64,000 nt of DNA from Candidatus Izimoplasma sp. ZiA1 (GTDB taxonomy: Bacteria; Bacillota_I; Bacilli_A; Izemoplasmatales; Izemoplasmataceae): the NCBI GenBank assembly GCA_002285055.1, contig NQYJ01000003.1:62001-126000 (forward strand). Reading direction: 5' to 3'. A program made the position numbers and the translations under genes. Below the pieces are notes generated by a model, which was not told where the DNA came from, ran no database searches, and saw only the letters and a program-made list of their open reading frames with translations. Of the stretch, positions 1 through 64,000 are shown in pieces (position 1 is the first letter of the stretch; each line of letters opens with the position of its first letter).

Positions 1-2
1 TA

Positions 3-680
3 TCAATTTCGCTTGGATCCAGCTCGAAAACTAATGAATCATTAGATATGAAAAAAGTAATAAAAGATGCTGAGGATACAATGTATAAATCAAAACTCTA
101 TAAATCACCATCGATTAGGAGAAACTCTATTGATACAATTTTAGCAACATTGTATGAAAAAGATATCTATAGCGAATCACACTCGAAAAACGTATCGAAA
201 CTATCAACAGAAATTGCAAAAGTTTTAGGGATGTTAGATAAGGATATAAAAGAAGTGGAAACTGCAGGTTTACTTCATGATATAGGAAAAATTATTATTC
301 CAACCGATATTTTAAATAGTTCAAAAAAACTTACAAAAGAAGAATTTCAGAAAGTAAAATCACATCCAGAAATTGGGTATAGAATACTGAATGCAATCAG
401 AGATTTTAAAAGTATTTCATTAATTACTCTTTACCATCATGAAAGAATTGATGGATTAGGTTATCCAAAAGGTTTAAAGGGAGATGAAATCCCTGTTGCC
501 TCAAGAATCATTAGTGTTGCTGATGCATATGATGCAATGACAAATGAAAGAAAATACAAAAAACAAATGACAAAAGACGAAGCGATAGAGGAACTTAAAA
601 AAAACTCAGGAACTCAGTTTGATAAAAAAGTTGTGATTGCTTTATTAAAGTATTTACTGAAAACTAAAAGACAAGATTAA
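3..680 (+). CDS. GGDEF/HD-GYP cyclic-di-GMP turnover protein, C-terminal part
   Basis: The 5' end lies outside the window. The frame is open from base 3, and the residues before the first ATG (base 48) plus those just after it (SISLG, then DTMYKSKL) look like the end of a GGDEF domain. So ATG 48 is internal. An HD-GYP domain follows, about residues 35-205 counted from base 48. The metal dyad is in LLHDIGK, the GYP signature in HHERIDGLGYP, and a further ligand in SVADAYDAM. HD-GYP domains hydrolyse c-di-GMP; all hallmark residues are present, so this one is probably active. The state of the GGDEF catalytic loop cannot be seen. Confidence 0.92.
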   Translation, partial: SISLGSSSKTNESLDMKKVIKDAEDTMYKSKLYKSPSIRRNSIDTILATLYEKDIYSESHSKNVSKLSTEIAKVLGMLDKDIKEVETAGLLHDIGKIIIPTDILNSSKKLTKEEFQKVKSHPEIGYRILNAIRDFKSISLITLYHHERIDGLGYPKGLKGDEIPVASRIISVADAYDAMTNERKYKKQMTKDEAIEELKKNSGTQFDKKVVIALLKYLLKTKRQD

Positions 681-700
681 TATCTTGTCTTTTATAATTT
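666..700 (+). terminator. Intrinsic terminator after the HD-GYP gene
   Basis: A 12-bp perfect stem (AAAAGACAAGAT/ATCTTGTCTTTT) with a 4-base loop overlaps the stop codon and is followed by a T/A-rich tail. Confidence 0.85.
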
Positions 701-818
701 TATATAAAAGTTTATAATACTAACAATATCATTTTTATGTAACATAGGTTACAATATTTATAACTTATTTATAGTATTATATAAATAGTGAAAATAACTT
801 TAAAAAAAGGGTGATAAC

Positions 819-1778
819 ATGAAAAAAATTACTATATTAATGCTTTCTCTTTTTATATTTACCTCATTAGTAGGGTGTAAAAATAATGAGGAAAAAAAAG
901 AACTAAGAATTATTGTTCCACTTGGTTCTCCTGCATTAGCACAAACTTACAATGAAAGTACTCTTGAATCTATAGGAGATAACATTAGTTATACTATTGA
1001 TGTTATTGTAGGTTCTGACCCTCTTGTTGCAGCATTTGGGAGTGGTAGTCACGATATTATATATGCTCCGACTAATTTAGGAGCTAAGTTAATTTCTTCT
1101 GGATTAGACTATAAGTTCGCCGCAACTGTTGTATTTGGGAATTTATATCTTGCAACTGGAACTGGAATTGAATTAACAATGGAATCTTTAGATGGTAAAA
1201 ATATTACAGTTTTTGGGCAGAATGCAACTCCTGAAATAATTCTAAATACAATTATAAACGAGTATGTTTACGATGTTCAACCGACATTTACTTATGTTGA
1301 TAGCGCTAGCCAGGCATTGGCTGATTTAATTACTGATAATAACAAAATTGTTCTATTAGCTGAACCGATGTTAAGTGTTGCTAGCTTACCAACAAACGTC
1401 GCAAATATTACCTCATTATCTTTACAAGATGAATGGGGGAAAATGACAGAATCAACATCATATCCTCAAGCAGGGATTTTTGTAAAAAGCTCGCTTGATA
1501 AGGATATAGTAGATAGCTATTTAAGCAAAATTGAGGAATCAGTTAATTACGCATCAACTAATACAGATGAGCTGGCACAATTAGCGGTAGATCTAGAGTA
1601 CGGTTTTCCTTTACAAGTTTTAAAGGGAGCAATACCAAGAAGTGGTTTAATGTTTATGAGTGCATTAGATTCAAAAACTGCAATTGAACTTTACTTTACA
1701 GAAATAATGGAAATTAATAGTAATCTTATTGGTGGAAGTTTGCCAGACACTAATTTTTACTATCAACCAAATGACTAA
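819..1778 (+). CDS. ABC transporter substrate-binding lipoprotein, NMT1/SsuA-like
   Basis: A 319-residue lipoprotein with a signal peptide ending in the lipobox LVGC (Cys about residue 20). The body resembles type-2 periplasmic binding proteins of the nitrate/taurine/thiamine-precursor class (NMT1/SsuA/ThiY); the ligand cannot be named. The ATG follows AAAAAAGGGTGATAAC. Its end overlaps the start of a permease by 8 bases (ATGACTAA), so the two are translationally coupled. No ATPase gene is adjacent; a separately encoded or shared ATPase is needed. Confidence 0.8.
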   Translation: MKKITILMLSLFIFTSLVGCKNNEEKKELRIIVPLGSPALAQTYNESTLESIGDNISYTIDVIVGSDPLVAAFGSGSHDIIYAPTNLGAKLISSGLDYKFAATVVFGNLYLATGTGIELTMESLDGKNITVFGQNATPEIILNTIINEYVYDVQPTFTYVDSASQALADLITDNNKIVLLAEPMLSVASLPTNVANITSLSLQDEWGKMTESTSYPQAGIFVKSSLDKDIVDSYLSKIEESVNYASTNTDELAQLAVDLEYGFPLQVLKGAIPRSGLMFMSALDSKTAIELYFTEIMEINSNLIGGSLPDTNFYYQPND

Positions 1779-2529
1779 AAAGAAAAATATTTATATTAGC
1801 CATTCACTTTCAACTCTATCTGTATTTATTTTAATATTAATATGGCAACTTTACTCAATAAAAATAAATAACTCTATAATTATGCCACAACCATTTGATG
1901 TTTTAGAAACACTATGGGAACTACTGATTTCCTTAAAAACATATTCAATTATACTAGCTACATTTAAAAGATTATTCATAACAATTGGTATATCAACATT
2001 ATTAGGGTTATCCCTTGGTTTAATTAGTGGTATGCATTATCAACTTGAAGCATTCTTAAAACCGATAGTTGTTTCATTAAGAACATTACCTGTAATTTCA
2101 ATTATTGTAATTGTATTAATTTTATATGGGAATGTTTTTAGTCTTTATATAATTACGTTTTTATTGCTTTTTCCAATAATCTATCAAGCAGAACTTGATG
2201 GTGTTAAACATATTGATCCATTGTTAATTAGTGTTCTAAAACTTGAATGTAATCGTTGTTCACCAAGAGGAATTAGAATGGTTTATTTACCATTATCATT
2301 ACCGTTCTTAAGAACAGGGATAATACAATCTGCAGGTTTAGGTATAAAAATTCTTGTTGTTGCTGAATATATTTCTCAAGCAAAAGTATCAATCGGCAGG
2401 GAAATATATTTAGGTAGAATTAACCTTGAGTATAATTTGGTGTTTGCATGGAGTATTATTCTAATCATTGTAGTTTTATTAGTTGAACATTTAGTAGAAA
2501 AATATCTAATAACAACATATAAAAATTAA
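1771..2529 (+). CDS. ABC transporter permease, SsuC/TauC-like
   Basis: About 252 residues with some six hydrophobic segments, of the binding-protein-dependent permease type (BPD_transp_1). I chose ATG 1771, within the end of the preceding binding-protein gene. A TTG at 1729 keeps the frame open but would overlap that gene by 50 bases. The cytoplasmic loop that contacts the ATPase is weakly conserved: ECNRCSPRGIRMVYLPLSLP stands where EAA...G......LP is expected. It probably forms the channel for the coupled lipoprotein. The operon ends at a terminator with no ATPase gene, which is unusual. Confidence 0.8.
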   Translation: MTKKKNIYISHSLSTLSVFILILIWQLYSIKINNSIIMPQPFDVLETLWELLISLKTYSIILATFKRLFITIGISTLLGLSLGLISGMHYQLEAFLKPIVVSLRTLPVISIIVIVLILYGNVFSLYIITFLLLFPIIYQAELDGVKHIDPLLISVLKLECNRCSPRGIRMVYLPLSLPFLRTGIIQSAGLGIKILVVAEYISQAKVSIGREIYLGRINLEYNLVFAWSIILIIVVLLVEHLVEKYLITTYKN

Positions 2530-2553
2530 GTTGGCTCAGTGCTAACTTTTTTG
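2528..2553 (+). terminator. Intrinsic terminator after the permease gene
   Basis: Stem AAGTTGGC/GCTAACTT (8 bp, one G-U) with loop TCAGT, followed by a T run. Confidence 0.8.
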
Positions 2554-2597
2554 ATTAAATCTTTTTATTTGATATAATAAAGTTTGGAGATGATATA

Positions 2598-3722
2598 ATG
2601 AAAAAATTACTTATTTTGTTTTTAACCGCAATAGCTAGTTTTTCATTAGCTGGATGTAAGAAAGAAAAAGAAAACATATTGATTGGTTTTAGCGCTACTT
2701 TAACAGGGACTTATTCTGAGGTTGGTGTTAGTGAAATGTATGGTGTTGAATTTGCCATTCATCTAATAAATGAGAACGGTGGAGTAAATGGTAGACAACT
2801 TGAATTAATAGTGAAAGATGATTTGTTTGATGAAACAACAGCTATTGAAAATGATAACGAACTTATCGATAAAGGCGTAGTTGCAATTATTGGCCATTCA
2901 CTTTCTCAACTTGGTGTTTCTACTGTACAAAATATTAATGAGAAGGATAAATTAATGATTTCTCCTTCTATTGGTACTGATGCATTAACCGGTTACAATG
3001 ATTACTTTTTCAGAGTTGTTCCAACAGCTTATGATGAAGGAGCATTAATCACTTCTATGGCTTTAAGTGAAGCTGGAAGCAAGGCTTTATTTATTTATGA
3101 CAATGATAATTTCGCTTTGACAGGAAATCACAAAAGGGCATTTGATGATTATGTAAATGAGAACTTTGAGTATCAACCAAATAGTTATGGATTTGACAAC
3201 GGAATTGATAGTGCAGATTATGACAATATTAAAACTTTGGTTATAGATAATAATATCAATACACTTGTAGTTGCGGCTAATAGTCTAAATGCTGGCAATC
3301 TCTCATTTTTATTAGAACAATTAACAACTAATAAATTAAATATTCATTTCACTTCTTGGGCATCATCACAGGATTTACCAACTAGAATTTCATCTATAGT
3401 TCATAATTATTATAGTTACAGCTTCTTTAATCAGTTTGATGTATCTGAAACTTTTTCTGGTTATAATAATTTGTTTTTTGAAAGATATGGAAGAAACTTA
3501 GATATGATGAGTATTTTTGGAATCGACACTGTTAATGCTTTATATCATGCTTTAGAAAGTTCACAAAGTTTTGATTCAAATGATTTAAAACAGACTTTAT
3601 TAGGTGCATTTAACTATGATAGTGTTCAAGGTTCATTTTCATTTGATGAAAACGGAGATGTTTTAAGAGCTATCTACCAGTTTGAAATAATTGATAATAC
3701 ATATTTCCTTATAGATAATTAG
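2598..3722 (+). CDS. Branched-chain amino-acid type substrate-binding lipoprotein (LivJ-like)
   Basis: A 374-residue lipoprotein with lipobox LAGC (Cys about residue 20). The mature part matches the type-1 binding-protein fold (Peripla_BP_6): it opens with ILIGFSATLTGTYSEVGVS, then EFAIHLINENGGVNGRQLEL, both typical of LivJ/amide-binding proteins. Ligands of the family are branched-chain amino acids, amides or urea; the ligand here is unknown. The start follows TTTGGAGATGATATA. No livHMGF genes adjoin it, so it is another orphan receptor. Confidence 0.85.
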   Translation: MKKLLILFLTAIASFSLAGCKKEKENILIGFSATLTGTYSEVGVSEMYGVEFAIHLINENGGVNGRQLELIVKDDLFDETTAIENDNELIDKGVVAIIGHSLSQLGVSTVQNINEKDKLMISPSIGTDALTGYNDYFFRVVPTAYDEGALITSMALSEAGSKALFIYDNDNFALTGNHKRAFDDYVNENFEYQPNSYGFDNGIDSADYDNIKTLVIDNNINTLVVAANSLNAGNLSFLLEQLTTNKLNIHFTSWASSQDLPTRISSIVHNYYSYSFFNQFDVSETFSGYNNLFFERYGRNLDMMSIFGIDTVNALYHALESSQSFDSNDLKQTLLGAFNYDSVQGSFSFDENGDVLRAIYQFEIIDNTYFLIDN

Positions 3723-3762
3723 TGAATAAGATATTAGATTTATACAAAGCAGAGGTGATTAC

Positions 3763-4638
3763 ATGGAATTTGTAAACGCAAAAACAATTATTCAAACAGT
3801 AAAGGGTAATCACTCTTGGTTTGGGGCGTCTTATAATATGAATATATATCGAGGTTGTAATCAAGGTTGTATTTATTGTGATTCTAGAAGTAGTTGTTAT
3901 CAAGTTAATAATTTTGATACAATAAAAGTTAAAAAAAATGCCCCCTTTATAATTGAAAATGAACTTAGTAGAAAACAAAAGACGGGAATAATATCAATGG
4001 GAAGTATGAGCGATCCATATAACGAATGTGAAACCGAATTACTATATACGAGAAAAGCATTAGGATCAGTTCTAAAATATAATTTTGGAGTATTCATTAT
4101 TACAAAAAACATACTAGTTTTAAGAGACATTGAAATACTTAAAGAGATAAATAAAAAGAATGTAGTTAACGTCGCAATAACAATTACAACAGCCAATGAT
4201 ACACTTCAATCAAGAATCGAAAGGAATGTATCAAGTACATCCTCAAGGTTTAATGCATTAAGAGAACTTTCAGAAGCAGGATTATTTACAGGAATATTAT
4301 TAATGCCTTTATTGCCTTTCATAAATGATACAGAAGAAAATATAGTTTCGATTATAGAAATGGCTCATAAGGCTAACGTTAAGTATATATATCCTAGTTT
4401 TGGTGTTACATTAAGAGATAATCAAAGAGATTACTTTTTTGAAAAGATAGGACCAAGTTTAATGGAAAAGTACATAAGCGAATTTAAGGATAGTTATATG
4501 TGTACAAGCACTAATCATAAAGAACTTAAGTCAATCTTTATAAGCAAGTGCAAGGAGTATGGAATTCTTTATAACATGAAGGATATCATCGAGGAATCAA
4601 AAAAATATATAAATGAGGAACAACTTAGTTTGTTTTAG
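3763..4638 (+). CDS. Radical SAM protein, spore-photoproduct-lyase-like (Rv2578c/PA0069 type)
   Basis: A 291-residue radical SAM enzyme. The cluster motif is Cys32-x3-Cys36-x2-Cys39 (in YRGCNQGCIYCD), which would bind a 4Fe-4S cluster and S-adenosylmethionine. GSMSDPYNECE and the later LLMPLLPFINDTEENI are typical of the SPL-like Rv2578c family, whose substrate is not established. No sporulation genes are nearby, so photoproduct repair should not be assumed. The start follows GCAGAGGTGATTAC. It is a single-gene unit closed by a strong terminator. Confidence 0.85.
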   Translation: MEFVNAKTIIQTVKGNHSWFGASYNMNIYRGCNQGCIYCDSRSSCYQVNNFDTIKVKKNAPFIIENELSRKQKTGIISMGSMSDPYNECETELLYTRKALGSVLKYNFGVFIITKNILVLRDIEILKEINKKNVVNVAITITTANDTLQSRIERNVSSTSSRFNALRELSEAGLFTGILLMPLLPFINDTEENIVSIIEMAHKANVKYIYPSFGVTLRDNQRDYFFEKIGPSLMEKYISEFKDSYMCTSTNHKELKSIFISKCKEYGILYNMKDIIEESKKYINEEQLSLF

Positions 4639-4642
4639 AAAG

Positions 4643-4672
4643 AAAAAACACTTTAAAATAAGTGTTTTTTTT
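4643..4672 (+). terminator. Intrinsic terminator after the radical SAM gene
   Basis: Stem AAAAAACACTT/AAGTGTTTTTT with loop TAAAAT and a T run. Confidence 0.88.
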
Positions 4673-4712
4673 GATATTATCAATGTAGAGTGATTTTCTT
4701 CAGGAGGATATT

Positions 4713-5447
4713 ATGAACTTGCTAAGTGCACCTATGTTTGGAACAAAGCATTTACTAGGAGTATTAATTGTTCTAGTAGCAGTAATAATAATTTTATATG
4801 TTTTTAAGAAATTAGATTTATACAAAAAAGATAAACAACTTAGAGTAATAATAGGCTTTACTGTATTATTTTATTTATTAGAGTTTTTAAAACTTGGAGT
4901 TACTATGTATCCGACATGGGATTTTCCAATGTACCATTTACCATTTCATTTATGTAGTTTACCAATATATTTGTTTCCTTTATTGATATTTGTTCCCTCA
5001 AATTCTAGATTAAGAGAGTATATTAGTGCCACTGCATATGCGACAATTATGTTTGCTGCAGTTTTAGCATTTGCATATCCCTCAAATATTTTAGGGGGCA
5101 GTGAAACTTGGTTTCCTTTAAAGGACAATGTATTACCTCTAATTAGTTTTACATATCATGGTTTAATGATTTTATCATCTTTATATCTGATAAAATCTAG
5201 ATTATTTATTCCTTCAAAAGATTCCTATATAAAAGCAACTGTTGTTACATTTCTTTTTGGAGTAATTGGAATTATTGTTAATTATTGGTTAGATAAAGAC
5301 TTTATGTTGCTTACAAAAGGAAATGGTAGTCCATTACAATTTCTAATTGAAACTTCACAAATTTTGTATACAACAAGTATGATTGTTATCGGGTTGGTAT
5401 TAATTGTATTAACCATTTTTATTTCTATTAAGCTTATAAAAAAATAA
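4713..5447 (+). CDS. YwaF-like (TIGR02206-type) integral membrane protein
   Basis: 244 residues with about seven membrane helices. The hallmark is a charged/histidine motif in the third segment (HLPFHLCSLPIYLFPLL), which resembles the YwaF/TIGR02206 family of unknown function. The start follows CAGGAGGATATT. It is monocistronic between two terminators. A second family member lies at 48695-49402 on the other strand. No function is assigned. Confidence 0.75.
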   Translation: MNLLSAPMFGTKHLLGVLIVLVAVIIILYVFKKLDLYKKDKQLRVIIGFTVLFYLLEFLKLGVTMYPTWDFPMYHLPFHLCSLPIYLFPLLIFVPSNSRLREYISATAYATIMFAAVLAFAYPSNILGGSETWFPLKDNVLPLISFTYHGLMILSSLYLIKSRLFIPSKDSYIKATVVTFLFGVIGIIVNYWLDKDFMLLTKGNGSPLQFLIETSQILYTTSMIVIGLVLIVLTIFISIKLIKK

Positions 5448-5475
5448 CACTGTCATTATTTTGACAGTGTTTTTA
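5446..5475. terminator. Bidirectional intrinsic terminator
   Basis: Stem AACACTGTCA/TGACAGTGTT with a 6-base loop; A-rich on the left and T-rich on the right, so it can serve both converging genes. The stop codon of the minus-strand HAAS gene lies in it. Confidence 0.85.
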
Positions 5476-6439
5476 ATTCCTCTAAATCAGGTATTTGTAT
5501 CATTATTTTTGCATATTTAATGATACCACCAATAATTGTACCGATACCACCAATATACATCCCAACTATAAACATGTTATTAATGAAACCTAAATCATAT
5601 ATTTCAAGACTACTTACATCAATAATATCAAGGCTAGCAATCAAAATTATTACTACTCCAGAAAATATCATTTGAATAAGCTCTAAGGTGATAAATATCA
5701 GATTTTTTCTTCGATTGTAAAGGTAAAAGAGATGAATAACTATGTTAAATAATATACTAATATTTAGGAAAGGTAAAATCTTTTGAAAGTTATCATTTAG
5801 TAAAGGAACGCTTGAACTATCAAAATAAATCGCTATGACATGACTTTGAATATTTATTATATAAATAAATATTAAACCTCCTATTACTGTGATGATGCTT
5901 TCAAACAATGAAACCTTTAGTTTTTTTGGTGGTTTTTTTGGTAAAAGTTTAGGATTGAAATCACCTAAATGTGATGTTAGTTCAGTTGTCAAATATTTGC
6001 TTGTTATGATAAAAGCTAAAAAAACTGATCCAAAGCTTATTAGTAAAGCGTTAATTATTGAAGGAATTAATAGTAAAATCTCCTCAAATAATCCAGCAGT
6101 TGAGTAAGTTGTGTCTGAAAAAACAAGGCTCACTGTTTTTGATATAATTAGTACTATTGGTAAGACTATTGATATTATCTTCATTATAGTAAGCATTATA
6201 GGTGATAAATCTCTTCTTATTAGAGGTGTATCACTTCTGTAACTATAAGCTACATCAATTGGGTGTCCAGATTCTTTAATTACTTTTAACTGTGCCTCAT
6301 CTTTATTGAAACCTTGTTCTACTAAGTGATCAATTTGATCTAGTAATGAACTTTTTAACTCGTTAATTATTTCCTCACGTTCTTTTCTTGGTAAGTTTTT
6401 TTCTATTTGATATAAATATCTATTTAGTAAATCCATCAT
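5456..6439 (-). CDS. HAAS-domain (DUF1700-like) membrane protein
   Basis: 327 residues. The first about 70 residues are a soluble helical domain (ERYLYQIEKNLPRKER-like start, EIINELKSSLLDQ, then GHPIDVAYSYR) of the HAAS/DUF1700 type found next to PadR regulators. Some seven hydrophobic helices follow. It is the second gene of a PadR operon: its first ATG overlaps the padR stop as ATGA. A second ATG follows directly, with better spacing from GGAGGT, so the true start may be 3 bases later. Such membrane proteins are usually controlled by their PadR partner; the biochemical role is unknown. Confidence 0.75.
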   Translation of the reverse strand: MMDLLNRYLYQIEKNLPRKEREEIINELKSSLLDQIDHLVEQGFNKDEAQLKVIKESGHPIDVAYSYRSDTPLIRRDLSPIMLTIMKIISIVLPIVLIISKTVSLVFSDTTYSTAGLFEEILLLIPSIINALLISFGSVFLAFIITSKYLTTELTSHLGDFNPKLLPKKPPKKLKVSLFESIITVIGGLIFIYIINIQSHVIAIYFDSSSVPLLNDNFQKILPFLNISILFNIVIHLFYLYNRRKNLIFITLELIQMIFSGVVIILIASLDIIDVSSLEIYDLGFINNMFIVGMYIGGIGTIIGGIIKYAKIMIQIPDLEELKTLSK

Positions 6440-6786
6440 TTGACCTCCTTAATTAGTTTTGTCATTATAAAATGGTTATTTAAGTATTCGATTTTGAGCT
6501 TCTCATATACTTCAATCCCAAGAGCACTAAGGGAGTAATATTTTCTTGGTCTTGGCTCTATAATCTCCCATGTTGAATCTAGCAAACCTTGTTTATCTAA
6601 TCTTCTTAATAAAGGATATAATGTGTTTTGATCAATTTTTAATCCAATATCATTTAAAGTGGTTACTAAACTATAGCCATAATGTTTATTATTAAGTTGT
6701 GATAACACAGATAAGACCAATGTACCTTTTCTTAGTTCTAAACGCATATTTTTCATTATATTTTCAATCTCATTGATTTCATGCAT
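6436..6786 (-). CDS. PadR-family transcriptional regulator
   Basis: 116 residues, the usual PadR size: an N-terminal winged helix (GTLVLSVLSQLNNKHYGYSLV, then NTLYPLLRRLDKQGLL, then PRPRKYYSLSALG) and a short C-terminal dimerisation helix. It is first in a two-gene operon with the HAAS membrane protein, overlapping it by 4 bases. A consensus promoter with a perfect inverted repeat lies directly upstream, so autorepression is likely. The inducer is unknown. Confidence 0.92.
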   Translation of the reverse strand: MHEINEIENIMKNMRLELRKGTLVLSVLSQLNNKHYGYSLVTTLNDIGLKIDQNTLYPLLRRLDKQGLLDSTWEIIEPRPRKYYSLSALGIEVYEKLKIEYLNNHFIMTKLIKEVK

Positions 6787-6803
6787 ATAATCACCTCGAA
6801 TTT

Positions 6804-6833
6804 ATTATACTGTATACCATACACTATTGTCAA
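6804..6833 (-). promoter_or_regulatory. Sigma-A promoter and candidate PadR operator
   Basis: Read on the minus strand: -35 TTGACA (6833-6828), 18-base spacer, -10 TATAAT (6809-6804). Within the spacer the perfect inverted repeat TGTAT-ACC-ATACA (6811-6823) abuts the -10. The position would block RNA polymerase, so it is a good candidate for autoregulation. Confidence 0.8.
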
Positions 6834-6845
6834 ATAAAAACTATT

Positions 6846-6877
6846 GTAAAATAAAAAGCCTTCATTATTGAAGGCTT
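6846..6877 (-). terminator. Intrinsic terminator after the GNAT gene
   Basis: Minus-strand stem AAGCCTTCA/TGAAGGCTT with loop ATAA, followed by TTTTATTTT. Confidence 0.85.
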
Positions 6878-7154
6878 AATTTTGATATAATATATCACTG
6901 TACTCGTCGTTATTTTCAAGTTTTGCTACTGCGTATGAGCAAACAGGAATAATTTTAAAGTTATTCTCTCTTGCAAACTCAACAACAGTATTCAGTAATT
7001 TCTTGGCAATAGATTGTCCTCTTAGTTCTGGACTTACTATTGTATGATCTATCACAATAACATCATCTTTTTCAAAAAAATAGGTAATCTTTGCTACTGT
7101 CTTATCATTACTATCAATATGAAACATATTACCTGTCTTAATTATATCTGTCAT
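6876..7154 (-). CDS. Small GNAT-type N-acetyltransferase
   Basis: 92 residues from ATG 7154, chosen because AGGAGTGATAAT precedes it; an upstream in-frame extension to 7205 has no ribosome site. It resembles the minimal YjdJ/Gtn1-type acetyltransferases (Acetyltransf_CG): the acetyl-CoA loop is VSPELRGQSIAKKLL, followed by the terminal helix FARENNFKIIPVCSYA. These act on unknown amines. Monocistronic. Confidence 0.85.
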   Translation of the reverse strand: MTDIIKTGNMFHIDSNDKTVAKITYFFEKDDVIVIDHTIVSPELRGQSIAKKLLNTVVEFARENNFKIIPVCSYAVAKLENNDEYSDILYQN

Positions 7155-7320
7155 ATTATCACTCCTATTCACTGTAATTATACTAAATAAGCTATAATAA
7201 GGCAATTCTAAGACATCTAAAATTTAGAGTGCAAAACGGTAGTTAAATAAAAATAGTGGTGTTATAATGATTTTATAATATTAAATAATATTAAATAATA
7301 AAATTGTGAAGGTGAATAAT

Positions 7321-7647
7321 ATGTTAAAAGAGTTAAATCAAAATGAGACAGTACAAGATTATTTGGAAGATGGAAAAATAGCTGTTGTAAAATTTGCAAC
7401 TACAACATGCCCGCCTTGTAAAATGTTAAAACCAATATTTGAGAATCTATCTAATGACAAGGATCTAAATGATGTTGTATTTATTGCTGCTGATGCTAAT
7501 GAGCATCCACAAGCTCATCAATATCAAGTTTCAAGCGTTCCAACGTTGTTATTCTTTAAAGGAAAAGAAATAATGGGACAAAATGTTGGGTTTGTTCCTG
7601 AACAACCATTAAAAGATTTTCTTGTTAAACAAAGAGCTGAACTATAA
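7321..7647 (+). CDS. Thioredoxin-family protein with CPPC active site
   Basis: 108 residues, thioredoxin length. ATG 7321 follows GAAGGTGAATAAT; the in-frame GTG at 7306 lies ahead of that ribosome site and is unlikely. The redox motif is CPPC (residues 30-33) in place of the common CGPC, and the cis-proline loop is SSVPTLLFF. It has no signal peptide and is cytosolic. The proline in position two of the motif should alter redox potential; substrate proteins are unknown. A TATAAT at 7263-7268 may be its -10. Confidence 0.9.
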   Translation: MLKELNQNETVQDYLEDGKIAVVKFATTTCPPCKMLKPIFENLSNDKDLNDVVFIAADANEHPQAHQYQVSSVPTLLFFKGKEIMGQNVGFVPEQPLKDFLVKQRAEL

Positions 7648-7673
7648 AAAATGCACAAAAGTGCATTTTTTTA
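7646..7673 (+). terminator. Intrinsic terminator after the thioredoxin gene
   Basis: Stem AAAAAATGCAC/GTGCATTTTTT with loop AAAA. Confidence 0.88.
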
Positions 7674-7731
7674 TTACTGATTTTTGATATATAGTGTTAA
7701 AATATTTACAAAGTAAAAAGAAGGTGTATAC

Positions 7732-8406
7732 ATGGTTGGTGTTTTAGTAAATGTGTTTGCTATTATTTTTGGGTCATTATTAGGACTATTGCTTAGAAAA
7801 GGAATTAGCGATAGGTACAAAAATATTGTGATGCAAGCAATAGGTCTAAGTGTTTTAGTTATTGGTATTTTTGGTGCTATTAAAACTGAAGAAATTATCC
7901 TATTAGTTATTAGCTTAGTTTTAGGAGGATTAATTGGAACGTTTTTAATGATTGAAAAAAACTTGGAAAAACTTGGGGATTCTTTAGAATCAAAATTCAA
8001 GAATAGTAATGCACAGTTTTCAAAAGGTTTTGTAATGGCTTCTTTAGTATATTGTGTTGGTGCGATGGCTATAGTTGGTTCAATTGAAGCAGGAGTTAAT
8101 GGGAATAATGAAGTTCTTTTTACAAAAGCTATTTTAGATGGTGTTACTGCAGTCTTTTTCACAGCTAGTTTAGGATATGGTGTTTTGTTTTCAAGTATTC
8201 CTGTTTTTATTTATCAAGGAAGTATAACTGTTTTTGGTATTTATATAAAAGACTACTTAAATGATAGTATGATAAATGAGGTTTCTGCAGTTGGAAGTGT
8301 ACTAATTCTTGGAATTGGTTTGTCGATGTTGGAAATTAAAAAGGTAAATGTTGGAGATTTACTTCCAGCTGTTTTAATTCCTATAGTTTATTTTTTATTG
8401 ATATGA
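7732..8406 (+). CDS. DUF554 (YdfK-like) membrane protein
   Basis: 224 residues with about seven membrane segments. The glycine-rich pattern (GVLVNVFAIIFGSLLGLLL, then GALKTEE-like loop, FVMASLVYCVGAMAIVGSIE and a C-terminal GIGLSMLEIKK) is that of DUF554/YdfK proteins, possibly transporters, function unproven. The stop is TGA. It leads a compact set: a Nudix gene starts 9 bases later and a SnoaL-like gene overlaps that. Confidence 0.85.
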   Translation: MVGVLVNVFAIIFGSLLGLLLRKGISDRYKNIVMQAIGLSVLVIGIFGAIKTEEIILLVISLVLGGLIGTFLMIEKNLEKLGDSLESKFKNSNAQFSKGFVMASLVYCVGAMAIVGSIEAGVNGNNEVLFTKAILDGVTAVFFTASLGYGVLFSSIPVFIYQGSITVFGIYIKDYLNDSMINEVSAVGSVLILGIGLSMLEIKKVNVGDLLPAVLIPIVYFLLI

Positions 8407-8415
8407 GGTTAAATT

Positions 8416-8961
8416 ATGATATTAAACGAAAAGAAAATTAAATCTAAAGATGTGTATAAAAGTGATTTTGTGAAAATATACGAAGATGAAGTTCTTTTAC
8501 CAAATAATATGACTAGTAAAAGAGTATATATAAAACATCCAGGTGCAGCGTGTGCTTTGCCAATACTAGATGATGGTCGAATTTTATTAGTAAAGCAATA
8601 TCGATATCCTGTTAATCTAGTAACACTAGAGTTGCCTGCAGGTAAAAAGGATATTGGTGAAAACTCACTTATAACAATTAAAAGAGAACTTGAAGAGGAA
8701 ACAGGATATAGAGCAACAGATTTTGAGTTTGTTATGAGTATTCATAATGCAATCGCTTATAGTGATGAGGTTATTGATTGTTATATTGCAAGAGGACTAA
8801 AAGAAGTAGATCAACCACTCCAACCTGATGATGATGAGTTTACTGAGATTGCTATTTTTTCATTAGATGAGTTAAAAGCGATGATAAAATTAAATGAAAT
8901 TACAGATGTTAAAACTATAATTATGATTCAAAACTATCTTTTAAAAATGGAGGAATTATGA
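8416..8961 (+). CDS. Nudix hydrolase, ADP-ribose pyrophosphatase-like
   Basis: 181 residues. A complete Nudix box is present: G-KKDIG-E-NSLITIK-RELEEETGY, matching GX5EX7REUXEEXGU with Tyr at the last position. The N-terminal beta domain (KVYIKHPGA-like, then LVKQYRYPVNLVTLELPAG) is typical of ADP-ribose pyrophosphatases of the NudF group, which cleave ADP-ribose to AMP and ribose 5-phosphate. The end overlaps the next gene as ATGA. Cytosolic, probably housekeeping. Confidence 0.9.
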   Translation: MILNEKKIKSKDVYKSDFVKIYEDEVLLPNNMTSKRVYIKHPGAACALPILDDGRILLVKQYRYPVNLVTLELPAGKKDIGENSLITIKRELEEETGYRATDFEFVMSIHNAIAYSDEVIDCYIARGLKEVDQPLQPDDDEFTEIAIFSLDELKAMIKLNEITDVKTIIMIQNYLLKMEEL

Positions 8962-9341
8962 GAAAAGACTTTGTAATAAGAGATTTAATAGAAACAGATA
9001 AATTATTTTGTGAAGAATGCAAGCTAGATGGTGCCAAAGCTTGGGCAAAGTATATGACAAAAGAAAGCATTATGGTTTCGGGGACTTTAGGAAAAGATAT
9101 AATTGGTGAAGATTCAATATATAAAGTTATGGTAAAAGTATTTGATTTAAAGAATATTTCTTTTAAATGGTTTCCAGTTTATGCTGATGTAAGTGATGAT
9201 GCAACTTTAGGGTTCACTTCAGGGACTTATAATCGAACTTATTTTGCAGATGGTAAAAAAGTTTTAGAAGAAGGTAAATACATATCAATTTGGAAAAAAG
9301 TAAATAATTCATGGAAAATTAGTTTGGATATGGGAAATTAA
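8958..9341 (+). CDS. SnoaL/DUF4440-like NTF2-fold protein
   Basis: 127 residues, NTF2-like cone fold: N-terminal helices with GAKAWAKYM, a pocket strand set, and the terminal SIWKKVNNSWKISLDMGN strand typical of DUF4440/ketosteroid-isomerase-like proteins. The ligand or reaction is unknown. It overlaps the Nudix gene by 4 bases, so the two are co-translated; this hints at a shared small-molecule substrate but does not prove it. Confidence 0.7.
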   Translation: MRKDFVIRDLIETDKLFCEECKLDGAKAWAKYMTKESIMVSGTLGKDIIGEDSIYKVMVKVFDLKNISFKWFPVYADVSDDATLGFTSGTYNRTYFADGKKVLEEGKYISIWKKVNNSWKISLDMGN

Positions 9342-9376
9342 AAAAGATGACACTATTTAGAAGTGTCATCTTTTAT
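9342..9376. terminator. Bidirectional intrinsic terminator
   Basis: Stem AAAAGATGACACT/AGTGTCATCTTTT (13 bp, one-sided loop of 7) between converging genes; the minus-strand flavodoxin stop codon lies in it. Confidence 0.88.
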
Positions 9377-9901
9377 TATTTTGATGATGTTGTTATAAAG
9401 TTTTTCCTTATTATTTATGGTAACAAAATCTAATGATTGGTTATAAGCATTTAACATCCCTTTTTCATCATTTGATTTGTCTCTTTTTAATTTGATTTTT
9501 AACTTTAGCAAAAGCATTAAGACTTTATCGAAAATGTTTAGTTTGTTATAGTTGAATCCACCACGAGTATAAAGAAAATTAACTTTTTTCATTTGCTCAT
9601 CAGTGAAGTTTGAACTTGTTATTTCAATGAGTTCATCTTTTCTACCAGGTGTGGCTCCAACAGCAAAGATTATGATTTTTTTATTTTCTAGTGAATCAAA
9701 GTTTCTAATTATTAATTTTTTAAGTCCTAAAATACCAGAAGCGTATAGACTGCCTCCATAAATAATTGTGTCATAATCAGATATATCAGCAAGTTTTAAG
9801 CTCTTGTTTTCAATAACTTCACACGATAGTTTTTGACCTAGATACTCAGCATATTTTTCTGTAAACCCAGTTTTTGATTTGAAGATAATTATTGTTTTCA
9901 T
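9353..9901 (-). CDS. Flavodoxin-domain protein
   Basis: 182 residues. The FMN-phosphate loop is FKSKTGFTEKYAEYL, near the N terminus, followed by DTIIYGGSLYASGILGLKKLI, the isoalloxazine-side loop of Flavodoxin_5/HemG-like proteins. It probably binds FMN and acts as a low-potential electron carrier or quinone/porphyrinogen reductase; the partner is unknown. It lies divergent from iorA, whose product yields reduced ferredoxin. The start follows GTAGGTGATAAC. Confidence 0.82.
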   Translation of the reverse strand: MKTIIIFKSKTGFTEKYAEYLGQKLSCEVIENKSLKLADISDYDTIIYGGSLYASGILGLKKLIIRNFDSLENKKIIIFAVGATPGRKDELIEITSSNFTDEQMKKVNFLYTRGGFNYNKLNIFDKVLMLLLKLKIKLKRDKSNDEKGMLNAYNQSLDFVTINNKEKLYNNIIKIIKDDTSK

Positions 9902-10010
9902 GTTATCACCTACTTGTTTAAATTCTATTATATATAAATAAAAAAAGCAATAGTATGTAGTCTTTAGCTCTTTAAAGTGATATCGCTTACATTAAACTCC
10001 CAGTTTTGTT

Positions 10011-10064
10011 TTGCCTTTTTTTTATTATTTGTTATAATAGGATTGGCATGCATAGAATTATGCA
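10011..10064 (+). promoter_or_regulatory. iorA promoter with inverted repeat
   Basis: -35 TTGCCT (10011-10016), 16-base spacer, -10 TATAAT (10033-10038). Just past the expected start site is a perfect inverted repeat TGCATA-GAAT-TATGCA (10049-10064), placed like an operator or a leader hairpin. Confidence 0.6.
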
Positions 10065-10093
10065 AATCTTCAATGTATAAAGGAGAACTATAT

Positions 10094-11875
10094 ATGAAAA
10101 AAGTAATGACTGGAAATGAAGCTATAGCACGTGGTGCTTATGAAGCAGGTGTTAAGTTTGCTAGTGCTTATCCAGGTACGCCTAGTACTGAAATATTAGA
10201 AAATATAGCAAATTATAAGGAAATAATGAGCGAATGGGCACCGAATGAAAAAGTGGCAATTGAAGCTGTTATTGGAGCAAGTATTGCTGGTGCTAGAAGT
10301 TTAGCTAGCATGAAACATGTTGGTGTTAATGTTGCAGCTGATCCATTATTCACTTTTGCATATACAGGTGTGACAGGTGGTATGGTTTTAATAACTGCTG
10401 ATGAACCTGGGATGCATTCATCACAAAATGAACAGGATAATAGAAATTATGCAAAATTTGCGAGAATTGCATTGATGGAACCAGCAAACTCACAAGAAGC
10501 TAAAGATATGTTAGTAGAAGCTTTTGATATTAGTGAAAAATATGATACACCGGTACTTTTTAGAATTACGACAAGAGTTAGTCATTCAAAAAGTTTAGTT
10601 GAACTCGGGGAAAGAATTAATAAAGAAGTTATCCCTTATGAAAAGAAATTTAATAAGTATGTTGCTATCCCAGCAATAGGAAGACAATTAAGACATACTG
10701 TAGAAGATAGAATGAATAAACTTGCTGAGTTTACAGAACAAACAAAATTAAACTATTTTGTTGATAATAAGAAAAAAGATTTAGTTATTGCATCAGGAAT
10801 GAGTTATGAGTTTGCATGGGAAGCTTTAGGCGACTCAGTTGATTATATTAAACTTGGGTTTACTAATCCTCTTCCTAAAAACCTATTAGCAAAACATGCA
10901 GAAGGTCGTGAAAGAATATATGTCATTGAGGAAAACGATCCATATATTGAAGATTTCTGCAAAACTTTAGGTATAAAAGTTTTTGGTAAAGATTTATTCC
11001 CTTATACTGGTGAAATGACTCCAGATGTTATTAAAAAATATGTGCTAAGTACAAATATGGAGTCGTTTGAAGTTGAAGCTGATAAAGTAGTTAATAGACC
11101 ACCAACATTCTGTAGTGGTTGTCCTCATCGTGGATTCTTCTATCAATTAGGAAGAAGAAAAAATGCAGTTGTTAGTGGGGATATCGGATGCTATAGTTTA
11201 GCAGTTGGTGAGCCGTACAATTCTATGGACTGGTTAATCTGCATGGGAGCTTCACTATCAAGTGGTCATGGAGCTCAAAAGATTTTTGATCTTGACCAAG
11301 ACAATAAAAAGAGAGTTGTTTCAATTTTAGGAGATTCAACATTCTTCCATACTGGTATTAACTCGTTAATTAATACTGTTTACAACAAAGGTAATACAAT
11401 TAATGTGATTTTAGATAATAGAATTACAGGTATGACAGGTCAACAAGATAACCCTGGTAGTGGATACAATTTAAATGGTGAAGTTACAGAGGTTATGGAT
11501 ATCAAAAAAATAGTTGAAGCAATTGGAGTTAAGCATGTAAGAAAAATAAATCCAAATAATCTTGAAGAGGTTAAAGAGACTTTAGATTGGGCATTTGGTT
11601 TAGATGAAGTATCAGTAATCATTACAGATTGGCCTTGTGTATTAAAGAAAAAGTATATGGATAAAGACTTAGAATCATATGAAAATGTTTTTAGAACAAA
11701 AAATATGGTACTACAAGATAAATGTGTTGGATGTAAAGCTTGCTTAAGAACAGGTTGCCCAAGCTTAGTATTTAATAAAGACTTGAAAAAAGTTTCAATT
11801 GATAGTGCTAGTTGTGTTGGTTGTGATGTATGTTTACAAGTATGTCCGTTTGACGCAATTGTGAAGGAGGCCTAA
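10094..11875 (+). CDS. iorA: Indolepyruvate ferredoxin oxidoreductase, alpha subunit
   Basis: 593 residues from ATG 10094, which follows AAAGGAGAACTATAT; an in-frame extension to 9977 crosses the promoter and is rejected. The pyruvate-ferredoxin-oxidoreductase-like N-terminal domain opens with MTGNEAIARGAYEAG and AYPGTPSTEI. The thiamine-diphosphate site is in GDIGCYSL and ILGDSTFFHTG. Two 4Fe-4S motifs are at the C terminus: CVGCKACLRTGCP and CVGCDVCLQVCP. The enzyme oxidatively decarboxylates aryl pyruvates from Trp, Phe and Tyr to aryl-acetyl-CoA, reducing ferredoxin. iorB follows one base after the stop. It points to anaerobic amino-acid fermentation. Confidence 0.95.
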   Translation: MKKVMTGNEAIARGAYEAGVKFASAYPGTPSTEILENIANYKEIMSEWAPNEKVAIEAVIGASIAGARSLASMKHVGVNVAADPLFTFAYTGVTGGMVLITADEPGMHSSQNEQDNRNYAKFARIALMEPANSQEAKDMLVEAFDISEKYDTPVLFRITTRVSHSKSLVELGERINKEVIPYEKKFNKYVAIPAIGRQLRHTVEDRMNKLAEFTEQTKLNYFVDNKKKDLVIASGMSYEFAWEALGDSVDYIKLGFTNPLPKNLLAKHAEGRERIYVIEENDPYIEDFCKTLGIKVFGKDLFPYTGEMTPDVIKKYVLSTNMESFEVEADKVVNRPPTFCSGCPHRGFFYQLGRRKNAVVSGDIGCYSLAVGEPYNSMDWLICMGASLSSGHGAQKIFDLDQDNKKRVVSILGDSTFFHTGINSLINTVYNKGNTINVILDNRITGMTGQQDNPGSGYNLNGEVTEVMDIKKIVEAIGVKHVRKINPNNLEEVKETLDWAFGLDEVSVIITDWPCVLKKKYMDKDLESYENVFRTKNMVLQDKCVGCKACLRTGCPSLVFNKDLKKVSIDSASCVGCDVCLQVCPFDAIVKEA

Positions 11876-11876
11876 C

Positions 11877-12452
11877 ATGACAAAAAGTATAAAATTAGTT
11901 GGCGTTGGTGGCCAAGGAACAATTTTAGCAGCAAAAGTTTTATGCCAAGGTCTAATTGAGGCTGGATATGATGTTAAAATGAGTGAAATCCACGGGATGA
12001 GCCAAAGAGGTGGAAGTGTATCAAGTGAAGTAAGATATGGAAAAAAAGTTTATTCACCTGTTATTGAAAAAGGTAACGCTGATATCTTAGTTGCATTTGA
12101 GCTTATGGAAGCTGCACGATACATGGATTATATTAAACCAGAAGGTGTAGTAATAATAAATAATCACAAAATAAATTCAATGGTTACTTTGAATGGAAAA
12201 GTTCCATATCCAACAGGAATTTATGAAAGCATTAGTGAGAAAGTCAAGACAACAATGTTTAATGCTTCAGAATTAGCTGTTGAACTAGGAAATCCTAAAG
12301 TTGCAAATATTATTTTATTAGGATCACTTGTTAAAGCAATGGAATTAACAGATATTGATTTTGAAAAAATAATCAGAGAAAGTGTAAAAGAGAAATTTGT
12401 TGATATTAATGTTAAAGCTTTTAAGTTAGGGCTTAATCAATACCAAGGTTAA
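11877..12452 (+). CDS. iorB: Indolepyruvate ferredoxin oxidoreductase, beta subunit
   Basis: 191 residues, matching the gamma-type POR domain that partners IorA. The N terminus has GVGGQGTILAAKVL, the conserved CoA/nucleotide loop of this family, then EIHGMSQRGGSVSSEVRYG. The start follows GAAGGAGGCCTAAC. It is co-transcribed with iorA. No arylacetyl-CoA ligase gene is adjacent, though one often is in other organisms. Confidence 0.95.
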   Translation: MTKSIKLVGVGGQGTILAAKVLCQGLIEAGYDVKMSEIHGMSQRGGSVSSEVRYGKKVYSPVIEKGNADILVAFELMEAARYMDYIKPEGVVIINNHKINSMVTLNGKVPYPTGIYESISEKVKTTMFNASELAVELGNPKVANIILLGSLVKAMELTDIDFEKIIRESVKEKFVDINVKAFKLGLNQYQG

Positions 12453-12472
12453 CTTTTGTTAACCTTTTTCTT
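12445..12472 (+). terminator. Intrinsic terminator after iorB
   Basis: Stem AAGGTTAAC/GTTAACCTT with loop TTTT and a T run; it overlaps the iorB stop. Confidence 0.88.
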
Positions 12473-12517
12473 TTCAATTAAATAAATCGTTGTATAATAT
12501 TATAAGAGGTGATTAGA

Positions 12518-12787
12518 GTGAGTGTCTTTGAAGTCTTAATGCTAGTTTGTTTTGGATGTGCTTGGCCCACATCAATTTATAAAAGTCTTAAAAGTAAAAG
12601 TGTAAAAGGTAAAAGTGTTTTATTCTTATATATTATTTTACTAGGGTATGTTTTTGGAATGTTACATAAAGCATTTTATAACTTTGATTTAATTATATAC
12701 TTATATTTACTAAACTTTTTGATGGTTTTCACAGACCTAATGTTATACTATCGTAATCTTAGGTTATCAAAAAAAGATATGGTATAA
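12518..12787 (+). CDS. Small three-helix membrane protein, PQ-loop/SemiSWEET-like
   Basis: About 89 residues from GTG 12518. The ribosome site AGAGGTGATTA rules out the earlier in-frame GTG at 12509, which lies inside it. Three hydrophobic helices are seen, with CAWPTSIYKSLKSKSVKGKS after the first, reminiscent of the PQ-loop/SWEET signature and proline. A transport role is possible, but the match is by eye only and the family is uncertain. Confidence 0.55.
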   Translation: MSVFEVLMLVCFGCAWPTSIYKSLKSKSVKGKSVLFLYIILLGYVFGMLHKAFYNFDLIIYLYLLNFLMVFTDLMLYYRNLRLSKKDMV

Positions 12788-12813
12788 TAGTTACAAAAGA
12801 AGGAGGAGTTATA

Positions 12814-13056
12814 ATGAAAAAAGGTGAAGTATACAAAAAAGCTCCAATTGGAGTAGAATTAGAAGCTGGTAAAACATATTATTGGTGTGCATGTGGTAAA
12901 AGTTCAAACCAACCTTTTTGTGATGGTTCTCATAAAGGAACTGAATTTCAACCAAAAGCATTTGAAGTGAAAGAAACTTCAAAACAATACTTATGTCAAT
13001 GTAAACAAACAAATAACCCGCCATATTGTGATGGGACACATAGAAATTTAGAATAA
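12814..13056 (+). CDS. Tandem CDGSH-type iron-sulfur protein
   Basis: 80 residues with two CDGSH motifs: CACGKSSNQPFCDGSH (ligands Cys25, Cys27, Cys36, His40) and CQCKQTNNPPYCDGTH (Cys61, Cys63, Cys72, His76). Each 3Cys-1His set should bind a 2Fe-2S cluster, as in the mitoNEET superfamily. It has no membrane anchor. Possible roles are cluster transfer or redox sensing. Ribosome site GAAGGAGGAG; monocistronic. Confidence 0.93.
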   Translation: MKKGEVYKKAPIGVELEAGKTYYWCACGKSSNQPFCDGSHKGTEFQPKAFEVKETSKQYLCQCKQTNNPPYCDGTHRNLE

Positions 13057-13057
13057 A

Positions 13058-13086
13058 AATGAAAAGCTTTGGCTTTTCTTTTTTTG
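13058..13086 (+). terminator. Intrinsic terminator after the CDGSH gene
   Basis: Stem GAAAAGC/GCTTTTC with loop TTTG and a run of T. Confidence 0.82.
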
Positions 13087-13127
13087 ATAAAAGTATTATA
13101 ATAATTAATCGAGGAGTGTGATTTATA

Positions 13128-13715
13128 ATGAAACTATTATTAATGATATTAGTTGGTGGTTTAATAGGGTACACTACAAATAAGGTCGCAATAAAAATGC
13201 TGTTTAGACCAATCAATCCACATAAAATTTTCTTTTTTACTATCCAAGGTGTTTTTCCAAAAAGAAAAGATGTAATGGCTGTAAGTTTAGCAGAAACAAT
13301 TGAAAAAGAATTACTAAGTAAAGACGAGATTTTAAATTCAGTTTTAACTGAAGAGAACATATCAACTGTTAAAGATAAAATAAAAGATGCATTAATTATC
13401 AAAATAAAAGAAGTTATCCCTAATATTGTTTTAATGATGTTAAACGATAATATTGAAGACATTATAACTAATTTTATCGATAAAGAAGGAAATGATATAT
13501 TCAATAATCTTCTTGATGACTTAAAAAGTTCTTCATTGGACTCACTTGATATAAAAGCTCTTGTCAAAAAGAGAATTGATGAGTTAGACTTTATTGAGTT
13601 TGAAAAAATTATATTTGGTTTAATGAGTAAAGAGTTAAAGCACATTGAAATTATAGGTCTTGTCTTAGGTTGTTTAATTGGTGTTGTTCAATTCTTTATT
13701 ACAGGATTTTTATAA
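13128..13715 (+). CDS. DUF445-family membrane protein (YheB-like)
   Basis: 195 residues, short for DUF445. The hallmark N terminus is LVGGLIGYTTNKVAIKMLFRP, then the loop GVFPKRKD and a helical region predicted to lie outside the bilayer, ending with a C-terminal helix GLVLGCLIGVVQFFITGFL. The function of the family is not established; it is often seen in sporulating Firmicutes as YheB. The shortness reflects loss of the middle helical region seen in longer members. Monocistronic. Confidence 0.85.
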   Translation: MKLLLMILVGGLIGYTTNKVAIKMLFRPINPHKIFFFTIQGVFPKRKDVMAVSLAETIEKELLSKDEILNSVLTEENISTVKDKIKDALIIKIKEVIPNIVLMMLNDNIEDIITNFIDKEGNDIFNNLLDDLKSSSLDSLDIKALVKKRIDELDFIEFEKIIFGLMSKELKHIEIIGLVLGCLIGVVQFFITGFL

Positions 13716-13742
13716 AACAAGAAAATTTTCTTGTTTTTTTTA
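13714..13742 (+). terminator. Intrinsic terminator after the DUF445 gene
   Basis: Palindrome AAAACAAGAAAA/TTTTCTTGTTTT followed by T residues. Confidence 0.82.
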
Positions 13743-13844
13743 TTGATTAATTATCGAATGAGTAAAAGTTAATAAAAATATAGGCAATAGAATGACAAAA
13801 TACAGATTTAAGGTTATAATTAAGGTAGTTATGGAGATGATTAG

Positions 13845-14690
13845 ATGAAAGCTGATTTACATATGCATACAACATCATCTGATGGTCGTTTAAGTAATAT
13901 TGATTTAATAAAAAGAGTTAAGAAAAATGGTGTAACACATTTTTCAATTACTGACCACGATATCATTGAAAATGTTGAGCAAAGCAAGAAACTAGCTGAG
14001 GAGCTAGGACTAAATTATATTGTTGGCATGGAGTTATCAACTGTATATAAGGGAAATAGCATACATATATTAGGGTACTTTAATGATGATTCATATATGA
14101 ATGATGAAATTACTGAGTATTATAAAAATATGAAAAACAGACGAGATGATCGTTCTAAGTTGTTTATTAAAAACTTGAAAAAACATTTTGATTTAGATAT
14201 TAAGTATGAGGAAGTTTTAAAACATGCAAAAGGGGTTATTGCTAGACCACATATGGCCTCAGCAATTCTAGAGAAATATCCTGAGTATTCTAGGAATGAA
14301 ATATTTGATAAATTTTTAGGTAACGATTCTAAAGCTTATGTTCCAAGTACAAAAATATCTACAAGTGATGGACTTGAACTTCTAAAAAGAAATAACGCAA
14401 TGACAGTTCTTGCTCATCCAGCATTATATAAAAAAAGAATATTAGAGGAAATAATTGACTATGGGTATGACGGGATAGAAGCTATTTATCCTTTAAATAA
14501 AGATCACGATTTTGAATTATTTGTTGACTATGCTTCAAAGTATAATATGGTTTTATCCGCTGGTAGCGATTATCATGGATTAAGCAATGATTCAAAACAT
14601 GGTGATGTTGGTGATTGTTATATTGAGGATAGTTTATTAGAACGTTTTTTAAATAGATTACAAGGAGGAGAAAAATATGAAAGAAGTTAA
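13845..14690 (+). CDS. PHP-domain phosphoesterase, YciV/RNase AM-like
   Basis: 281 residues of the PHP fold. Motif I is DLHMHTTSSDG, motif II SITDHD, then GMELST; later TVLAHPALYKK and the terminal GSDYHG supply further metal ligands. The set matches the YciV/Rnm group (3',5'-nucleoside bisphosphate phosphatase, 5'-3' exonuclease on short RNA) better than histidinol phosphatase. It is the first gene of a chain of overlapping genes reaching to 16066. Confidence 0.85.
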   Translation: MKADLHMHTTSSDGRLSNIDLIKRVKKNGVTHFSITDHDIIENVEQSKKLAEELGLNYIVGMELSTVYKGNSIHILGYFNDDSYMNDEITEYYKNMKNRRDDRSKLFIKNLKKHFDLDIKYEEVLKHAKGVIARPHMASAILEKYPEYSRNEIFDKFLGNDSKAYVPSTKISTSDGLELLKRNNAMTVLAHPALYKKRILEEIIDYGYDGIEAIYPLNKDHDFELFVDYASKYNMVLSAGSDYHGLSNDSKHGDVGDCYIEDSLLERFLNRLQGGEKYERS

Positions 14691-15009
14691 AGGTACATTT
14701 CGTTACAAAGATAGAGGAGAAATTAAATATACATTGGTTGAGGAAGCAACTACAAAGGAGTTAATTCTTACATACACAGATAATGAAAAAGAATACACTT
14801 GGGAGTATGTTTGGAAAAATAATGAAGTTGAGTTAAGTGAGTTTGTTGAGAGCTTAACATATGAAGGCTTAAAAGAAAAAATGGCTAATAGTTTAAACCG
14901 TGGGTTATATGGTCATAAAGGCGAGTATGTTTTAATGAAAGATGCGGTTATTATCTTTATATCGCACAGAAATTATGTTCTTGGAAACTGTGAGAACTGT
15001 GAATGCTAG
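14677..15009 (+). CDS. Unknown 110-residue protein with C-terminal CxxCxC
   Basis: Not recognised. A small soluble protein rich in beta-type residues that ends in CENCEC, which may bind a metal or be redox-active. It overlaps the PHP gene by 14 bases; its ATG follows the strong site ACAAGGAGGAG. Translational coupling suggests co-expression with the PHP phosphoesterase. Confidence 0.75.
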   Translation: MKEVKGTFRYKDRGEIKYTLVEEATTKELILTYTDNEKEYTWEYVWKNNEVELSEFVESLTYEGLKEKMANSLNRGLYGHKGEYVLMKDAVIIFISHRNYVLGNCENCEC

Positions 15010-15668
15010 TTCAAAATGATAAGTTTAAAACTACATTAGTTTTATTAACTACAGTTTTATTTGTTTTTATTTTTTCAAGAGATTTTTTTCTTGATTTCAA
15101 CGCTGTTCATCCATTGATAGGGGCATTTACTAAGTTTTTCTTTTTGGCAAGTATTGGTGATTTTATTGCTAATAGATTCCAAAATAAAAAATGGATTATT
15201 CCTAAAAATATAATTCCTAAAGCTTTTATTTGGGGATTAATTGGAATAATGATTGTTTATATGTTTAAAATATATCCAGTAGGAGTTACTAATCTAATGG
15301 ATTTAGGTTTTTTACCTTTTAAAGATAACGACATTATGATTAATGGCAATGGCTTATTTTGGGCTTTTTCAGTAAGTTTTGTGATGAACTTAACATTTGC
15401 TCCAGCAATGATGATTTTTCATAAATTTACAGATACTTACTTAAATAATTACAAACTTTTTGAAAAAACAAGTTTTACACATTTAAGTGAAATTACAGAT
15501 TGGACAAGTTTTTTTAAATTGATTATTCTTAAAACTATTCCTTTCTTTTGGATACCAGCCCATACAATTACCTTTATTCTTCCTAAGGAGTATCAAGTTA
15601 TATTTGCTGCACTTTTAGGTATATTCTTAGGATTATTTCTTGGGCTGTCTAAAAAAGGTAAAAAATAA
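15003..15668 (+). CDS. Membrane protein, Mpv17/PMP22-like in its C-terminal part
   Basis: 221 residues with about five or six hydrophobic helices. The C-terminal stretch with FFWIPAHTITFILPKEY and a following small-residue helix resembles the Mpv17/PMP22-type domain seen in some bacterial membrane proteins. This is a by-eye match only. It overlaps the preceding gene by 7 bases and the next by one (TAATG), so it belongs to the coupled set. Confidence 0.65.
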   Translation: MLVQNDKFKTTLVLLTTVLFVFIFSRDFFLDFNAVHPLIGAFTKFFFLASIGDFIANRFQNKKWIIPKNIIPKAFIWGLIGIMIVYMFKIYPVGVTNLMDLGFLPFKDNDIMINGNGLFWAFSVSFVMNLTFAPAMMIFHKFTDTYLNNYKLFEKTSFTHLSEITDWTSFFKLIILKTIPFFWIPAHTITFILPKEYQVIFAALLGIFLGLFLGLSKKGKK

Positions 15669-16066
15669 TGTTTAAAAATTTCAAAAAAAACATTTTATAT
15701 AATCATAATATAAATATAAAGAAGTCAAAAGATACCTTTTTTGACTTCTTTATTATGAGAAATGATGAAAAAATTTATATAAAAGTTTTTAACAGCAAAA
15801 GACCATATATTATTACATTTAATTCTAAGTTTTATATTGAAATTAAAAAAGGTAGAGGGCGTGGAGTTAACTTTATAACAAGAAAAAAAGCACTTTATAA
15901 TATAAGTGAGTTTGATAACTCAAAAAAAGTGTTTATTTTTATCACAAAACCTTTCAAGATACTCTCATACAAAAACGAATCAGATATTCAGGATATTAGT
16001 AATTTTATAGAACATAAGAGTATAGAATTTTATTCTACTTGGAATGACGTATTTAAGGAGTTATAG
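15668..16066 (+). CDS. Unknown basic 132-residue protein
   Basis: Not recognised. Soluble, strongly lysine/phenylalanine-rich (KNFKKNILYNHNINIKKSK near the start) with a central KKGRGRGVNF. No signal peptide or membrane segment. Start ATG overlaps the previous stop by one base. An EamA transporter gene follows 2 bases after its stop. Confidence 0.7.
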   Translation: MFKNFKKNILYNHNINIKKSKDTFFDFFIMRNDEKIYIKVFNSKRPYIITFNSKFYIEIKKGRGRGVNFITRKKALYNISEFDNSKKVFIFITKPFKILSYKNESDIQDISNFIEHKSIEFYSTWNDVFKEL

Positions 16067-16068
16067 AT

Positions 16069-16953
16069 ATGAGTGAAAAGCAAAAAGCAATTATTGCTTA
16101 TATCCTAGTTTGTATTATTTGGGGATCTACATATCTTGCAATTAAAGTTGGCGTAAAAGACTCTCCACCATTGCTTTTTGCATCAATAAGATTTATTATT
16201 GCAGGAAGTATTTTACTGATTTATGGTAAAATCAGAGGGTATCATATGCCGAGTTTTAAAAACTTTCTTAGACTTGGAGTTGTTGGACTTTTGCTTTTGC
16301 TTGGTGGTAATGGTTTTGTTATGTATGCAGAAACTACAGTTGATTCTGGGATATCTAGTCTTATAATTTCAACAATACCTATTTTTATTTTTATAATTGA
16401 AGTTTTTGTTTTAAAAACTACAATGGTTACTAAGAGTACTGTTTTTGGCTTATTATTAGGCTTTATTGGTATTTATATATTGATTAATCCAAGTAATATT
16501 GTAGATGTAGATTTTGTTGGTGGAATGTACCTTATAATCGCAAGTTTACTTTGGAGTATTGGAAGTGTTTATTCTAAAACAATAAACTCTAAAAGTAATA
16601 TGCAAGTCAATATTGGTGTACAGATGCTAATTGGTGGAATAGGGCAATTAATAGTCGGTGTTCTTTTAAATGAACACCAATCAATTACTTTTACTAGTAA
16701 TTCTATAATCGCTTTGGTTTATTTAATCTTTATTGGTTCTCTAATAGGATACTCATCATACATATATTTACTTTCAAAATGGCCAGCGACTAAAGTTTCA
16801 ACATATGCATATATTAATCCAATCGTTGCAATTATTCTTGGGAATATATTCTTAAGTGAGAAACTGAGTATTGTTGTCTTTCTCTCAATGGGATTAATTT
16901 TTATTGCAGTTTTCATTGTTCAAAAGTCAAAAATTTCACTCAAAAAAAATTGA
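16069..16953 (+). CDS. EamA/DMT-superfamily transporter
   Basis: 294 residues in two EamA repeats with about ten membrane helices. The first repeat has IWGSTYLAIKVG, the family's N-terminal signature, and the second has ASLLWSIGSVYSKT. DMT proteins are secondary exporters or importers of small metabolites; the substrate is unknown. It lies 2 bases after an unknown gene and ends the coupled operon at a terminator. Confidence 0.9.
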   Translation: MSEKQKAIIAYILVCIIWGSTYLAIKVGVKDSPPLLFASIRFIIAGSILLIYGKIRGYHMPSFKNFLRLGVVGLLLLLGGNGFVMYAETTVDSGISSLIISTIPIFIFIIEVFVLKTTMVTKSTVFGLLLGFIGIYILINPSNIVDVDFVGGMYLIIASLLWSIGSVYSKTINSKSNMQVNIGVQMLIGGIGQLIVGVLLNEHQSITFTSNSIIALVYLIFIGSLIGYSSYIYLLSKWPATKVSTYAYINPIVAIILGNIFLSEKLSIVVFLSMGLIFIAVFIVQKSKISLKKN

Positions 16954-16980
16954 TAACATTTCAAATTTTTATTTAATTTA

Positions 16981-17034
16981 AAAAACTATAAATCACTCAC
17001 AGAAATTAGTGTGTTTAATTTATAGTTTTTTTTG
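16981..17034 (+). terminator. Intrinsic terminator after the EamA gene
   Basis: Long stem AAAAACTATAAAT/ATTTATAGTTTTT with an imperfect inner stem-loop and a T8 run. Confidence 0.8.
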
Positions 17035-17060
17035 TTATAATAGTACTACGGAGGTAGTTT

Positions 17061-17669
17061 ATGAAATATATAATTGTAACTGGTTTTGAACCGTTTCTTG
17101 GTGAGGAAATTAATCCTTCTTTAGAAGTTTTAAAACTATTACCTGATACAATAAACGGTTATAAGATTATCAAAAAAGGATTACCTGTAATATTTAATAA
17201 ATGTTTTAATGAAATACCAGAACTTATCAATGAATATAATCCAAAATATATTATTCATATAGGACAAGCAGGTGGACGCTCAAAAATTACTCCAGAAAGA
17301 GTTGCGATAAATATTGACGATACTTGTTCTGTTGATAACGAAAATAAAACATATACTGATGTGATAATTAAGCAAGACGGAGAGAAAGCTTATTTTTCAA
17401 GTATTCCAATTAAAAAAATCGTAGAAAGATTAAAACAAAAATCTATACCTGCATCTATTAGTAATAGCGCAGGGACATATGTTTGTAATAATTTGCTGTA
17501 TAATAGCTTATACTATATTGATAAAAACAGTCTTGATATTAAAGCAGGATTTATCCATATTCCATTTACTAATGAACAAGTTGTAAATAAAGGTAACATA
17601 GCGAGTATGAACTTGTCTGACATTAAAATAGGTATAGAGACAATTTTAGAGGTTATAACTAGTGAGTAA
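17061..17669 (+). CDS. pcp: Pyroglutamyl-peptidase I
   Basis: 202 residues, family length. The catalytic triad is visible: Glu79 in GGRSKITPERVA, Cys142 in SNSAGTYVCNN and His166 in AGFIHIPF. The enzyme removes N-terminal pyroglutamate from peptides in the cytosol. The start follows ACGGAGGTAGTTT. Its end overlaps the next gene by 8 bases. Confidence 0.94.
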   Translation: MKYIIVTGFEPFLGEEINPSLEVLKLLPDTINGYKIIKKGLPVIFNKCFNEIPELINEYNPKYIIHIGQAGGRSKITPERVAINIDDTCSVDNENKTYTDVIIKQDGEKAYFSSIPIKKIVERLKQKSIPASISNSAGTYVCNNLLYNSLYYIDKNSLDIKAGFIHIPFTNEQVVNKGNIASMNLSDIKIGIETILEVITSE

Positions 17670-18240
17670 TATCGATGAGTTACTAAAATTTGTTTCTCAT
17701 GAACTTAGTTTTGACAATACTGGACATGGAGTTAGTCATTCAAAAAGAGTTCTTAAAAACGCACTTATAATATCAAAAGATTTAAATGTTAATGAGGAAC
17801 TTCTAACTGTATCTTCAATAGTTCATGATTATATTGATCATAAGCTATTCAAAAATCAAGATGCTCAGATAGAAAAATTAAAGCATAAACTTACTAGTTT
17901 AAACTATGATAATTCTTTTATTAATCAAGTACTTAATATTATATTGAATATTTCCTTTTCAAAAGGTAAAATCCCATCAACTCTTGAAGGTAAAATTGTT
18001 CAAGACGCTGATCGACTTGATAGTCTTGGAGCAATTGGAGTTGCTAGGACCTTTCAGTATGGAGCTATTAATAATAGAAATATGTATGATGATTCTGAAA
18101 ACTGCACAATTGCACATTTCTATGACAAACTATTTAAACTTGAAAAAATAATGAATACAGAAAACGCAAAAGCATTGGCTAAAGAAAAAACTGAATTTAT
18201 GCATAAATTTGTTGAAAAATTTATGGATGAGTGGGTATAA
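17662..18240 (+). CDS. HD-domain phosphohydrolase (YpgQ/YedJ-like)
   Basis: 192 residues from GTG 17662, overlapping pcp by 8 bases. HD ligands: HGVSHSKRV, then SIVHDYIDHK and VQDADRLDSLGAIGVAR. This arrangement is that of the YpgQ/YedJ group; B. subtilis YpgQ hydrolyses nucleoside triphosphates to pyrophosphate and monophosphate. Soluble. The GTG start may give reduced translation. Confidence 0.87.
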   Translation: MSNIDELLKFVSHELSFDNTGHGVSHSKRVLKNALIISKDLNVNEELLTVSSIVHDYIDHKLFKNQDAQIEKLKHKLTSLNYDNSFINQVLNIILNISFSKGKIPSTLEGKIVQDADRLDSLGAIGVARTFQYGAINNRNMYDDSENCTIAHFYDKLFKLEKIMNTENAKALAKEKTEFMHKFVEKFMDEWV

Positions 18241-18253
18241 AAGGAGAGATATT

Positions 18254-19168
18254 ATGAATGAGATTAAGTTAGCAGGTACAAAGGGAATTGATTTACATTT
18301 ATATGAATACTTAGTTGATGAACCAAAAGCAATTTTTCAAATTTTTCATGGTATGGGTGAACATGCTAAAAGATATGATCATTTCGCAAAGTATTTAAAC
18401 AAAAATGGTTTTAGTGTGTATATGCATGACCATCGAAAAATGGGTAAAAGTGTAGATAGCGAGGAAAATGTCGGTATTTTTGATGAAAACGATAAATGGG
18501 AGTATGTCATCGATGATTGCGATATAGTAAATCACTATATTAGAAAACATAACAAAGACTTAAAAGTGATAGTTTTTGGTCATTCAATGGGTAGTGTTAT
18601 TGCTAGAAGATATTTACAAAAATATGGAGACAGAGCAGATTATGGTATTATCATGGGAACGCTCCCTCCAATTGGAAAAGTACAGGGGTTTTTAATGGTC
18701 TCACTAGCTAAAGTTTTAAGTTTGTTTAATAGAAGTAACAAAAGAAGTCAGTTTTTAGGAAAAACACTTAACAAACCTTTAAACAAAGACTATGAACCAT
18801 CAGCAACACATTTTGATTGGTTGACTACGGATCAAAAGCAAATTGATAAATATGTATTAGATCCTTTATGTGGATACAATTATTCGACTAAATTTTACCT
18901 TGAGTTTTTTAAAGCGATTGTAAAAGTAAACAAAAAAGAAAATATCCTTGAAACACATGACTATCCTATTCTTTTTATAGCAGGTAAAGATGATCCTGTT
19001 GGTGAAAAAGGAGCAGGCGTAAAGAAAGTGCACAGCATCCATAGAAACCTTGGATTCAGCCAAGTAGAGCTGTTATTAATGGATGGAATGCGACATGAAG
19101 TGCTTAATGAAACTAACAAGAAGAAAACTTATGATGCAATATTAAAATGGTTAAATCCTAAATTGTAA
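18254..19168 (+). CDS. Alpha/beta hydrolase, lysophospholipase/monoacylglycerol-lipase type
   Basis: 304 residues from ATG 18254 (AAAGGAGAGATATT precedes); an in-frame start at 18209 would lie inside the upstream gene. Oxyanion region FHGMGEHAKRY, nucleophile Ser111 in GHSMGS, acid in AGKDDPVG, and catalytic His in MDGMRHEVL. This matches Hydrolase_4 (PldB/monoglyceride lipase). Likely cytosolic, acting on lysolipids or monoglycerides. Third gene of the pcp operon. Confidence 0.88.
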   Translation: MNEIKLAGTKGIDLHLYEYLVDEPKAIFQIFHGMGEHAKRYDHFAKYLNKNGFSVYMHDHRKMGKSVDSEENVGIFDENDKWEYVIDDCDIVNHYIRKHNKDLKVIVFGHSMGSVIARRYLQKYGDRADYGIIMGTLPPIGKVQGFLMVSLAKVLSLFNRSNKRSQFLGKTLNKPLNKDYEPSATHFDWLTTDQKQIDKYVLDPLCGYNYSTKFYLEFFKAIVKVNKKENILETHDYPILFIAGKDDPVGEKGAGVKKVHSIHRNLGFSQVELLLMDGMRHEVLNETNKKKTYDAILKWLNPKL

Positions 19169-19234
19169 AAATAGTTTTTAATATAAATTATATTGCATTA
19201 TTGATTTTTGTGTGATAAATTAAAGTAGTATAAA

Positions 19235-19326
19235 ATAGATATTCAAAGGGCAAATACATAGAAATGTGTAGACGCAAAGTCACAGAGCTAAAGGTTAACC
19301 TATGCTGGCTGGGCCGCAATATTTAT
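19235..19326 (+). ncRNA. Cyclic-di-GMP-I riboswitch aptamer (GEMM-I)
   Basis: Matches the GEMM-I pattern. P1 pairs ATAGATATT (19235-19243) with AATATTTAT (19318-19326). GGGCAAA (19248-19254) is followed by a hairpin TACATA-GAAA-TGTGTA (19255-19270) with the conserved GNRA loop. Then comes the invariant GACGCAAAG (19271-19279). CTAAAGG (19288-19294) and CCTATG (19299-19304) form the tetraloop-receptor side of P3, and GCTGGGCC closes it. It lies about 135 bases before the first mreB and no other aptamer copy was seen. Confidence 0.92.
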
Positions 19327-19397
19327 ATAGTGAAATCATTTTTTTGTCTCTTATGATGGAAAAATATTTTTCAATCTTTTACATATTGTGTAAAGCA

Positions 19398-19426
19398 AAG
19401 TCCTTAGATTCTAGGGACTTTTTTGT
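19398..19426 (+). terminator. Leader terminator of the c-di-GMP riboswitch (expression platform)
   Basis: Ten-bp stem AAGTCCTTAG/CTAGGGACTT (one G-T) with a 3-base loop, then TTTTTTG, 36 bases before the first mreB start codon. This makes a transcription-termination switch likely. A competing antiterminator is not obvious: the aptamer's P1 3' strand AATATTT could pair with AAATATT about 30 bases downstream. Whether c-di-GMP turns the operon on or off cannot be decided by eye. Confidence 0.8.
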
Positions 19427-19461
19427 TTATTTTATACACAAAAATATATAGGAGGAAAAAT

Positions 19462-20493
19462 ATGAGTGAAAAAGTAAAAGACAAACTTAGTGTTGGCGTT
19501 GATCTTGGAACGTCAAACTTACTTATCTACGTTGAAGGACGTGGAACTTTGTTTAATGAACCATCAATTATCGCTATTGATAAGGCTTCAAACAAAGTAG
19601 TTAGTGTTGGGTTTGAAGCTCAAGAACTTGTGGGGAAAGTACATGATAAGATTGAAGTTGTTAAACCACTTAGCGGTGGAGTAATCGCGGATATTGATAT
19701 GATTAAAGAATTACTTATTTATACGCTAGAAAAAATTTTCTTATCTAATTATAGTCAAATAAGTAAATTACTAATATGTATACCCTCAGAAATAACTGAG
19801 ACTGAAAAATCAGCAATTCGTCAATTAGGTTTAGAATTAGGAATTGAGAATACAATGATTGATGAAGAAATTAAAGCAGCAGCAATAGGTGGAGGACTAG
19901 ATATATTTACGCCAAATGGACACCTAGTAGTTGATATTGGTGGTGGAACAACTGACTTTGGAGTACTAAGTCTTGGAGATGTTGTACTATCAAAATCAAT
20001 AAAAATTGCAGGTGATTATTTTGACAGACAAATTACAGATTATATTAAAGAACAACATAAACTAGAAATAGGACCTCAAACAGCGGAAAGAATCAAAGTA
20101 AAATTGTCAAGTTTAACTGGAGATTTTCCAAAAGATGAGGAAGGTCAAAGAATAATATGTGATGCTATGGGTAGAGATTTAGTAAGTGGTTTGCCTCGTA
20201 GTGTGCAAGTTGAAGCAGAAGAAGTTAGAGAAGTATTACTAGCATGCTTTGAATCAATTAAATCAACATTAATTTCAACTTTAGAATCAACTCCACCAGA
20301 ACTAGCTGGTGATTTAGTAGATAATGGAATTATTTTAACAGGTGGTGGCTCACAAATTCTAGGTATAAAAGAGTATTTTGAAGAAATCGCACAAGTAGAA
20401 GTCCAAATTTCCCTTTCACCAATGACTGCGGTTGTTGATGGTACAAAAAGGTTGTTAAAAATGGAAAAAAAGCACTACTTTGGCGAATATTAG
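19462..20493 (+). CDS. mreB: MreB-family actin homologue, paralogue 1
   Basis: 343 residues from ATG 19462, after AGGAGGAAAAAT; an in-frame start at 19423 lies in the leader terminator region. Actin-fold motifs: phosphate-1 VDLGTSNLLIYV (residues about 13-24), phosphate-2 DIGGGTTDFGVLSLG, adenosine ILTGGGSQI. The usual catalytic Glu of TTE is Asp here, and EEPMAAAIG is EEIKAAAIG. It forms ATP-dependent filaments at the membrane and organises cell shape or motility. First gene behind the c-di-GMP riboswitch; no mreC, mreD or rod genes are nearby. Confidence 0.93.
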   Translation: MSEKVKDKLSVGVDLGTSNLLIYVEGRGTLFNEPSIIAIDKASNKVVSVGFEAQELVGKVHDKIEVVKPLSGGVIADIDMIKELLIYTLEKIFLSNYSQISKLLICIPSEITETEKSAIRQLGLELGIENTMIDEEIKAAAIGGGLDIFTPNGHLVVDIGGGTTDFGVLSLGDVVLSKSIKIAGDYFDRQITDYIKEQHKLEIGPQTAERIKVKLSSLTGDFPKDEEGQRIICDAMGRDLVSGLPRSVQVEAEEVREVLLACFESIKSTLISTLESTPPELAGDLVDNGIILTGGGSQILGIKEYFEEIAQVEVQISLSPMTAVVDGTKRLLKMEKKHYFGEY

Positions 20494-20503
20494 GAGGTAA
20501 CTA

Positions 20504-21517
20504 ATGAGTGAAAAATTAGGTTTAGGAATCGATTTAGGAACTACAAATTTACTCGTATATCTTGAGAAAAAAGGTATTATATTTAATGAGCCTAGTGTAA
20601 TTGCATTTGATAGAGAATCAGGTCAAATTGTTGCAGCTGGTACAGATGCGCACCAAATGCTTGGGAAAGTACATGGTAAAATATCTGTTATAAAACCATT
20701 AAAAGATGGAGTAATAAGTGATATGAGAGCCGCAAAAGAATTACTTAGTTACGTTATAGGGAAAGTAGAAAATCTAACTGAGAAAGATTTATCAAAAACA
20801 GCCAGTGTTATTTGTTGTCCAAGTGAGGTAACAAAAATAGAACGAGATGTTATGGTTGATCTTGGAATGAGTATGGGTATAAGTGAAGTATTTATAGAAG
20901 AGGAAATAAAAGCAGGAGCTCTTGGAGCTAATGTTGATATATTTAAATCAAAAGGTGTAATGATCGTTGATATTGGTGGAGGAACTACCGATGTAGGTGT
21001 TATATCTTATGGTGATATTGTGCTTTCTAGGACAATTAGAATGGCCGGAAACTACATTGATAAGGAATTAACAAAGTTAGTTAAACAAAAAGATCGAGTT
21101 GAAATTGGCGAGTTAACAAGTGAAAAATGTAAAATGGAACTTGCAGATTTAAGAACTAATGGCAATCTGATTACAAATAGATATGCAGGTAGAGACATTG
21201 TACGAGGTGTTCCTAAATGGGTAGATATCTCAAGTGAAGATGTTAAACAAGTAATTACTCCAGCAATGGAAGAAATTGTAAAATTAATTACAGCAGTATT
21301 AAAAGATACACCTCCTGAACTAAGCGCAGACATTTATCAAAACGGTATTTTATTAACTGGTGGCGGAGCACTAATTAGAGGTATAGATACATTTATAAGT
21401 GATAGAATTAAAGTTCCTGTAAATGCGGTAAGTAATCCTTTAACTTGTGTAGCAGAAGGTACAAAATATTTGTTAAAAAACAAAGGTAACTATTTAGTTA
21501 ACCCTTTGAAACTGTAG
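20504..21517 (+). CDS. mreB: MreB-family actin homologue, paralogue 2
   Basis: 337 residues starting after TTAGGAGGTAACTA, 10 bases past the first paralogue. Motifs: IDLGTTNLLVYL, VDIGGGTTDVGVISYG and LLTGGGALIRG. It has the same TTE to TTD change; EEPMAAA is EEEIKAGALG. The C terminus NKGNYLVNP differs from paralogue 1 and resembles paralogue 3. Cytosolic filament subunit, probably co-assembling or specialised relative to its neighbours. Confidence 0.93.
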   Translation: MSEKLGLGIDLGTTNLLVYLEKKGIIFNEPSVIAFDRESGQIVAAGTDAHQMLGKVHGKISVIKPLKDGVISDMRAAKELLSYVIGKVENLTEKDLSKTASVICCPSEVTKIERDVMVDLGMSMGISEVFIEEEIKAGALGANVDIFKSKGVMIVDIGGGTTDVGVISYGDIVLSRTIRMAGNYIDKELTKLVKQKDRVEIGELTSEKCKMELADLRTNGNLITNRYAGRDIVRGVPKWVDISSEDVKQVITPAMEEIVKLITAVLKDTPPELSADIYQNGILLTGGGALIRGIDTFISDRIKVPVNAVSNPLTCVAEGTKYLLKNKGNYLVNPLKL

Positions 21518-21527
21518 AGGTGATATA

Positions 21528-22565
21528 ATGGATAAAAAAAATAAGATTAATGATGTAAAGAAATATAGTAAAATTGGGATTGATTTAGGTACTGCAAACC
21601 TATTAGTTTATGTAGATGGAGAAGGAATTATATTTAATGAACCAAGTGTTATAGCGTTAGAATACTCTACAAATGAAGTTATTGCTGTTGGAACTAATGC
21701 AGCTAGAATGATTGGTAGAGGACATCATGGAATAAAAATAGTTAGTCCTTTAAATCAAGGAGTAATTTCAGATATGATAGCAGCAAAAAAGTTAATTGAG
21801 ATAGCTATTAAAAAAGCTGAAAATACAGATATCAATCTATCTGCAAGTACAGTACTAATTTGCTGTCCTAGTGAGGTAACTCAGATTGAGAGAGATTCAA
21901 TGGTTGATCTTGCAAAAAACCTGGGTGTACCTGATGTATTTATTGAAGAAGAAGTTAAAGCTGGTGGAATTGGAGCTGGACTTGATGTCTATTCATCAAA
22001 TGGTTCAATGGTTATTGACATTGGTGGTGGTTCGACTGACATCGGAGTTTTATCTCTGGGTGACATTGTAGTGAGTGAATCACTAAGAATTGCTGGAAAC
22101 TATTTTGATAATGAGATAATTAATTACATGCAATATAAACATGGATTACTTATTGGAAAAAGAACTGCTGAAAGAATAAAAGAAGAAATCGGATCTTTAA
22201 GAAAAGTAGTTGATCCAAGTAAGAACTCTTATGCAAATGGTAGAGATGTTGTTTCTGGACTTCCAAGAAAAATCCAGGTCACTCAAGAAGAAGTTAGAGA
22301 CATTCTTTTAGAACCGTTTGAATCAATCGTAAACTCAATTTTAAAAGTGCTACAAAAAACACCAGCAGAGTTAAGTGCAGACATAATTGTAAATGGAATG
22401 TTTGTTAATGGTGGTGGAGCACTTATAGATGGTGTAGACGAGTATATAAAAGACAAAATCGGTTTAGAGGTTCATATTGCAAAAAATCCTTTAACAGCAA
22501 TAGTTGAAGGAACAAAAGTTCTACTGCAAAATCGTGGAAACTATTTTGTTAAACCAGTGGACTAG
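21528..22565 (+). CDS. mreB: MreB-family actin homologue, paralogue 3
   Basis: 345 residues. It has an N-terminal extension of about 15 charged residues before GIDLGTANLLVYV. Other motifs: IDIGGGSTDIGVLSLG and FVNGGGALIDG, so the adenosine motif reads NGGG in place of TGGG. The catalytic TTE is STD. Start ATG follows AGAGGTGATATA. The stop overlaps the start of the degenerate GGDEF-EAL gene by one base, tying that protein to the filament genes. Confidence 0.93.
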   Translation: MDKKNKINDVKKYSKIGIDLGTANLLVYVDGEGIIFNEPSVIALEYSTNEVIAVGTNAARMIGRGHHGIKIVSPLNQGVISDMIAAKKLIEIAIKKAENTDINLSASTVLICCPSEVTQIERDSMVDLAKNLGVPDVFIEEEVKAGGIGAGLDVYSSNGSMVIDIGGGSTDIGVLSLGDIVVSESLRIAGNYFDNEIINYMQYKHGLLIGKRTAERIKEEIGSLRKVVDPSKNSYANGRDVVSGLPRKIQVTQEEVRDILLEPFESIVNSILKVLQKTPAELSADIIVNGMFVNGGGALIDGVDEYIKDKIGLEVHIAKNPLTAIVEGTKVLLQNRGNYFVKPVD

Positions 22566-24016
22566 TGAGTGTTTATATTAGTAATTATATAAAAGTTTTT
22601 CTAGTAGTATTTCTTATACTAACGAATTATTTTATAGATGATTATACATATGTCAGATTATTATTAAATATAATAATTGGACTGTACATCATTTTTACTG
22701 CTTTTTACAACTCAAGACCAATATCAAACACAATCTCAAAAAATAAAATTAATTTGTCATTTAAAAACAAAAATGCAAATAACTATTTTGTTGTACTAAT
22801 TGAAATGACAAATATGAACATTTACTCGCAGTTTTATGACTTAGAGATTCCTGACTTAATACTTAAAAAGATATTTGGTTGTTTGAAAAAAAATATTGGT
22901 GACTCAAAAGTATTTAAATATTCAGAAAATCAAATAGCCGTTGTTATAAGATTTAATGAACTAGAAATACTAAATGATAAAATAAGGTATAACGAGCAAC
23001 TTCTGTGGGCAAACAAACTTAAAATAATGATAAAAAAATATCCCATATTATCTAATACCTCGACTGATAATATTAAAGTAGAAATGTCTATGGGAGTTGC
23101 TGCTAATACTTTTCTTTACAATATGAACAACATGGATGAGCTAGTCAGATTAGCTCATTTTACACTCATTGAAGCTAAAAAAAGGAAAGTAGAACTTCTT
23201 ATCGCAGATGAATCAATTAAGGCAATTAAGAAAGATTTAGACGAGTTTACACATGCTTTAGAAGCAGGCTTTAAACGAGATGAGTTCAATCCTTTTTACC
23301 AACCAATATTAGAACCAACAAACTTAAAAGTTGTTGGTCTTGAAGCTTTAGTTAGGTGGCAAAAAGACTCTTATAGAATAATAGAAGCCTCAAAATTTAA
23401 AGACATTGCAACAGAGAAAGAGTTGTTTGGAAAAATCGATACTATTATTATTAAAAAGACTCTTATAATGTACCAATACTTAAGAACAAGAGGAATAGTA
23501 AGTGATGATTTCTTTATTGTAGTAAACTTATCAAAAGATACTTTATTAAATACTGACTTTAATGTTTTTAAAGAGTTATTATTTACATATGAAGTTGAGA
23601 GTGAACAAGTAGAATTTGATATTCAAATTGATGATAAAATTACTGATATTCATATGCATAAAATTAGAAGACTTAAAGAACTTGGATTTAAAATATCCTT
23701 AGATAACTTAAGTCTAAATAATTTGAATATTGACTTAATAGTGAAGTTGAATATCGATTCGATAAAATTTAATGTTAACTTTTTGAATAACCTTCAGCAT
23801 TCTGATAAAGAGGATTCAATATTAGAAATGTTATTTAATTTTACAAAAAAATATAAAATAAAAACATATCTAAAAGGAATTGAAAATAAGCAAGATCTGC
23901 TTTATACAAAAAAATCAGATGTAGATTACTTGCAAGGCTATTATTTTACAAAACCATTAGATAAAGAAAATATAATGAATTTTATTAAGAAATATGAACA
24001 CGGTATTGCTATTTAG
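22565..24016 (+). CDS. Membrane protein with degenerate GGDEF and EAL domains
   Basis: 483 residues from a GTG overlapping the mreB3 stop. Two N-terminal membrane helices (about residues 7-50) lead to a GGDEF-like domain whose signature is lost (YSENQIAVVI stands there), then an EAL-like domain from about residue 235. EAL itself (EALVRW), VNLS and QGYYFTKP remain. But the ELTES glutamate, DDFGTG (LDNLSLN here), the KID lysine (LNIDSI) and EGVE (LKGIEN) are altered. So it is very unlikely to hydrolyse c-di-GMP. It may bind it and signal to the MreB proteins; that is inference. Confidence 0.88.
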   Translation: MSVYISNYIKVFLVVFLILTNYFIDDYTYVRLLLNIIIGLYIIFTAFYNSRPISNTISKNKINLSFKNKNANNYFVVLIEMTNMNIYSQFYDLEIPDLILKKIFGCLKKNIGDSKVFKYSENQIAVVIRFNELEILNDKIRYNEQLLWANKLKIMIKKYPILSNTSTDNIKVEMSMGVAANTFLYNMNNMDELVRLAHFTLIEAKKRKVELLIADESIKAIKKDLDEFTHALEAGFKRDEFNPFYQPILEPTNLKVVGLEALVRWQKDSYRIIEASKFKDIATEKELFGKIDTIIIKKTLIMYQYLRTRGIVSDDFFIVVNLSKDTLLNTDFNVFKELLFTYEVESEQVEFDIQIDDKITDIHMHKIRRLKELGFKISLDNLSLNNLNIDLIVKLNIDSIKFNVNFLNNLQHSDKEDSILEMLFNFTKKYKIKTYLKGIENKQDLLYTKKSDVDYLQGYYFTKPLDKENIMNFIKKYEHGIAI

Positions 24017-24020
24017 AAGA

Positions 24021-24048
24021 AGAAGTTTAATAAAAGCTTCTTTTTTTA
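24021..24048 (+). terminator. Intrinsic terminator of the mreB operon
   Basis: Stem AGAAGTTT/AAAGCTTCT with one bulged G, loop AATA, and T run. Confidence 0.8.
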
Positions 24049-24132
24049 TCAAAATGTTAAATTAGTCCTTATAAAAAACTATATAAAATGGTAAAATATA
24101 TATGGACGAAAACAATTCTATGGAGGTAAGTT

Positions 24133-26781
24133 ATGGCTGAAAAAAAAGAAAGAGTGTTAATAGAATTAGAGAAGAAATATTTGAAACTTACAAAAGAAGA
24201 CATTAAAACTGTCGATTTTATTGATAAGTTAGATAAAGATTATTCTACTAAAATTTTAAAAGCACAAAAGGATTTAGAAGCTTTAAAAGCAGAGAAACAA
24301 AAAAACGATAAGAATATCGAAAGTAAAAAGAATAAGCTTATTAAGGATTTAATGGCTAAGTTTACTCTTGATATGAAAAAACAGAATGAAATTATCAAAA
24401 CAAGTAAAGAAAATTTATCAGCAGCTGAGTTAAAATCACGACAAAAACTAGAAAAATCACAAGATAAAATTAATTTGGATAAAGAAAAACTTAGCAATAC
24501 TTTTGATAAAAATAAGGAAAAACTAGAAAATGATTCTGCGTCTTACTTTGCTAAGTCAGAAAAAGCAATTCTAGGGTTTGAAAAAACATCTAAAGAAAAG
24601 CATGATGAACTCGTTTTGAAACAAGAGGAGTTCACTAATAAACATAATTTAAAGTTAGAAAAAATTAATAATAAAAGAGATACTGATGTTGAAAAAATTG
24701 AAAAGCAACTTGAAAAGTCAATCAAGACATTAACAAAGGAAGTTGCTGATCTTAGAAAACAAGCCAAAATTGAAATTGACAATCTTGGACCTGTTTTAGA
24801 TGAAAAATCTGCAAAACTACTTGAGGAAATTAGTGAAATTGAAACTAATCATAATGAAAAAGTTGGTTCGATTAAAGCTGAAACAAAATCTAAATTAGAT
24901 AGACATCAGGAGTTCTTGGATAGAGCTATTAAAGAAAATGATGTTAAATCACAAAAACTTCATAAAAAAGAGATGTCACAATTATCTAAATCTACGGATT
25001 TAACTGTCTCTACAATGACTAAAGCTTATGAGGATTCAAGAGTTTCATTAGATGCTAAAATTAGAGACTTAAAAACAAAAGCAATTAACGATGAGAAACA
25101 AATTAATAAAGAGTTAGAAACTCAAGTTTTGCTAAAAGATGAAAAAATTTCTTCAATAAAAGCTGAATCTGCATTTGAAATTGAAAAAACAAAAATTGAA
25201 GCAGAGAAACAATTGAAAAATGAAGAAGATAAACTAAATTTATACAATAGTGATAAGTTTAAATTAGATTTTAAAATTGAAGAGGAAAAGGACATTTTTA
25301 TTGCAAATGAATTAGCTAACCAAGAATCAAATAAAATTGAACTTGAAAAAACTCTTTTAGTTTTAAAAGCTGAACTTAATAAGAATATTCTAAAAAAATC
25401 AAATGAGATCGACCAAAATGTTTTAACAAGTGAAAAAGAAATTATTCTTGCAAAAAAAGATTGTGATGATATAATTGCGAAATCTGAAAGTAACATAGAA
25501 TTTTTAACTCATAAAATTGAAGTTGATAAAGAATTGGCCTTTTTAAATGCTGAGCAAGAGTTCTATGAAAATGATTATCTTAAACAAGAGGATATTAGTA
25601 AGGACTTTAGAGAACATCAATCTAACAATTTAAATATTACCGTTGAAAGAGAAGAAGCATACCAGGCTTACTTAAAAACTGAGATTGATAATAGGTTACT
25701 ACTTAATGTAGCTCAACTTGAGAAGCAAATTGGACATAAAGAATCTGATTTCTTAGATTTAACATCTAAAATTGAATCTCAATTTGAAGAAGAAAAAGCT
25801 TTATTTGATAAGGAAATAATGTTGGTAGCTCAAGATTTATTACTTGAAAAAAACGAATTAGATAAAGAACTACAAAGCTATATATCAAATATTGACAACC
25901 AAATAAGCGAGTTAGATAAGAAAAAAGACAAAAAGAAAATAAAACTTTTAAATAAAGATTTAGAAGTGAAAAAATTAAGCTTAAATCAAAAAATTTCAGA
26001 AATTGAATATAAATTGAGCTTGAAAACTGCAGTTTACGATAAAGGTATTGCAGATGCTTTAACTCGTAAGGAAATAGCTTTAAAAGAGGCAGAAACTGTC
26101 AAAGTTGTTTCTATCGATAACTTAAAAAAATGTATAGAGTACACAAAAGAACTTGCTAATAACGAACTAGACATGCATGATAATAGAGTTAAACTTAACA
26201 AAGAACTAAAAGAATCATTTAACAACCAGGCTCAAGTAAGAATGAACACACAAAAAAGTGAGAACAAGGAGTATTTATCTTTAAGAGTCAAAGGAGAATC
26301 TGTTAAAATTATTGCTTTAAATCAATCATTTGCTAATTTCAAGTTTTCTATTAGTGAAAAGATAGACGCTGAGTTAAAGAAAATTCAACTTAAACTAGAT
26401 TTTGATTTGAATGCTAATAGTAATAAAAGTTTAGAAGTTAATAAAGAGTTTGAAATGAAAATAATTAGTGAGGATAACTTAATAAGAAAAATTCAATCTG
26501 ATGCTAATAAAAAGTTTTCTGATAGTGCACTAATTAAAAGCAACAAACTAAAAGATATAAATCTTAGTCTTATTGAAAACAATTCATCTGTAGACAAAAA
26601 AAGAGCATCATATGTTAATAGCTATAAAGAGTACATAAAAAACTTAGAAATAAAAAAGTTTGAAGCAAACAAAGTTTATAACGCTGAATTAGTAAAATAT
26701 CAAAAAGAAAAAGATTTAAAAACAAAACAAAAACTTGCTGAAATTGAGCAATTAACAAAGGAAAAAATTACAAAAATTTAA
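24133..26781 (+). CDS. Large cytosolic coiled-coil protein
   Basis: 882 residues with no signal peptide or membrane helix. Lys, Glu, Leu, Asp and Asn dominate, with heptad spacing over nearly the whole length and few prolines: a long rod is expected. It has no recognised domain; SMC/Rad50 ATP sites are absent. The size and composition suit a filament or scaffold, such as an intermediate-filament-like protein. It lies 117 bases after the mreB operon behind its own ribosome site (TGGAGGTAAGTT) and between two terminators, so it is a separate transcript. The link to MreB is by position only. Confidence 0.8.
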   Translation: MAEKKERVLIELEKKYLKLTKEDIKTVDFIDKLDKDYSTKILKAQKDLEALKAEKQKNDKNIESKKNKLIKDLMAKFTLDMKKQNEIIKTSKENLSAAELKSRQKLEKSQDKINLDKEKLSNTFDKNKEKLENDSASYFAKSEKAILGFEKTSKEKHDELVLKQEEFTNKHNLKLEKINNKRDTDVEKIEKQLEKSIKTLTKEVADLRKQAKIEIDNLGPVLDEKSAKLLEEISEIETNHNEKVGSIKAETKSKLDRHQEFLDRAIKENDVKSQKLHKKEMSQLSKSTDLTVSTMTKAYEDSRVSLDAKIRDLKTKAINDEKQINKELETQVLLKDEKISSIKAESAFEIEKTKIEAEKQLKNEEDKLNLYNSDKFKLDFKIEEEKDIFIANELANQESNKIELEKTLLVLKAELNKNILKKSNEIDQNVLTSEKEIILAKKDCDDIIAKSESNIEFLTHKIEVDKELAFLNAEQEFYENDYLKQEDISKDFREHQSNNLNITVEREEAYQAYLKTEIDNRLLLNVAQLEKQIGHKESDFLDLTSKIESQFEEEKALFDKEIMLVAQDLLLEKNELDKELQSYISNIDNQISELDKKKDKKKIKLLNKDLEVKKLSLNQKISEIEYKLSLKTAVYDKGIADALTRKEIALKEAETVKVVSIDNLKKCIEYTKELANNELDMHDNRVKLNKELKESFNNQAQVRMNTQKSENKEYLSLRVKGESVKIIALNQSFANFKFSISEKIDAELKKIQLKLDFDLNANSNKSLEVNKEFEMKIISEDNLIRKIQSDANKKFSDSALIKSNKLKDINLSLIENNSSVDKKRASYVNSYKEYIKNLEIKKFEANKVYNAELVKYQKEKDLKTKQKLAEIEQLTKEKITKI

Positions 26782-26808
26782 AAAGGTAGTTTTTACTACC
26801 TTTTTTTG
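26781..26808 (+). terminator. Intrinsic terminator after the coiled-coil gene
   Basis: Stem GGTAGT/ACTACC extended by A/T pairs, loop TTTT, T7 run. Confidence 0.88.
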
Positions 26809-26856
26809 TTTTTTTATGACAATCATTATATAATGTAATGTAATAGAGGTGATATT

Positions 26857-27555
26857 ATGATTTATTCAGAAATTGTTGAAGAGCTTAATAATCTTGGTAC
26901 TGAGCAAAACAAAAAAATATTTAAAAGGCATGGTGCAGACCTAGAGATTAGTGGTGTTTCAATTTCAAATCTAAAATTACTAGCAAAAAAGATTCCGAAA
27001 AATGATTCTATTAGTAAGGAGTTATTTCTTTCTAATAACACTGATGCTGTTTATTTATCAATATACTTAATCAACCCAAATATCCTAACAGTAAGTGAAA
27101 TTGAGTCTGTGATACAAAAAACAACTTATTATGTTATCCTAGAAAATGTTATCCCTTTATTAGCTGCTAAAAGAAATGATAATTTTGATTTGTTGCATAA
27201 ATGGTTAAACTTAACTGATCAAAAATATTTGCAAGTTGCATATTCAATGTACTCATATATGCTTGGCTCACTTGATAATAATAATTTTAAACGTGAACAC
27301 ATTCGATTTCATATAAATTATATAAAAGATAACATAAATAAGTCAGCAAATAGAACAAAATATGCAATGAACAATTTTTTAATTCAAGTTGGAATAAACT
27401 ATGAACCACTATATTCGGAAGCTTACGACATTTCTAAGCTGATTGGTAGAGTTAAAGTTGATATGGGTGAAACTTCATGTAAAGTTCCTCTTGCACAAGA
27501 GTATATTGACAAAACTATTAAAATGGGTAAACAAGGTATTAAAAGAAAACTGTAA
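26857..27555 (+). CDS. DNA alkylation repair protein, AlkD-like HEAT-repeat fold
   Basis: 232 residues. KIFKRHGADLEISGVSISNLK, followed by LAKKIPK, is the typical N-terminal helix set of AlkD-like proteins. VDMGETSCKVPLA with a C-terminal KRK tail is seen in the short group of this family. Some members excise alkylated bases; the catalytic aspartate cannot be placed confidently here. Start follows AGAGGTGATATT. The ABC exporter gene begins 14 bases after its stop. Confidence 0.78.
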   Translation: MIYSEIVEELNNLGTEQNKKIFKRHGADLEISGVSISNLKLLAKKIPKNDSISKELFLSNNTDAVYLSIYLINPNILTVSEIESVIQKTTYYVILENVIPLLAAKRNDNFDLLHKWLNLTDQKYLQVAYSMYSYMLGSLDNNNFKREHIRFHINYIKDNINKSANRTKYAMNNFLIQVGINYEPLYSEAYDISKLIGRVKVDMGETSCKVPLAQEYIDKTIKMGKQGIKRKL

Positions 27556-27569
27556 AGGAGAATATCAAG

Positions 27570-28478
27570 ATGAAGGCAATTGAAATTAAGAACTTAGTTA
27601 AAACCTATGATGATGTTGTAGCGGTAAAAAAAATATCTTTTGATGTTGAACATAATTCATTTTTTGCATTCTTAGGACCAAATGGAGCTGGGAAAAGTAC
27701 AACAATAAATATAATCTCTACATTGTTAGATTATAACAGTGGAACAGTAAGAGTTTATGGAAATGAGTTATCAAAAAACGACTCAAAGATCAGAGATAAA
27801 ATCGGAGTTGTATTTCAGCAATCAATGTTAGATGGTTTGCTTACTGTTATTGAAAATTTGGAGATAAGATCCTCTTTTTATGGAATATCAAAAGCTAACT
27901 TAATGATAAGATTAGATGAAATTAATGAGTTCATTGAAATTAAACCGTTTTTACATCAAAGATATGCAACATTGAGTGGTGGTCAAAGACGAAAAGCTGA
28001 TATTGCTCGAGCTTTAATAAATTGGCCAGAGATACTAATTTTAGATGAGCCTACTACTGGTTTAGACCCTAAAAGTAGAAAAGATATCTGGCGTTTAATT
28101 AATAAACTTCGAACAGATAAGAACGTTACAATATTTCTTACAACCCATTATATGGAAGAAGTTAAAGATGCAAATAAAGTTGTAATTATAAATGATGGCG
28201 AGATAGTGGCTGAAGGTTCAAGTGAGGAATTACGAGATAAATACTCTAGCGATCGAGTTAAGATGATTCCCAAAAATGGTCTTGAAGATAAACTTAATAA
28301 TGATGGTATTGACTTTTATATAGTCAATAATACTGTTAATGTTAATCTTGAGAATGCATTTGCGGGTATAGATTTTGTTAATAAATACAAGGAGAATATA
28401 AAAGATTTTGAGATAATTCGTGGAGACATGGATGATGTGTTCTTGAATATTACAGGAAGAAAGTTGGTGAATTACTAA
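27570..28478 (+). CDS. ABC-2 exporter, ATP-binding protein
   Basis: 302 residues. Walker A GPNGAGKST, Q-loop VFQQSMLDGLLT, signature LSGGQRRKADIAR, Walker B ILILDEPTTGLDP and H-loop TTHYMEE are complete. The C-terminal extension with DDVFLNITGRK is that of DrrA/NodI-like drug or polymer exporters. It pairs with the permease whose start overlaps its stop by one base (TAATG). Substrate unknown. Confidence 0.93.
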   Translation: MKAIEIKNLVKTYDDVVAVKKISFDVEHNSFFAFLGPNGAGKSTTINIISTLLDYNSGTVRVYGNELSKNDSKIRDKIGVVFQQSMLDGLLTVIENLEIRSSFYGISKANLMIRLDEINEFIEIKPFLHQRYATLSGGQRRKADIARALINWPEILILDEPTTGLDPKSRKDIWRLINKLRTDKNVTIFLTTHYMEEVKDANKVVIINDGEIVAEGSSEELRDKYSSDRVKMIPKNGLEDKLNNDGIDFYIVNNTVNVNLENAFAGIDFVNKYKENIKDFEIIRGDMDDVFLNITGRKLVNY

Positions 28479-29353
28479 TGAGTGTTATTATACAGTTGGT
28501 TCGTAGAAATATGCTTATGTTCTTACGAGATAAAATGAGTGTGTTTTTCAGTTTTTTAAGTGTTATAATAATAATTTTACTTTATGCATTGTTTCTTGGT
28601 GATATTAACACAAGAGGATTGGCTGCAGACTACGGAAATATTGAAGGTGTTGAGTTCATGGTCAATACTTGGATCATGGCTGGAATACTAACTGTTTCAA
28701 CTGTGACTGTACCTCTTGGTGTCTTAGGAAATTTAATAGCTGATCGAGAAAACGGGACACTAAGTGATTTTTATACATCGCCAATTAGTAGAAGCCAACT
28801 TGCCTTAAGCTATTTGATTAGTTCATGGATTATTGGATTTATGTTAGTTTTTGCGAATTTTATAATTGGCCAAGCATATATTGTTATTAATGGTGGCTCA
28901 CTATTACCATTCTCAGACGCTATTTTAGTACTATTAGGAATTATTTTATCTATTATTGTTTTTACTAGTTTCTTTTTCTTTATTGCCTTATATATGAAAA
29001 CACAGAAATCATTTGGGCTCTTAAGTACTCTTGTTGGTACTTTTATCGGATTCTTAGGTGGAATATATGTTCCTATTGGAGCTATAACTGGGTTTGCAGG
29101 AGATATAATGAAGTCTTTACCATCTATGCATAGTGTTGCATTGATTAGAAGTGTTTATATGAGAGAATCAATGAGTGAAGTTTTTAGTGAAACGCCTGCT
29201 TTTGTTCAAAATGAATACATGGATTTTTTTGGAGTTAGTGTAGAAGCTTTTGGATATCAACTGAATAATTTGCATTTACTATTGTTATTAGTTGGTTTTG
29301 CAGTACTAATGTATAGCTTGAGCATTTTTAGATTAAGAAGGTTTAAACTATAA
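28478..29353 (+). CDS. ABC-2 exporter permease
   Basis: 291 residues with six membrane helices of the ABC2_membrane type; ENGTLSDFYTSPISRSQL is the usual cytoplasmic coupling region, and LGVLGNLIADRE precedes it. Partner of the preceding ATPase. The stop overlaps the start of the next gene by one base, so all three are coupled. Confidence 0.92.
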   Translation: MSVIIQLVRRNMLMFLRDKMSVFFSFLSVIIIILLYALFLGDINTRGLAADYGNIEGVEFMVNTWIMAGILTVSTVTVPLGVLGNLIADRENGTLSDFYTSPISRSQLALSYLISSWIIGFMLVFANFIIGQAYIVINGGSLLPFSDAILVLLGIILSIIVFTSFFFFIALYMKTQKSFGLLSTLVGTFIGFLGGIYVPIGAITGFAGDIMKSLPSMHSVALIRSVYMRESMSEVFSETPAFVQNEYMDFFGVSVEAFGYQLNNLHLLLLLVGFAVLMYSLSIFRLRRFKL

Positions 29354-29937
29354 TGGAATATCTTTCAGAATTTATTAATCAAGCATTAATTTTTCTTGGT
29401 GATTATGGATTTATTATAGTAATATTGTTTGGAATTACACACCCTTCATTAAGCGCACCTGTTTCTATTTTTACTTTGACATTATCTTTAACTTTGCTTG
29501 GTTATTTTTATGGGTATATTGTGTTGCTTGGAGCTAATGCAGTTGGAATACTTATTTTTTATTATTTTGTGAGAAAGTTTGATGTGAAAAGAGATTCTTT
29601 TATCGCAAAATCTAAAAGACGCGAGAACACAATATTGTGGATTGAAAAAACTAGTTCTTGGAAACACATGTTAGTTATTGGATTACCTTTTTTACCTACA
29701 CAACCTATTAGAATGGGCGTTGCTTTTTCGAGAATAAGTTTAAAAAGATTTTTCTTCACCTTATTTGGTAGTTATATAATTTTATACATTGGAAACTCAC
29801 TCATCTATTTTGGTTTTGCATCATTGTTAGATGATTCTATACCCAGACCACTAAGTATTTTATTTTTCTTGATATTTGCATTAGTGATATATTTTAGTAA
29901 TTCATTATTTAATAAGGAGAAAATAGCAGAAAACTAG
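29353..29937 (+). CDS. VTT/DedA-like membrane protein
   Basis: 194 residues with about five helices. GDYGFIIVILFGITHPSLSAP, then LGANAVGILIFYYFVRKF and GLPFLPTQPIRMGVAF resemble the VTT/DedA (TVP38) core, including a re-entrant proline-containing loop. Proteins of this superfamily move lipids or carrier phosphates across membranes. It is coupled to the ABC exporter genes, which may point to a lipid or wall-related substrate. Confidence 0.7.
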   Translation: MEYLSEFINQALIFLGDYGFIIVILFGITHPSLSAPVSIFTLTLSLTLLGYFYGYIVLLGANAVGILIFYYFVRKFDVKRDSFIAKSKRRENTILWIEKTSSWKHMLVIGLPFLPTQPIRMGVAFSRISLKRFFFTLFGSYIILYIGNSLIYFGFASLLDDSIPRPLSILFFLIFALVIYFSNSLFNKEKIAEN

Positions 29938-29957
29938 CATGTTTTTTGCTATTTTTT
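29921..29957 (+). terminator. Intrinsic terminator after the VTT gene
   Basis: Stem AAATAGCA/TGCTATTT with an 18-base loop and T tail; it overlaps the stop codon. Confidence 0.7.
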
Positions 29958-30012
29958 AATTTAAGAATTATAATAAAGATAATAATAAAGTAAATATATT
30001 GGAGGAATTTTT

Positions 30013-31182
30013 ATGCTTGACTTAAGAACAATTACTTTTATTCATCCGCTTGCTAATTTACTAGCAATACTATATTTGTATTTTATCTATAAAAATGGAC
30101 GTAAATATTTTAAGGCAATTACACCTTTTTTTAATGGATATTTACTTATTCTATTAGGGACAACACTAATATTCTTAAGGGAAGTAATTCCATTTGTCAT
30201 AAGTACTACAATAGGAAATGGGATTATTTTTATTGGTATGATTTTTGTTGCTAAATCACTTTCGATGATTTATAACCAAAAAATCAAACCAAATAAACTT
30301 TATGTTTTAGTCTTTATTTATTCACTTTTTAACATTTATTTTACTATAAGCTATGACAATTTTACTGTTAGGGTTATTTTATTTAGCTCAATGTTTATAA
30401 TTACGACACTTTACGCTATTAGAGTTTTATTAAAAGATTTTACAGAAGAAAAATTTAACGATTATCTGATGATTTTAATATCATTAAGTATTTTTGTTAT
30501 TACATATATAGTCAGAATTATATTTGCCTTAATCTATGATCCAGGTGTTGGTTTCTTTGAAAGTAGTAACACAGAAGTTGTTTTAAGTGCCATATCAATG
30601 TTTAATGGAATATTGCTTGTTATTTCATTTGGAATCATGCTTCATAATATATTAATTAGGAAGTTAGATAAGTATCATAAGGAAACTGAGGAAAAATATT
30701 TTTTCGAAAAAGAGAGAGCTGAAAAAGATCAACTTAGTGGGTTGAATAATCGAAGTAAATTAGAAGAACTTCTCGATTATACTGCTAAAGAATCTTTAAA
30801 GATAAAAAAACCGTTTTCAATATTATTTTTAGATATTGATGATTTTAAGGTAATCAACGACACGTTTGGACATGCGGAGGGCGATCGAGTTTTAAAAGAG
30901 GTGTCTGAAGTATTAGCTAATTCTATCCGTGAGACCGATATAATCGGCAGATGGGGTGGAGACGAGTTCTTAATTATTTTAAGACAATGCGATTTTGAAA
31001 ATGCACATAGGATTAAAGAAGTTATATCATCAAATGTAAAGGAAAAATTATTGGTCTTGGGAAAGGGTGCTATGGTAAGCATTGGTATCAGTGAATACAA
31101 TAAAGGTATCACATTAGAAGATTTAATAAAAAAAGCAGATGAGAATCTATACATTGAAAAAAACAAAAAGAAAATGAGATGA
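30013..31182 (+). CDS. Membrane diguanylate cyclase
   Basis: 389 residues: about six or seven N-terminal membrane helices (to about residue 210), a short coiled linker, then a GGDEF domain. The signature GGDEF is intact (residues 315-319), the metal Asp is in FLDIDDFKVIND, and an inhibitory site RETD (306-309) sits five residues upstream. So it should make c-di-GMP from GTP with product inhibition. The sensory domain is an unassigned 7TM-like module. The stop is TGA, and a DUF1295 gene begins 4 bases later. Confidence 0.93.
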   Translation: MLDLRTITFIHPLANLLAILYLYFIYKNGRKYFKAITPFFNGYLLILLGTTLIFLREVIPFVISTTIGNGIIFIGMIFVAKSLSMIYNQKIKPNKLYVLVFIYSLFNIYFTISYDNFTVRVILFSSMFIITTLYAIRVLLKDFTEEKFNDYLMILISLSIFVITYIVRIIFALIYDPGVGFFESSNTEVVLSAISMFNGILLVISFGIMLHNILIRKLDKYHKETEEKYFFEKERAEKDQLSGLNNRSKLEELLDYTAKESLKIKKPFSILFLDIDDFKVINDTFGHAEGDRVLKEVSEVLANSIRETDIIGRWGGDEFLIILRQCDFENAHRIKEVISSNVKEKLLVLGKGAMVSIGISEYNKGITLEDLIKKADENLYIEKNKKKMR

Positions 31183-31186
31183 TAGT

Positions 31187-31933
31187 ATGTTAGTTTCAGT
31201 AGTTCTAATTTTTTCATATTTTTTCATATTTTTTATTGTAGCACAAGTAATAAAAAATAATTCAATAGTTGATATTGGATGGGGACTTGGATTTGTGATT
31301 GTTGTTTGGTTTGCATTTTTCATATCTAACGATTTGTCCCTTAGCAAAATTATTCTTAACTTAATGATATCGATATGGGGGTTAAGATTGTTTTTCTATA
31401 TTTTGAAAAGAAATGTCTTTCAAGAAGAGGATTTTAGATATCAAAATTTTAGAAAGGCTTGGGGGAAATATGTTGTGATAAGAGCTTTTTTCCAAGTATT
31501 TATGCTTCAAGGTTTATTTATGCTATTAATATCTTTTAATTCATTATATTTTAACATTAATAGTTACGACTTTAATATTTACAGTTTGATTGGAGCAATA
31601 ATATTTATTATAGGTATACTATTTGAAGCGGTTGGTGATTCTCAGCTTAAGAAACATTTGAGTAAAAACAAAACACTTATGACAACTGGTTTATGGAAAT
31701 ATACAAGACATCCTAATTATTTTGGTGAAAGTTTATTGTGGTTTGGGATATTTATCTATACTTTGATTAACGGTGCTCCATTCTACTTGATATTTAGTCC
31801 CTTAACGATTTTTATTCTTGTTAGATATGTTAGCGGAGTTCCGATGCTTGAAAAGAAAATGGTTAAGTATGACGGGTATAGAGAGTATATGAGAAAAACA
31901 AATATCTTTTTCCCGTGGTCTAGTAGGAGATAA
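31187..31933 (+). CDS. DUF1295-family membrane protein (steroid 5-alpha-reductase-like fold)
   Basis: 248 residues with about six helices. The C-terminal TGLWKYTRHPNYFGESLLWFG is the hallmark of DUF1295 and related methyltransferase/reductase membrane enzymes; RHPNYFGE contributes the cofactor site. Substrate unknown; lipid modification is possible. Middle gene of a compact set between the diguanylate cyclase and a PduO-like gene. Confidence 0.87.
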   Translation: MLVSVVLIFSYFFIFFIVAQVIKNNSIVDIGWGLGFVIVVWFAFFISNDLSLSKIILNLMISIWGLRLFFYILKRNVFQEEDFRYQNFRKAWGKYVVIRAFFQVFMLQGLFMLLISFNSLYFNINSYDFNIYSLIGAIIFIIGILFEAVGDSQLKKHLSKNKTLMTTGLWKYTRHPNYFGESLLWFGIFIYTLINGAPFYLIFSPLTIFILVRYVSGVPMLEKKMVKYDGYREYMRKTNIFFPWSSRR

Positions 31934-31934
31934 T

Positions 31935-32474
31935 ATGAAAAAAATTACTAAACAAGCAATTGTTTCTACAAAAAATGGTGATAAAGGTTATTCAAGAAAT
32001 TATTCAAATGAAAAAATTATCAAAAGTGATATTCTTTTTGAAACATTAGGAACAATAGACGAGTTGAGTAGCAATCTTGGATTAACTTATCATCAGGCAG
32101 GAATGCTGAAGGAAATAAAGTTAATTCAAGCAGTTCTTCAAGATGTAAATAGTGTTATTGCTACTAATCCAAATAGCGATAATTATCTTAAACTTAATTT
32201 AGTTAACTCTGAGGATGTTAAACAGTTAGAAAATATTGAGCAAGATTTGCTTGATAAATATCCAATTGAACCTAGGTTTGTTTTACCAGGCAGTGATACT
32301 TCATTAGTTGGAGCGTATTTTGATATCTGTAGGAGTATAGCAAGAAGAGCTGAGAGATGTGTTGTTAGATTTGAAGAACAATACAATCGTAGTGATTTAG
32401 AATATATTAAAAGATATTTGAATAGATTAAGTGATTTATTGTTTATTTATGCAAGAAGTTTAGAAAAAAAATAG
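31935..32474 (+). CDS. PduO-type ATP:cob(I)alamin adenosyltransferase
   Basis: 179 residues in a four-helix-bundle fold. GDKGYSRNYS is the N-terminal ATP-binding loop, somewhat diverged from the common TGDDGTT; then FETLGTIDELSSNLGL, FVLPGSDTSLVGAYFDICRSIARRAERCVV is close to canonical. It would make adenosylcobalamin. No B12-dependent enzyme or riboswitch is nearby. Start after AGTAGGAGATAAT, one base after the DUF1295 stop. Confidence 0.87.
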   Translation: MKKITKQAIVSTKNGDKGYSRNYSNEKIIKSDILFETLGTIDELSSNLGLTYHQAGMLKEIKLIQAVLQDVNSVIATNPNSDNYLKLNLVNSEDVKQLENIEQDLLDKYPIEPRFVLPGSDTSLVGAYFDICRSIARRAERCVVRFEEQYNRSDLEYIKRYLNRLSDLLFIYARSLEKK

Positions 32475-32496
32475 CTATTTTAGCTATTTTTTTATT
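32466..32496. terminator. Bidirectional intrinsic terminator
   Basis: Stem AAAAAATAGCTA/TAGCTATTTTTT with loop TTT between converging genes. Confidence 0.87.
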
Positions 32497-34019
32497 GTAA
32501 TATTGTTATTATTACTGATAATGATATTCTTCTTATCTTTAATATAGTTCATTAGCAATTCTGAAATATCAAAAGGATATTCCTTAATAATATTTAAATG
32601 CTCATAAATGTTTTCATTGCCTGCGCCACTTGCTCTATAGTTATTAATACATAATTTAAAACTATCTTCTTTTTGGACTTCTTTATTTTGGAATTTAAGA
32701 TTTGTAATTTTGTTTCCCAAATCATTTGAAACGTTTATTGTATAGCTAATACCGTCAAACATAACATAATTATATAGTTCAAGTTTAGGCTTGATGTAAT
32801 TAGTACTTATTATAATATTATTGTTTACAAGATCAAAAAATGTTGCGTGATGTTCTAGAATTTTTTTAAGTTCTTTTCCATTTATTTCAACTACTACTAA
32901 TGTATTTGGGTAAACATATGTGTTTAATACATCTCTTATTGATATTTCTTTATTAAAACCAGAAGCAAAATTGGCAAGTGATGTCCCTGAGATATCAGCG
33001 TTTGTAATTTCTAGCTGCATTGTATTTATCAATGTCACGATTTTATGTTTGTTTAACCTAGCCTCTAGTCTGTCAGTAATTAGCAAATCATTTGCCTTAT
33101 TGTAACCAATAACTTGATCAAAAAAAACTTCCGAATCATTAATAATATTTTTGTTTTGAGACATAATTTCTTTATCATGATTTTCCGTTTGCATATCAAG
33201 CAGTTTCGAAGTAATTATTTTACAGTTATCATCAATAGTTATGTTAATTTCTGATAAATATTGACCTTTAGAACCAGGTTGGATAAGTACTCGATTTTGA
33301 ATGTTGTGGTTTATAAGTCTATGTTGATGTCCAGTTAAAACAATATCAATATCTTTAATTTCCATAAATACTTTATAACCAATATTCTCACCAATATTTT
33401 TGTCAGTGTATATATTTGTTAATAAGTCTTTTTCCACACCACCATGGTAAGCGAGTATGATGATATCAGGATTATGCATGGTTTTTACTTCATCAACAGT
33501 CTTTCTAATAGAAATAAAAGAGTCCTCAATTAATAAACCGCATATATTTTCTGTAGCTTCCCATTTGTTGATGTAATCTGTTGTAGCACCAATTATTGCT
33601 ATTTTAACGTCATTTACTAATTTAATATCGTATTTTTTATCGAAATAGGAATCGTTATTAAGTTTTAATATATTACAAGAAAGAGTAGTGGCTTCAAGTT
33701 TTTCAGTAAAATTATTTAAATAGTTTAGTCCATAATTGAAATCATGATTTCCTGGGATAAAGAAATCATAACCGATGTGATTAAATATATTAGTGATTGG
33801 ATTAGAATATTTTATGTAGTTGTTCTTAAAAAAATATGTCAATGGAGAGCCTTGTAATGTGTCTCCCGTATCAATTATGATTGTGGATTTATCTTTATTT
33901 TTTAAGATATATGATGAAATTTTTGATAGTGAAAAAATTGATTTTTTTTTATCAATAAAAGATTGGCTCGTAATATAACCATGTGTGTCACTAGTATGAA
34001 ATACTTTAATATTTTTCAT
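32484..34019 (-). CDS. 5'-nucleotidase/UDP-sugar hydrolase family phosphoesterase
   Basis: 511 residues in two domains. The metallophosphoesterase part has FHTSDTHGY, IIDTGDTLQGS, GNHDFNYG, and later AYHGG and TGHQHRL, giving all metal ligands. The C-terminal part has SGAGNENIY (near residue 470) and is the 5_nucleotid_C substrate domain. Most relatives are secreted, but this one starts directly at MKNIKVFHTSDTH, with no signal peptide, so it should act in the cytosol. It runs divergent from phnD. Confidence 0.9.
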   Translation of the reverse strand: MKNIKVFHTSDTHGYITSQSFIDKKKSIFSLSKISSYILKNKDKSTIIIDTGDTLQGSPLTYFFKNNYIKYSNPITNIFNHIGYDFFIPGNHDFNYGLNYLNNFTEKLEATTLSCNILKLNNDSYFDKKYDIKLVNDVKIAIIGATTDYINKWEATENICGLLIEDSFISIRKTVDEVKTMHNPDIIILAYHGGVEKDLLTNIYTDKNIGENIGYKVFMEIKDIDIVLTGHQHRLINHNIQNRVLIQPGSKGQYLSEINITIDDNCKIITSKLLDMQTENHDKEIMSQNKNIINDSEVFFDQVIGYNKANDLLITDRLEARLNKHKIVTLINTMQLEITNADISGTSLANFASGFNKEISIRDVLNTYVYPNTLVVVEINGKELKKILEHHATFFDLVNNNIIISTNYIKPKLELYNYVMFDGISYTINVSNDLGNKITNLKFQNKEVQKEDSFKLCINNYRASGAGNENIYEHLNIIKEYPFDISELLMNYIKDKKNIIISNNNNITIKK

Positions 34020-34140
34020 TTACTGTAAACCCCCATTTAAAAGCTATATAAGATATTATATACATTAATTCTATAACATAATGTCCTTAATTGTAATTTT
34101 TTTTGGCAATTTATAGTAATTATATAGTAAAATAGAGTTA

Positions 34141-34155
34141 GGTGAAGCTATCACC
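34141..34155 (+). promoter_or_regulatory. Small hairpin in the phnD leader
   Basis: GGTGA-AGCTA-TCACC, perfect 5-bp stem, 21 bases before the phnD start codon. A likely promoter is just upstream: TTGGCA (34103-34108) and TAGTAA (34125-34130), with a 16-base spacer. The hairpin may stabilise the 5' end. It could also be an operator. Confidence 0.45.
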
Positions 34156-34176
34156 AAAAAAATGAGGAGGATTATG

Positions 34177-35094
34177 ATGAAAAAGATTTTTTCTGTTTTA
34201 TTAATGGCTGTAGCTGTTTTTACATTGACAGGATGTAACAATGATGAAGAATATGTACGTCCAGATGTATTAGAAGTTCAGTTAATCCCATCACGAGATG
34301 CTGCGGTACTAGATGCACAAAGAAAGCCACTTGAGGATTTATTAGAAGCTGCTTTGGGTATGGATGTTAATGTTACAGTAGCTACAGACTATAACGCTTT
34401 AATTGAAGGAATGGGTTCAGGGCAAATTCACGTTGGACTTTTAGCAACTACAGCTTATGTTTTAGCTGCAGATGAAGGAAAAGCTGAAGTGATTTTGAAA
34501 TCATTAAGATATGATGTTAATGATGCTGGAGAATTACTGACTGATGAACCATTAGTATCTGGTTATAAGTCTCAATTAGTTGTTGATAAAGATAGTGGTA
34601 TTACTAGTGTTGCAGATTTACAAGGAAAAACAATTGCAATTTCTTCTTTCACTTCAACATCAGGATTTGTGTGGCCTGCAAATTTATTAGCTGATAACGG
34701 ATTAGATCCAGTTAATGATGTTACATGGGTTAATGCTGGTGGTCACGATAATGCTATATTAGCTGTTTTAAATGGTTCTGCAGATGCAGCGTTCACGTTT
34801 AAAGATGCTAGAACTTTAGTAGTTGGTGAGCATCCTAATGTAATGACAGATGTTACATTTGTTTTAAACACTACTTTAATTCCAAATGATACTATTTCAG
34901 TAATACCAAACTTAGACCCATATTTAAAAGCTGCAATTAGATTAGCTTTCTTAAACATTGCTGCTAGCGAAGATGGTCATGAAATAATAAAAGCTGTTTA
35001 TTCACATGAAGGTTATGCAATAGCTGTTGATAGTGAGTATGACATAGTTAGAACATATTTAGAAAGACAAGAAGAATGGGACTTTGGTGAATAA
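34177..35094 (+). CDS. phnD: Phosphonate-type ABC transporter binding lipoprotein
   Basis: 305 residues from ATG 34177; GAGGAGG ends 6 bases before it, while the upstream in-frame ATG at 34162 is inside the ribosome site and ATG 34174 is too close. Lipobox LTGC. PhnD-type features: VQLIPSRDAAVLDAQRKPL, GSGQIHVGLLATTAYV and ISSFTSTSGFVWPANLL. It captures phosphonate, phosphite or phosphate outside the cell for PhnCEE. No C-P lyase or phosphonatase gene lies in the window, so the ligand may be another organophosphate. Confidence 0.9.
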   Translation: MKKIFSVLLMAVAVFTLTGCNNDEEYVRPDVLEVQLIPSRDAAVLDAQRKPLEDLLEAALGMDVNVTVATDYNALIEGMGSGQIHVGLLATTAYVLAADEGKAEVILKSLRYDVNDAGELLTDEPLVSGYKSQLVVDKDSGITSVADLQGKTIAISSFTSTSGFVWPANLLADNGLDPVNDVTWVNAGGHDNAILAVLNGSADAAFTFKDARTLVVGEHPNVMTDVTFVLNTTLIPNDTISVIPNLDPYLKAAIRLAFLNIAASEDGHEIIKAVYSHEGYAIAVDSEYDIVRTYLERQEEWDFGE

Positions 35095-35115
35095 GATAAT
35101 ATTATAAAACTTGAA

Positions 35116-35144
35116 ATAATAGCCACCTTGCTGGTGGCTATTAT
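35116..35144 (+). terminator. Hairpin between phnD and phnC
   Basis: Twelve-bp perfect stem ATAATAGCCACC/GGTGGCTATTAT with loop TTGCT, but only CTTCATT follows, not a T run. It is therefore more likely a partial terminator or an mRNA-stability element that raises phnD expression relative to the membrane genes. Confidence 0.6.
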
Positions 35145-35164
35145 CTTCATTAAGGAGAAGTAAT

Positions 35165-36049
35165 ATGATTAGATTTGAAAATGTGTCTAAAACTTACCCA
35201 AACGGAACAGTGGCTTTAAGAGATATTAACATAGAGTTTTATGAAGGCGAGTTCATTGCGATATTAGGTCTATCTGGAGCAGGGAAATCGACATTACTTA
35301 GGACAATTAATAGAATTATTGATGTCAGTGAAGGAAAAATATTTTTTGATAATGTGGATATCAATACTTTTACTATGTATGGGGATGATCCTAAAAAAGC
35401 TGTAAAAAAAATGCAAGAAGAAGGAAAAGAAATAGATTATGATAATCTTGATCTTCAAATTTTAGATGTTACAACTTTAAAGGGAGCACAAATACGTAAA
35501 TATAGAAGTAATATTGGAATGATATTCCAAAATTTTAATATAATAAAAAGAATGAGCGTTCTACAAAATGTTTTAACAGGTAGAGTTGCATATAATAAAA
35601 CGTGGAGAACAGTACTTGGTCTTTTTCCAGAAACTGATAAACAAATTGCATATAAAGCATTAAAAAAAGTTGATATTCTGGAGAAAACTTATCACCGAGC
35701 TAGTGATTTAAGTGGAGGTCAAATGCAAAGAGTTGCAATAGCAAGAACGCTGGCACAAGAGGCGAAAGTTCTACTTGCTGATGAACCAGTAGCAAGTTTG
35801 GACCCAGTTACCACATTTGAAGTTATGGAGTTTTTGAAAAAGATTAATGTTGAGGATGGTATCACAACAATTGCTAATCTTCATCATGTAGATTTAGCTC
35901 TTAAGTATGCTACAAGAATTGTTGGAGTAAATGATGGAAGAATTGTATATGATATAGAGGTAAATAGTAAAAAAGATGAGGACATTATCGATGATCTTGC
36001 AACTGTCTATGGACGACCTATTGGCACTCATGATTTTGTAGGCGAGTAA
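35165..36049 (+). CDS. phnC: Phosphonate-type ABC transporter ATPase
   Basis: 294 residues, about 40 more than typical PhnC. Walker A GLSGAGKST, Q-loop IGMIFQNFN, signature LSGGQMQRVAIAR, Walker B VLLADEPVASLDP. Between beta-strand VDINTFT and the helix before the Q-loop is an extra segment of about 35 residues (about 70-107), rich in Lys/Asp/Glu, that is not in ordinary PhnC. It may modulate coupling. Start after AAGGAGAAGTAAT; PhnE1 begins 1 base after its stop. Confidence 0.92.
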   Translation: MIRFENVSKTYPNGTVALRDINIEFYEGEFIAILGLSGAGKSTLLRTINRIIDVSEGKIFFDNVDINTFTMYGDDPKKAVKKMQEEGKEIDYDNLDLQILDVTTLKGAQIRKYRSNIGMIFQNFNIIKRMSVLQNVLTGRVAYNKTWRTVLGLFPETDKQIAYKALKKVDILEKTYHRASDLSGGQMQRVAIARTLAQEAKVLLADEPVASLDPVTTFEVMEFLKKINVEDGITTIANLHHVDLALKYATRIVGVNDGRIVYDIEVNSKKDEDIIDDLATVYGRPIGTHDFVGE

Positions 36050-36050
36050 T

Positions 36051-36845
36051 ATGTCTTTACATAATGATGATAGAATTGAACTTCAAAAACCTCTAAAAAT
36101 AAAATCACGACTTACATTATTAGTTGTTGCTAGTATTATAATTGGTAGTGCAATTTTTGCTGAGTTTAGTATTTTTGATTTGATTTTTAATTTAGATGAA
36201 AGCTTAAGCTTAATCGGAAGGCTTTTTTTCCCACCAAATTGGTCATATACTACCAGAATAATTTCTGCTTTATTGGAAACTTTTCAAATGGCAATTTTAG
36301 GTACTGTTTTTGGTGGAATAATTGCAATACCCTTATCGGTATTGGCTGCTAGTAATTTCACAGTAAAATACATAAATGTACCTGTTAGATTAATGCTTAA
36401 TTTTTTTAGAACAATACCTGCTTTAGTATTGGCTAGCTTGTTTGTTGCATTCTTTGATATTGGTTCATTTGGAGGAGTAATGGCTTTATCTGTCTTTTCT
36501 TTTGGACTTGTATCAAAACTCACTTATGAATCAATTGAATCAATTGATCACGGACAAGTTGAAGCTTTGATGAGTTTAGGAGCTAATAAGTTAACTATTT
36601 TAAGGTATGCTATTGTTCCACAAGTTTTACCGCAGTTTATGTCATATATACTCTATGCTCTTGAAGTGAATGTAAGAGCAGCGGCAGTATTAGGCTATGT
36701 TGGAGCTGGAGGAATTGGTCAAAGTTATGAACTAAATCTTAGTTGGAGGCGTTTTGATAAGGTTGGTATGATAATTATTGTTTCTTTTGCGTTTGTATTG
36801 ATTATCGACTTTATAAGTTCCTCTATAAGAAAGAGGTTGGTATAA
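36051..36845 (+). CDS. phnE: Phosphonate-type ABC transporter permease 1
   Basis: 264 residues with about six helices. The coupling region is EALMSLGANKLTILRYAIVPQVLP, close to the EAA...G motif; AAAVLGYVGAGGIGQ is typical PhnE. One of two tandem permeases that form a heterodimer with PhnC. The next permease starts right after its stop codon. Confidence 0.92.
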   Translation: MSLHNDDRIELQKPLKIKSRLTLLVVASIIIGSAIFAEFSIFDLIFNLDESLSLIGRLFFPPNWSYTTRIISALLETFQMAILGTVFGGIIAIPLSVLAASNFTVKYINVPVRLMLNFFRTIPALVLASLFVAFFDIGSFGGVMALSVFSFGLVSKLTYESIESIDHGQVEALMSLGANKLTILRYAIVPQVLPQFMSYILYALEVNVRAAAVLGYVGAGGIGQSYELNLSWRRFDKVGMIIIVSFAFVLIIDFISSSIRKRLV

Positions 36846-37652
36846 ATGGCTGAAAACATATTAAAAGAATTACCAATTAAACCAGCAAGTAATTTTATTA
36901 AAAGAACAATAATAGGAATAATTGTAATTGCTCTTTTCATTTGGGCGCTTGATGGGTTAAATTACAAAGGTCTTATGGATACTGCCCAAGGAACATTTTT
37001 GGCAATGATCAGAGGGATTTTAAATCCAGATATGGATTACCTTACTAACTATACTATTGACGGATTGCCTTATGCTATATTAGAAACAATTGCCATCGCA
37101 ATAAGTGGAACATTTGTTTCAGGTATTCTTGCAATTCCATTTGCATTATTAGCAAGTGAAAACATAGTTGGGAAACGGATTTCTCGTATTGGTAAAATTA
37201 TAATAACAATGATCAGAACATTTCCAGAAATAATTTTAGCTTTAATTTTCATAAGTGTAGTTGGACCAGGAGCACCTGCAGGAATTTTAGCTCTTGGGAT
37301 ACATTCAATTGGTATGCTAGGTAAACTTTTTAGTGAATCAATAGAAAGTATGGATATAGGAGTCAAAGAAGCTGTTGAATCATGTGGTGGAAATAATAGT
37401 GAAATATTATTTAGAGCAGTAATCCCGCAAGTAGCTCCTGAGTTTCTTAGCTATACGTTATTTAGATTCGAGATAAACATGAGAGCAGCATCAACACTAG
37501 GTTTAGTAGGTGCTGGTGGGATAGGTGCTCCATTAATATTTGCAATCAGAAATAGGAATTGGGAAAGAACATCACTCATAGTTTTTGTCTTAATTATTAC
37601 AGTTTCTATTATTGATATAATATCAAGTAGGATTAGAAAAAAACTAGTTTAA
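36846..37652 (+). CDS. phnE: Phosphonate-type ABC transporter permease 2
   Basis: 268 residues with about six helices. EAVESCGGNNSEILFRAVIPQ is the coupling region and ASTLGLVGAGGIGAPL the PhnE signature. Directly abuts the first permease gene. Ends the phnDCEE operon at a strong terminator. Confidence 0.92.
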   Translation: MAENILKELPIKPASNFIKRTIIGIIVIALFIWALDGLNYKGLMDTAQGTFLAMIRGILNPDMDYLTNYTIDGLPYAILETIAIAISGTFVSGILAIPFALLASENIVGKRISRIGKIIITMIRTFPEIILALIFISVVGPGAPAGILALGIHSIGMLGKLFSESIESMDIGVKEAVESCGGNNSEILFRAVIPQVAPEFLSYTLFRFEINMRAASTLGLVGAGGIGAPLIFAIRNRNWERTSLIVFVLIITVSIIDIISSRIRKKLV

Positions 37653-37679
37653 AAAAGCGATAAGTAATCGCTTTTTTAT
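37651..37679 (+). terminator. Intrinsic terminator of phnDCEE
   Basis: Stem AAAAAGCGAT/ATCGCTTTTT with loop AAGTA and T tail. Confidence 0.88.
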
Positions 37680-37754
37680 TTACTCCAATGCTTTAAATAT
37701 GTGAAAATTAAAGAAAATGGTATAATATACTTAAGAAATGAAGGAGGAATAGTA

Positions 37755-38144
37755 ATGGATTTTTTAAAAGCGTATTTAGTTTCATTTGTTATTTTCTTAG
37801 TTATTGATGCTGTTTGGCTTACTTTAGTTGCTCCTAAGTTTTATAAATCACAAATAGGTCATTTAATGAGTGACACTCCTAATTTAATAGCTGCACTTAT
37901 ATTTTACTTAATATTTATCGTTGGGATTGTTTATTTTGTTTTGCAACCAGCATTAGAAACTCATGATTTTGTTAAACTTATTATTAGTGCTGTTTTATTT
38001 GGTTTTATTACATATGCTACATATGATTTAACTAACTTAGCAACATTAAAAGATTGGCCTATCAAAGTTACAATCGTAGATTTGATTTGGGGAACAAGTT
38101 TATCTTCAATTGTGTCAATATTAGCTTACTTAGTTTTAAAATAG
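37755..38144 (+). CDS. DUF2177-family membrane protein
   Basis: 129 residues from ATG 37755, after GAAGGAGGAATAGTA; the in-frame ORF to 37701 has no ribosome site. Four helices; IDAVWLTLVAPKFYKSQIG and ATYDLTNLATLKDWPIK, then LIWGTSLSS are the DUF2177 signature. Function unknown. Monocistronic. Confidence 0.87.
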   Translation: MDFLKAYLVSFVIFLVIDAVWLTLVAPKFYKSQIGHLMSDTPNLIAALIFYLIFIVGIVYFVLQPALETHDFVKLIISAVLFGFITYATYDLTNLATLKDWPIKVTIVDLIWGTSLSSIVSILAYLVLK

Positions 38145-38168
38145 GCGTTTTTTATGCCTATTTTTTAT
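38138..38168 (+). terminator. Intrinsic terminator after the DUF2177 gene
   Basis: Stem AAAATAGGC/GCCTATTTT with a 9-base loop and T run. Confidence 0.82.
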
Positions 38169-38198
38169 TTTAATTATTATATTTAAGGAGGTGTTCAA

Positions 38199-38810
38199 AT
38201 GAACACTATAGAGTTAAATTACTCCAGAAGAAGTGTTAACTTCTTTGATGCAAACAGAGTTTTACCTGATAAGTTAATTAAGGTAGTTATCAACGAAGCA
38301 AGTTACGCTCCAAGTGCTTATAATCTTCAACCTTTTAGATTAATTCAAGTTAGTAGTAAAGATGCAAAAGAACTATTGTACAATGCCGCTTATAAGCAAC
38401 AAAAAATACTTGAAGCACCAGTAACATTTATTGTTGTTTCAAATTTGTATGCTTTTCAAAGAGAAAATCCCGCATGGGATGAATCATTTGAAACTAACGG
38501 AGAGGAATCAACTTTAAAAGCTATACAAAGTGCTACTAAATTTTACGGTAAAGATGACATCAGTAGAGTTAAGTTTGCCGAAAGTAACTCATCTCTTTTT
38601 GCTATGAATTTAATGATTCTTTTTAAAGCTCATAATGTCGATACTCATCCAATGAGTGGAATGGATATTAAAAAAATAAAAGAAGGTTTCAATATATCAA
38701 AAAATGAGGATGTTGTGATGCTAATAAGTGCTGGTTATTTTGATAGGAAGCAGGCGTTATATACACGAAAAAAACGTAAAACTACAGAAATGTTATTATC
38801 TAAAGTTTAG
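38199..38810 (+). CDS. Nitroreductase-family FMN protein
   Basis: 203 residues. RRSVNFFD at the N terminus (usually RRSxRxF), then ASYAPSAYNLQPFRLIQV is the FMN-phosphate site; the C-terminal LISAGYFDRKQALYTRKK is typical, with the usual Gly/Tyr. NAD(P)H-dependent reduction of nitro compounds, quinones or similar; physiological substrate unknown. Ribosome site AAGGAGGTG. Confidence 0.88.
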   Translation: MNTIELNYSRRSVNFFDANRVLPDKLIKVVINEASYAPSAYNLQPFRLIQVSSKDAKELLYNAAYKQQKILEAPVTFIVVSNLYAFQRENPAWDESFETNGEESTLKAIQSATKFYGKDDISRVKFAESNSSLFAMNLMILFKAHNVDTHPMSGMDIKKIKEGFNISKNEDVVMLISAGYFDRKQALYTRKKRKTTEMLLSKV

Positions 38811-38834
38811 CCAAACTAATGTTTGGCTTTTTAG
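38809..38834 (+). terminator. Intrinsic terminator after the nitroreductase gene
   Basis: Stem AGCCAAAC/GTTTGGCT with loop TAAT and T run; overlaps the stop codon. Confidence 0.85.
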
Positions 38835-38910
38835 TTAGCATGAAATCTTTAAAAAAGAATTGAAATAGTATATAATATACAGTAGTAGTAAACATTTAGG
38901 AGCTGATTTG

Positions 38911-41025
38911 ATGAAGGTAATTAACTTGCTTAAAACCAACAAACATTCACGAATTACTGTATCTATTAGTTTTTTTGTTTGGGCAGTATTTGTTGTCAGT
39001 GTTTTTTTTATTACTAGTAATAATCATCAAGTTAGAAAAGAGCAAGATGCTAAAACATCAATAATGTACTATGAAGGTATAATTAATAAATATTTTAGTG
39101 TTTTGAATGAAATATCAGCAAGCTTAAATAAAGACACTTTAGAGGTTTTTGATAATTTAGAGTTTACATCATATGTTGAACAGACAAACTCAGCACAACT
39201 CGGAGTTAATTCAGTTTTTTTAGCGCCATCTGGAGTAATTGAGTATTATGTTAATTCTAATTCGGATATTGATATTTTTGGTGACGATATTGTTTTTCTT
39301 GCACCAGCCAATTTGAAAGAACGTCTTGCAGAGGCAGTTTATTCAAAAAATTATGTTTTTCATCAAAGCATACAAAATGATGAAGCCTATATAACTATTG
39401 TTAAACCAATGTATATCGATGAGTATTTCTATGGATTTGTGGGAATAAGTGCGAAAAGTGAAACTCTTATTTCTCCACAATATGGTTATCAAGGAAAATA
39501 TTTTGATGGATCACTATATTTTCCAGAAGTCATAGTAGACATTGGAAACGTTGATGAAAACAACATTTATGAGTTTAGTATAGAAAATATAGTATTTAAA
39601 ATAATTCTCACACCAGACAGAGTAAAGAACAACGCTGATTTGGTTAGTGTTATTAGTCTTGTAGGAGTATTTACTTTATTAGATATTATTTTTGTTCTAC
39701 TTTTACTGAGTATTTATGTAAATCAAAATAAACATATAGATATTTTGAATCATTTAACTGATTTTGATAAATTAACTGGTTTAAAAAACTATAACAGTCT
39801 TCTTAAAGATGTGGAAAACTTAGTTGAGGAGAATACACCGTTTTACTTTAGCTTTGGTTCAATTAACAACTTAAAATTTGTTTACGATAGATTCGGTCAT
39901 GTTAATGGTGATATGTTATTAAAGTCTGTAGCAGATGCTTTTTTAGGAGTAATAAGTTTAAATACTAATGTCTATCGTTATAGTGGAGAAGAATTTGCCT
40001 TTGTTATAAAAACTGAGGATGAGTTTGAAGTTAGAAATGTATTAGACAGAGTTAAAAGAATTTTTGCTAGTGAAATTATAGTTGGAAAGATTAGAGGAAA
40101 TTTATCAATTAATATGGGTGTTTCTCAGTTTCCAAGGAATGCAAAAACACTTGATGAATTAATTGTTAAATGTGATATGGTTATAAAAACAACAAGTTCA
40201 TTTACCCAAAACAATTATGCAATATATGATGAAGTGAAAATTGATGAGTATATACATAACCAAGAGTTTGACACATATGTGAATAATGTACCAATGAATA
40301 ATTTTGAAGTGTTCTTAATGGCTGTTGTCGATTCTAAATCAAATAAGATTTATGGATTTGAATGTCTTTCAAGACTATACGATATTTACGGTGAGGAAAT
40401 TAAAATAAATGAAATTATTGATTCTTTTGAAAGAAATGGTAGAATCCAGGAATTAGATGAGTATACCTTCATGAAGGCTTGTGAGTATAAAGAAAAACTT
40501 AATACACTTTTTCAAGAAAACTACAAACTAAGTGTTAATGTATCCGGATTAAGCTTTAATGATGAGTATGTTGAAAATATATTAAATATTTATGAGTATT
40601 ATTCCTTTGAACCAGGTAGCATAATAATTGAATTAACAGAGTCTAATAGATTTAGTGATATTGAGCATGTGGTTAGGTTGTTTAATAAATTAAAAGACAG
40701 AGGAATCGATTTAGCAGTTGATGATTTTGGGACAGGATATTCAAGTCTGTCTTACTTAGCAAATATTCCGATTCAATATTTAAAAATCGATAAATCATTT
40801 GTTCAGAATTATAAAGGGAACAAAGTTAATAAACAATTATTAAAGATTGTAAAAAGTTTCTCTGATACATTTGGATGCAAAATTGTTGCTGAGGGAGTTG
40901 ATTCACACGACCAATTAGAATATATTAAAAAAGTTGGGTATAATTACTATCAAGGTTTTCTCTTTTCAAAAGCAATTTCATTTAAAGATGCGATAAGTTT
41001 AATCAATAAAAACAGATTAGATTAG
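38911..41025 (+). CDS. Membrane GGDEF-EAL protein, probable c-di-GMP phosphodiesterase
   Basis: 704 residues from ATG 38911 (TTG 38908 is less well spaced). Helix about 15-37, an extracytoplasmic sensor of about 200 residues, helix about 245-270, GGDEF-like domain about 285-440, EAL domain about 460-700. GGDEF reads SGEEF, and the metal-Asp region reads FGSINNLKFV, so cyclase activity is doubtful. EAL reads ECL but the key residues stay: NVSG, ELTES, DDFGTGYSS, LKIDKSF, AEGVD (last E to D), QGFLFSK. So hydrolysis of c-di-GMP is likely, perhaps regulated by the GGDEF part. Confidence 0.9.
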   Translation: MKVINLLKTNKHSRITVSISFFVWAVFVVSVFFITSNNHQVRKEQDAKTSIMYYEGIINKYFSVLNEISASLNKDTLEVFDNLEFTSYVEQTNSAQLGVNSVFLAPSGVIEYYVNSNSDIDIFGDDIVFLAPANLKERLAEAVYSKNYVFHQSIQNDEAYITIVKPMYIDEYFYGFVGISAKSETLISPQYGYQGKYFDGSLYFPEVIVDIGNVDENNIYEFSIENIVFKIILTPDRVKNNADLVSVISLVGVFTLLDIIFVLLLLSIYVNQNKHIDILNHLTDFDKLTGLKNYNSLLKDVENLVEENTPFYFSFGSINNLKFVYDRFGHVNGDMLLKSVADAFLGVISLNTNVYRYSGEEFAFVIKTEDEFEVRNVLDRVKRIFASEIIVGKIRGNLSINMGVSQFPRNAKTLDELIVKCDMVIKTTSSFTQNNYAIYDEVKIDEYIHNQEFDTYVNNVPMNNFEVFLMAVVDSKSNKIYGFECLSRLYDIYGEEIKINEIIDSFERNGRIQELDEYTFMKACEYKEKLNTLFQENYKLSVNVSGLSFNDEYVENILNIYEYYSFEPGSIIIELTESNRFSDIEHVVRLFNKLKDRGIDLAVDDFGTGYSSLSYLANIPIQYLKIDKSFVQNYKGNKVNKQLLKIVKSFSDTFGCKIVAEGVDSHDQLEYIKKVGYNYYQGFLFSKAISFKDAISLINKNRLD

Positions 41026-41044
41026 GATTATATTAATATAAGTT

Positions 41045-41079
41045 AAACTGATTCCAGGCATACTGTGGAATCAGTTTTT
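41045..41079 (+). terminator. Intrinsic terminator after the GGDEF-EAL gene
   Basis: Stem AAACTGATTCCA/TGGAATCAGTTT with a 9-base loop and T tail. Confidence 0.86.
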
Positions 41080-41099
41080 AATTTTTTTAAAATATTTAT

Positions 41100-41143
41100 T
41101 GTGCAACACACAAAAAGGTGTTATTATATTAATGTGCAACACA
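41100..41143 (+). promoter_or_regulatory. Promoter with two identical candidate PadR operators
   Basis: The inverted repeat TGTG-CAA-CACA occurs twice, at 41100-41110 and 41133-41143, exactly 33 bases apart (three helical turns). The promoter lies between: TTGTGC (41099-41104), 17-base spacer, TATTAT (41122-41127). The first copy covers the -35 and the second the start site, an arrangement suited to cooperative autorepression. Confidence 0.75.
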
Positions 41144-41162
41144 CAATAAAGGAGGTTTTATA

Positions 41163-41486
41163 GTGAATTCTCAGTTTAAAAGAGGTATTATTGAGTTGTG
41201 TGCTCTTAAAGTTATTAGTGAAAAGGATATGTATAGTTTTGAAGTTATCGATCAGATTTCGAGGGATATAGAAGTAAATGAAAATACAATTTATCCATTA
41301 TTAAGAAGATTAACAAAACAAGGTTTATTTGAAACATATACTGAAACAGTAGCGATTGGAGCTCCAAGAAAGTATTTTAAAATTACTGTAGAGGGTAAAA
41401 AAAGACTTGAATCTCTAGATAAAGAATGGCGTAGTTTTTTAAGAAGTGTATTAAATATATTGGATGGTGAAAATAATGAAAAATAA
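41163..41486 (+). CDS. PadR-family transcriptional regulator
   Basis: 107 residues from GTG 41163 behind AAAGGAGG. Winged-helix features: RGIIELCALKVISEKDMYSFEV, NTIYPLLRRLTKQGLF and APRKYFKITVEGKKRL. It overlaps the start of a HAAS-domain gene. Twin operators upstream suggest autoregulation. It is the second PadR/HAAS pair in the window. Confidence 0.92.
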   Translation: MNSQFKRGIIELCALKVISEKDMYSFEVIDQISRDIEVNENTIYPLLRRLTKQGLFETYTETVAIGAPRKYFKITVEGKKRLESLDKEWRSFLRSVLNILDGENNEK

Positions 41487-42567
41487 ATATTTAACTGATT
41501 TAAAGGAAAATTTAGATCTATATGATATGGATAACGAAGAGAAAAAAGAAATATTAGATGATTATAGTTCATTAATTGATGATGCTCTTAATAGAGGTAT
41601 GTCAAATGAAGAAGTTGTTTCATATCTTGGTAAACCTAATAGGATTATTAGAGAATTAACAGAAGGATGTAAAAGAGTCAAAAAATCATCAAAAGATGAT
41701 AAAATAATTGCAATTAGTCCATTTATAACTTTGATTACATATTTAATTTTAGGTTTTGGGTTTGATTTATGGCATCCAGGTTGGGTTGTGTTTATATTGA
41801 TTCCAATTACTGCGATAATTGTTGAAATGGGTAAAAATCATGATGAACATTTGACTACTGCATTAAGTCCATTCGTTTCTGGAATGGTTTACCTTTATAT
41901 TGGCGTTTATCATAACTTATGGCATCCAGGTTGGCTAGTTTTATTAGTCATTCCAGTATTAGCTATATTTAATTCAAGAAGAACTATGAAGTTCATCGAG
42001 TTACTTACTGCATTAAGCCCTTTTGCAGCATTAATAACTTACATCGTTATTGGTGAACAAGGTTATTATCATCCAGGTTGGTTGGTTTTCTTCATTGTAC
42101 CTATAGTTGGGGCTTTAAATGAGAAAAAAATTAGTAAATTATTATTAACTGAAGTATTCTTAGTAGTAGGCGTTGTTGGTTACTTATATATATACTACAC
42201 ATTTGATGAAACATGGATTGCTCTAATTGCATTTATACCGTCATTTGCATATGGATTGTATTCAGGACATATACAAATCGAGTTTGGAAATGATAGAAAG
42301 ATGAACATAGTTGTGATTGCAACGATAGTACTATTCTTACTTGTGGGTATTTTGACTACAGTTTGGAGTCTTGCTTGGCTGATTCTACTAGTTATTCCAG
42401 TATATTCAATCATTAGATTTTCTTCAAAAGATACTCATCTAATTGCAATTAGTCCGTTCTTCTCATTAACAATATTTATGATTCTTGGAGTTGCATTTGG
42501 GTTATGGGCGTATTCGTGGATGGCATTCCTATTAATCCCGATGGTAGCAATTATCAAGGAAGCTTAA
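41476..42567 (+). CDS. HAAS-domain protein with repeated membrane segments
   Basis: 363 residues from ATG 41476, inside the padR end, behind GGTGAAA; the in-frame ATG at 41464 is possible but has a poorer ribosome site. An N-terminal HAAS domain (EKKEILDDYSSLIDDAL, then YLGKPNRIIREL) leads to about six repeats of about 40 residues. Each has a form of [IA]SPF...Y...G...WHPGW.V...IP..AI. The first three and the last are clear, the fourth and fifth diverged. Each repeat would span the membrane twice. Function unknown; controlled by the coupled PadR regulator. Confidence 0.8.
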   Translation: MKNKYLTDLKENLDLYDMDNEEKKEILDDYSSLIDDALNRGMSNEEVVSYLGKPNRIIRELTEGCKRVKKSSKDDKIIAISPFITLITYLILGFGFDLWHPGWVVFILIPITAIIVEMGKNHDEHLTTALSPFVSGMVYLYIGVYHNLWHPGWLVLLVIPVLAIFNSRRTMKFIELLTALSPFAALITYIVIGEQGYYHPGWLVFFIVPIVGALNEKKISKLLLTEVFLVVGVVGYLYIYYTFDETWIALIAFIPSFAYGLYSGHIQIEFGNDRKMNIVVIATIVLFLLVGILTTVWSLAWLILLVIPVYSIIRFSSKDTHLIAISPFFSLTIFMILGVAFGLWAYSWMAFLLIPMVAIIKEA

Positions 42568-42592
42568 ATATATAAAATTAGATTTTCACATT

Positions 42593-42620
42593 AAAAAAAA
42601 GGTTAAAATAACCTTTTTTT
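42593..42620 (+). terminator. Intrinsic terminator after the HAAS gene
   Basis: Stem AAAAAAAGGTTA/TAACCTTTTTTT with loop AAA. Confidence 0.85.
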
Positions 42621-42671
42621 CTTTTATATAAAGTAAAATGTAATATAATAAAGGTGTAGGAGGTAGTTAAA

Positions 42672-43001
42672 ATGGAAAGAAAGTCACGTAAACAATTTTT
42701 GTTAATAGTTGTAGAAATCATCTTGACATTAATCATCATGACAGTTGCATTCAGCTTAGCTCCAGGTATCCCTATACTAGCAGCAATACTTATTATAATC
42801 AATATTATTTATCTTATATTTGAAGCGTTTAGACACTTTATTCTCTTCTTCAAGCATGTTGGTAACAGCGAAAAAGATAAATTCGAAATCCTGTATTTTA
42901 TAAACATGTTAATCGCTATTTTTATTGGAATAATTTTTATCTTATTCTATTTATCAATTTTACTAGGCGTAATGATAATACTATTACCATTTTTAGGATA
43001 A
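42672..43001 (+). CDS. Unknown 109-residue membrane protein
   Basis: Not recognised. A charged N terminus (MERKSRKQF) precedes three or four hydrophobic helices separated by a loop HVGNSEKDKFE. Ribosome site AGGAGGTAG. Monocistronic, between two terminators. Confidence 0.8.
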   Translation: MERKSRKQFLLIVVEIILTLIIMTVAFSLAPGIPILAAILIIINIIYLIFEAFRHFILFFKHVGNSEKDKFEILYFINMLIAIFIGIIFILFYLSILLGVMIILLPFLG

Positions 43002-43002
43002 A

Positions 43003-43034
43003 AAAAAGCTTGTTCGTTAGAACAAGCTTTTTAT
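43003..43034. terminator. Bidirectional intrinsic terminator
   Basis: Stem AAAAAGCTTGTTC/GAACAAGCTTTTT with loop GTTA between converging genes. Confidence 0.88.
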
Positions 43035-43645
43035 CTATAAAATGCCTCTTTAAATAATTCCAAGTAATGATCCATTTCAGTACGAAGTTCATTAAGAGCC
43101 TCATCATTTATGATTTGGTATTTTTTTCTCCATTCAGAGCTTGATTGCTCAAGTGTCCAGGCTATTACTTTTAAACATCTAGTTATATTTATACTATCTT
43201 TAAATAAATAGTAATCAATATTTTCAAATAATCTTTTGAATGCCTTTTTACTTTCATCATCTGCTATAATTTCACAAGCAAGTAAAATTTCATCGTCTTT
43301 GACTTCTTTCACTTGATCAAAAAACTTAACAAATAAATCATGTTCTTCATAAGATTGAATTTTTGATAATGCGCTTGTTTTTACTCTGTTAAGAACATCT
43401 CTGTCTTTTAAGTTTACTCTTTCAAAAAGCTCTTTTGTAATTTCATTCATTGCGTATTGATATAAATATATAAATAATTGTTTCTTACTACCAAAATAAT
43501 GGAATAAAAGTCCCTTTGAAACTTCAGCAGATTTAACAATTGTGTTCGTACTACCTTTTTTATACCCTTTTTCCGCAAATTCGACTAAAGCTGCATCTAA
43601 AATTCTGTTTTTTCTTAAGTCTTCTGAATGTATAAATTCACTCAT
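43031..43645 (-). CDS. TetR-family transcriptional regulator
   Basis: 204 residues. Helix-turn-helix in the first 50: RILDAALVEFAEKGYKKGSTNTIVK, then SKGLLFHYFGSKKQLF, matching TetR. The C-terminal ligand domain is not assignable. Start follows GAAAGGGTGAAAAT. It lies downstream of, and on the same strand as, a large FtsX-type permease but has its own promoter. Confidence 0.92.
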   Translation of the reverse strand: MSEFIHSEDLRKNRILDAALVEFAEKGYKKGSTNTIVKSAEVSKGLLFHYFGSKKQLFIYLYQYAMNEITKELFERVNLKDRDVLNRVKTSALSKIQSYEEHDLFVKFFDQVKEVKDDEILLACEIIADDESKKAFKRLFENIDYYLFKDSINITRCLKVIAWTLEQSSSEWRKKYQIINDEALNELRTEMDHYLELFKEAFYR

Positions 43646-43663
43646 ATTTTCACCCTTTCAATT

Positions 43664-43724
43664 TTGTCTAGTGGTTGTCTATTGGTCAATTACTATAATA
43701 TCACTTTTAGAGATTATTTGTCAA
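43664..43724 (-). promoter_or_regulatory. tetR promoter with direct repeats
   Basis: On the minus strand: -35 TTGACA (43724-43719), 18-base spacer, -10 TATTAT (43700-43695). Between promoter and gene, plus-strand TTGTCTA occurs at 43664-43670 and 43675-43681, 11 bases apart. A direct repeat is less usual for TetR binding than an inverted one, but placement just after the start site suits an operator. Confidence 0.6.
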
Positions 43725-43740
43725 TGACTACTATTAATGT

Positions 43741-46104
43741 TTAGGTCACATTCTTTTTAATTATGGATGATATTGAGACTTTATTAAAATATCTATTAAT
43801 TATTGCTATACAAAGAATAAATACACTTTGAAGGACAAAGTAATTAAATAATGTTTTGTATATATTTATATTGAGCACAAGTTTATAACCTATTTGTCTC
43901 ATAATTATTTCAATTAGTAAGTCAATCATAAAAAGACTAAGGGGAATAGCGATGATATATGTCAAAATAAATATGACTAATATTACTAAAACATATTTTT
44001 TAAATATCTCAAAATTATTATATCCTACAGATTTTAGTATTGCGATATTAATTTCATTTTCGATTAAATATAGGTAAATGATGATAAACAACACAAAAAT
44101 ACTTAATATTGCTGATAAATATAAGATGTAATTAATGATTACACTAGAAATTTGCAGCAAGTTTTTTAGTTGTGAAATGGATTGGTTATAGTTTAGAACA
44201 CTTCTAATATCATCATCTTGATAGTTTGTTACTTGTGTATATGTACCATTATAGTATGTACTATCAAGGTTAAATGATTGATTAACTTTTGTAATTGAGG
44301 TATATATATTAGACTCAATGAGTTCGTTACTGATTCCAACAACATAATCTACATACTGTAGGTCTCCGATTTTATATGTTATTTTATCACCGATATTGAT
44401 GTCATATAAACTACTTAAATATTCACTAATTATTGCTCCATCATTTAATAAAAGGTTTTTTGAATAATCATTATCTATAAGAACTTTATATCTACTTGTA
44501 GGATTTATACCATAAAGAGAAGTTCTAATATCTTTTTTGTAGTCGTTGATTTCAATAATTATAGTGTTAACTTTTGTAAAAGGTTCACTTTCAGAGTTTA
44601 AAGGGTCGTTCTTCATTATGTTAAAAATAACCATATTCTCATAGTTGTTACCGATTTTTGTGTAATTTACGAAATCAGTAAACATATTATTTGCATTGAT
44701 GCTAAAAATTGTCATAGTTGAAACAATTAACAAGATAATAAAAGAAGTTATGATTGTTTTTAATGGAGTATATTTAAATAGTTTTATTCTTAAAACTGGT
44801 GGTTTTTTAATATGAGTTTTTAATGATTGTCTAATGAAAACATAGCTACTAAAATTTATAAAAATAATTGGGATGATTGTAGTAATAAAAAATATATTAA
44901 ATGAGAATTTAAATTCGGATTTAGGATAAAAGTATCTAGCTGAATAAATATCGAAAAACTCATTCGATGCAATAATTCCAGCTAAGTAACCTATGAAAAC
45001 AAAAAGGCTAATGAGTAATGGAAAAACCATAAGCATTTTACAAAGCTCTTTTTTGGAGTAACCTAGCTTGTGCAAGGTAGTTGTATCAATTTTGTTATCC
45101 TCCACATGTTTTTTGAGAAAAATCAAAATTACTAATGAAATAAACAAAATAAACATGGTTAAGAAAATATCAGCGAAAATCTCAGCGTTTTGGGTTTCTT
45201 CTAAAACAGAAACAATTCTATAGTTAAGTTCTCTTGGTACAATAATCGAAATTAATTGTAAGTTTTTTCCAAGATAACTAAGATCAGAACTAAGAATATC
45301 TTCATAACCAAAATTATCAAAGATTTCACTTATATTACCTTTAACCGAGTATTTAATAAACGGATCTTGATTAAGGTTTTTTACTGTTTCCTTAGTTGTA
45401 TATACAATTGTTTGTTTGCTTTGATCAAGAGTAACACTAGAGAAAGTTAACATTGGTAAGATAAAATCAGGGGCGTAAATGTATCCTTTGATCGTGTAAA
45501 TTGTATTATTTATCGTAATTGTGTCATCAAGGCTTAAATTATTGTTTAAGGCATAAGCTTCAAATATAGCTATCTCATTTTCGTTTACTGGTAAACTTCC
45601 ATCTACTAAGTACGGAATGTTAATTACCTCATTCATTGATAAAAACTTAAATAAACGATCACTTGTTTCAATATTTACAATATAACTTTTTTCAATATCA
45701 TAATTAAACTGTTGGTTAAAATTATTAACAACATGATCCATCATTTCTTCATATAAATCTTGATTTTCATAAAGTAGTTCAGAAATCACAGTATTTATTT
45801 CATTAACCTCAACAGGGTCTTCGAAATTCACAAAACTACATTCTAAAAGAATGTTTAAATCAATACATAAGTTCAATTGTTGATTACTGTTTAAAAATTT
45901 TATATCGAAATTCTTCATTCCAAAATAGAAATCCTCAACATTTTGAGTTTCAACATAGTCCTGATAATTTCGTTTTAGTTGAGTAACACTAGTTTTTGTA
46001 ATGGTATATGTCATTGAAACTAATGAAATAATAAAAACCAAACTAAAAAAGAAAAGTTTGTTGTATTTTATTTTTTTAAATTGGTCTTTATATAAAAGTT
46101 TCAT
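43741..46104 (-). CDS. FtsX-type ABC transporter permease
   Basis: 787 residues from ATG 46104 behind GAGGTG; an earlier in-frame GTG (46113) is part of that ribosome site. Topology: one N-terminal helix, an external domain of about 270 residues, a first FtsX block (about 310-435, with KLGYSKKELCKML), a helix, a second external domain, and a second FtsX block near the C terminus (about 660-775, with KSVGYNNFEIFKKY). This is the MacB/LolE-like large permease plan. No ATPase gene lies within several kilobases. Possible TetR target. Confidence 0.85.
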   Translation of the reverse strand: MKLLYKDQFKKIKYNKLFFFSLVFIISLVSMTYTITKTSVTQLKRNYQDYVETQNVEDFYFGMKNFDIKFLNSNQQLNLCIDLNILLECSFVNFEDPVEVNEINTVISELLYENQDLYEEMMDHVVNNFNQQFNYDIEKSYIVNIETSDRLFKFLSMNEVINIPYLVDGSLPVNENEIAIFEAYALNNNLSLDDTITINNTIYTIKGYIYAPDFILPMLTFSSVTLDQSKQTIVYTTKETVKNLNQDPFIKYSVKGNISEIFDNFGYEDILSSDLSYLGKNLQLISIIVPRELNYRIVSVLEETQNAEIFADIFLTMFILFISLVILIFLKKHVEDNKIDTTTLHKLGYSKKELCKMLMVFPLLISLFVFIGYLAGIIASNEFFDIYSARYFYPKSEFKFSFNIFFITTIIPIIFINFSSYVFIRQSLKTHIKKPPVLRIKLFKYTPLKTIITSFIILLIVSTMTIFSINANNMFTDFVNYTKIGNNYENMVIFNIMKNDPLNSESEPFTKVNTIIIEINDYKKDIRTSLYGINPTSRYKVLIDNDYSKNLLLNDGAIISEYLSSLYDINIGDKITYKIGDLQYVDYVVGISNELIESNIYTSITKVNQSFNLDSTYYNGTYTQVTNYQDDDIRSVLNYNQSISQLKNLLQISSVIINYILYLSAILSIFVLFIIIYLYLIENEINIAILKSVGYNNFEIFKKYVLVILVIFILTYIIAIPLSLFMIDLLIEIIMRQIGYKLVLNINIYKTLFNYFVLQSVFILCIAIINRYFNKVSISSIIKKNVT

Positions 46105-46123
46105 AGTTTTCACCTCAATTTAT

Positions 46124-46152
46124 ATTATACTACATTACCAATCTATTCTAAA
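46124..46152 (-). promoter_or_regulatory. Promoter of the FtsX-type permease gene
   Basis: On the minus strand: -35 TTTAGA (46152-46147), 17-base spacer, -10 TATAAT (46129-46124). Confidence 0.6.
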
Positions 46153-46297
46153 TAAGATATGAATCTGTAATAATAGTTTGAAAAACAAATGAATATTTAG
46201 ACATATTATATTTAGTGAGGTGTATAATTCATACTATATCCATATTTTTTTGGTAAAATAAGGTGTGATTATATAAAATAAAGGAGAGTGAAAAGAA

Positions 46298-48472
46298 ATG
46301 AAAAAAATACTATCATTATTATTACTTGCCATATTTACATTCACTTTATCAGCATGTAATTTACTAAATAAAGATCCTGAAGATACAAGAACACCTCAAG
46401 AAATACTAGCTGATACAGTTGTAGATACTTGGGATGGCGATGTTACACACTTAAGTACAATGATGAATTTGATTTCTGAATCAGGTTCAATGGAAGTCGT
46501 TACTGAAGTCATAATGGATATGACTAGTGATGGTGAAAACCAAGCTATGAGTATAAAAATGACTGACAAAATAGTTGAAACTGAAACTTCAACTATGATG
46601 TATAGATTACAAGAGACAACTTTTGATGGATTAACATTAGATTTAGAAATGATTTATCATTACACAGATACTGGTGTATATGTGTATGTTAATATTGATT
46701 CAATTAAAGAGTTTATCGAAGCAAATGGTGATTTGCCAACTGAGTTGGTTGATGCATTTGATGCATTTGGTATTACTGAAGATTGGATTAAGCTTAGTTT
46801 TGATGATAACTTAAATGATATCGTTAAAATGGAATTACTTAATAATTTTTTAAAGGATGCTTTACTTCATATGAATGGTCCGGATTTCTTTGACAGTATT
46901 AGAGATGAAATTATTCTTGAGCTGGGACTTGATCCTTTAACTGTAGGACTTGATCTTGATGAGATGGTTAACGCTCTTGCAGATGAAGATTTTGAAACTT
47001 TTAAAGGATTAATCGATGATACTGATTTTGCGCAAATTATTGATGCAATTGATATTAATGTTTTAGCGCCTGGTATGGTTGAACAACTATCAATTGATAG
47101 TGTAGAATTAACGTCTAGAGGTTTAGATGTTCCTACTACATCAACTTCAATAACAACTAATGGATTACTAGGATATTTAGAAACAGCAACTCAAACTGAT
47201 AAAGATATTCTTGTTCAGTATTACATAGTTGAAGGAATTATTAATCAACCAGATTTCGAGACTATTCCTGGATTTGACTTTGCTGCTTTTGTAGAAGCAT
47301 TACTGGCTGTCGATATTGATCAATTAGAACTTGAAACAATGATTGATATTGAGTCTTTGTATAATGCTATTTATGCAGGTCAGGATGCATTTAATTTATA
47401 TGTAACTAATTTAGCAATCACAGATCCTATACAAGCAAGTTTGCTTACTCCTTTTAGTGAAACAGTATTATTCTTAGAGGATTATAAGTATATTGCTGAC
47501 GACGTTGTATATGCATTTGAAAATTTATCAGTGTTTGATAAATATTTTGATATGACTACATACATTGATATGGGAGCAAGTACGGTTGAATTAGTAAAAA
47601 ATGAAGATTTAACTATCCAAACTAATATGACAATGGGTAATGACATGTATGATGATTTATTTGATGATTTATTATTAGATATTTACAACTACCTTGATGG
47701 TTTTGACTCATTTGAATTACCTTATGTAGAAAATATTAGTTGTCCTGTTGGAGAAGTATGTGAACCATTCGAAGACTACCAAATGATTAAAGATAATCTA
47801 GGGTTATTAGCTGACATTGGGATGATGGCATTATACGACCCTTCTAATTTAAATGAAATGCATATGGAAATCGATTTGGCTCCATTAATGAATAGTATGG
47901 CTCAGATTGATGCTGATATGAACTCAGAAGATCTAGAATATAGCGTTCCAACATTTAATACAGTTAAAATTATCCAAGATTACAAAAAAGATATTGCGAT
48001 CACAACACCGGCAACATTTGTTGATATGAATCCAGTATTTGATAAATTAGGAAAACTAATGTTATTAGGTGAAATTAGAAGTATGTTAGATGATGTTGCT
48101 TATTATTATACAATTAATCCTCTTGAGTTCCCTGTTGCACAAGCAGTTATGCCTTTTACTGATTTTGATGATAATTATATGGTATCTATTAACGAAGTGT
48201 TTGATAAAGAAATGTCAACATTCACAATTGGTGGAACATTATTAGCACCAACATATACTTTAAATCTTTACTGGATTGATGGAACTTCTGTGTTTACAGA
48301 ACCCGTTTCATTAACTACATTAGACTTAGTATTTGATAGTGGTATTCCAACTAAAACAGTATTAGATAGTTTGTTAGCTAAAATTGACACTGATAACTTC
48401 TACTTATCAAAATTGTTATTAGTAATGATGATGCAAGAAGAAGACAATTATGATGGTGGGTATTACAATTAA
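46298..48472 (+). CDS. Unknown 724-residue acidic lipoprotein
   Basis: Not recognised. Signal peptide with lipobox LSAC (Cys about residue 20). The mature protein is acidic and rich in Asp, Met, Leu and Thr, with strand-rich stretches near both ends and a helical middle. A single Cys pair, CPVGEVC, lies in the second half. N-terminal LSTMMNLISESGSMEVVTEV recalls lipoproteins of the LolA/LppX-like fold, but this is only an impression. Ribosome site AAAGGAGAG. Monocistronic and divergent from the FtsX permease. Confidence 0.75.
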   Translation: MKKILSLLLLAIFTFTLSACNLLNKDPEDTRTPQEILADTVVDTWDGDVTHLSTMMNLISESGSMEVVTEVIMDMTSDGENQAMSIKMTDKIVETETSTMMYRLQETTFDGLTLDLEMIYHYTDTGVYVYVNIDSIKEFIEANGDLPTELVDAFDAFGITEDWIKLSFDDNLNDIVKMELLNNFLKDALLHMNGPDFFDSIRDEIILELGLDPLTVGLDLDEMVNALADEDFETFKGLIDDTDFAQIIDAIDINVLAPGMVEQLSIDSVELTSRGLDVPTTSTSITTNGLLGYLETATQTDKDILVQYYIVEGIINQPDFETIPGFDFAAFVEALLAVDIDQLELETMIDIESLYNAIYAGQDAFNLYVTNLAITDPIQASLLTPFSETVLFLEDYKYIADDVVYAFENLSVFDKYFDMTTYIDMGASTVELVKNEDLTIQTNMTMGNDMYDDLFDDLLLDIYNYLDGFDSFELPYVENISCPVGEVCEPFEDYQMIKDNLGLLADIGMMALYDPSNLNEMHMEIDLAPLMNSMAQIDADMNSEDLEYSVPTFNTVKIIQDYKKDIAITTPATFVDMNPVFDKLGKLMLLGEIRSMLDDVAYYYTINPLEFPVAQAVMPFTDFDDNYMVSINEVFDKEMSTFTIGGTLLAPTYTLNLYWIDGTSVFTEPVSLTTLDLVFDSGIPTKTVLDSLLAKIDTDNFYLSKLLLVMMMQEEDNYDGGYYN

Positions 48473-48492
48473 TGCATCGCAAGTTATATAGT

Positions 48493-48526
48493 AAAAAGAG
48501 AGTTAATTTAACTCTCTTTTTTTTAT
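48493..48526 (+). terminator. Intrinsic terminator after the 724-residue lipoprotein gene
   Basis: Stem AAAAGAGAGTT/AACTCTCTTTT around a small A/T loop, followed by T residues. Confidence 0.85.
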
Positions 48527-48543
48527 AAATGACATCATCTTAG

Positions 48544-48572
48544 TTGCAATACATTTTTTTATATGTTATATT
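48544..48572 (+). promoter_or_regulatory. Consensus promoter of a small RNA
   Basis: -35 TTGCAA (48544-48549), 17-base spacer, -10 TATATT (48567-48572), with no open reading frame and no ribosome site downstream. Confidence 0.75.
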
Positions 48573-48576
48573 TAAG

Positions 48577-48716
48577 GTGCGACATAGTCGCATTACTTAT
48601 CCCTTACATAGCATGGTGAATAATTTTATATTATTCACACATCCCCTTCCTTAATCCGCCGAGAGGCGGATTTTCCCTTATAAAAAGAGCCCTCTTAAGC
48701 TGAGGGCTTTTGTTTT
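48577..48716 (+). ncRNA. Candidate structured small RNA with C-rich linkers
   Basis: About 140 nt from its own promoter to a terminator. Hairpins: TGCGAC-ATA-GTCGCA (48578-48592); GTGAATAAT-TTTAT-ATTATTCAC (48616-48638); AATCCGCC-GAGA-GGCGGATT (48653-48672, GNRA loop). The unpaired linkers carry ATCCCTT, ATCCCCTTCC and TTCCCTT, complementary to AAGGG/GGAAGGGG-type sequences such as ribosome binding sites. No tRNA, 6S, SRP or tmRNA signature is seen. A base-pairing regulator is likely. Confidence 0.65.
48684..48716. terminator. Bidirectional terminator of the small RNA and the YwaF-like gene
   Basis: Stem AGAGCCCTC/GAGGGCTTT (one G-T) with a 7-base loop; T-rich on the right and A-rich on the left. 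The minus-strand stop codon is in the loop. Confidence 0.85.
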
Positions 48717-49402
48717 GTAAAAAAGTACAATAGATTCATTGAAAAAAATACAGTGAAGTACCAAATTACTATATAAACTATAAAATTTGGAAAAAATGTG
48801 GAAACATTATCAGGTATTTCATTTATAAACCAATAATTTGTATTAAAAATAAAGTTGAACACATATATAGGTATTGTAACTAAGACTACAACTGAGTAAA
48901 CACTTATTAGATCTTTATAAGTTACTCTATACTCATATCCAGCATAATAGTATAGTGGTACAACTATTAACATAGAATGAACTAACCAAAAATGGTAATA
49001 TCTAAAATTATAGTAGGTATATCCAAGTGTTGTTGGTAAAAAAAGTGCGAGGATTCCTCCTAGAGTTCCAAAAAAGAAAACAAACTTAAATATTTTTTTA
49101 TCATTTGTAGCAAGTATATAAATACTCATAAATAATGCAAAACTACAAATATTTAGTGGCACACTAAAGCGTGGATATGTCCAATTGTGAATATGGTAGC
49201 TTAGTTCTAGAAAAACAAGAACAACTATAAATCCGATTCTGTATGCTTTTTCATGTACACTAGTATGCACCATTTTTGCAAATTTTAGAGTTAAATAAAT
49301 TGTTAAAACGGCAGTAGCTGCATATATTAGATGATGAATACTAAACATTGTAGCAGCTAAATTTATATTTTTATCATGACCAAAAAATCTTGCGAAAGTC
49401 AT
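48695..49402 (-). CDS. YwaF-like integral membrane protein, second copy
   Basis: 235 residues from ATG 49402, behind AAGGGGTGATTTTT; the in-frame GTG at 49411 is inside that site. About seven helices, with WTYPRFSVPLNICSFALFM in the third, the family's polar motif (PLNIC here, PFHLC in the copy at 4713-5447). The two are distant paralogues. Function unknown. Confidence 0.72.
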   Translation of the reverse strand: MTFARFFGHDKNINLAATMFSIHHLIYAATAVLTIYLTLKFAKMVHTSVHEKAYRIGFIVVLVFLELSYHIHNWTYPRFSVPLNICSFALFMSIYILATNDKKIFKFVFFFGTLGGILALFLPTTLGYTYYNFRYYHFWLVHSMLIVVPLYYYAGYEYRVTYKDLISVYSVVVLVTIPIYVFNFIFNTNYWFINEIPDNVSTFFPNFIVYIVIWYFTVFFSMNLLYFFTKQKPSA

Positions 49403-49518
49403 AAAAATCACCCCTTGATTATATATTATAACACATTCATATAAGTTTTAATTGATAACCAGTTAAATATGTTATAATTATTAATGAAGAGAATATCAAA
49501 TAGAGGGAGGATACTAAA

Positions 49519-49740
49519 ATGTTAAGTAAAAAAAATCTATCAGTAATTGATTGGTTAGTAATTTATGTTTTATTAATTATACCGTTTGTAAATGTTGTTT
49601 TTATTTTGTACGCATTACTTTCATCAAAAACAAATGCCACATTTAAAAATATGATTATTGCTTATATCTTAATAGCAGTAATAGGCATTGTTTTATGGTT
49701 CGGAGTTTTTGCAGCTGCATTTGCTTCAACTTTTAATTAA
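49519..49740 (+). CDS. Small two-helix membrane protein A
   Basis: 73 residues, two hydrophobic helices. Pattern NLSVIDWLVIYVLLIIPFVN, then a polar turn SKTNATFKN, then the second helix. Paralogous to the 74-residue protein 201 bases downstream. Ribosome site GAGGGAGGAT. Function unknown. Confidence 0.82.
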   Translation: MLSKKNLSVIDWLVIYVLLIIPFVNVVFILYALLSSKTNATFKNMIIAYILIAVIGIVLWFGVFAAAFASTFN

Positions 49741-49760
49741 ACCGTAAATGCGGTTTTTTT
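49739..49760 (+). terminator. Intrinsic terminator after small membrane protein A
   Basis: Stem AACCG/CGGTT with loop TAAATG and T7 run; overlaps the stop. Confidence 0.75.
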
Positions 49761-49941
49761 AATGTAAAAAACTGAAATAATTATAGTTTATTTTACATTA
49801 CTATCACCATGTATTACTAAGTAATTACCTAAAATCTTTTCTTTAAACTGTTAAAGTGTTATAATAAATAAATAGATATTCACAATTTAGTCATATCTAA
49901 ATGTTTAACATATTATATAATTACATTAGAGGTGAGAAAAA

Positions 49942-50166
49942 ATGTTTAGAAGCAACAGAGTTAGTACACTAGAGTGGATGATTTTAATTGTTTTAATGGC
50001 AATTCCTGTAGTTAACATTATCGCATGGGTTATCTTGTTTTTTGGTGTTAGAACAAGCGGGACAATTCGCAATTTTTTAATGGCAATTTTGGTTTTTATT
50101 ATTTTATCATTTATATTCGGTATCTTTACCGGGATTTTAGATAAAGTATTTAATTTTATATTTTAG
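49942..50166 (+). CDS. Small two-helix membrane protein B
   Basis: 74 residues with two helices. RVSTLEWMILIVLMAIPVVN, then a polar turn RTSGTIRN, aligns with protein A (S...W......L..IP.VN, then T..T..N). It begins the polysaccharide operon, 12 bases before the Wzz-like gene, which suggests an accessory role in the same membrane complex. Ribosome site GAGGTGAG. Confidence 0.82.
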   Translation: MFRSNRVSTLEWMILIVLMAIPVVNIIAWVILFFGVRTSGTIRNFLMAILVFIILSFIFGIFTGILDKVFNFIF

Positions 50167-50178
50167 GAGGGCAACCAC

Positions 50179-51504
50179 ATGGAAGAAAGAGAAATTAGTT
50201 TAAAGGATTTATTTGATGTTGTATGGAAGGGTAAATTTTTAATTATCGTAATCAGTGCTGCTTTCTTATTAGTAGCATTTACAGCTAGTATTGTTTATGA
50301 TAATAGGTCAAGTCAAATTACTACTGTAGTCACAATGCAATGGAGTGGAATTAGTGCTGGAGAGTATCCTGATGGTACACGTTTTGAGTATACCGAAGCA
50401 ATAGAACCATATATTATTACAGACGCTATTGCTGAAACAGAACTAGAAGGAATAAATGCGGGAGATGTTAGAAGTAACTTAGTCTTAGATCCTATAGTTC
50501 CAAATGACGTTTCTACATTAATTCAACAAGCAATTCAAAACGGTGAGCAAATGAGTTATTATGCAACAGACTACCGTTTGACTTTAAATAATGGCGGTTT
50601 AAACATATCAGTAAATGAAGGTCGCGATTTGTTGAACAATATTCTTGAACAATTCAGATATGATTTTGAAAAGAAATATATTAATCAAAGAATAATACTA
50701 GACTATACTAATGCAGACTTTGATAGCTATGACTATATTGAAGCATACGAGATACTAGATCAACAAACAAAACTTGTTGATGGAATTATGAATTTGAGAG
50801 TTTCTGAGGACCCTGGATTTGTTGGACAAATTTCTGGTGATCGCGGGATTGGATTTAATGATATTTTAGTTCAAACTTCTTTACTAAGAAGTTTAGAATT
50901 AAATCAAATAATATCACGTACTAATACCTATATGTTAACTAAAGATGTTGATTACCTAGTAACTAAGTATACTTATGATGTAGAAATTAAACAATTAGAG
51001 TTAGATAAGCATGAAGCTAAAGAAACTGATATTCAAGCTCTACTTGATTCGCCTGTATCTCAAGAAACAACTATTATACTACCAAATATTGATAATGAGT
51101 TTAAAATCATTACATACTATCAAACTTTATTAGATGAAATGGTAAGTGTACAATCAAGCATTGCTGAGCTTCAACAAGACATAAACTATTTACAAATGCA
51201 AATTGACAGATTAAAAGGTGAGGATTTAGATTTTAATGTAACTTTACAACAACAACAAGATGAGGAAGTAATAGTTGCAGCTGCAATAAATTCTGCTAAT
51301 GATAAGTTAGATAATATAGTTAGTGATGCAAATGAACTACTTGTTCAATATAATGACTATATTACTAGTAGTATTATTAAACCACTTATGGCTCCTGAGT
51401 ATCAATCTAACGTTAATGTTGTGTTGTATAGTGCTATCGGCTTAATCGCAGGTGCTGGTTTGTCTGTAGTTATTGTTTTATTTAAACATGACTGGGAAAA
51501 ATAA
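50179..51504 (+). CDS. Wzz/polysaccharide co-polymerase-like membrane protein
   Basis: 441 residues: short cytoplasmic start (EISLKDLFDVVWKGKF), helix 1 (about 17-37), an external domain of about 380 residues that contains a coiled coil (ELQQDINYLQMQIDRLK), and helix 2 near the C terminus (VNVVLYSAIGLIAGAGLSVV). This is the Wzz/CapA plan that sets polysaccharide chain length. It has no tyrosine-kinase domain. Next gene, after a terminator, is a PglF-like dehydratase. Confidence 0.85.
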   Translation: MEEREISLKDLFDVVWKGKFLIIVISAAFLLVAFTASIVYDNRSSQITTVVTMQWSGISAGEYPDGTRFEYTEAIEPYIITDAIAETELEGINAGDVRSNLVLDPIVPNDVSTLIQQAIQNGEQMSYYATDYRLTLNNGGLNISVNEGRDLLNNILEQFRYDFEKKYINQRIILDYTNADFDSYDYIEAYEILDQQTKLVDGIMNLRVSEDPGFVGQISGDRGIGFNDILVQTSLLRSLELNQIISRTNTYMLTKDVDYLVTKYTYDVEIKQLELDKHEAKETDIQALLDSPVSQETTIILPNIDNEFKIITYYQTLLDEMVSVQSSIAELQQDINYLQMQIDRLKGEDLDFNVTLQQQQDEEVIVAAAINSANDKLDNIVSDANELLVQYNDYITSSIIKPLMAPEYQSNVNVVLYSAIGLIAGAGLSVVIVLFKHDWEK

Positions 51505-51507
51505 AAA

Positions 51508-51540
51508 ATAAAATGGTTAGAATATCTAACCATTTTTTAT
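51508..51540 (+). terminator. Intrinsic terminator after the Wzz-like gene
   Basis: Stem AAATGGTTAGA/TCTAACCATTT with loop ATA and T tail. Confidence 0.86.
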
Positions 51541-51704
51541 TGTTGTGTAAAGATGACTTATTTCCTCTTGAAATTCATTAAAAATTCATATAAATACCCT
51601 TATATTAGTATATAATTTATGGTATAATAAATAAGTTAAAAACTAAAGGTAAATATATCTTCTAAATTAATTGAAAATCATATATAAGCAAGGGTGACTA
51701 ATCT

Positions 51705-53588
51705 ATGAAGAAAAGTAAAAAAACAGTCGTAAAAGAAATTATTACACATTTTAATGCCAAGACAATTATGTTGTTTTTGCTTGATGCTGCGGTAATTTCT
51801 TTTTCATTTTTTATAGCCTTATCATTACAAAATAATTTTGATTTGAGCTTAAATTTACTTGAAAGATTCATTCGCGAAATGCCCATAGTTGTTTTTATTT
51901 ATTGGATAATTTTTGAGCTTTTTGGGATGTATAAGTCCCTATGGGATTTTGCTGGACTTGAAGAACTTATTAAAGGTGTTATAGCGAATTCAATTGCTAC
52001 TTTATCTTCTTATTTTATAGTTTCTATGGCATTTGAAAATCATATGGAACTTGGGTTTTACATAACTGCATTATTCATTGCTTCATTTGCTACAATAATT
52101 GTTAGATTATTTTATAGATTATCAAGAATCATGAAAAAGTATTTTATTTATGAGGAAAAGAAAAACCGTGCATTAATTATTGGGGCAGGTAGTGCTGGAG
52201 TTTTAGTGCTTAATGAGATAAGAAGAGCTAATGAGTTTGACACTGATGTTTGTTGTTTTGTGGATGATGATGAGAAGAAACAAGGAAAATATATCCAAGG
52301 TTTAGAAATCGCTGGAACAACAAAAGAGCTTGAGGACATCATTAATGAAAGAAGTATTGATATAGTCTTTTTGGCAATACCAAACGCTAGTAAAGAGATA
52401 ATCACTAAACTATTAAATCGTATTAGTGAAACTAATGCAGATTCTAAATTGTTCCCACCATTTTATGAGGTGGTTTCAACTTCAAGAAATCAAGAAGTCA
52501 AAATTCGAGATGTAAAAATTGAGGATTTACTTGGAAGAGACGAGATTAAATTAGATGAAACAGGAATAAAAGGATTAATTGATCAAAAAACAATTCTTGT
52601 TACTGGGGGTGGTGGAAGTATTGGTAGCGAACTTGTTCGCCAAATAAGACACTTTAACCCATTAAAAATAGTGATTGTAGACATATATGAAAATAATGCA
52701 TATGACTTACAAATGGAATTAGCTAGACTTTATAGAACTAACGCTGTTAAACACCAACCTGAGATAATTGTGTTAATAGCTAGTGTAAGAGATGAAAAAA
52801 GAATGGATAGTATTTTTAATGAATATCATCCTGATGTCGTTTTCCATGCAGCTGCACACAAACATGTTCCACTAATGGAAAAGAGTCCAAAAGAGGCAAT
52901 TAAAAATAATGTTTTTGGAACTTATAATATAGCGTTTTTAGCAGATAAATATAAACTTGAAAAATTCGTTCTTATCTCAACAGATAAAGCGGTCAACCCT
53001 ACTAATATTATGGGTGCTACAAAACGATTTGCAGAGAAAATTGTTATGGCTTTCAACAAAAAAAGTGAAACAGATTATGTAGCTGTTAGATTTGGTAACG
53101 TATTAGGAAGTAATGGTTCAGTTATACCTTTATTTAAGAAGCAAATAGAATCTGGCGGACCAGTAACTGTCACTCATCCTGATATTATAAGATATTTTAT
53201 GACAATACCTGAGGCTAGTCAGTTAGTTATCCAAGCTGGAGCGTATGCAAAAGGTGGAGAATTATTTGTACTTGATATGGGAGAACCTGTTAAAATTACT
53301 GATTTAGCAGAGAAAATGATTAAACTTTCTGGGTTTGATCCGTATACTGAAATCCCTATTGTTTTTACTGGATTAAGACCTGGTGAAAAAATGTATGAGG
53401 AATTATTAGTTAATTTAGATGAAGCTCATAAAACAGATAATGATTTAATTTTTATTGAGCCAAACCATATAAACGGTTTTACCCTAGAAATATTAGATGA
53501 CTTTAAAGCAAGATTTAAAGAAGATATTGATGTTTTAGATTTAAAAGAATTAGTAAAAATCATTATTCCAGAATATAAAGAAATTTAA
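51705..53588 (+). CDS. PglF/CapD-like nucleotide-sugar 4,6-dehydratase
   Basis: 627 residues: about four N-terminal helices (to about 130), a CoA-binding-like Rossmann domain (IIGAGSAGVLVLNEI) and a C-terminal SDR domain with TGGGGSIGSELVRQ. Active-site region STDKAVNPTNIMGATKR has the Met in place of the SDR Tyr, as in PglF/WbpM. HAAAHKHVPLME is the family's other signature. Expected reaction: UDP-GlcNAc to its 4-keto-6-deoxy derivative, at the inner face of the membrane. It provides a precursor for glycans or glycoproteins. rfbA follows 41 bases later. Confidence 0.92.
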   Translation: MKKSKKTVVKEIITHFNAKTIMLFLLDAAVISFSFFIALSLQNNFDLSLNLLERFIREMPIVVFIYWIIFELFGMYKSLWDFAGLEELIKGVIANSIATLSSYFIVSMAFENHMELGFYITALFIASFATIIVRLFYRLSRIMKKYFIYEEKKNRALIIGAGSAGVLVLNEIRRANEFDTDVCCFVDDDEKKQGKYIQGLEIAGTTKELEDIINERSIDIVFLAIPNASKEIITKLLNRISETNADSKLFPPFYEVVSTSRNQEVKIRDVKIEDLLGRDEIKLDETGIKGLIDQKTILVTGGGGSIGSELVRQIRHFNPLKIVIVDIYENNAYDLQMELARLYRTNAVKHQPEIIVLIASVRDEKRMDSIFNEYHPDVVFHAAAHKHVPLMEKSPKEAIKNNVFGTYNIAFLADKYKLEKFVLISTDKAVNPTNIMGATKRFAEKIVMAFNKKSETDYVAVRFGNVLGSNGSVIPLFKKQIESGGPVTVTHPDIIRYFMTIPEASQLVIQAGAYAKGGELFVLDMGEPVKITDLAEKMIKLSGFDPYTEIPIVFTGLRPGEKMYEELLVNLDEAHKTDNDLIFIEPNHINGFTLEILDDFKARFKEDIDVLDLKELVKIIIPEYKEI

Positions 53589-53629
53589 AAGAATACTAAA
53601 TTACTAAAAATGTGAAGAGGAGTGTCTAT

Positions 53630-54499
53630 ATGAAAGGCATAATTTTAGCAGCAGGAGCAGGAACAAGATTATACCCGATTACAAAATCAGTGAACAAACA
53701 ATTACTTCCAATTTACGATAAACCCATGATTTATTATCCGTTAAGTGTTTTAATGGAAATTGGAATTAAGGATATTTTATTAATTACAAGTGAAAAAGAA
53801 CAAGAGAATTTCAAAAAGTTATTGGGTGATGGAAGTCATCTTGGAATTAACATGAATTACGCTATCCAATATGTACCTAAAGGAATTAGTGACGCTTTTA
53901 TAATTGCTGAAGACTTTATTGGTAATGATGAATCAGTTTTAATTTTAGGAGATAACGTCTATTTTGGTAAAGGTTTTGAGGAAAAACTTGCTAGAGCAAG
54001 AGAAAATTTGAAAAATGGAAGATGTACTGTTTTTGGTTATGAAGTACCAGATCCAGAACGTTTTGGAGTTGTTGAGTTTGATAAAAACTTAGAAGTTATT
54101 TCAATTGAGGAAAAACCTAAAAACCCTAAATCAAACTATTGTGCTACTGGACTATATTTTTATACACCTGGAGCTACAAAAAATGCTAAAAAACTAAAAC
54201 CATCAGCAAGAGGAGAACTAGAGATTACTGATTTATGTAAAATTTATTTAGATGAAGGTAATCTAAGTTGTGAACTACTTCCTAAGTCTTTTAACTGGGT
54301 TGATACAGGAACTTACGATTCTTTGGTTGATGCATCCGTTCTTGTTAGAAATTATGAAAAAACTAACAACTTGAAAGTAGCTTGTCTTGAGGAAATCGCA
54401 TTAAAAAAAGGATTCTTGTCAAAAGAAAAATTGATTGAAATTTCAAGAGAAATGATTAATTCAGGATATAGAGATTATATAATTGAGCTTATTAAATAA
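53630..54499 (+). CDS. rfbA: Glucose-1-phosphate thymidylyltransferase
   Basis: 289 residues from ATG 53630, after AGAGGAGTGTCTAT; the in-frame extension to 53612 is in the ribosome site. GIILAAGAGTRLYPITKSVNKQ is the nucleotidyltransferase signature, with KPMIYYPL, ILGDNVYFG and WVDTGTYDSL. It makes dTDP-glucose from dTTP and glucose 1-phosphate for dTDP-rhamnose-type sugars. rfbB, rfbC and rfbD are not adjacent. Confidence 0.94.
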   Translation: MKGIILAAGAGTRLYPITKSVNKQLLPIYDKPMIYYPLSVLMEIGIKDILLITSEKEQENFKKLLGDGSHLGINMNYAIQYVPKGISDAFIIAEDFIGNDESVLILGDNVYFGKGFEEKLARARENLKNGRCTVFGYEVPDPERFGVVEFDKNLEVISIEEKPKNPKSNYCATGLYFYTPGATKNAKKLKPSARGELEITDLCKIYLDEGNLSCELLPKSFNWVDTGTYDSLVDASVLVRNYEKTNNLKVACLEEIALKKGFLSKEKLIEISREMINSGYRDYIIELIK

Positions 54500-54522
54500 A
54501 AGCACTTTTGTGCTTTTTTTAT
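54498..54522 (+). terminator. Intrinsic terminator after rfbA
   Basis: Stem AAAAGCAC/GTGCTTTT with loop TTTT; overlaps the stop codon. Confidence 0.87.
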
Positions 54523-54561
54523 TAGCCAGATGTTTGGTATAATTGGAGTGAGGTGAATAAT

Positions 54562-55959
54562 ATGAAAATGAAATCATTTATTGATTCGCATATGCATTTT
54601 TTAGGCATAGGTCTGAATGCTTTAGAATACGTTGATTTATCAAATGCTAAAAGTATATTAGAAATCAAAGAAATATTAAGTAAAGAACGTAATCGAGAAA
54701 TTATTATTGCCAGAGGCTGGCACCAAAATAATCTTCTTGAAAATAGATATCCATCAAGAATTGATATTGAAGAAATCATTAAGGATACTCCAGTAATTCT
54801 TATAAGAGCATGTGGTCATGTTCTTGTTGCTAATGAGACAGCAATGATAATAGCAGGTATCAAATATAATTCAAATGTATCTGGAGGGACAATAGATTAT
54901 GATAACGGGATACTTACTGAGAATGCACTTGAGTTAATTTATAACATCATCCCAAAAGCTACTAAAAAAAGAATAAAGCAATACTTTATTGAGGCAAATA
55001 AAATACTACTAAGTTGTGGAATAACAAGTATTGGGAGTGATGATTTTTCTACTATAAATGTTGATTATGAGTTAATCATTGAATCCTTAAAAGAACTTTA
55101 TGATGAGGATTTAATTCAAGTTAGACTTCTTGAACAAGTTAATCTTCCATCAAAAGAGAAGTTACTAGAGTTTATTGATAAGGGTTATGCCAACAAAGTA
55201 TATAAAGGGTTTAAACTTGGACCTTTAAAACTTCTTGCTGATGGGTCTCTAGGTGGTAGAACCGCTTATCTTAATCAACCATACACTGATGATGTTGATA
55301 GTAGAGGAGTTAAAGTTTTTACACAAGATGAGCTAAACGATTTGGTTTTTATAGCTGATTCTAATAATATGGACGTAGCTATTCATGCGATTGGTGATGG
55401 AACTATTGATATGGTTATTATGGCAATAGAATCGTCATTAAAAATCACAAAAAGATTTAGTCATAGACACTCAATTATTCACGCTCAATTAGCAACAAGA
55501 AATCAAATTAAAAAAATGAGACAATTGAATATATCAGCGCAAGTTCAACCTATATTTTTAAACTCAGATATTCCGATAATCAAAAATAGAATTGGTGAAA
55601 GACATTTTGATTCATACCTTTTTAATACTATGGATAAAGAAGGCATTAAAACTGTTTTTGGGACAGATTCACCTGTTGAACCAGTTAACCCTTTTTATAA
55701 TTTATATAGTGCTATAACAAGAAAATCTATAAAATACCCAAACCTTGAACCGTTTTTAGTAAAAGAAGCATTTAACATATCTGATGCATTAAAATGTTAT
55801 ACTGAGAATGGGTATTATTTATCATATGAGGAAAATAAAAACTACGATGACTATATCATAATAAACAAAGATATTTATAATTGTTCTGATGATGAACTTA
55901 AAGATATTGAAGTTCTAGAGACATATATAAATAGTAAACTTGTATATGAAAAAAAGTAA
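54562..55959 (+). CDS. YtcJ-like amidohydrolase (Amidohydro_3)
   Basis: 465 residues from ATG 54562, behind GTGAGGTGAATAAT. Metal ligands: DSHMHFLG at the N terminus, GHVLVANETAM, IHAIGDGTID (His), SIIHAQLA (His), and FGTDSPVEP (Asp). RGWHQNN and LLADGSLGGRTAYL are hallmarks of the YtcJ group. N-terminal beta domain is trimmed, as the protein starts nearly at the first metal motif. Substrate unknown. Confidence 0.88.
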   Translation: MKMKSFIDSHMHFLGIGLNALEYVDLSNAKSILEIKEILSKERNREIIIARGWHQNNLLENRYPSRIDIEEIIKDTPVILIRACGHVLVANETAMIIAGIKYNSNVSGGTIDYDNGILTENALELIYNIIPKATKKRIKQYFIEANKILLSCGITSIGSDDFSTINVDYELIIESLKELYDEDLIQVRLLEQVNLPSKEKLLEFIDKGYANKVYKGFKLGPLKLLADGSLGGRTAYLNQPYTDDVDSRGVKVFTQDELNDLVFIADSNNMDVAIHAIGDGTIDMVIMAIESSLKITKRFSHRHSIIHAQLATRNQIKKMRQLNISAQVQPIFLNSDIPIIKNRIGERHFDSYLFNTMDKEGIKTVFGTDSPVEPVNPFYNLYSAITRKSIKYPNLEPFLVKEAFNISDALKCYTENGYYLSYEENKNYDDYIIINKDIYNCSDDELKDIEVLETYINSKLVYEKK

Positions 55960-55986
55960 ACGACAAAATATATTGTCGTTTTTTAC
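55958..55986 (+). terminator. Intrinsic terminator after the amidohydrolase gene
   Basis: Stem AAACGACAA/TTGTCGTTT with loop AATATA and T tail. Confidence 0.86.
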
Positions 55987-56067
55987 TTCAACTTGATATA
56001 GTCATATAGATACCGAATTAACCATGTGTTATAATGAATTGAATTTTAATAAAGGAGATAATTATTT

Positions 56068-57276
56068 ATGTTAAAAGGCAATTTGATTTATGGGCAATCA
56101 GGTGGACCTAGTAGTGTAATAAATGCTAGTGCGTACGGGGTAATTAGTGAAGCTTTAAAAAGTGATTTGATTGAAAATGTATTAGTAATGAAAAATGGTA
56201 TTAGTGGGATACTAAATAATGAATATTATGTAGAAAATGATTTTATAGAAGATTTAGAGTTACTTAAAAACACACCAGCTTCAGCTTTTGGTAGTGTTAG
56301 ATATAAGTTGAAATCATATATAGAAGATATCCATGATTTTGAGATAATCCATGATTTTTTCAAAAACAACAACATAAGATATTTCTTATATAACGGTGGT
56401 AATGATTCGATGGATACATGTGTTAAGTTAAGTGAATACATGAATCATGTTGATTATGATGTCAAAATTATTGGTATACCAAAAACGATAGATAACGATT
56501 TGCCATCAACAGATCACACTCCTGGATTTGGTAGTGCTGCAAAGTATATAATTAATACTTTGATGGAAATAAATAGAGACATGGCAGTATACCCAAGAAG
56601 TAAAGTAACAATTGTTGAGATTATGGGACGTCATGCTGGTTGGTTAACTGCATCAAGTATGGTAGCAAAACAAAGTGGAACAGGTCCAGACTTGATTTAT
56701 GTTCCTGAAGTAGCTTTTGATATTGATGATTTTTTAGTTAAAGTAGAAAATATTTATAATAAGAAACAAAGTTGTTTAATTGCTGTAAGTGAAGGAATAA
56801 AAGATCATCAAGGTTATTTTGTTGGATTGAATAGTGATTTTAAAGATGCTTTTGGTCATAATCAACTTGGTGGAGTAGCAATGAAACTTGGCGAACTTGT
56901 GAAAGCTAAACTAAAGATTGATTACCGTAGCATTGAACTTTCAACAACACAACGAGCTGCATCGCATTTAAGAAGTAAAACTGATGTTCTTGAGGCAATT
57001 GAAGTTGGAAGACATGGAGTATTATTTGCACTTCAAGGATATACTAACAAAATGGTAACAATTAACAGAACTAGTAATAAAGATTATCATATAGAATATG
57101 GAATAGAAGACACTTTTAAAATAGCTAACAAAGAGCAAGTAATTCCAAATCATATGTTTGATGAAAACAACAATTTGAATGATGAATTTTATAGATATAT
57201 TTTGCCACTAATTAATGGTGAATATCCTCAAATATATGAGAATGGGGTTCAAAAGTTTTTCAAAATAAAACAATAG
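56068..57276 (+). CDS. pfp: Diphosphate-dependent phosphofructokinase
   Basis: 402 residues. GQSGGPSSVINAS, then GGNDSMDT (residues 110-117), where Asp113 occupies the site that is Gly in ATP-PFK, and PKTIDNDL with Lys139. Both changes are known marks of PPi use. TPGFGSAAKYI and MGRHAGWL complete the active site. It converts fructose 6-phosphate and PPi to fructose 1,6-bisphosphate, reversibly, saving ATP in glycolysis. Start after AAAGGAGATAATT. Whether an ATP-PFK exists elsewhere is unknown. Confidence 0.93.
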   Translation: MLKGNLIYGQSGGPSSVINASAYGVISEALKSDLIENVLVMKNGISGILNNEYYVENDFIEDLELLKNTPASAFGSVRYKLKSYIEDIHDFEIIHDFFKNNNIRYFLYNGGNDSMDTCVKLSEYMNHVDYDVKIIGIPKTIDNDLPSTDHTPGFGSAAKYIINTLMEINRDMAVYPRSKVTIVEIMGRHAGWLTASSMVAKQSGTGPDLIYVPEVAFDIDDFLVKVENIYNKKQSCLIAVSEGIKDHQGYFVGLNSDFKDAFGHNQLGGVAMKLGELVKAKLKIDYRSIELSTTQRAASHLRSKTDVLEAIEVGRHGVLFALQGYTNKMVTINRTSNKDYHIEYGIEDTFKIANKEQVIPNHMFDENNNLNDEFYRYILPLINGEYPQIYENGVQKFFKIKQ

Positions 57277-57282
57277 CTTTTG

Positions 57283-57352
57283 TTGAATTAAGTGTAAAAA
57301 AATCTTATAATAAGTATGGGAATAAAAAAACCCGTAATGGGTTTTTTATTTT
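57283..57352 (+). promoter_or_regulatory. Promoter followed at once by a terminator (possible attenuator)
   Basis: -35 TTGAAT (57283-57288), 17-base spacer, -10 TATAAT (57306-57311). Then, within about 10 bases of the expected start, an intrinsic terminator AAAAAACCC/GGGTTTTTT (57325-57347, loop GTAAT). Transcript start GGG (57318-57320) could pair with the CCC of the terminator stem and free the T run. The gene at 57378 lies just downstream. A plain terminator for the phosphofructokinase gene is the simpler reading. Confidence 0.5.
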
Positions 57353-57377
57353 ATAAGGATATATATGGAGGTTACAA

Positions 57378-57932
57378 ATGGAAGAAAGATTTAAAAAAGT
57401 AATGCAAGATTATGAAGTGAAGGAAGCAGCTAAAAACTTAAAAAAAACACATCTTAAACAATTAAAGAGAGTTAAACTACTTCATGATCATGGACTAGTA
57501 GAAAAAGCATATATTGATTCAATCGAGGGATATGAGGAGTTAACAAAAGTTGGAGCAACTTTAGTTGTTGATGACACTGGTTTTTATGGGTTTTTAAACA
57601 AAAAAACAAATGAGATAGCTTTTATTAATAAAAAAATGTTTCAAAATAGATATATGATTTTAAAACCACTAGATATCAGTGATGAGGATTATACATTATT
57701 AAGAGCTTATTATAAAGCTAACCATCGTTCTAGAGAAAAGGGAACAGGAGTAGAAATAAGTCTGCATATTATTTCTGTATTATTTGTAGCTATTAGTATA
57801 GTTGCTATATTTACTTCTAAGGGTTCTTTAGAATTTGTACTGACTTTCTTTGGAGCACTAGTGATAGCTGCGTTAATGCAGTCATTTAGAATGATTGTTA
57901 GATATTTAAGATTGATGTGTGAAAACAAATAA
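57378..57932 (+). CDS. Unknown 184-residue protein with C-terminal membrane helices
   Basis: Not recognised. A soluble N-terminal region of about 115 residues (helical start with KNLKKTHLKQLKRVK, then a beta-rich VGATLVVDDTGFYGFLNKKTNEIAFINKK) is followed by two helices near the C terminus. Start after TGGAGGTTACAA. Monocistronic. Confidence 0.78.
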   Translation: MEERFKKVMQDYEVKEAAKNLKKTHLKQLKRVKLLHDHGLVEKAYIDSIEGYEELTKVGATLVVDDTGFYGFLNKKTNEIAFINKKMFQNRYMILKPLDISDEDYTLLRAYYKANHRSREKGTGVEISLHIISVLFVAISIVAIFTSKGSLEFVLTFFGALVIAALMQSFRMIVRYLRLMCENK

Positions 57933-57934
57933 GA

Positions 57935-57972
57935 AAAAGAGGAAATTTCATTTGAAATTTCCTCTTTAATTT
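57935..57972. terminator. Bidirectional intrinsic terminator
   Basis: Fifteen-bp stem AAAGAGGAAATTTCA/TGAAATTTCCTCTTT with a 2-base loop between converging genes. Confidence 0.88.
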
Positions 57973-57977
57973 TAATA

Positions 57978-60900
57978 TTAACGTTCGCCTTGATAGAGTT
58001 CATAACCAATTGGATGAACTTCTGAGTACATAAACTCAGTTATAAATCCGCTACTAAGATTATAAACTGCTTTAAAGTTACCAATACTAACAATGAAAGT
58101 TTCTCCATCTAAATAAATTATACGATCATAAATTGGAGAGAGAAGTTCATTATTTTCTAAATCAATCATCCCAAAATTGCCTTGAAGTGTAACTAAGAAT
58201 AATGACAAGTCAGGAGATTGGTAATAAAAATCATATGTTAAATCGTTCATTATATCTAAGTTTTTATTGTATAAGCTATGTTCACCGTTAAACTCAAATA
58301 TAAAGTAGTTATTATCTAGCATTTGAAAATCATCAAAATTACTAATTGTTTTATTAGTTGCAACATGAGTTATTGATTTATTGCTATCGATTAAGTACAC
58401 ATTATCACCAATTATCAACTCGAATTTAACAAGATTATTCAAGTCGTAATCAGTAATATCTAAGTATAGTTTTGCTTCTGCATAATCATTTCTAGCTACA
58501 ACAACATATAATCCTTCATCTTCATCGTAGTCTTCTTCAACAAAAGTAATTTGATCAAGTATTAATGATTTATCCATAAACCTAATTGAAAAAGAGTTAT
58601 CATATATATTAATAACAAAGTCATCAATTACTGAGATTGCTTCACTTTCGTAACTTAGATAGTTTCCAACTCGATCGATAATAACTTTATTTCCATATGT
58701 ATTTTCAGCTATAGCTTTGTTATCAACAAAATCATCAATATTTTTAAACTCACTAGCTGTTCTAAATTTTGTTTTTGCGTCAAATAATTGACGATACTCA
58801 CCAATCATAGAGACACCAAACATACCGTCTTGTAAGTAGTCTACGTATGAAAAGAATGAGTTAGTTATCATAGTTGAGTTATCAAAAATATAGTAATAAT
58901 AGTTCATTTGTGTCTTAGCTACAATATACTTATTATCATATACTCCGCCAATACCAGGTGAAACATAATTAAAGACAATAACTCCTTCAGAGTCAACTAC
59001 TCCAAAATATCCATCTTTTCTTAAAACTATTCTTTCATCATATGTTTTAATATAATTCTCTAGTTCGAAATCCGTTAAAACTGTCCCATCAAAATTTATT
59101 AAGGCATATTCACTTGGTGCTGTTTCTAATGAACCGATTGCAAATGTCTCACTTACGCTTAAAGAACTATAAACTAAAGGAATCATAATTTCATCATTTT
59201 TGTTTACAACACCATATTTACTTGTTGTTAAATCTTTTACAAGATATACAGAATCTGAATAATATGTAATTTGAGAATATCTATTTGCTGAGATGTCATT
59301 ATTACTGGTATTGATAAATTTATACCCGATAACACCTTCGCCCATATCTACACCGGCAATAGCAACACCGTCCCTAAAATCACTAATGTTTTTATATGTT
59401 GGTTCGATAACTACATCCCCATTAGTATCAATAACTCCCATATTGCTTGATGGTGAGCTTTCTTTAAAGTAAGCATAACCTTCATTGAAGTATGACAAGT
59501 AGAAGTATTCAGTATTAGTTATAGGCGTACCGTCTTCTCCAAGATAACCATATTTGTATTCAGAAGTTTGATATTTTTCTGGTTCGTTATTATATCTTAA
59601 AAATCCAATTGCAGTACAAGGAAAGACTGTGCTTGTTTTACTTACAACACCATGAAGTCCATTATCATTTGAAACATCAAATAAACCAAGTTCAGCATTG
59701 TAATAACCATTAATTGTATAGTTAGTATTTAATAATAATTTATTACCTGGTAAATCAATTAAATAATTAAACGTACTACTAGTGTAGTATAATAAATCAC
59801 CTCTAATATCAAATGATCTAACATCTTGGTACATTGTTTTTTCTTTTAAATTAAAAATTACAACTCCACCATCAACATTTGCAGTGTAGTAATTATCATA
59901 TATAAATGAAACATTTTCTGTTTGAGAATCATAATATAATGTAATATCCTCATTTAAATAGAAAACTTTATTATCATTCTCAAATTGAAGCAATAAAGTT
60001 CCATCATCTAAATACTCTGATTGATAATAAAAATCATCTACACTAAATAATCGCTCATTACTTGAGTTAATTATATAATTGTCATTATTAATTGATACCA
60101 AATATGTATCATCTGATAAGACATTTAATCTATCATAAATTGTAGGAACTACAAAATTAAAATTAATGTCAATAACTCCAAAGTTTTCATTATCAGAATA
60201 ATCAGCACCGTCTCTGTTTGAATCATATCTATATGATTCTTCACCGGTTCTATTAACAACAGCGAGTCCATTTTCAAAGTTTTCAGCATAACCATAAACG
60301 AAATCTGTCACTAACTCACCATTTGAATTAACATATGCATATTTTTCATTCTCGGACTCTACAACAGCGTATCCTTCATTAAATGGATTAAAATCATAAT
60401 AATCTAAATGGAAGAAAACACCAGTTTCAGTGTTATAAAAAGAAATAACATCTTCTTTGTTTCCTAAGATCAAAACACCATCACCGAAACCTTCAATGTA
60501 CATGAACTCGTTATCAATTACAATTTCACCAGTATTTGAAATAACACCATAATATCCAAGTTCATTTTTTACAACAAAGAACTCACTTGAAATCTGACCA
60601 ACGACATTTGCACCAGTAACAGTAATTTTACAAGTTTTTTGATAATGATACCCATCACTGTTTACTACATGATAAACAACATTATATTCACCGATTACGT
60701 CGTAATTTACGTCATCAGTATTAACATCAATTACATAACTTAAATCCCCAAATTTACTATCAATAGCACTAACACCATCTAGGTAATCTGGTAGTTCATT
60801 ACCGATAACATATGTTAATGGCTTAGCTCCAACAATTATTGGATGTTCATCAACAGGCTCACCAACAACACTAACATTAATACTTTTACTTAATGTGTCC

Positions 60901-61151
60901 CCGCCACTAGTATATGTGAATGTAACTGGGTAAACCCCAATTTCCTCCATATTTAAAGCACTTGAATCAACGACAACACCAGTTTCGTCATTGCTTAGAG
61001 TAACACCATCTAAAAAAGATGGAACTTCAGTTCCAACACTTACTGTAATATCTTGTAAGCCATTAATCGAAATTTCCTCGATCTTCTCTTTACATCCAAC
61101 TAAGAGAGTTAGAGAAGTTAAAGCTAGTAAAACTAATAAATACTTCTTCAT
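57978..61151 (-). CDS. Very large WG-repeat surface lipoprotein with Ig-like domains
   Basis: 1057 residues, lipobox LVGC. Two Ig-like domains follow (about 25-97 and 100-182; each with the pattern ...VGTEVPSFLDGV..., E.G.Y.V.Y.....), of the DUF5011/Cry22-like type. The rest is built of WG-type repeats: GYYGVISNTGEIV, KYAYVNSNGELV, NFGVIDINFNFVVP, SNMGVIDTNGDVVIEP, KYGVVNKNDEIMIPLVY and GYFGVVDSEGVIV. These repeats likely fold as a beta-propeller or solenoid. Function probably adhesion or binding at the cell surface. Start ATG 61151; the site AGAAGGGA is rather far away. It ends at a shared terminator. Confidence 0.85.
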   Translation of the reverse strand: MKKYLLVLLALTSLTLLVGCKEKIEEISINGLQDITVSVGTEVPSFLDGVTLSNDETGVVVDSSALNMEEIGVYPVTFTYTSGGDTLSKSINVSVVGEPVDEHPIIVGAKPLTYVIGNELPDYLDGVSAIDSKFGDLSYVIDVNTDDVNYDVIGEYNVVYHVVNSDGYHYQKTCKITVTGANVVGQISSEFFVVKNELGYYGVISNTGEIVIDNEFMYIEGFGDGVLILGNKEDVISFYNTETGVFFHLDYYDFNPFNEGYAVVESENEKYAYVNSNGELVTDFVYGYAENFENGLAVVNRTGEESYRYDSNRDGADYSDNENFGVIDINFNFVVPTIYDRLNVLSDDTYLVSINNDNYIINSSNERLFSVDDFYYQSEYLDDGTLLLQFENDNKVFYLNEDITLYYDSQTENVSFIYDNYYTANVDGGVVIFNLKEKTMYQDVRSFDIRGDLLYYTSSTFNYLIDLPGNKLLLNTNYTINGYYNAELGLFDVSNDNGLHGVVSKTSTVFPCTAIGFLRYNNEPEKYQTSEYKYGYLGEDGTPITNTEYFYLSYFNEGYAYFKESSPSSNMGVIDTNGDVVIEPTYKNISDFRDGVAIAGVDMGEGVIGYKFINTSNNDISANRYSQITYYSDSVYLVKDLTTSKYGVVNKNDEIMIPLVYSSLSVSETFAIGSLETAPSEYALINFDGTVLTDFELENYIKTYDERIVLRKDGYFGVVDSEGVIVFNYVSPGIGGVYDNKYIVAKTQMNYYYYIFDNSTMITNSFFSYVDYLQDGMFGVSMIGEYRQLFDAKTKFRTASEFKNIDDFVDNKAIAENTYGNKVIIDRVGNYLSYESEAISVIDDFVINIYDNSFSIRFMDKSLILDQITFVEEDYDEDEGLYVVVARNDYAEAKLYLDITDYDLNNLVKFELIIGDNVYLIDSNKSITHVATNKTISNFDDFQMLDNNYFIFEFNGEHSLYNKNLDIMNDLTYDFYYQSPDLSLFLVTLQGNFGMIDLENNELLSPIYDRIIYLDGETFIVSIGNFKAVYNLSSGFITEFMYSEVHPIGYELYQGER

Positions 61152-61271
61152 AAAAAAACAAATCCCTTCTGTTTTATTTTTAGCATAGCTATAATTATCC
61201 TATTTTTAAAGCTATTAATCTATATTATAACACATTTTAGTTTGCGTTACTTACTAATTAGAGTAATATGC

Positions 61272-61303
61272 AAAAAAAAAGCGATTTTAGTTAAAAATCG
61301 CTT
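61272..61303 (-). terminator. Intrinsic terminator after the rhomboid gene
   Basis: Minus-strand stem AAGCGATTTT/AAAATCGCTT with loop TAACT and a long T run; overlaps the stop codon. Confidence 0.87.
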
Positions 61304-61919
61304 AATCTATATAATATACATCGACTTCTTTATTTTTAGGCTTAATAATAAAACCTAGTAGATATCCAATAGATATACCACCAAGATGACCAACAATACT
61401 AATATTAGGAGATAAGAAAGTGAAAATTATATTGAATAAAATTAAACCTCGTACACTACTAATTTCTTGTCTGTTGAACATATTAGCGTGATTTACTGTT
61501 AAAAATAAATAGTAACCTAAAACACCAAATATAGCTCCACTTGCTCCAATTGTTAAAGCATCACTTAGAAACATTATTAGAACTCCAGCACCAAGACCAC
61601 TTATTAGGTAAACTAAAATAAATCTTAAAGAACCAATTAACTTTTCTAATCCACTTGATAAAAACATCACCCCAATGACCATGTTTGATAAAAAATGAAG
61701 TAGTGACCCATGTAAAAACATAGAAGTTGCAATGCGCCAGTAATCACCAGTAAATTCTAAAGCAGGTGGCCATAACGCGCCAAATTTATATAAAGTAACA
61801 TTGGTGAACCCGCCATTAAGTAAAACTAAAAATAACATTACTGTGTTGATCAATATAAGAAGAGATGAAAGTGGACGATTTCTAACAAACTCCTCCAAAG
61901 TTTTTTCCTGATTAAACAT
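61302..61919 (-). CDS. Rhomboid-family intramembrane serine protease
   Basis: 205 residues with six helices. Catalytic Ser127 in GASGAIFG and His178 in VGHLGG; the helix-2 motif FLHGSLLHFLSNM and the loop RIATSMFLH are typical. It cleaves membrane helices of other proteins; targets are unknown. Start follows AGGAGGTTAATT. The PAP2 gene lies 10 bases upstream, so they form one operon. Confidence 0.93.
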   Translation of the reverse strand: MFNQEKTLEEFVRNRPLSSLLILINTVMLFLVLLNGGFTNVTLYKFGALWPPALEFTGDYWRIATSMFLHGSLLHFLSNMVIGVMFLSSGLEKLIGSLRFILVYLISGLGAGVLIMFLSDALTIGASGAIFGVLGYYLFLTVNHANMFNRQEISSVRGLILFNIIFTFLSPNISIVGHLGGISIGYLLGFIIKPKNKEVDVYYID

Positions 61920-61929
61920 AATTAACCTC

Positions 61930-62811
61930 CTAAAAATTTAATCTTTTAAAGATATATGGATACAATCCAAATCCTACAAAAGCAATTAATAGATATCTAA
62001 CAAAGTCAAAATACATATAGATATCTGAACCTTCTTCAAAAAATGGACTATATATTTTTTTTATCCCAACTTGTAACACAATCATTATTATTAATCCCAC
62101 AAAATATCTTATTAACTTTTTAATCCTTGAGATATTCATGTCAAAATTAACAAACTTATACTCAAATGTAATTGCAAGTATTAAACCAATTAACATACCA
62201 TAAGTCTTGAACAAATCATCACTTTTAAATAAAAACACAAAAGGGAAAAACCCTATCATTAAATAATTGTAGAATCTAAATAGTTTGTCTTTATCATCAT
62301 AAAATTTATTAATGAAATGTCCGATTATATAGGCAACCATTATGCCTAAGGCCGCACCAACAATAACATCCTCAAGATAATGAACCCCTAAAAACATTCT
62401 ACTAAGCATCATCAATATTACTAGTAAAGTAGAGACAATGAAAAGTTTTTTTATATAAAAAGCAATTGAAAACAACATAGTACTAAAACCTTGAGTATGG
62501 CCTGATGGAAAACTATTACCAGTACTTGTACCAGGTCTTAAGTTATCAACACGATCTGGGTACTCTAAAAATGGTCTTTTTGCTCCAACAATAACTTTGA
62601 TTAGATTATTAAACACACCACTAACAGCTATTGTAATTGCAACAGTCTCTCCAAACTTCTTATTGTAAGTCCAATATAGAAAGCCTAAAACAGCAATTAT
62701 TATGTACTGTTCACCTAAAAAAGAAATAAAACTAAAAAAGAAATCAGTAAAAGGATTACTAAGTCCTTGTACAGCTTCAACAACATTTATTGTAAATCCA
62801 AGTATATTCAT
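61930..62811 (-). CDS. PAP2-family phosphatase
   Basis: 293 residues, eight or so helices. The three motifs are intact: KVIVGAKRP, SFPSGHTQG, and SRMFLGVHYLED. Length exceeds simple PAP2 proteins owing to extra C-terminal helices. It removes phosphate from lipid phosphates such as phosphatidate or undecaprenyl diphosphate. Start after GTTGAGGTGAATGT. First gene of the operon with the rhomboid protease. Confidence 0.9.
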   Translation of the reverse strand: MNILGFTINVVEAVQGLSNPFTDFFFSFISFLGEQYIIIAVLGFLYWTYNKKFGETVAITIAVSGVFNNLIKVIVGAKRPFLEYPDRVDNLRPGTSTGNSFPSGHTQGFSTMLFSIAFYIKKLFIVSTLLVILMMLSRMFLGVHYLEDVIVGAALGIMVAYIIGHFINKFYDDKDKLFRFYNYLMIGFFPFVFLFKSDDLFKTYGMLIGLILAITFEYKFVNFDMNISRIKKLIRYFVGLIIMIVLQVGIKKIYSPFFEEGSDIYMYFDFVRYLLIAFVGFGLYPYIFKRLNF

Positions 62812-62896
62812 ACATTCACCTCAACTAATTATATCATAATAATTTAATGAAGTTTGAAAAATGTATGAAACAAAGAATAGTAAAAAAAATACACAT

Positions 62897-62923
62897 TTAG
62901 CACTCACATATTGACAGTGCTAT
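62897..62923 (+). promoter_or_regulatory. CIRCE operator (HrcA site) at htpG
   Basis: TTAGCACTC, nine bases, CAGTGCTAT. The left half is perfect, the right half matches the consensus GAGTGCTAA in seven of nine. It overlaps the promoter -35, so HrcA would repress it. Confidence 0.85.
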
Positions 62924-62939
62924 TAAGTGAGTGTATAAT
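62911..62939 (+). promoter_or_regulatory. htpG promoter
   Basis: Perfect sigma-A promoter: TTGACA (62911-62916), 17-base spacer, TATAAT (62934-62939). Confidence 0.9.
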
Positions 62940-62982
62940 ATGAAATTGAAGAAGATAATTAACAGAAGGGAAGAATATAATA

Positions 62983-64000
62983 ATGGCAAAAAAAAGACAA
63001 TTTCAAACTGAATCAAAAAGACTATTAGACTTAATGATAAATTCTATTTACACTCATAAAGAAATCTTTTTGAGAGAACTTATAAGTAATGCAAGTGATG
63101 CGATTGATAAAAGACATTACAACTCACTTACCGATGCTTCAATAGCCGGTGATGATTACAACATACTTATTGAAAAAGATGAGGATTTAAGAACTTTAAC
63201 TATTACTGATAATGGTATTGGTTTAACTGAAGATGAGCTAATTAGTAATCTTGGTATAATCGCTAAAAGTGGGACAAAAGAGTTCAAAGAGAATATCAAA
63301 GACTTGAATGATTTGGAAATAATCGGGCAATTTGGTGTTGGGTTTTATAGTGCGTTTATGGTTTCTAAAAAGGTTACTGTTTATTCAAAATCAGTTTATA
63401 GTGAAAAAGGCTACAAATGGGAAAGTACAGGTACTGAGACTTATACTATTGATGAATGTGATATCACAAATCCAGGTACAAAAATTGTGTTATCTTTAAG
63501 AGATAATAGTGAAGAATTAGAAGAGGATTTTGATGAATACCTTAAGGAATATAAAATTAAAGAACTTGTTAAAAAATATAGTGATTATATTCGATACCCA
63601 ATAAAAACTGAAACAACAAACTACAATTATTCGAATGAAGATAACGAGGAACCAACAGTAACAAAATCAATTGAAATAATAAACTCTATGATTCCATTAT
63701 GGAAAAAATCAAAAAATGACATTGAGGAAAAAGAGTTGTTTGAGTTTTACCAACATCAGTTTAATGACTTCCAAGATCCCCTATTTCACCTTCATTCGAA
63801 AGTAGAAGGTAACTTAAGTTTTACAAGTTTATTATTTGTACCTAAAAAAGCACCTTATGATTTATATACCGAAAAATTTGAAAAGGGATTAATGCTTTAT
63901 ACAAATGGTGTAATGATCATGGAAAAAACAAAAGAACTTTTACCTGACTACTTAAGATTTGTTAAAGGATTAGTTGATTCAAACGATTTGAGTTTGAATA
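62983..64000 (+). CDS. htpG: Hsp90 chaperone HtpG, N-terminal part
   Basis: The gene runs off the right edge; 339 residues are visible. ATG 62983 follows AGAAGGGAAG. Hsp90 ATP-site motifs: LRELISNASDAIDK, ITDNGIGLT, and GQFGVGFYSAFMV. The segment from about residue 220 is the start of the middle domain (IPLWKKSK, HFNDFQDPLFHLH-type). ATP-driven folding chaperone in the cytosol. Expression appears to be under HrcA control through CIRCE. Confidence 0.95.
   Translation, partial: MAKKRQFQTESKRLLDLMINSIYTHKEIFLRELISNASDAIDKRHYNSLTDASIAGDDYNILIEKDEDLRTLTITDNGIGLTEDELISNLGIIAKSGTKEFKENIKDLNDLEIIGQFGVGFYSAFMVSKKVTVYSKSVYSEKGYKWESTGTETYTIDECDITNPGTKIVLSLRDNSEELEEDFDEYLKEYKIKELVKKYSDYIRYPIKTETTNYNYSNEDNEEPTVTKSIEIINSMIPLWKKSKNDIEEKELFEFYQHQFNDFQDPLFHLHSKVEGNLSFTSLLFVPKKAPYDLYTEKFEKGLMLYTNGVMIMEKTKELLPDYLRFVKGLVDSNDLSLN

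What the first reader, a model, noticed from the sequence alone, without database searches (positions are those of the whole stretch)
19235..24016. c-di-GMP riboswitch upstream of three tandem mreB genes and a degenerate GGDEF-EAL protein
Seen: a GEMM-I aptamer with GACGCAAAG, the GAAA loop and its receptor, followed by an intrinsic terminator 36 bases ahead of mreB1. The three mreB genes and the next gene are packed as one unit with 10-base gaps or a one-base overlap. Known: GEMM-I binds c-di-GMP and commonly controls motility, adhesion and extracellular-matrix genes; control of MreB by this class is not something I know of. Inference: cell shape or MreB-driven movement is set by c-di-GMP in this organism.
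Basis: partly seen in the sequence, partly recalled or inferred. Interest (0 to 1): 0.92.

Follow-up and report, generated by a model that had tools for sequence, protein, structure and literature searches.

The report
c-di-GMP riboswitch before MreB operon
In some wall-less Izemoplasma-type bacteria all the genes for the bacterial actin MreB sit in one operon headed by an RNA sensor for the signal molecule c-di-GMP, which suggests that a signal best known for the swim-or-settle choice switches the cell's whole actin skeleton, most likely off.

Summary
Confirmed, and stronger than first read. A c-di-GMP-I aptamer (66.7 bits) and a terminator precede mreB1-2-3 and a degenerate GGDEF-EAL gene. 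The three MreBs are the genome's only ones; the fourth hit is DnaK. In the order (90 genomes) all 13 family genomes with MreB1 have the aptamer before it; two of another family have EAL first, one with the aptamer seen, one inferred. Two Spirochaetia MAGs carry it, one with broken frames. Nine relatives in the order without it have no MreB. Cassette genomes of the order lack RodA/FtsW (8 tested), transpeptidase and FlhA (15 tested). New: the leader strand AAGGGC, part of the aptamer core, pairs with the terminator's 5' arm, predicting an OFF switch; mean pairing 0.90 against 0.15 with arms swapped. At equilibrium the terminator wins anyway, so switching must be kinetic. Shape or motility as output is inference. 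Cultured zrk13 appears to carry the cassette (exact genome length). Ligand binding is untested. My searches found no paper linking this riboswitch class to mreB.

The parts
19193..19221 (+). possible promoter of the leader (TTGCAT-17-TAAATT; weak here)
   Evidence: read; (12 leaders) G016 and G032 score 10 and 11 of 12 at this place (TTGACA-17-TAGACT/TAGAAT), the others 6-10 with varying position
19228..19244 (+). leader 5' strand: P1 5' strand; its first 12 bases (19228-19239) also complement 19426-19437
   Evidence: alignment of 12 leaders; coordinates
19239..19321 (+). c-di-GMP-I (GEMM-I) riboswitch aptamer
   Evidence: RF01051 66.7 bits
19246..19251 (+). antiterminator strand 1: AAGGGC, includes aptamer-core bases; pairs with 19400-19405 (GUCCUU)
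19315..19322 (+). anti-P1 strand 1: CGCAAUAU (aptamer 3' strand)
   Evidence: pairs with 19383-19390 in the free-RNA fold of 11 of 14 family leaders, 0 of 4 others
19383..19390 (+). anti-P1 strand 2: AUAUUGUG; AUAUUGUG or AUAUUGCG in 14 of 14 family leaders, absent outside the family
19397..19421 (+). intrinsic terminator stem-loop (5' arm also antiterminator strand 2)
19426..19437 (+). post-terminator UUUAUUUUAUAC, complementary to the transcript 5' end
   Evidence: changes together with its partner in G029 (by eye)
19462..20493 (+). mreB1
   Evidence: PF06723 367.5 bits; best solved relative 7bvy
20504..21517 (+). mreB2
   Evidence: PF06723 369.1 bits
21528..22565 (+). mreB3
   Evidence: PF06723 387.7 bits
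22565..24016 (+). degenerate GGDEF-EAL protein with two N-terminal helices, probably membrane-anchored
   Evidence: PF00563 139.2 bits, PF00990 25.1 bits; motif losses; model
24020..24047 (+). weak terminator-like stem plus T-run behind the unit
   Evidence: read by eye; below the criteria of the scan

Best explanation
A c-di-GMP-I riboswitch is the first element of a four-gene operon that holds all the MreB actins of a wall-less Izemoplasmatales bacterium plus a probably membrane-bound, catalytically degenerate GGDEF-EAL protein. It most likely works as a transcriptional OFF switch. With little c-di-GMP, the leader's 5' strand (AAGGGC, part of the aptamer core) pairs with the 5' arm of the terminator as it emerges, and in this family the aptamer 3' strand is held by AUAUUGUG; transcription then reads into mreB1-2-3. 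With c-di-GMP bound, the core bases are locked in the aptamer, the terminator folds and MreB synthesis stops. Shown: aptamer, terminator, gene order, exclusivity, conservation, complementarity. Inferred: ligand binding, co-transcription, kinetic switching, OFF sign. Further inferred: the filaments set cell shape or movement as Spiroplasma MreBs do, because cassette genomes of the order lack elongasome and flagellar genes.
For: Aptamer 66.7 bits. Aptamer just before MreB1 in 13 of 13 family genomes that have it and in both Spirochaetia. In two rearranged genomes the EAL gene leads: G086 has the aptamer before it, and in G064 the contig begins inside an aptamer-like tail. The operon MreBs are the only MreBs in 8 of 8 cassette genomes of the order scanned; the extra hit in each (64-78 bits, frame 608-635 aa) is DnaK where checked (5 of the 17 genomes). 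9 of 9 Izemoplasmatales without the cassette have only that hit. No RodA/FtsW in 17 of 17 Izemoplasmatales, no transpeptidase in 17 of 17, no FlhA over cut-off in 19 of 19. Antiterminator: cognate duplexes beat permuted ones (18 leaders p 6e-5; 14 family leaders p 0.002). Mean probability that the core GGC pairs with the terminator 5' arm in the free transcript: 0.90 cognate, 0.15 arms swapped, 0.26 shuffled. MreB1-3 nearest solved sequence is 7bvy, Spiroplasma citri MreB5. 25 GGDEF matches in the genome, the degenerate one included.
Against: At equilibrium the full leader folds the terminator at 0.92 or more in 15 of 18 leaders without ligand, so an ON state needs kinetic trapping. One-per-genus permutation tests are weak (p 0.024 and 0.079, 7 leaders each), so part of the low p value may be shared ancestry; two of the 18 leaders come from one genome. 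In G010 the swapped-arm control pairs better than the real one (0.99 against 0.67), G086b keeps 0.55 when swapped, and G027 and G040 pair weakly (0.24, 0.56). The anti-P1 helix is not found outside the family. Cultured zrk13, which appears to carry the cassette, is described as coccoid without flagellum, so no shape effect is on record. G087, another genome of the order (6% contamination), has one MreB-like gene without the cassette. Ligand binding is not shown.
Confidence: 0.72

Rival explanations
1. Same riboswitch and target, but an ON switch: c-di-GMP raises MreB, for example by disrupting an unseen inhibitory fold.
For: The terminator dominates the free RNA at equilibrium in 15 of 18 leaders, so the ligand could be the factor that relieves it. 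Other RF01051 loci of the order have ON geometry (9 of 36).
Against: In those 9 loci the terminator overlaps the aptamer 3' end by 7-20 bases. In 18 of 18 leaders analysed here it starts 64-159 bases behind the aptamer, and its 5' arm complements the aptamer-core strand, the arrangement of an OFF switch.
Confidence: 0.15
2. The riboswitch is real but mreB is mainly expressed from another promoter, so the leader hardly matters.
For: A 9-of-12 promoter-like site lies at 19330-19357, between aptamer and terminator. Three leaders of one genus share an 8-of-12 site after the terminator, and the proposed upstream promoter scores no better in several leaders (6-11 of 12).
Against: 28 promoter-like sites found against 28.7 expected. 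The 19330 site is upstream of the terminator. Sites between terminator and ATG score 6-8 of 12 in 12 leaders and would start transcription at or behind the ribosome-binding site. The arrangement survives in another family and a second phylum.
Confidence: 0.06
3. The aptamer senses another dinucleotide such as 3',3'-cGAMP.
For: GEMM-I-like aptamers that bind cGAMP exist, and a G20A GEMM-I binds it (PMC6274999, passages).
Against: The base that I equate with G20 (numbering recalled) is G in 18 of 18 leaders, and the genome has 25 GGDEF matches.
Confidence: 0.04
4. The EAL protein is an active phosphodiesterase that feeds back on the switch, rather than a degenerate sensor or filament partner. 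(Compatible with the main explanation.)
For: E260, N321, D380, K401, E440 and Q457 are kept in 10 of 10 proteins; good fold match to c-di-GMP-bound EAL domains.
Against: The first Glu of ExTE is Asp (D352) and the second Asp of DDFGTGYSS with its loop is lost in 10 of 10 (motif roles recalled).
Confidence: 0.25

Closest known systems
Cd1, the c-di-GMP-I OFF riboswitch before the flagellar genes of Clostridioides difficile (PMC9262584, passages)
   Same: Same aptamer class; separate downstream terminator; antiterminator that must break the aptamer; kinetic, since the antiterminator refolds to terminator with time.
   Different: Target here is mreB, not flagella. The antiterminator here uses the aptamer 5' strand against the terminator 5' arm; Cd1 uses the 3' strand A with T and H. 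The anti-P1 helix and the 5'-to-post-terminator complementarity did not appear in the passages read.
Spiroplasma MreB1-5 ribbon (PMC9710875 and PMC9663586, abstract and outline; PMC8432965, passages)
   Same: Several MreB paralogues in a wall-less cell; MreB1-3 of the window are nearest in sequence to Spiroplasma MreB5, 7bvy, among solved structures.
   Different: Three paralogues, not five; no riboswitch is mentioned in what I read of these papers; fibril gene not looked for here.
Haloplasma-type MreB clusters (Haloplasma contractile has seven MreBs, PMC8432965 passage)
   Same: Tandem MreB paralogues in a relative of the same class: G096 has five in a cluster, joining the MreB2 side (support 85/70) and MreB3 side (98/88) of the tree. 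That G096 is Haloplasma-like is a guess.
   Different: No MreB1-type member and no RF01051 on that 20-kb stretch.
GGDEF-EAL proteins such as PA0575, MorA, DosP, LapD
   Same: Same tandem domain fold (best match 5m3c, E 1.6e-25).
   Different: GGDEF motif absent and EAL catalytic motif incomplete; encoded with MreB.

Membership tests
c-di-GMP-I riboswitch (RF01051) | covariance-model score over cut-off, full length | tested here: met
   66.7 bits, model positions 1-87
c-di-GMP-I riboswitch (RF01051) | core GGCAAA, GAAA loop, GACGCAAAG, CUAA receptor | tested here: met
   alignment
c-di-GMP-I riboswitch (RF01051) | G at the G20 position (not A as in cGAMP-binding mutants) | tested here: met
   18 of 18 leaders; position numbering recalled
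c-di-GMP-I riboswitch (RF01051) | binds c-di-GMP | not testable with these tools
   needs in-line probing or ITC
Transcriptional OFF riboswitch | terminator plus mutually exclusive antiterminator using aptamer bases | tested here: met
   exceptions G010, G027, G040, G086b told
Transcriptional OFF riboswitch | free RNA avoids the terminator | tested here: inconclusive
   antiterminator forms in the transcript before the 3' arm (mean 0.90); at equilibrium the full leader prefers the terminator in 15 of 18
MreB/Mbl | PF06723 over cut-off, phosphate motif DIGGG[TS]TD | tested here: met
   367-388 bits; motif in translations (motif name recalled)
Rod elongasome MreB | partner RodA/FtsW and PBP transpeptidase in the genome | tested here: not met
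   none in G000
Spiroplasma-type swimming ribbon | fibril protein | not tested
   no search made
Diguanylate cyclase | GGDEF active-site motif in the 22565-24016 protein | tested here: not met
   absent in 10 of 10 homologues, by eye on the alignment
EAL phosphodiesterase | full catalytic set incl. ExTE and DDFGTGYSS loop | tested here: not met
   first E of ExTE is D and second D of DD is A, N or T in 10 of 10

The most novel reading that the evidence does not exclude
In bacteria that lost both the wall elongasome and flagella, an actin cytoskeleton has taken the flagellum's place in the c-di-GMP motile-or-sessile decision: low c-di-GMP makes an MreB1-2-3 apparatus that gives shape and movement, high c-di-GMP switches it off wholesale, and the degenerate EAL protein is a membrane-bound c-di-GMP receptor that acts on the filaments directly. 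The module, riboswitch included, is shared between Izemoplasmatales and Spirochaetia.
Probability: 0.3. Interest if true: 0.93.

Novelty: new variant of a known kind. Interest (0 to 1): 0.8.

Why it matters
Known c-di-GMP control of movement acts on flagella, pili and adhesins (general knowledge). Here the same messenger appears to control the entire actin complement of wall-less cells at the level of transcription. That gives MreB in such cells a role that is unlikely to be wall elongation, makes shape and motility of Izemoplasma testable, and points to one cultured strain that appears to have the cassette (zrk13) and one that appears to have no MreB (zrk29), both matched by exact genome length.

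Tried and rejected
Classical antiterminator from the aptamer 3' strand: not supported; that strand pairs with AUAUUGUG, which lies outside the terminator arms, so both coexist. A terminator reverse-complement control was invalid because a hairpin's reverse complement keeps its 5' arm; replaced by arm swapping and shuffling. First terminator picks for G086a and G064a were wrong and were corrected; the p values are not used. The 'aptamer closed' value of 0.00 is by construction and not counted. Rows dropped before the leader counts: G102 (L096, no terminator found) and the second G064 leader (aptamer cut by the contig start). The 18 leaders are 13 family genomes with MreB1, the EAL leader of G047, G086 twice, G064 once and G101. 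L096 mreB1 was also left out of the tree (frames under 250 aa). Contamination as the reason for the Spirochaetia copies: not supported, cassette G+C (53% and 44%) matches its surroundings, against 31% for the window and L091 cassettes; zrk13 as a whole is 38.2%. Decay: L096 mreB1 has an internal stop and other frames are short, so it may be decaying or badly assembled. Other RF01051 loci were surveyed only by geometry (36 loci) and Pfam (10 proteins, 5 without any family); none of the 9 ON-type loci is in a cassette genome. Named loci L091, L092, L093, L094, L097 and L101 have the contig lengths of G044, G047, G040, G032, G006 and G029, so they are counted once. The four papers with both 'c-di-GMP riboswitch' and 'mreB' were opened at those words; none links the two.
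Full report
Observation. RF01051 matches 19239-19321 at 66.7 bits. The terminator stem is 19397-19421. Three MreB genes and a GGDEF-EAL gene follow with gaps of 10, 10 and -1 bases. A terminator-like stem with a T-run follows the EAL gene, weak in the window and clearer in most other cassettes (by eye), so I take the unit as four genes.

Organism. Cassettes with named records come from Candidatus Izemoplasma, Mycoplasmatota and Tenericutes MAGs, one labelled Bacillales, and two Spirochaetia, so the window is from Izemoplasmatales (inference). G000 is 1.88 Mb with no RodA/FtsW, no PBP transpeptidase, no FlhA, and 25 GGDEF matches over cut-off, the degenerate one included. Loss of peptidoglycan in this order is in print (PMC10868615, passages).

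Conservation. RF01051 is in 74 of 101 genomes searched, own included, at E 0.001 or better, and in 0 of 14 control genomes. That call's match list was cut off. I took 60 regions around listed sites, mostly of the window's family, leaving out some at contig ends. 11 of the 60 carry MreB1 downstream, followed by MreB2, MreB3 and EAL as far as the contigs run. A search for MreB1 in the 90 genomes held of the order found 16 with a match at E 1e-60: 13 in the window's family, G064 and G086 in another, and G087 with a lone, lower-scoring MreB. All 13 family genomes have the aptamer just before MreB1. In G086 two aptamers precede the EAL gene, with MreB3 on another contig. In G064 the order is EAL-MreB1-2-3, and the contig begins inside what looks like the same aptamer tail. 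G047 has the aptamer directly before the EAL gene and no MreB found in a 75%-complete genome. Two Spirochaetia MAGs have aptamer, three MreBs and EAL, one with broken frames. Among 148 genomes searched around the first, only these two have an MreB1-type match above 550 bits. Their cassettes match local G+C. They have no FlhA match, and one transpeptidase and one FtsW/RodA each.

Exclusivity. In 8 cassette genomes of the order the scan with PF06723 finds the three operon genes plus one hit of 64-78 bits; 9 Izemoplasmatales without the cassette have such a hit alone (67-83 bits). In the 5 of these 17 genomes that I checked it is DnaK. Of three other genomes of the class in that scan, G094 and G100 have a canonical MreB and G096 has five clustered MreBs, so absence of MreB without the cassette holds for the order, with G087 as the exception. 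In a tree of 56 MreBs, MreB1 (13 rows), MreB2 (14) and MreB3 (14) of the cassettes each form a 100/100 group with Izemoplasmatales and Spirochaetia rows. Clusters of G096, G118, G141 and G173 join the MreB2 side (85/70, weak) and the MreB3 side (98/88), and none joins MreB1 (the tool warns of long branches).

Switch mechanism. In the free-RNA fold, 11 of 14 family leaders form an anti-P1 helix (CGCAAUAU with AUAUUGUG); the 4 other leaders lack its second strand. When the terminator is forbidden, the leader's 5' strand with the core GGGC pairs with the terminator's 5' arm in most of 13 leaders. Examples: CAAAGG with CCUUUG in G010, UUAAGG with CCUUAA in G044, CAGGGGC with GCCCCUG in G086, AAGGGC with GUCCUU in the window. 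Cognate duplexes are better than permuted ones: 18 leaders p 6e-5, 14 family leaders p 0.002, seven one-per-genus leaders p 0.024 and 0.079. In transcripts ending before the 3' arm, the core GGC pairs with the arm at 0.90 on average, against 0.15 with arms swapped and 0.26 shuffled; G010 (0.67 against 0.99 swapped), G086b (0.55 swapped), G027 (0.24) and G040 (0.56) are the weak cases. Pairing and aptamer core use the same bases, so binding should favour the terminator: OFF. Against this, the full leader at equilibrium prefers the terminator at 0.92 or more in 15 of 18 leaders. Cd1 of C. difficile also has an antiterminator that refolds to terminator with time (PMC9262584 passages). In 9 of 36 other RF01051 loci, most of them in the order, the terminator overlaps the aptamer 3' end, the ON geometry. 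Of 10 downstream proteins of such loci scanned, one is a prepilin peptidase, one a signal peptidase, one a GGDEF protein, one trypsin-like; 5 match nothing and one is below cut-off.

The EAL protein. Ten homologues keep E260, N321, D380, K401, E440 and Q457, but the first E of ExTE is D, and the second D and the loop of DDFGTGYSS are gone; the GGDEF motif is absent. The predicted model (mean pLDDT 77.7) matches GGDEF-EAL structures. I take it for a c-di-GMP receptor or scaffold; that is inference.

Function. MreB1-3 are nearest to Spiroplasma MreB5 among solved structures (282, 279 and 288 bits). Spiroplasma MreB5 alone gives helicity and kinking to Mycoplasma, without efficient swimming (PMC9663586 abstract), and pairs of MreBs give swimming to syn3B (PMC9710875 abstract). 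Whether Izemoplasma MreBs do this is unknown. zrk13 (1,958,905 bp, equal to contig G022:C1) is described as coccoid without flagellum. zrk29 (1,808,583 bp, equal to G052:C1), without MreB, is coccoid and non-motile. A coccoid zrk13 either argues against a shape role or fits an operon that is off in culture.

Literature. Searches listed no paper whose title or abstract start ties a c-di-GMP riboswitch to mreB. No paper holds both 'Izemoplasma' and 'c-di-GMP', and none holds 'GEMM', 'mreB' and 'riboswitch' together. The four papers were opened at the words and do not link them. Longer lists were seen only in part (20 of 94, 12 of 17, 15 of 72). The library holds open-licence papers only.

Noticed in passing
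window 24133-26781: 882-aa lysine- and glutamate-rich protein without Pfam family, next to the cassette but behind the terminator-like stem; a similar long frame follows in 7 of 10 distinct cassettes examined (two of the frames are cut by the fetched stretch), not in G016, G032 or G101. Could be a filament partner.
   Followed up: partly
G000:C13:58340-58424 (3.6 kb before the window, L011): The only other RF01051 match found in this genome, ahead of a GGDEF protein.
   Followed up: partly
window 19228-19239 and 19426-19437: Transcript 5' end complements a stretch behind the terminator; both change together in G029 (by eye). Possible closing helix of the readthrough transcript.
   Followed up: partly
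L107 1414-2022: In G086 two complete aptamers, each with a terminator-like stem, flank a short open frame before the EAL gene (by eye).
   Followed up: no
L112 2767-10165: Five clustered MreB genes in G096 without RF01051 on the 20-kb stretch.
   Followed up: partly
L126, L127, L128: Three relatives of the Spirochaetia genome G101 carry MreBs of the MreB2/MreB3 kind, without RF01051 on the stretches held.
   Followed up: partly
window 30013-31182: Membrane diguanylate cyclase with intact GGDEF motif 6 kb behind the cassette.
   Followed up: no
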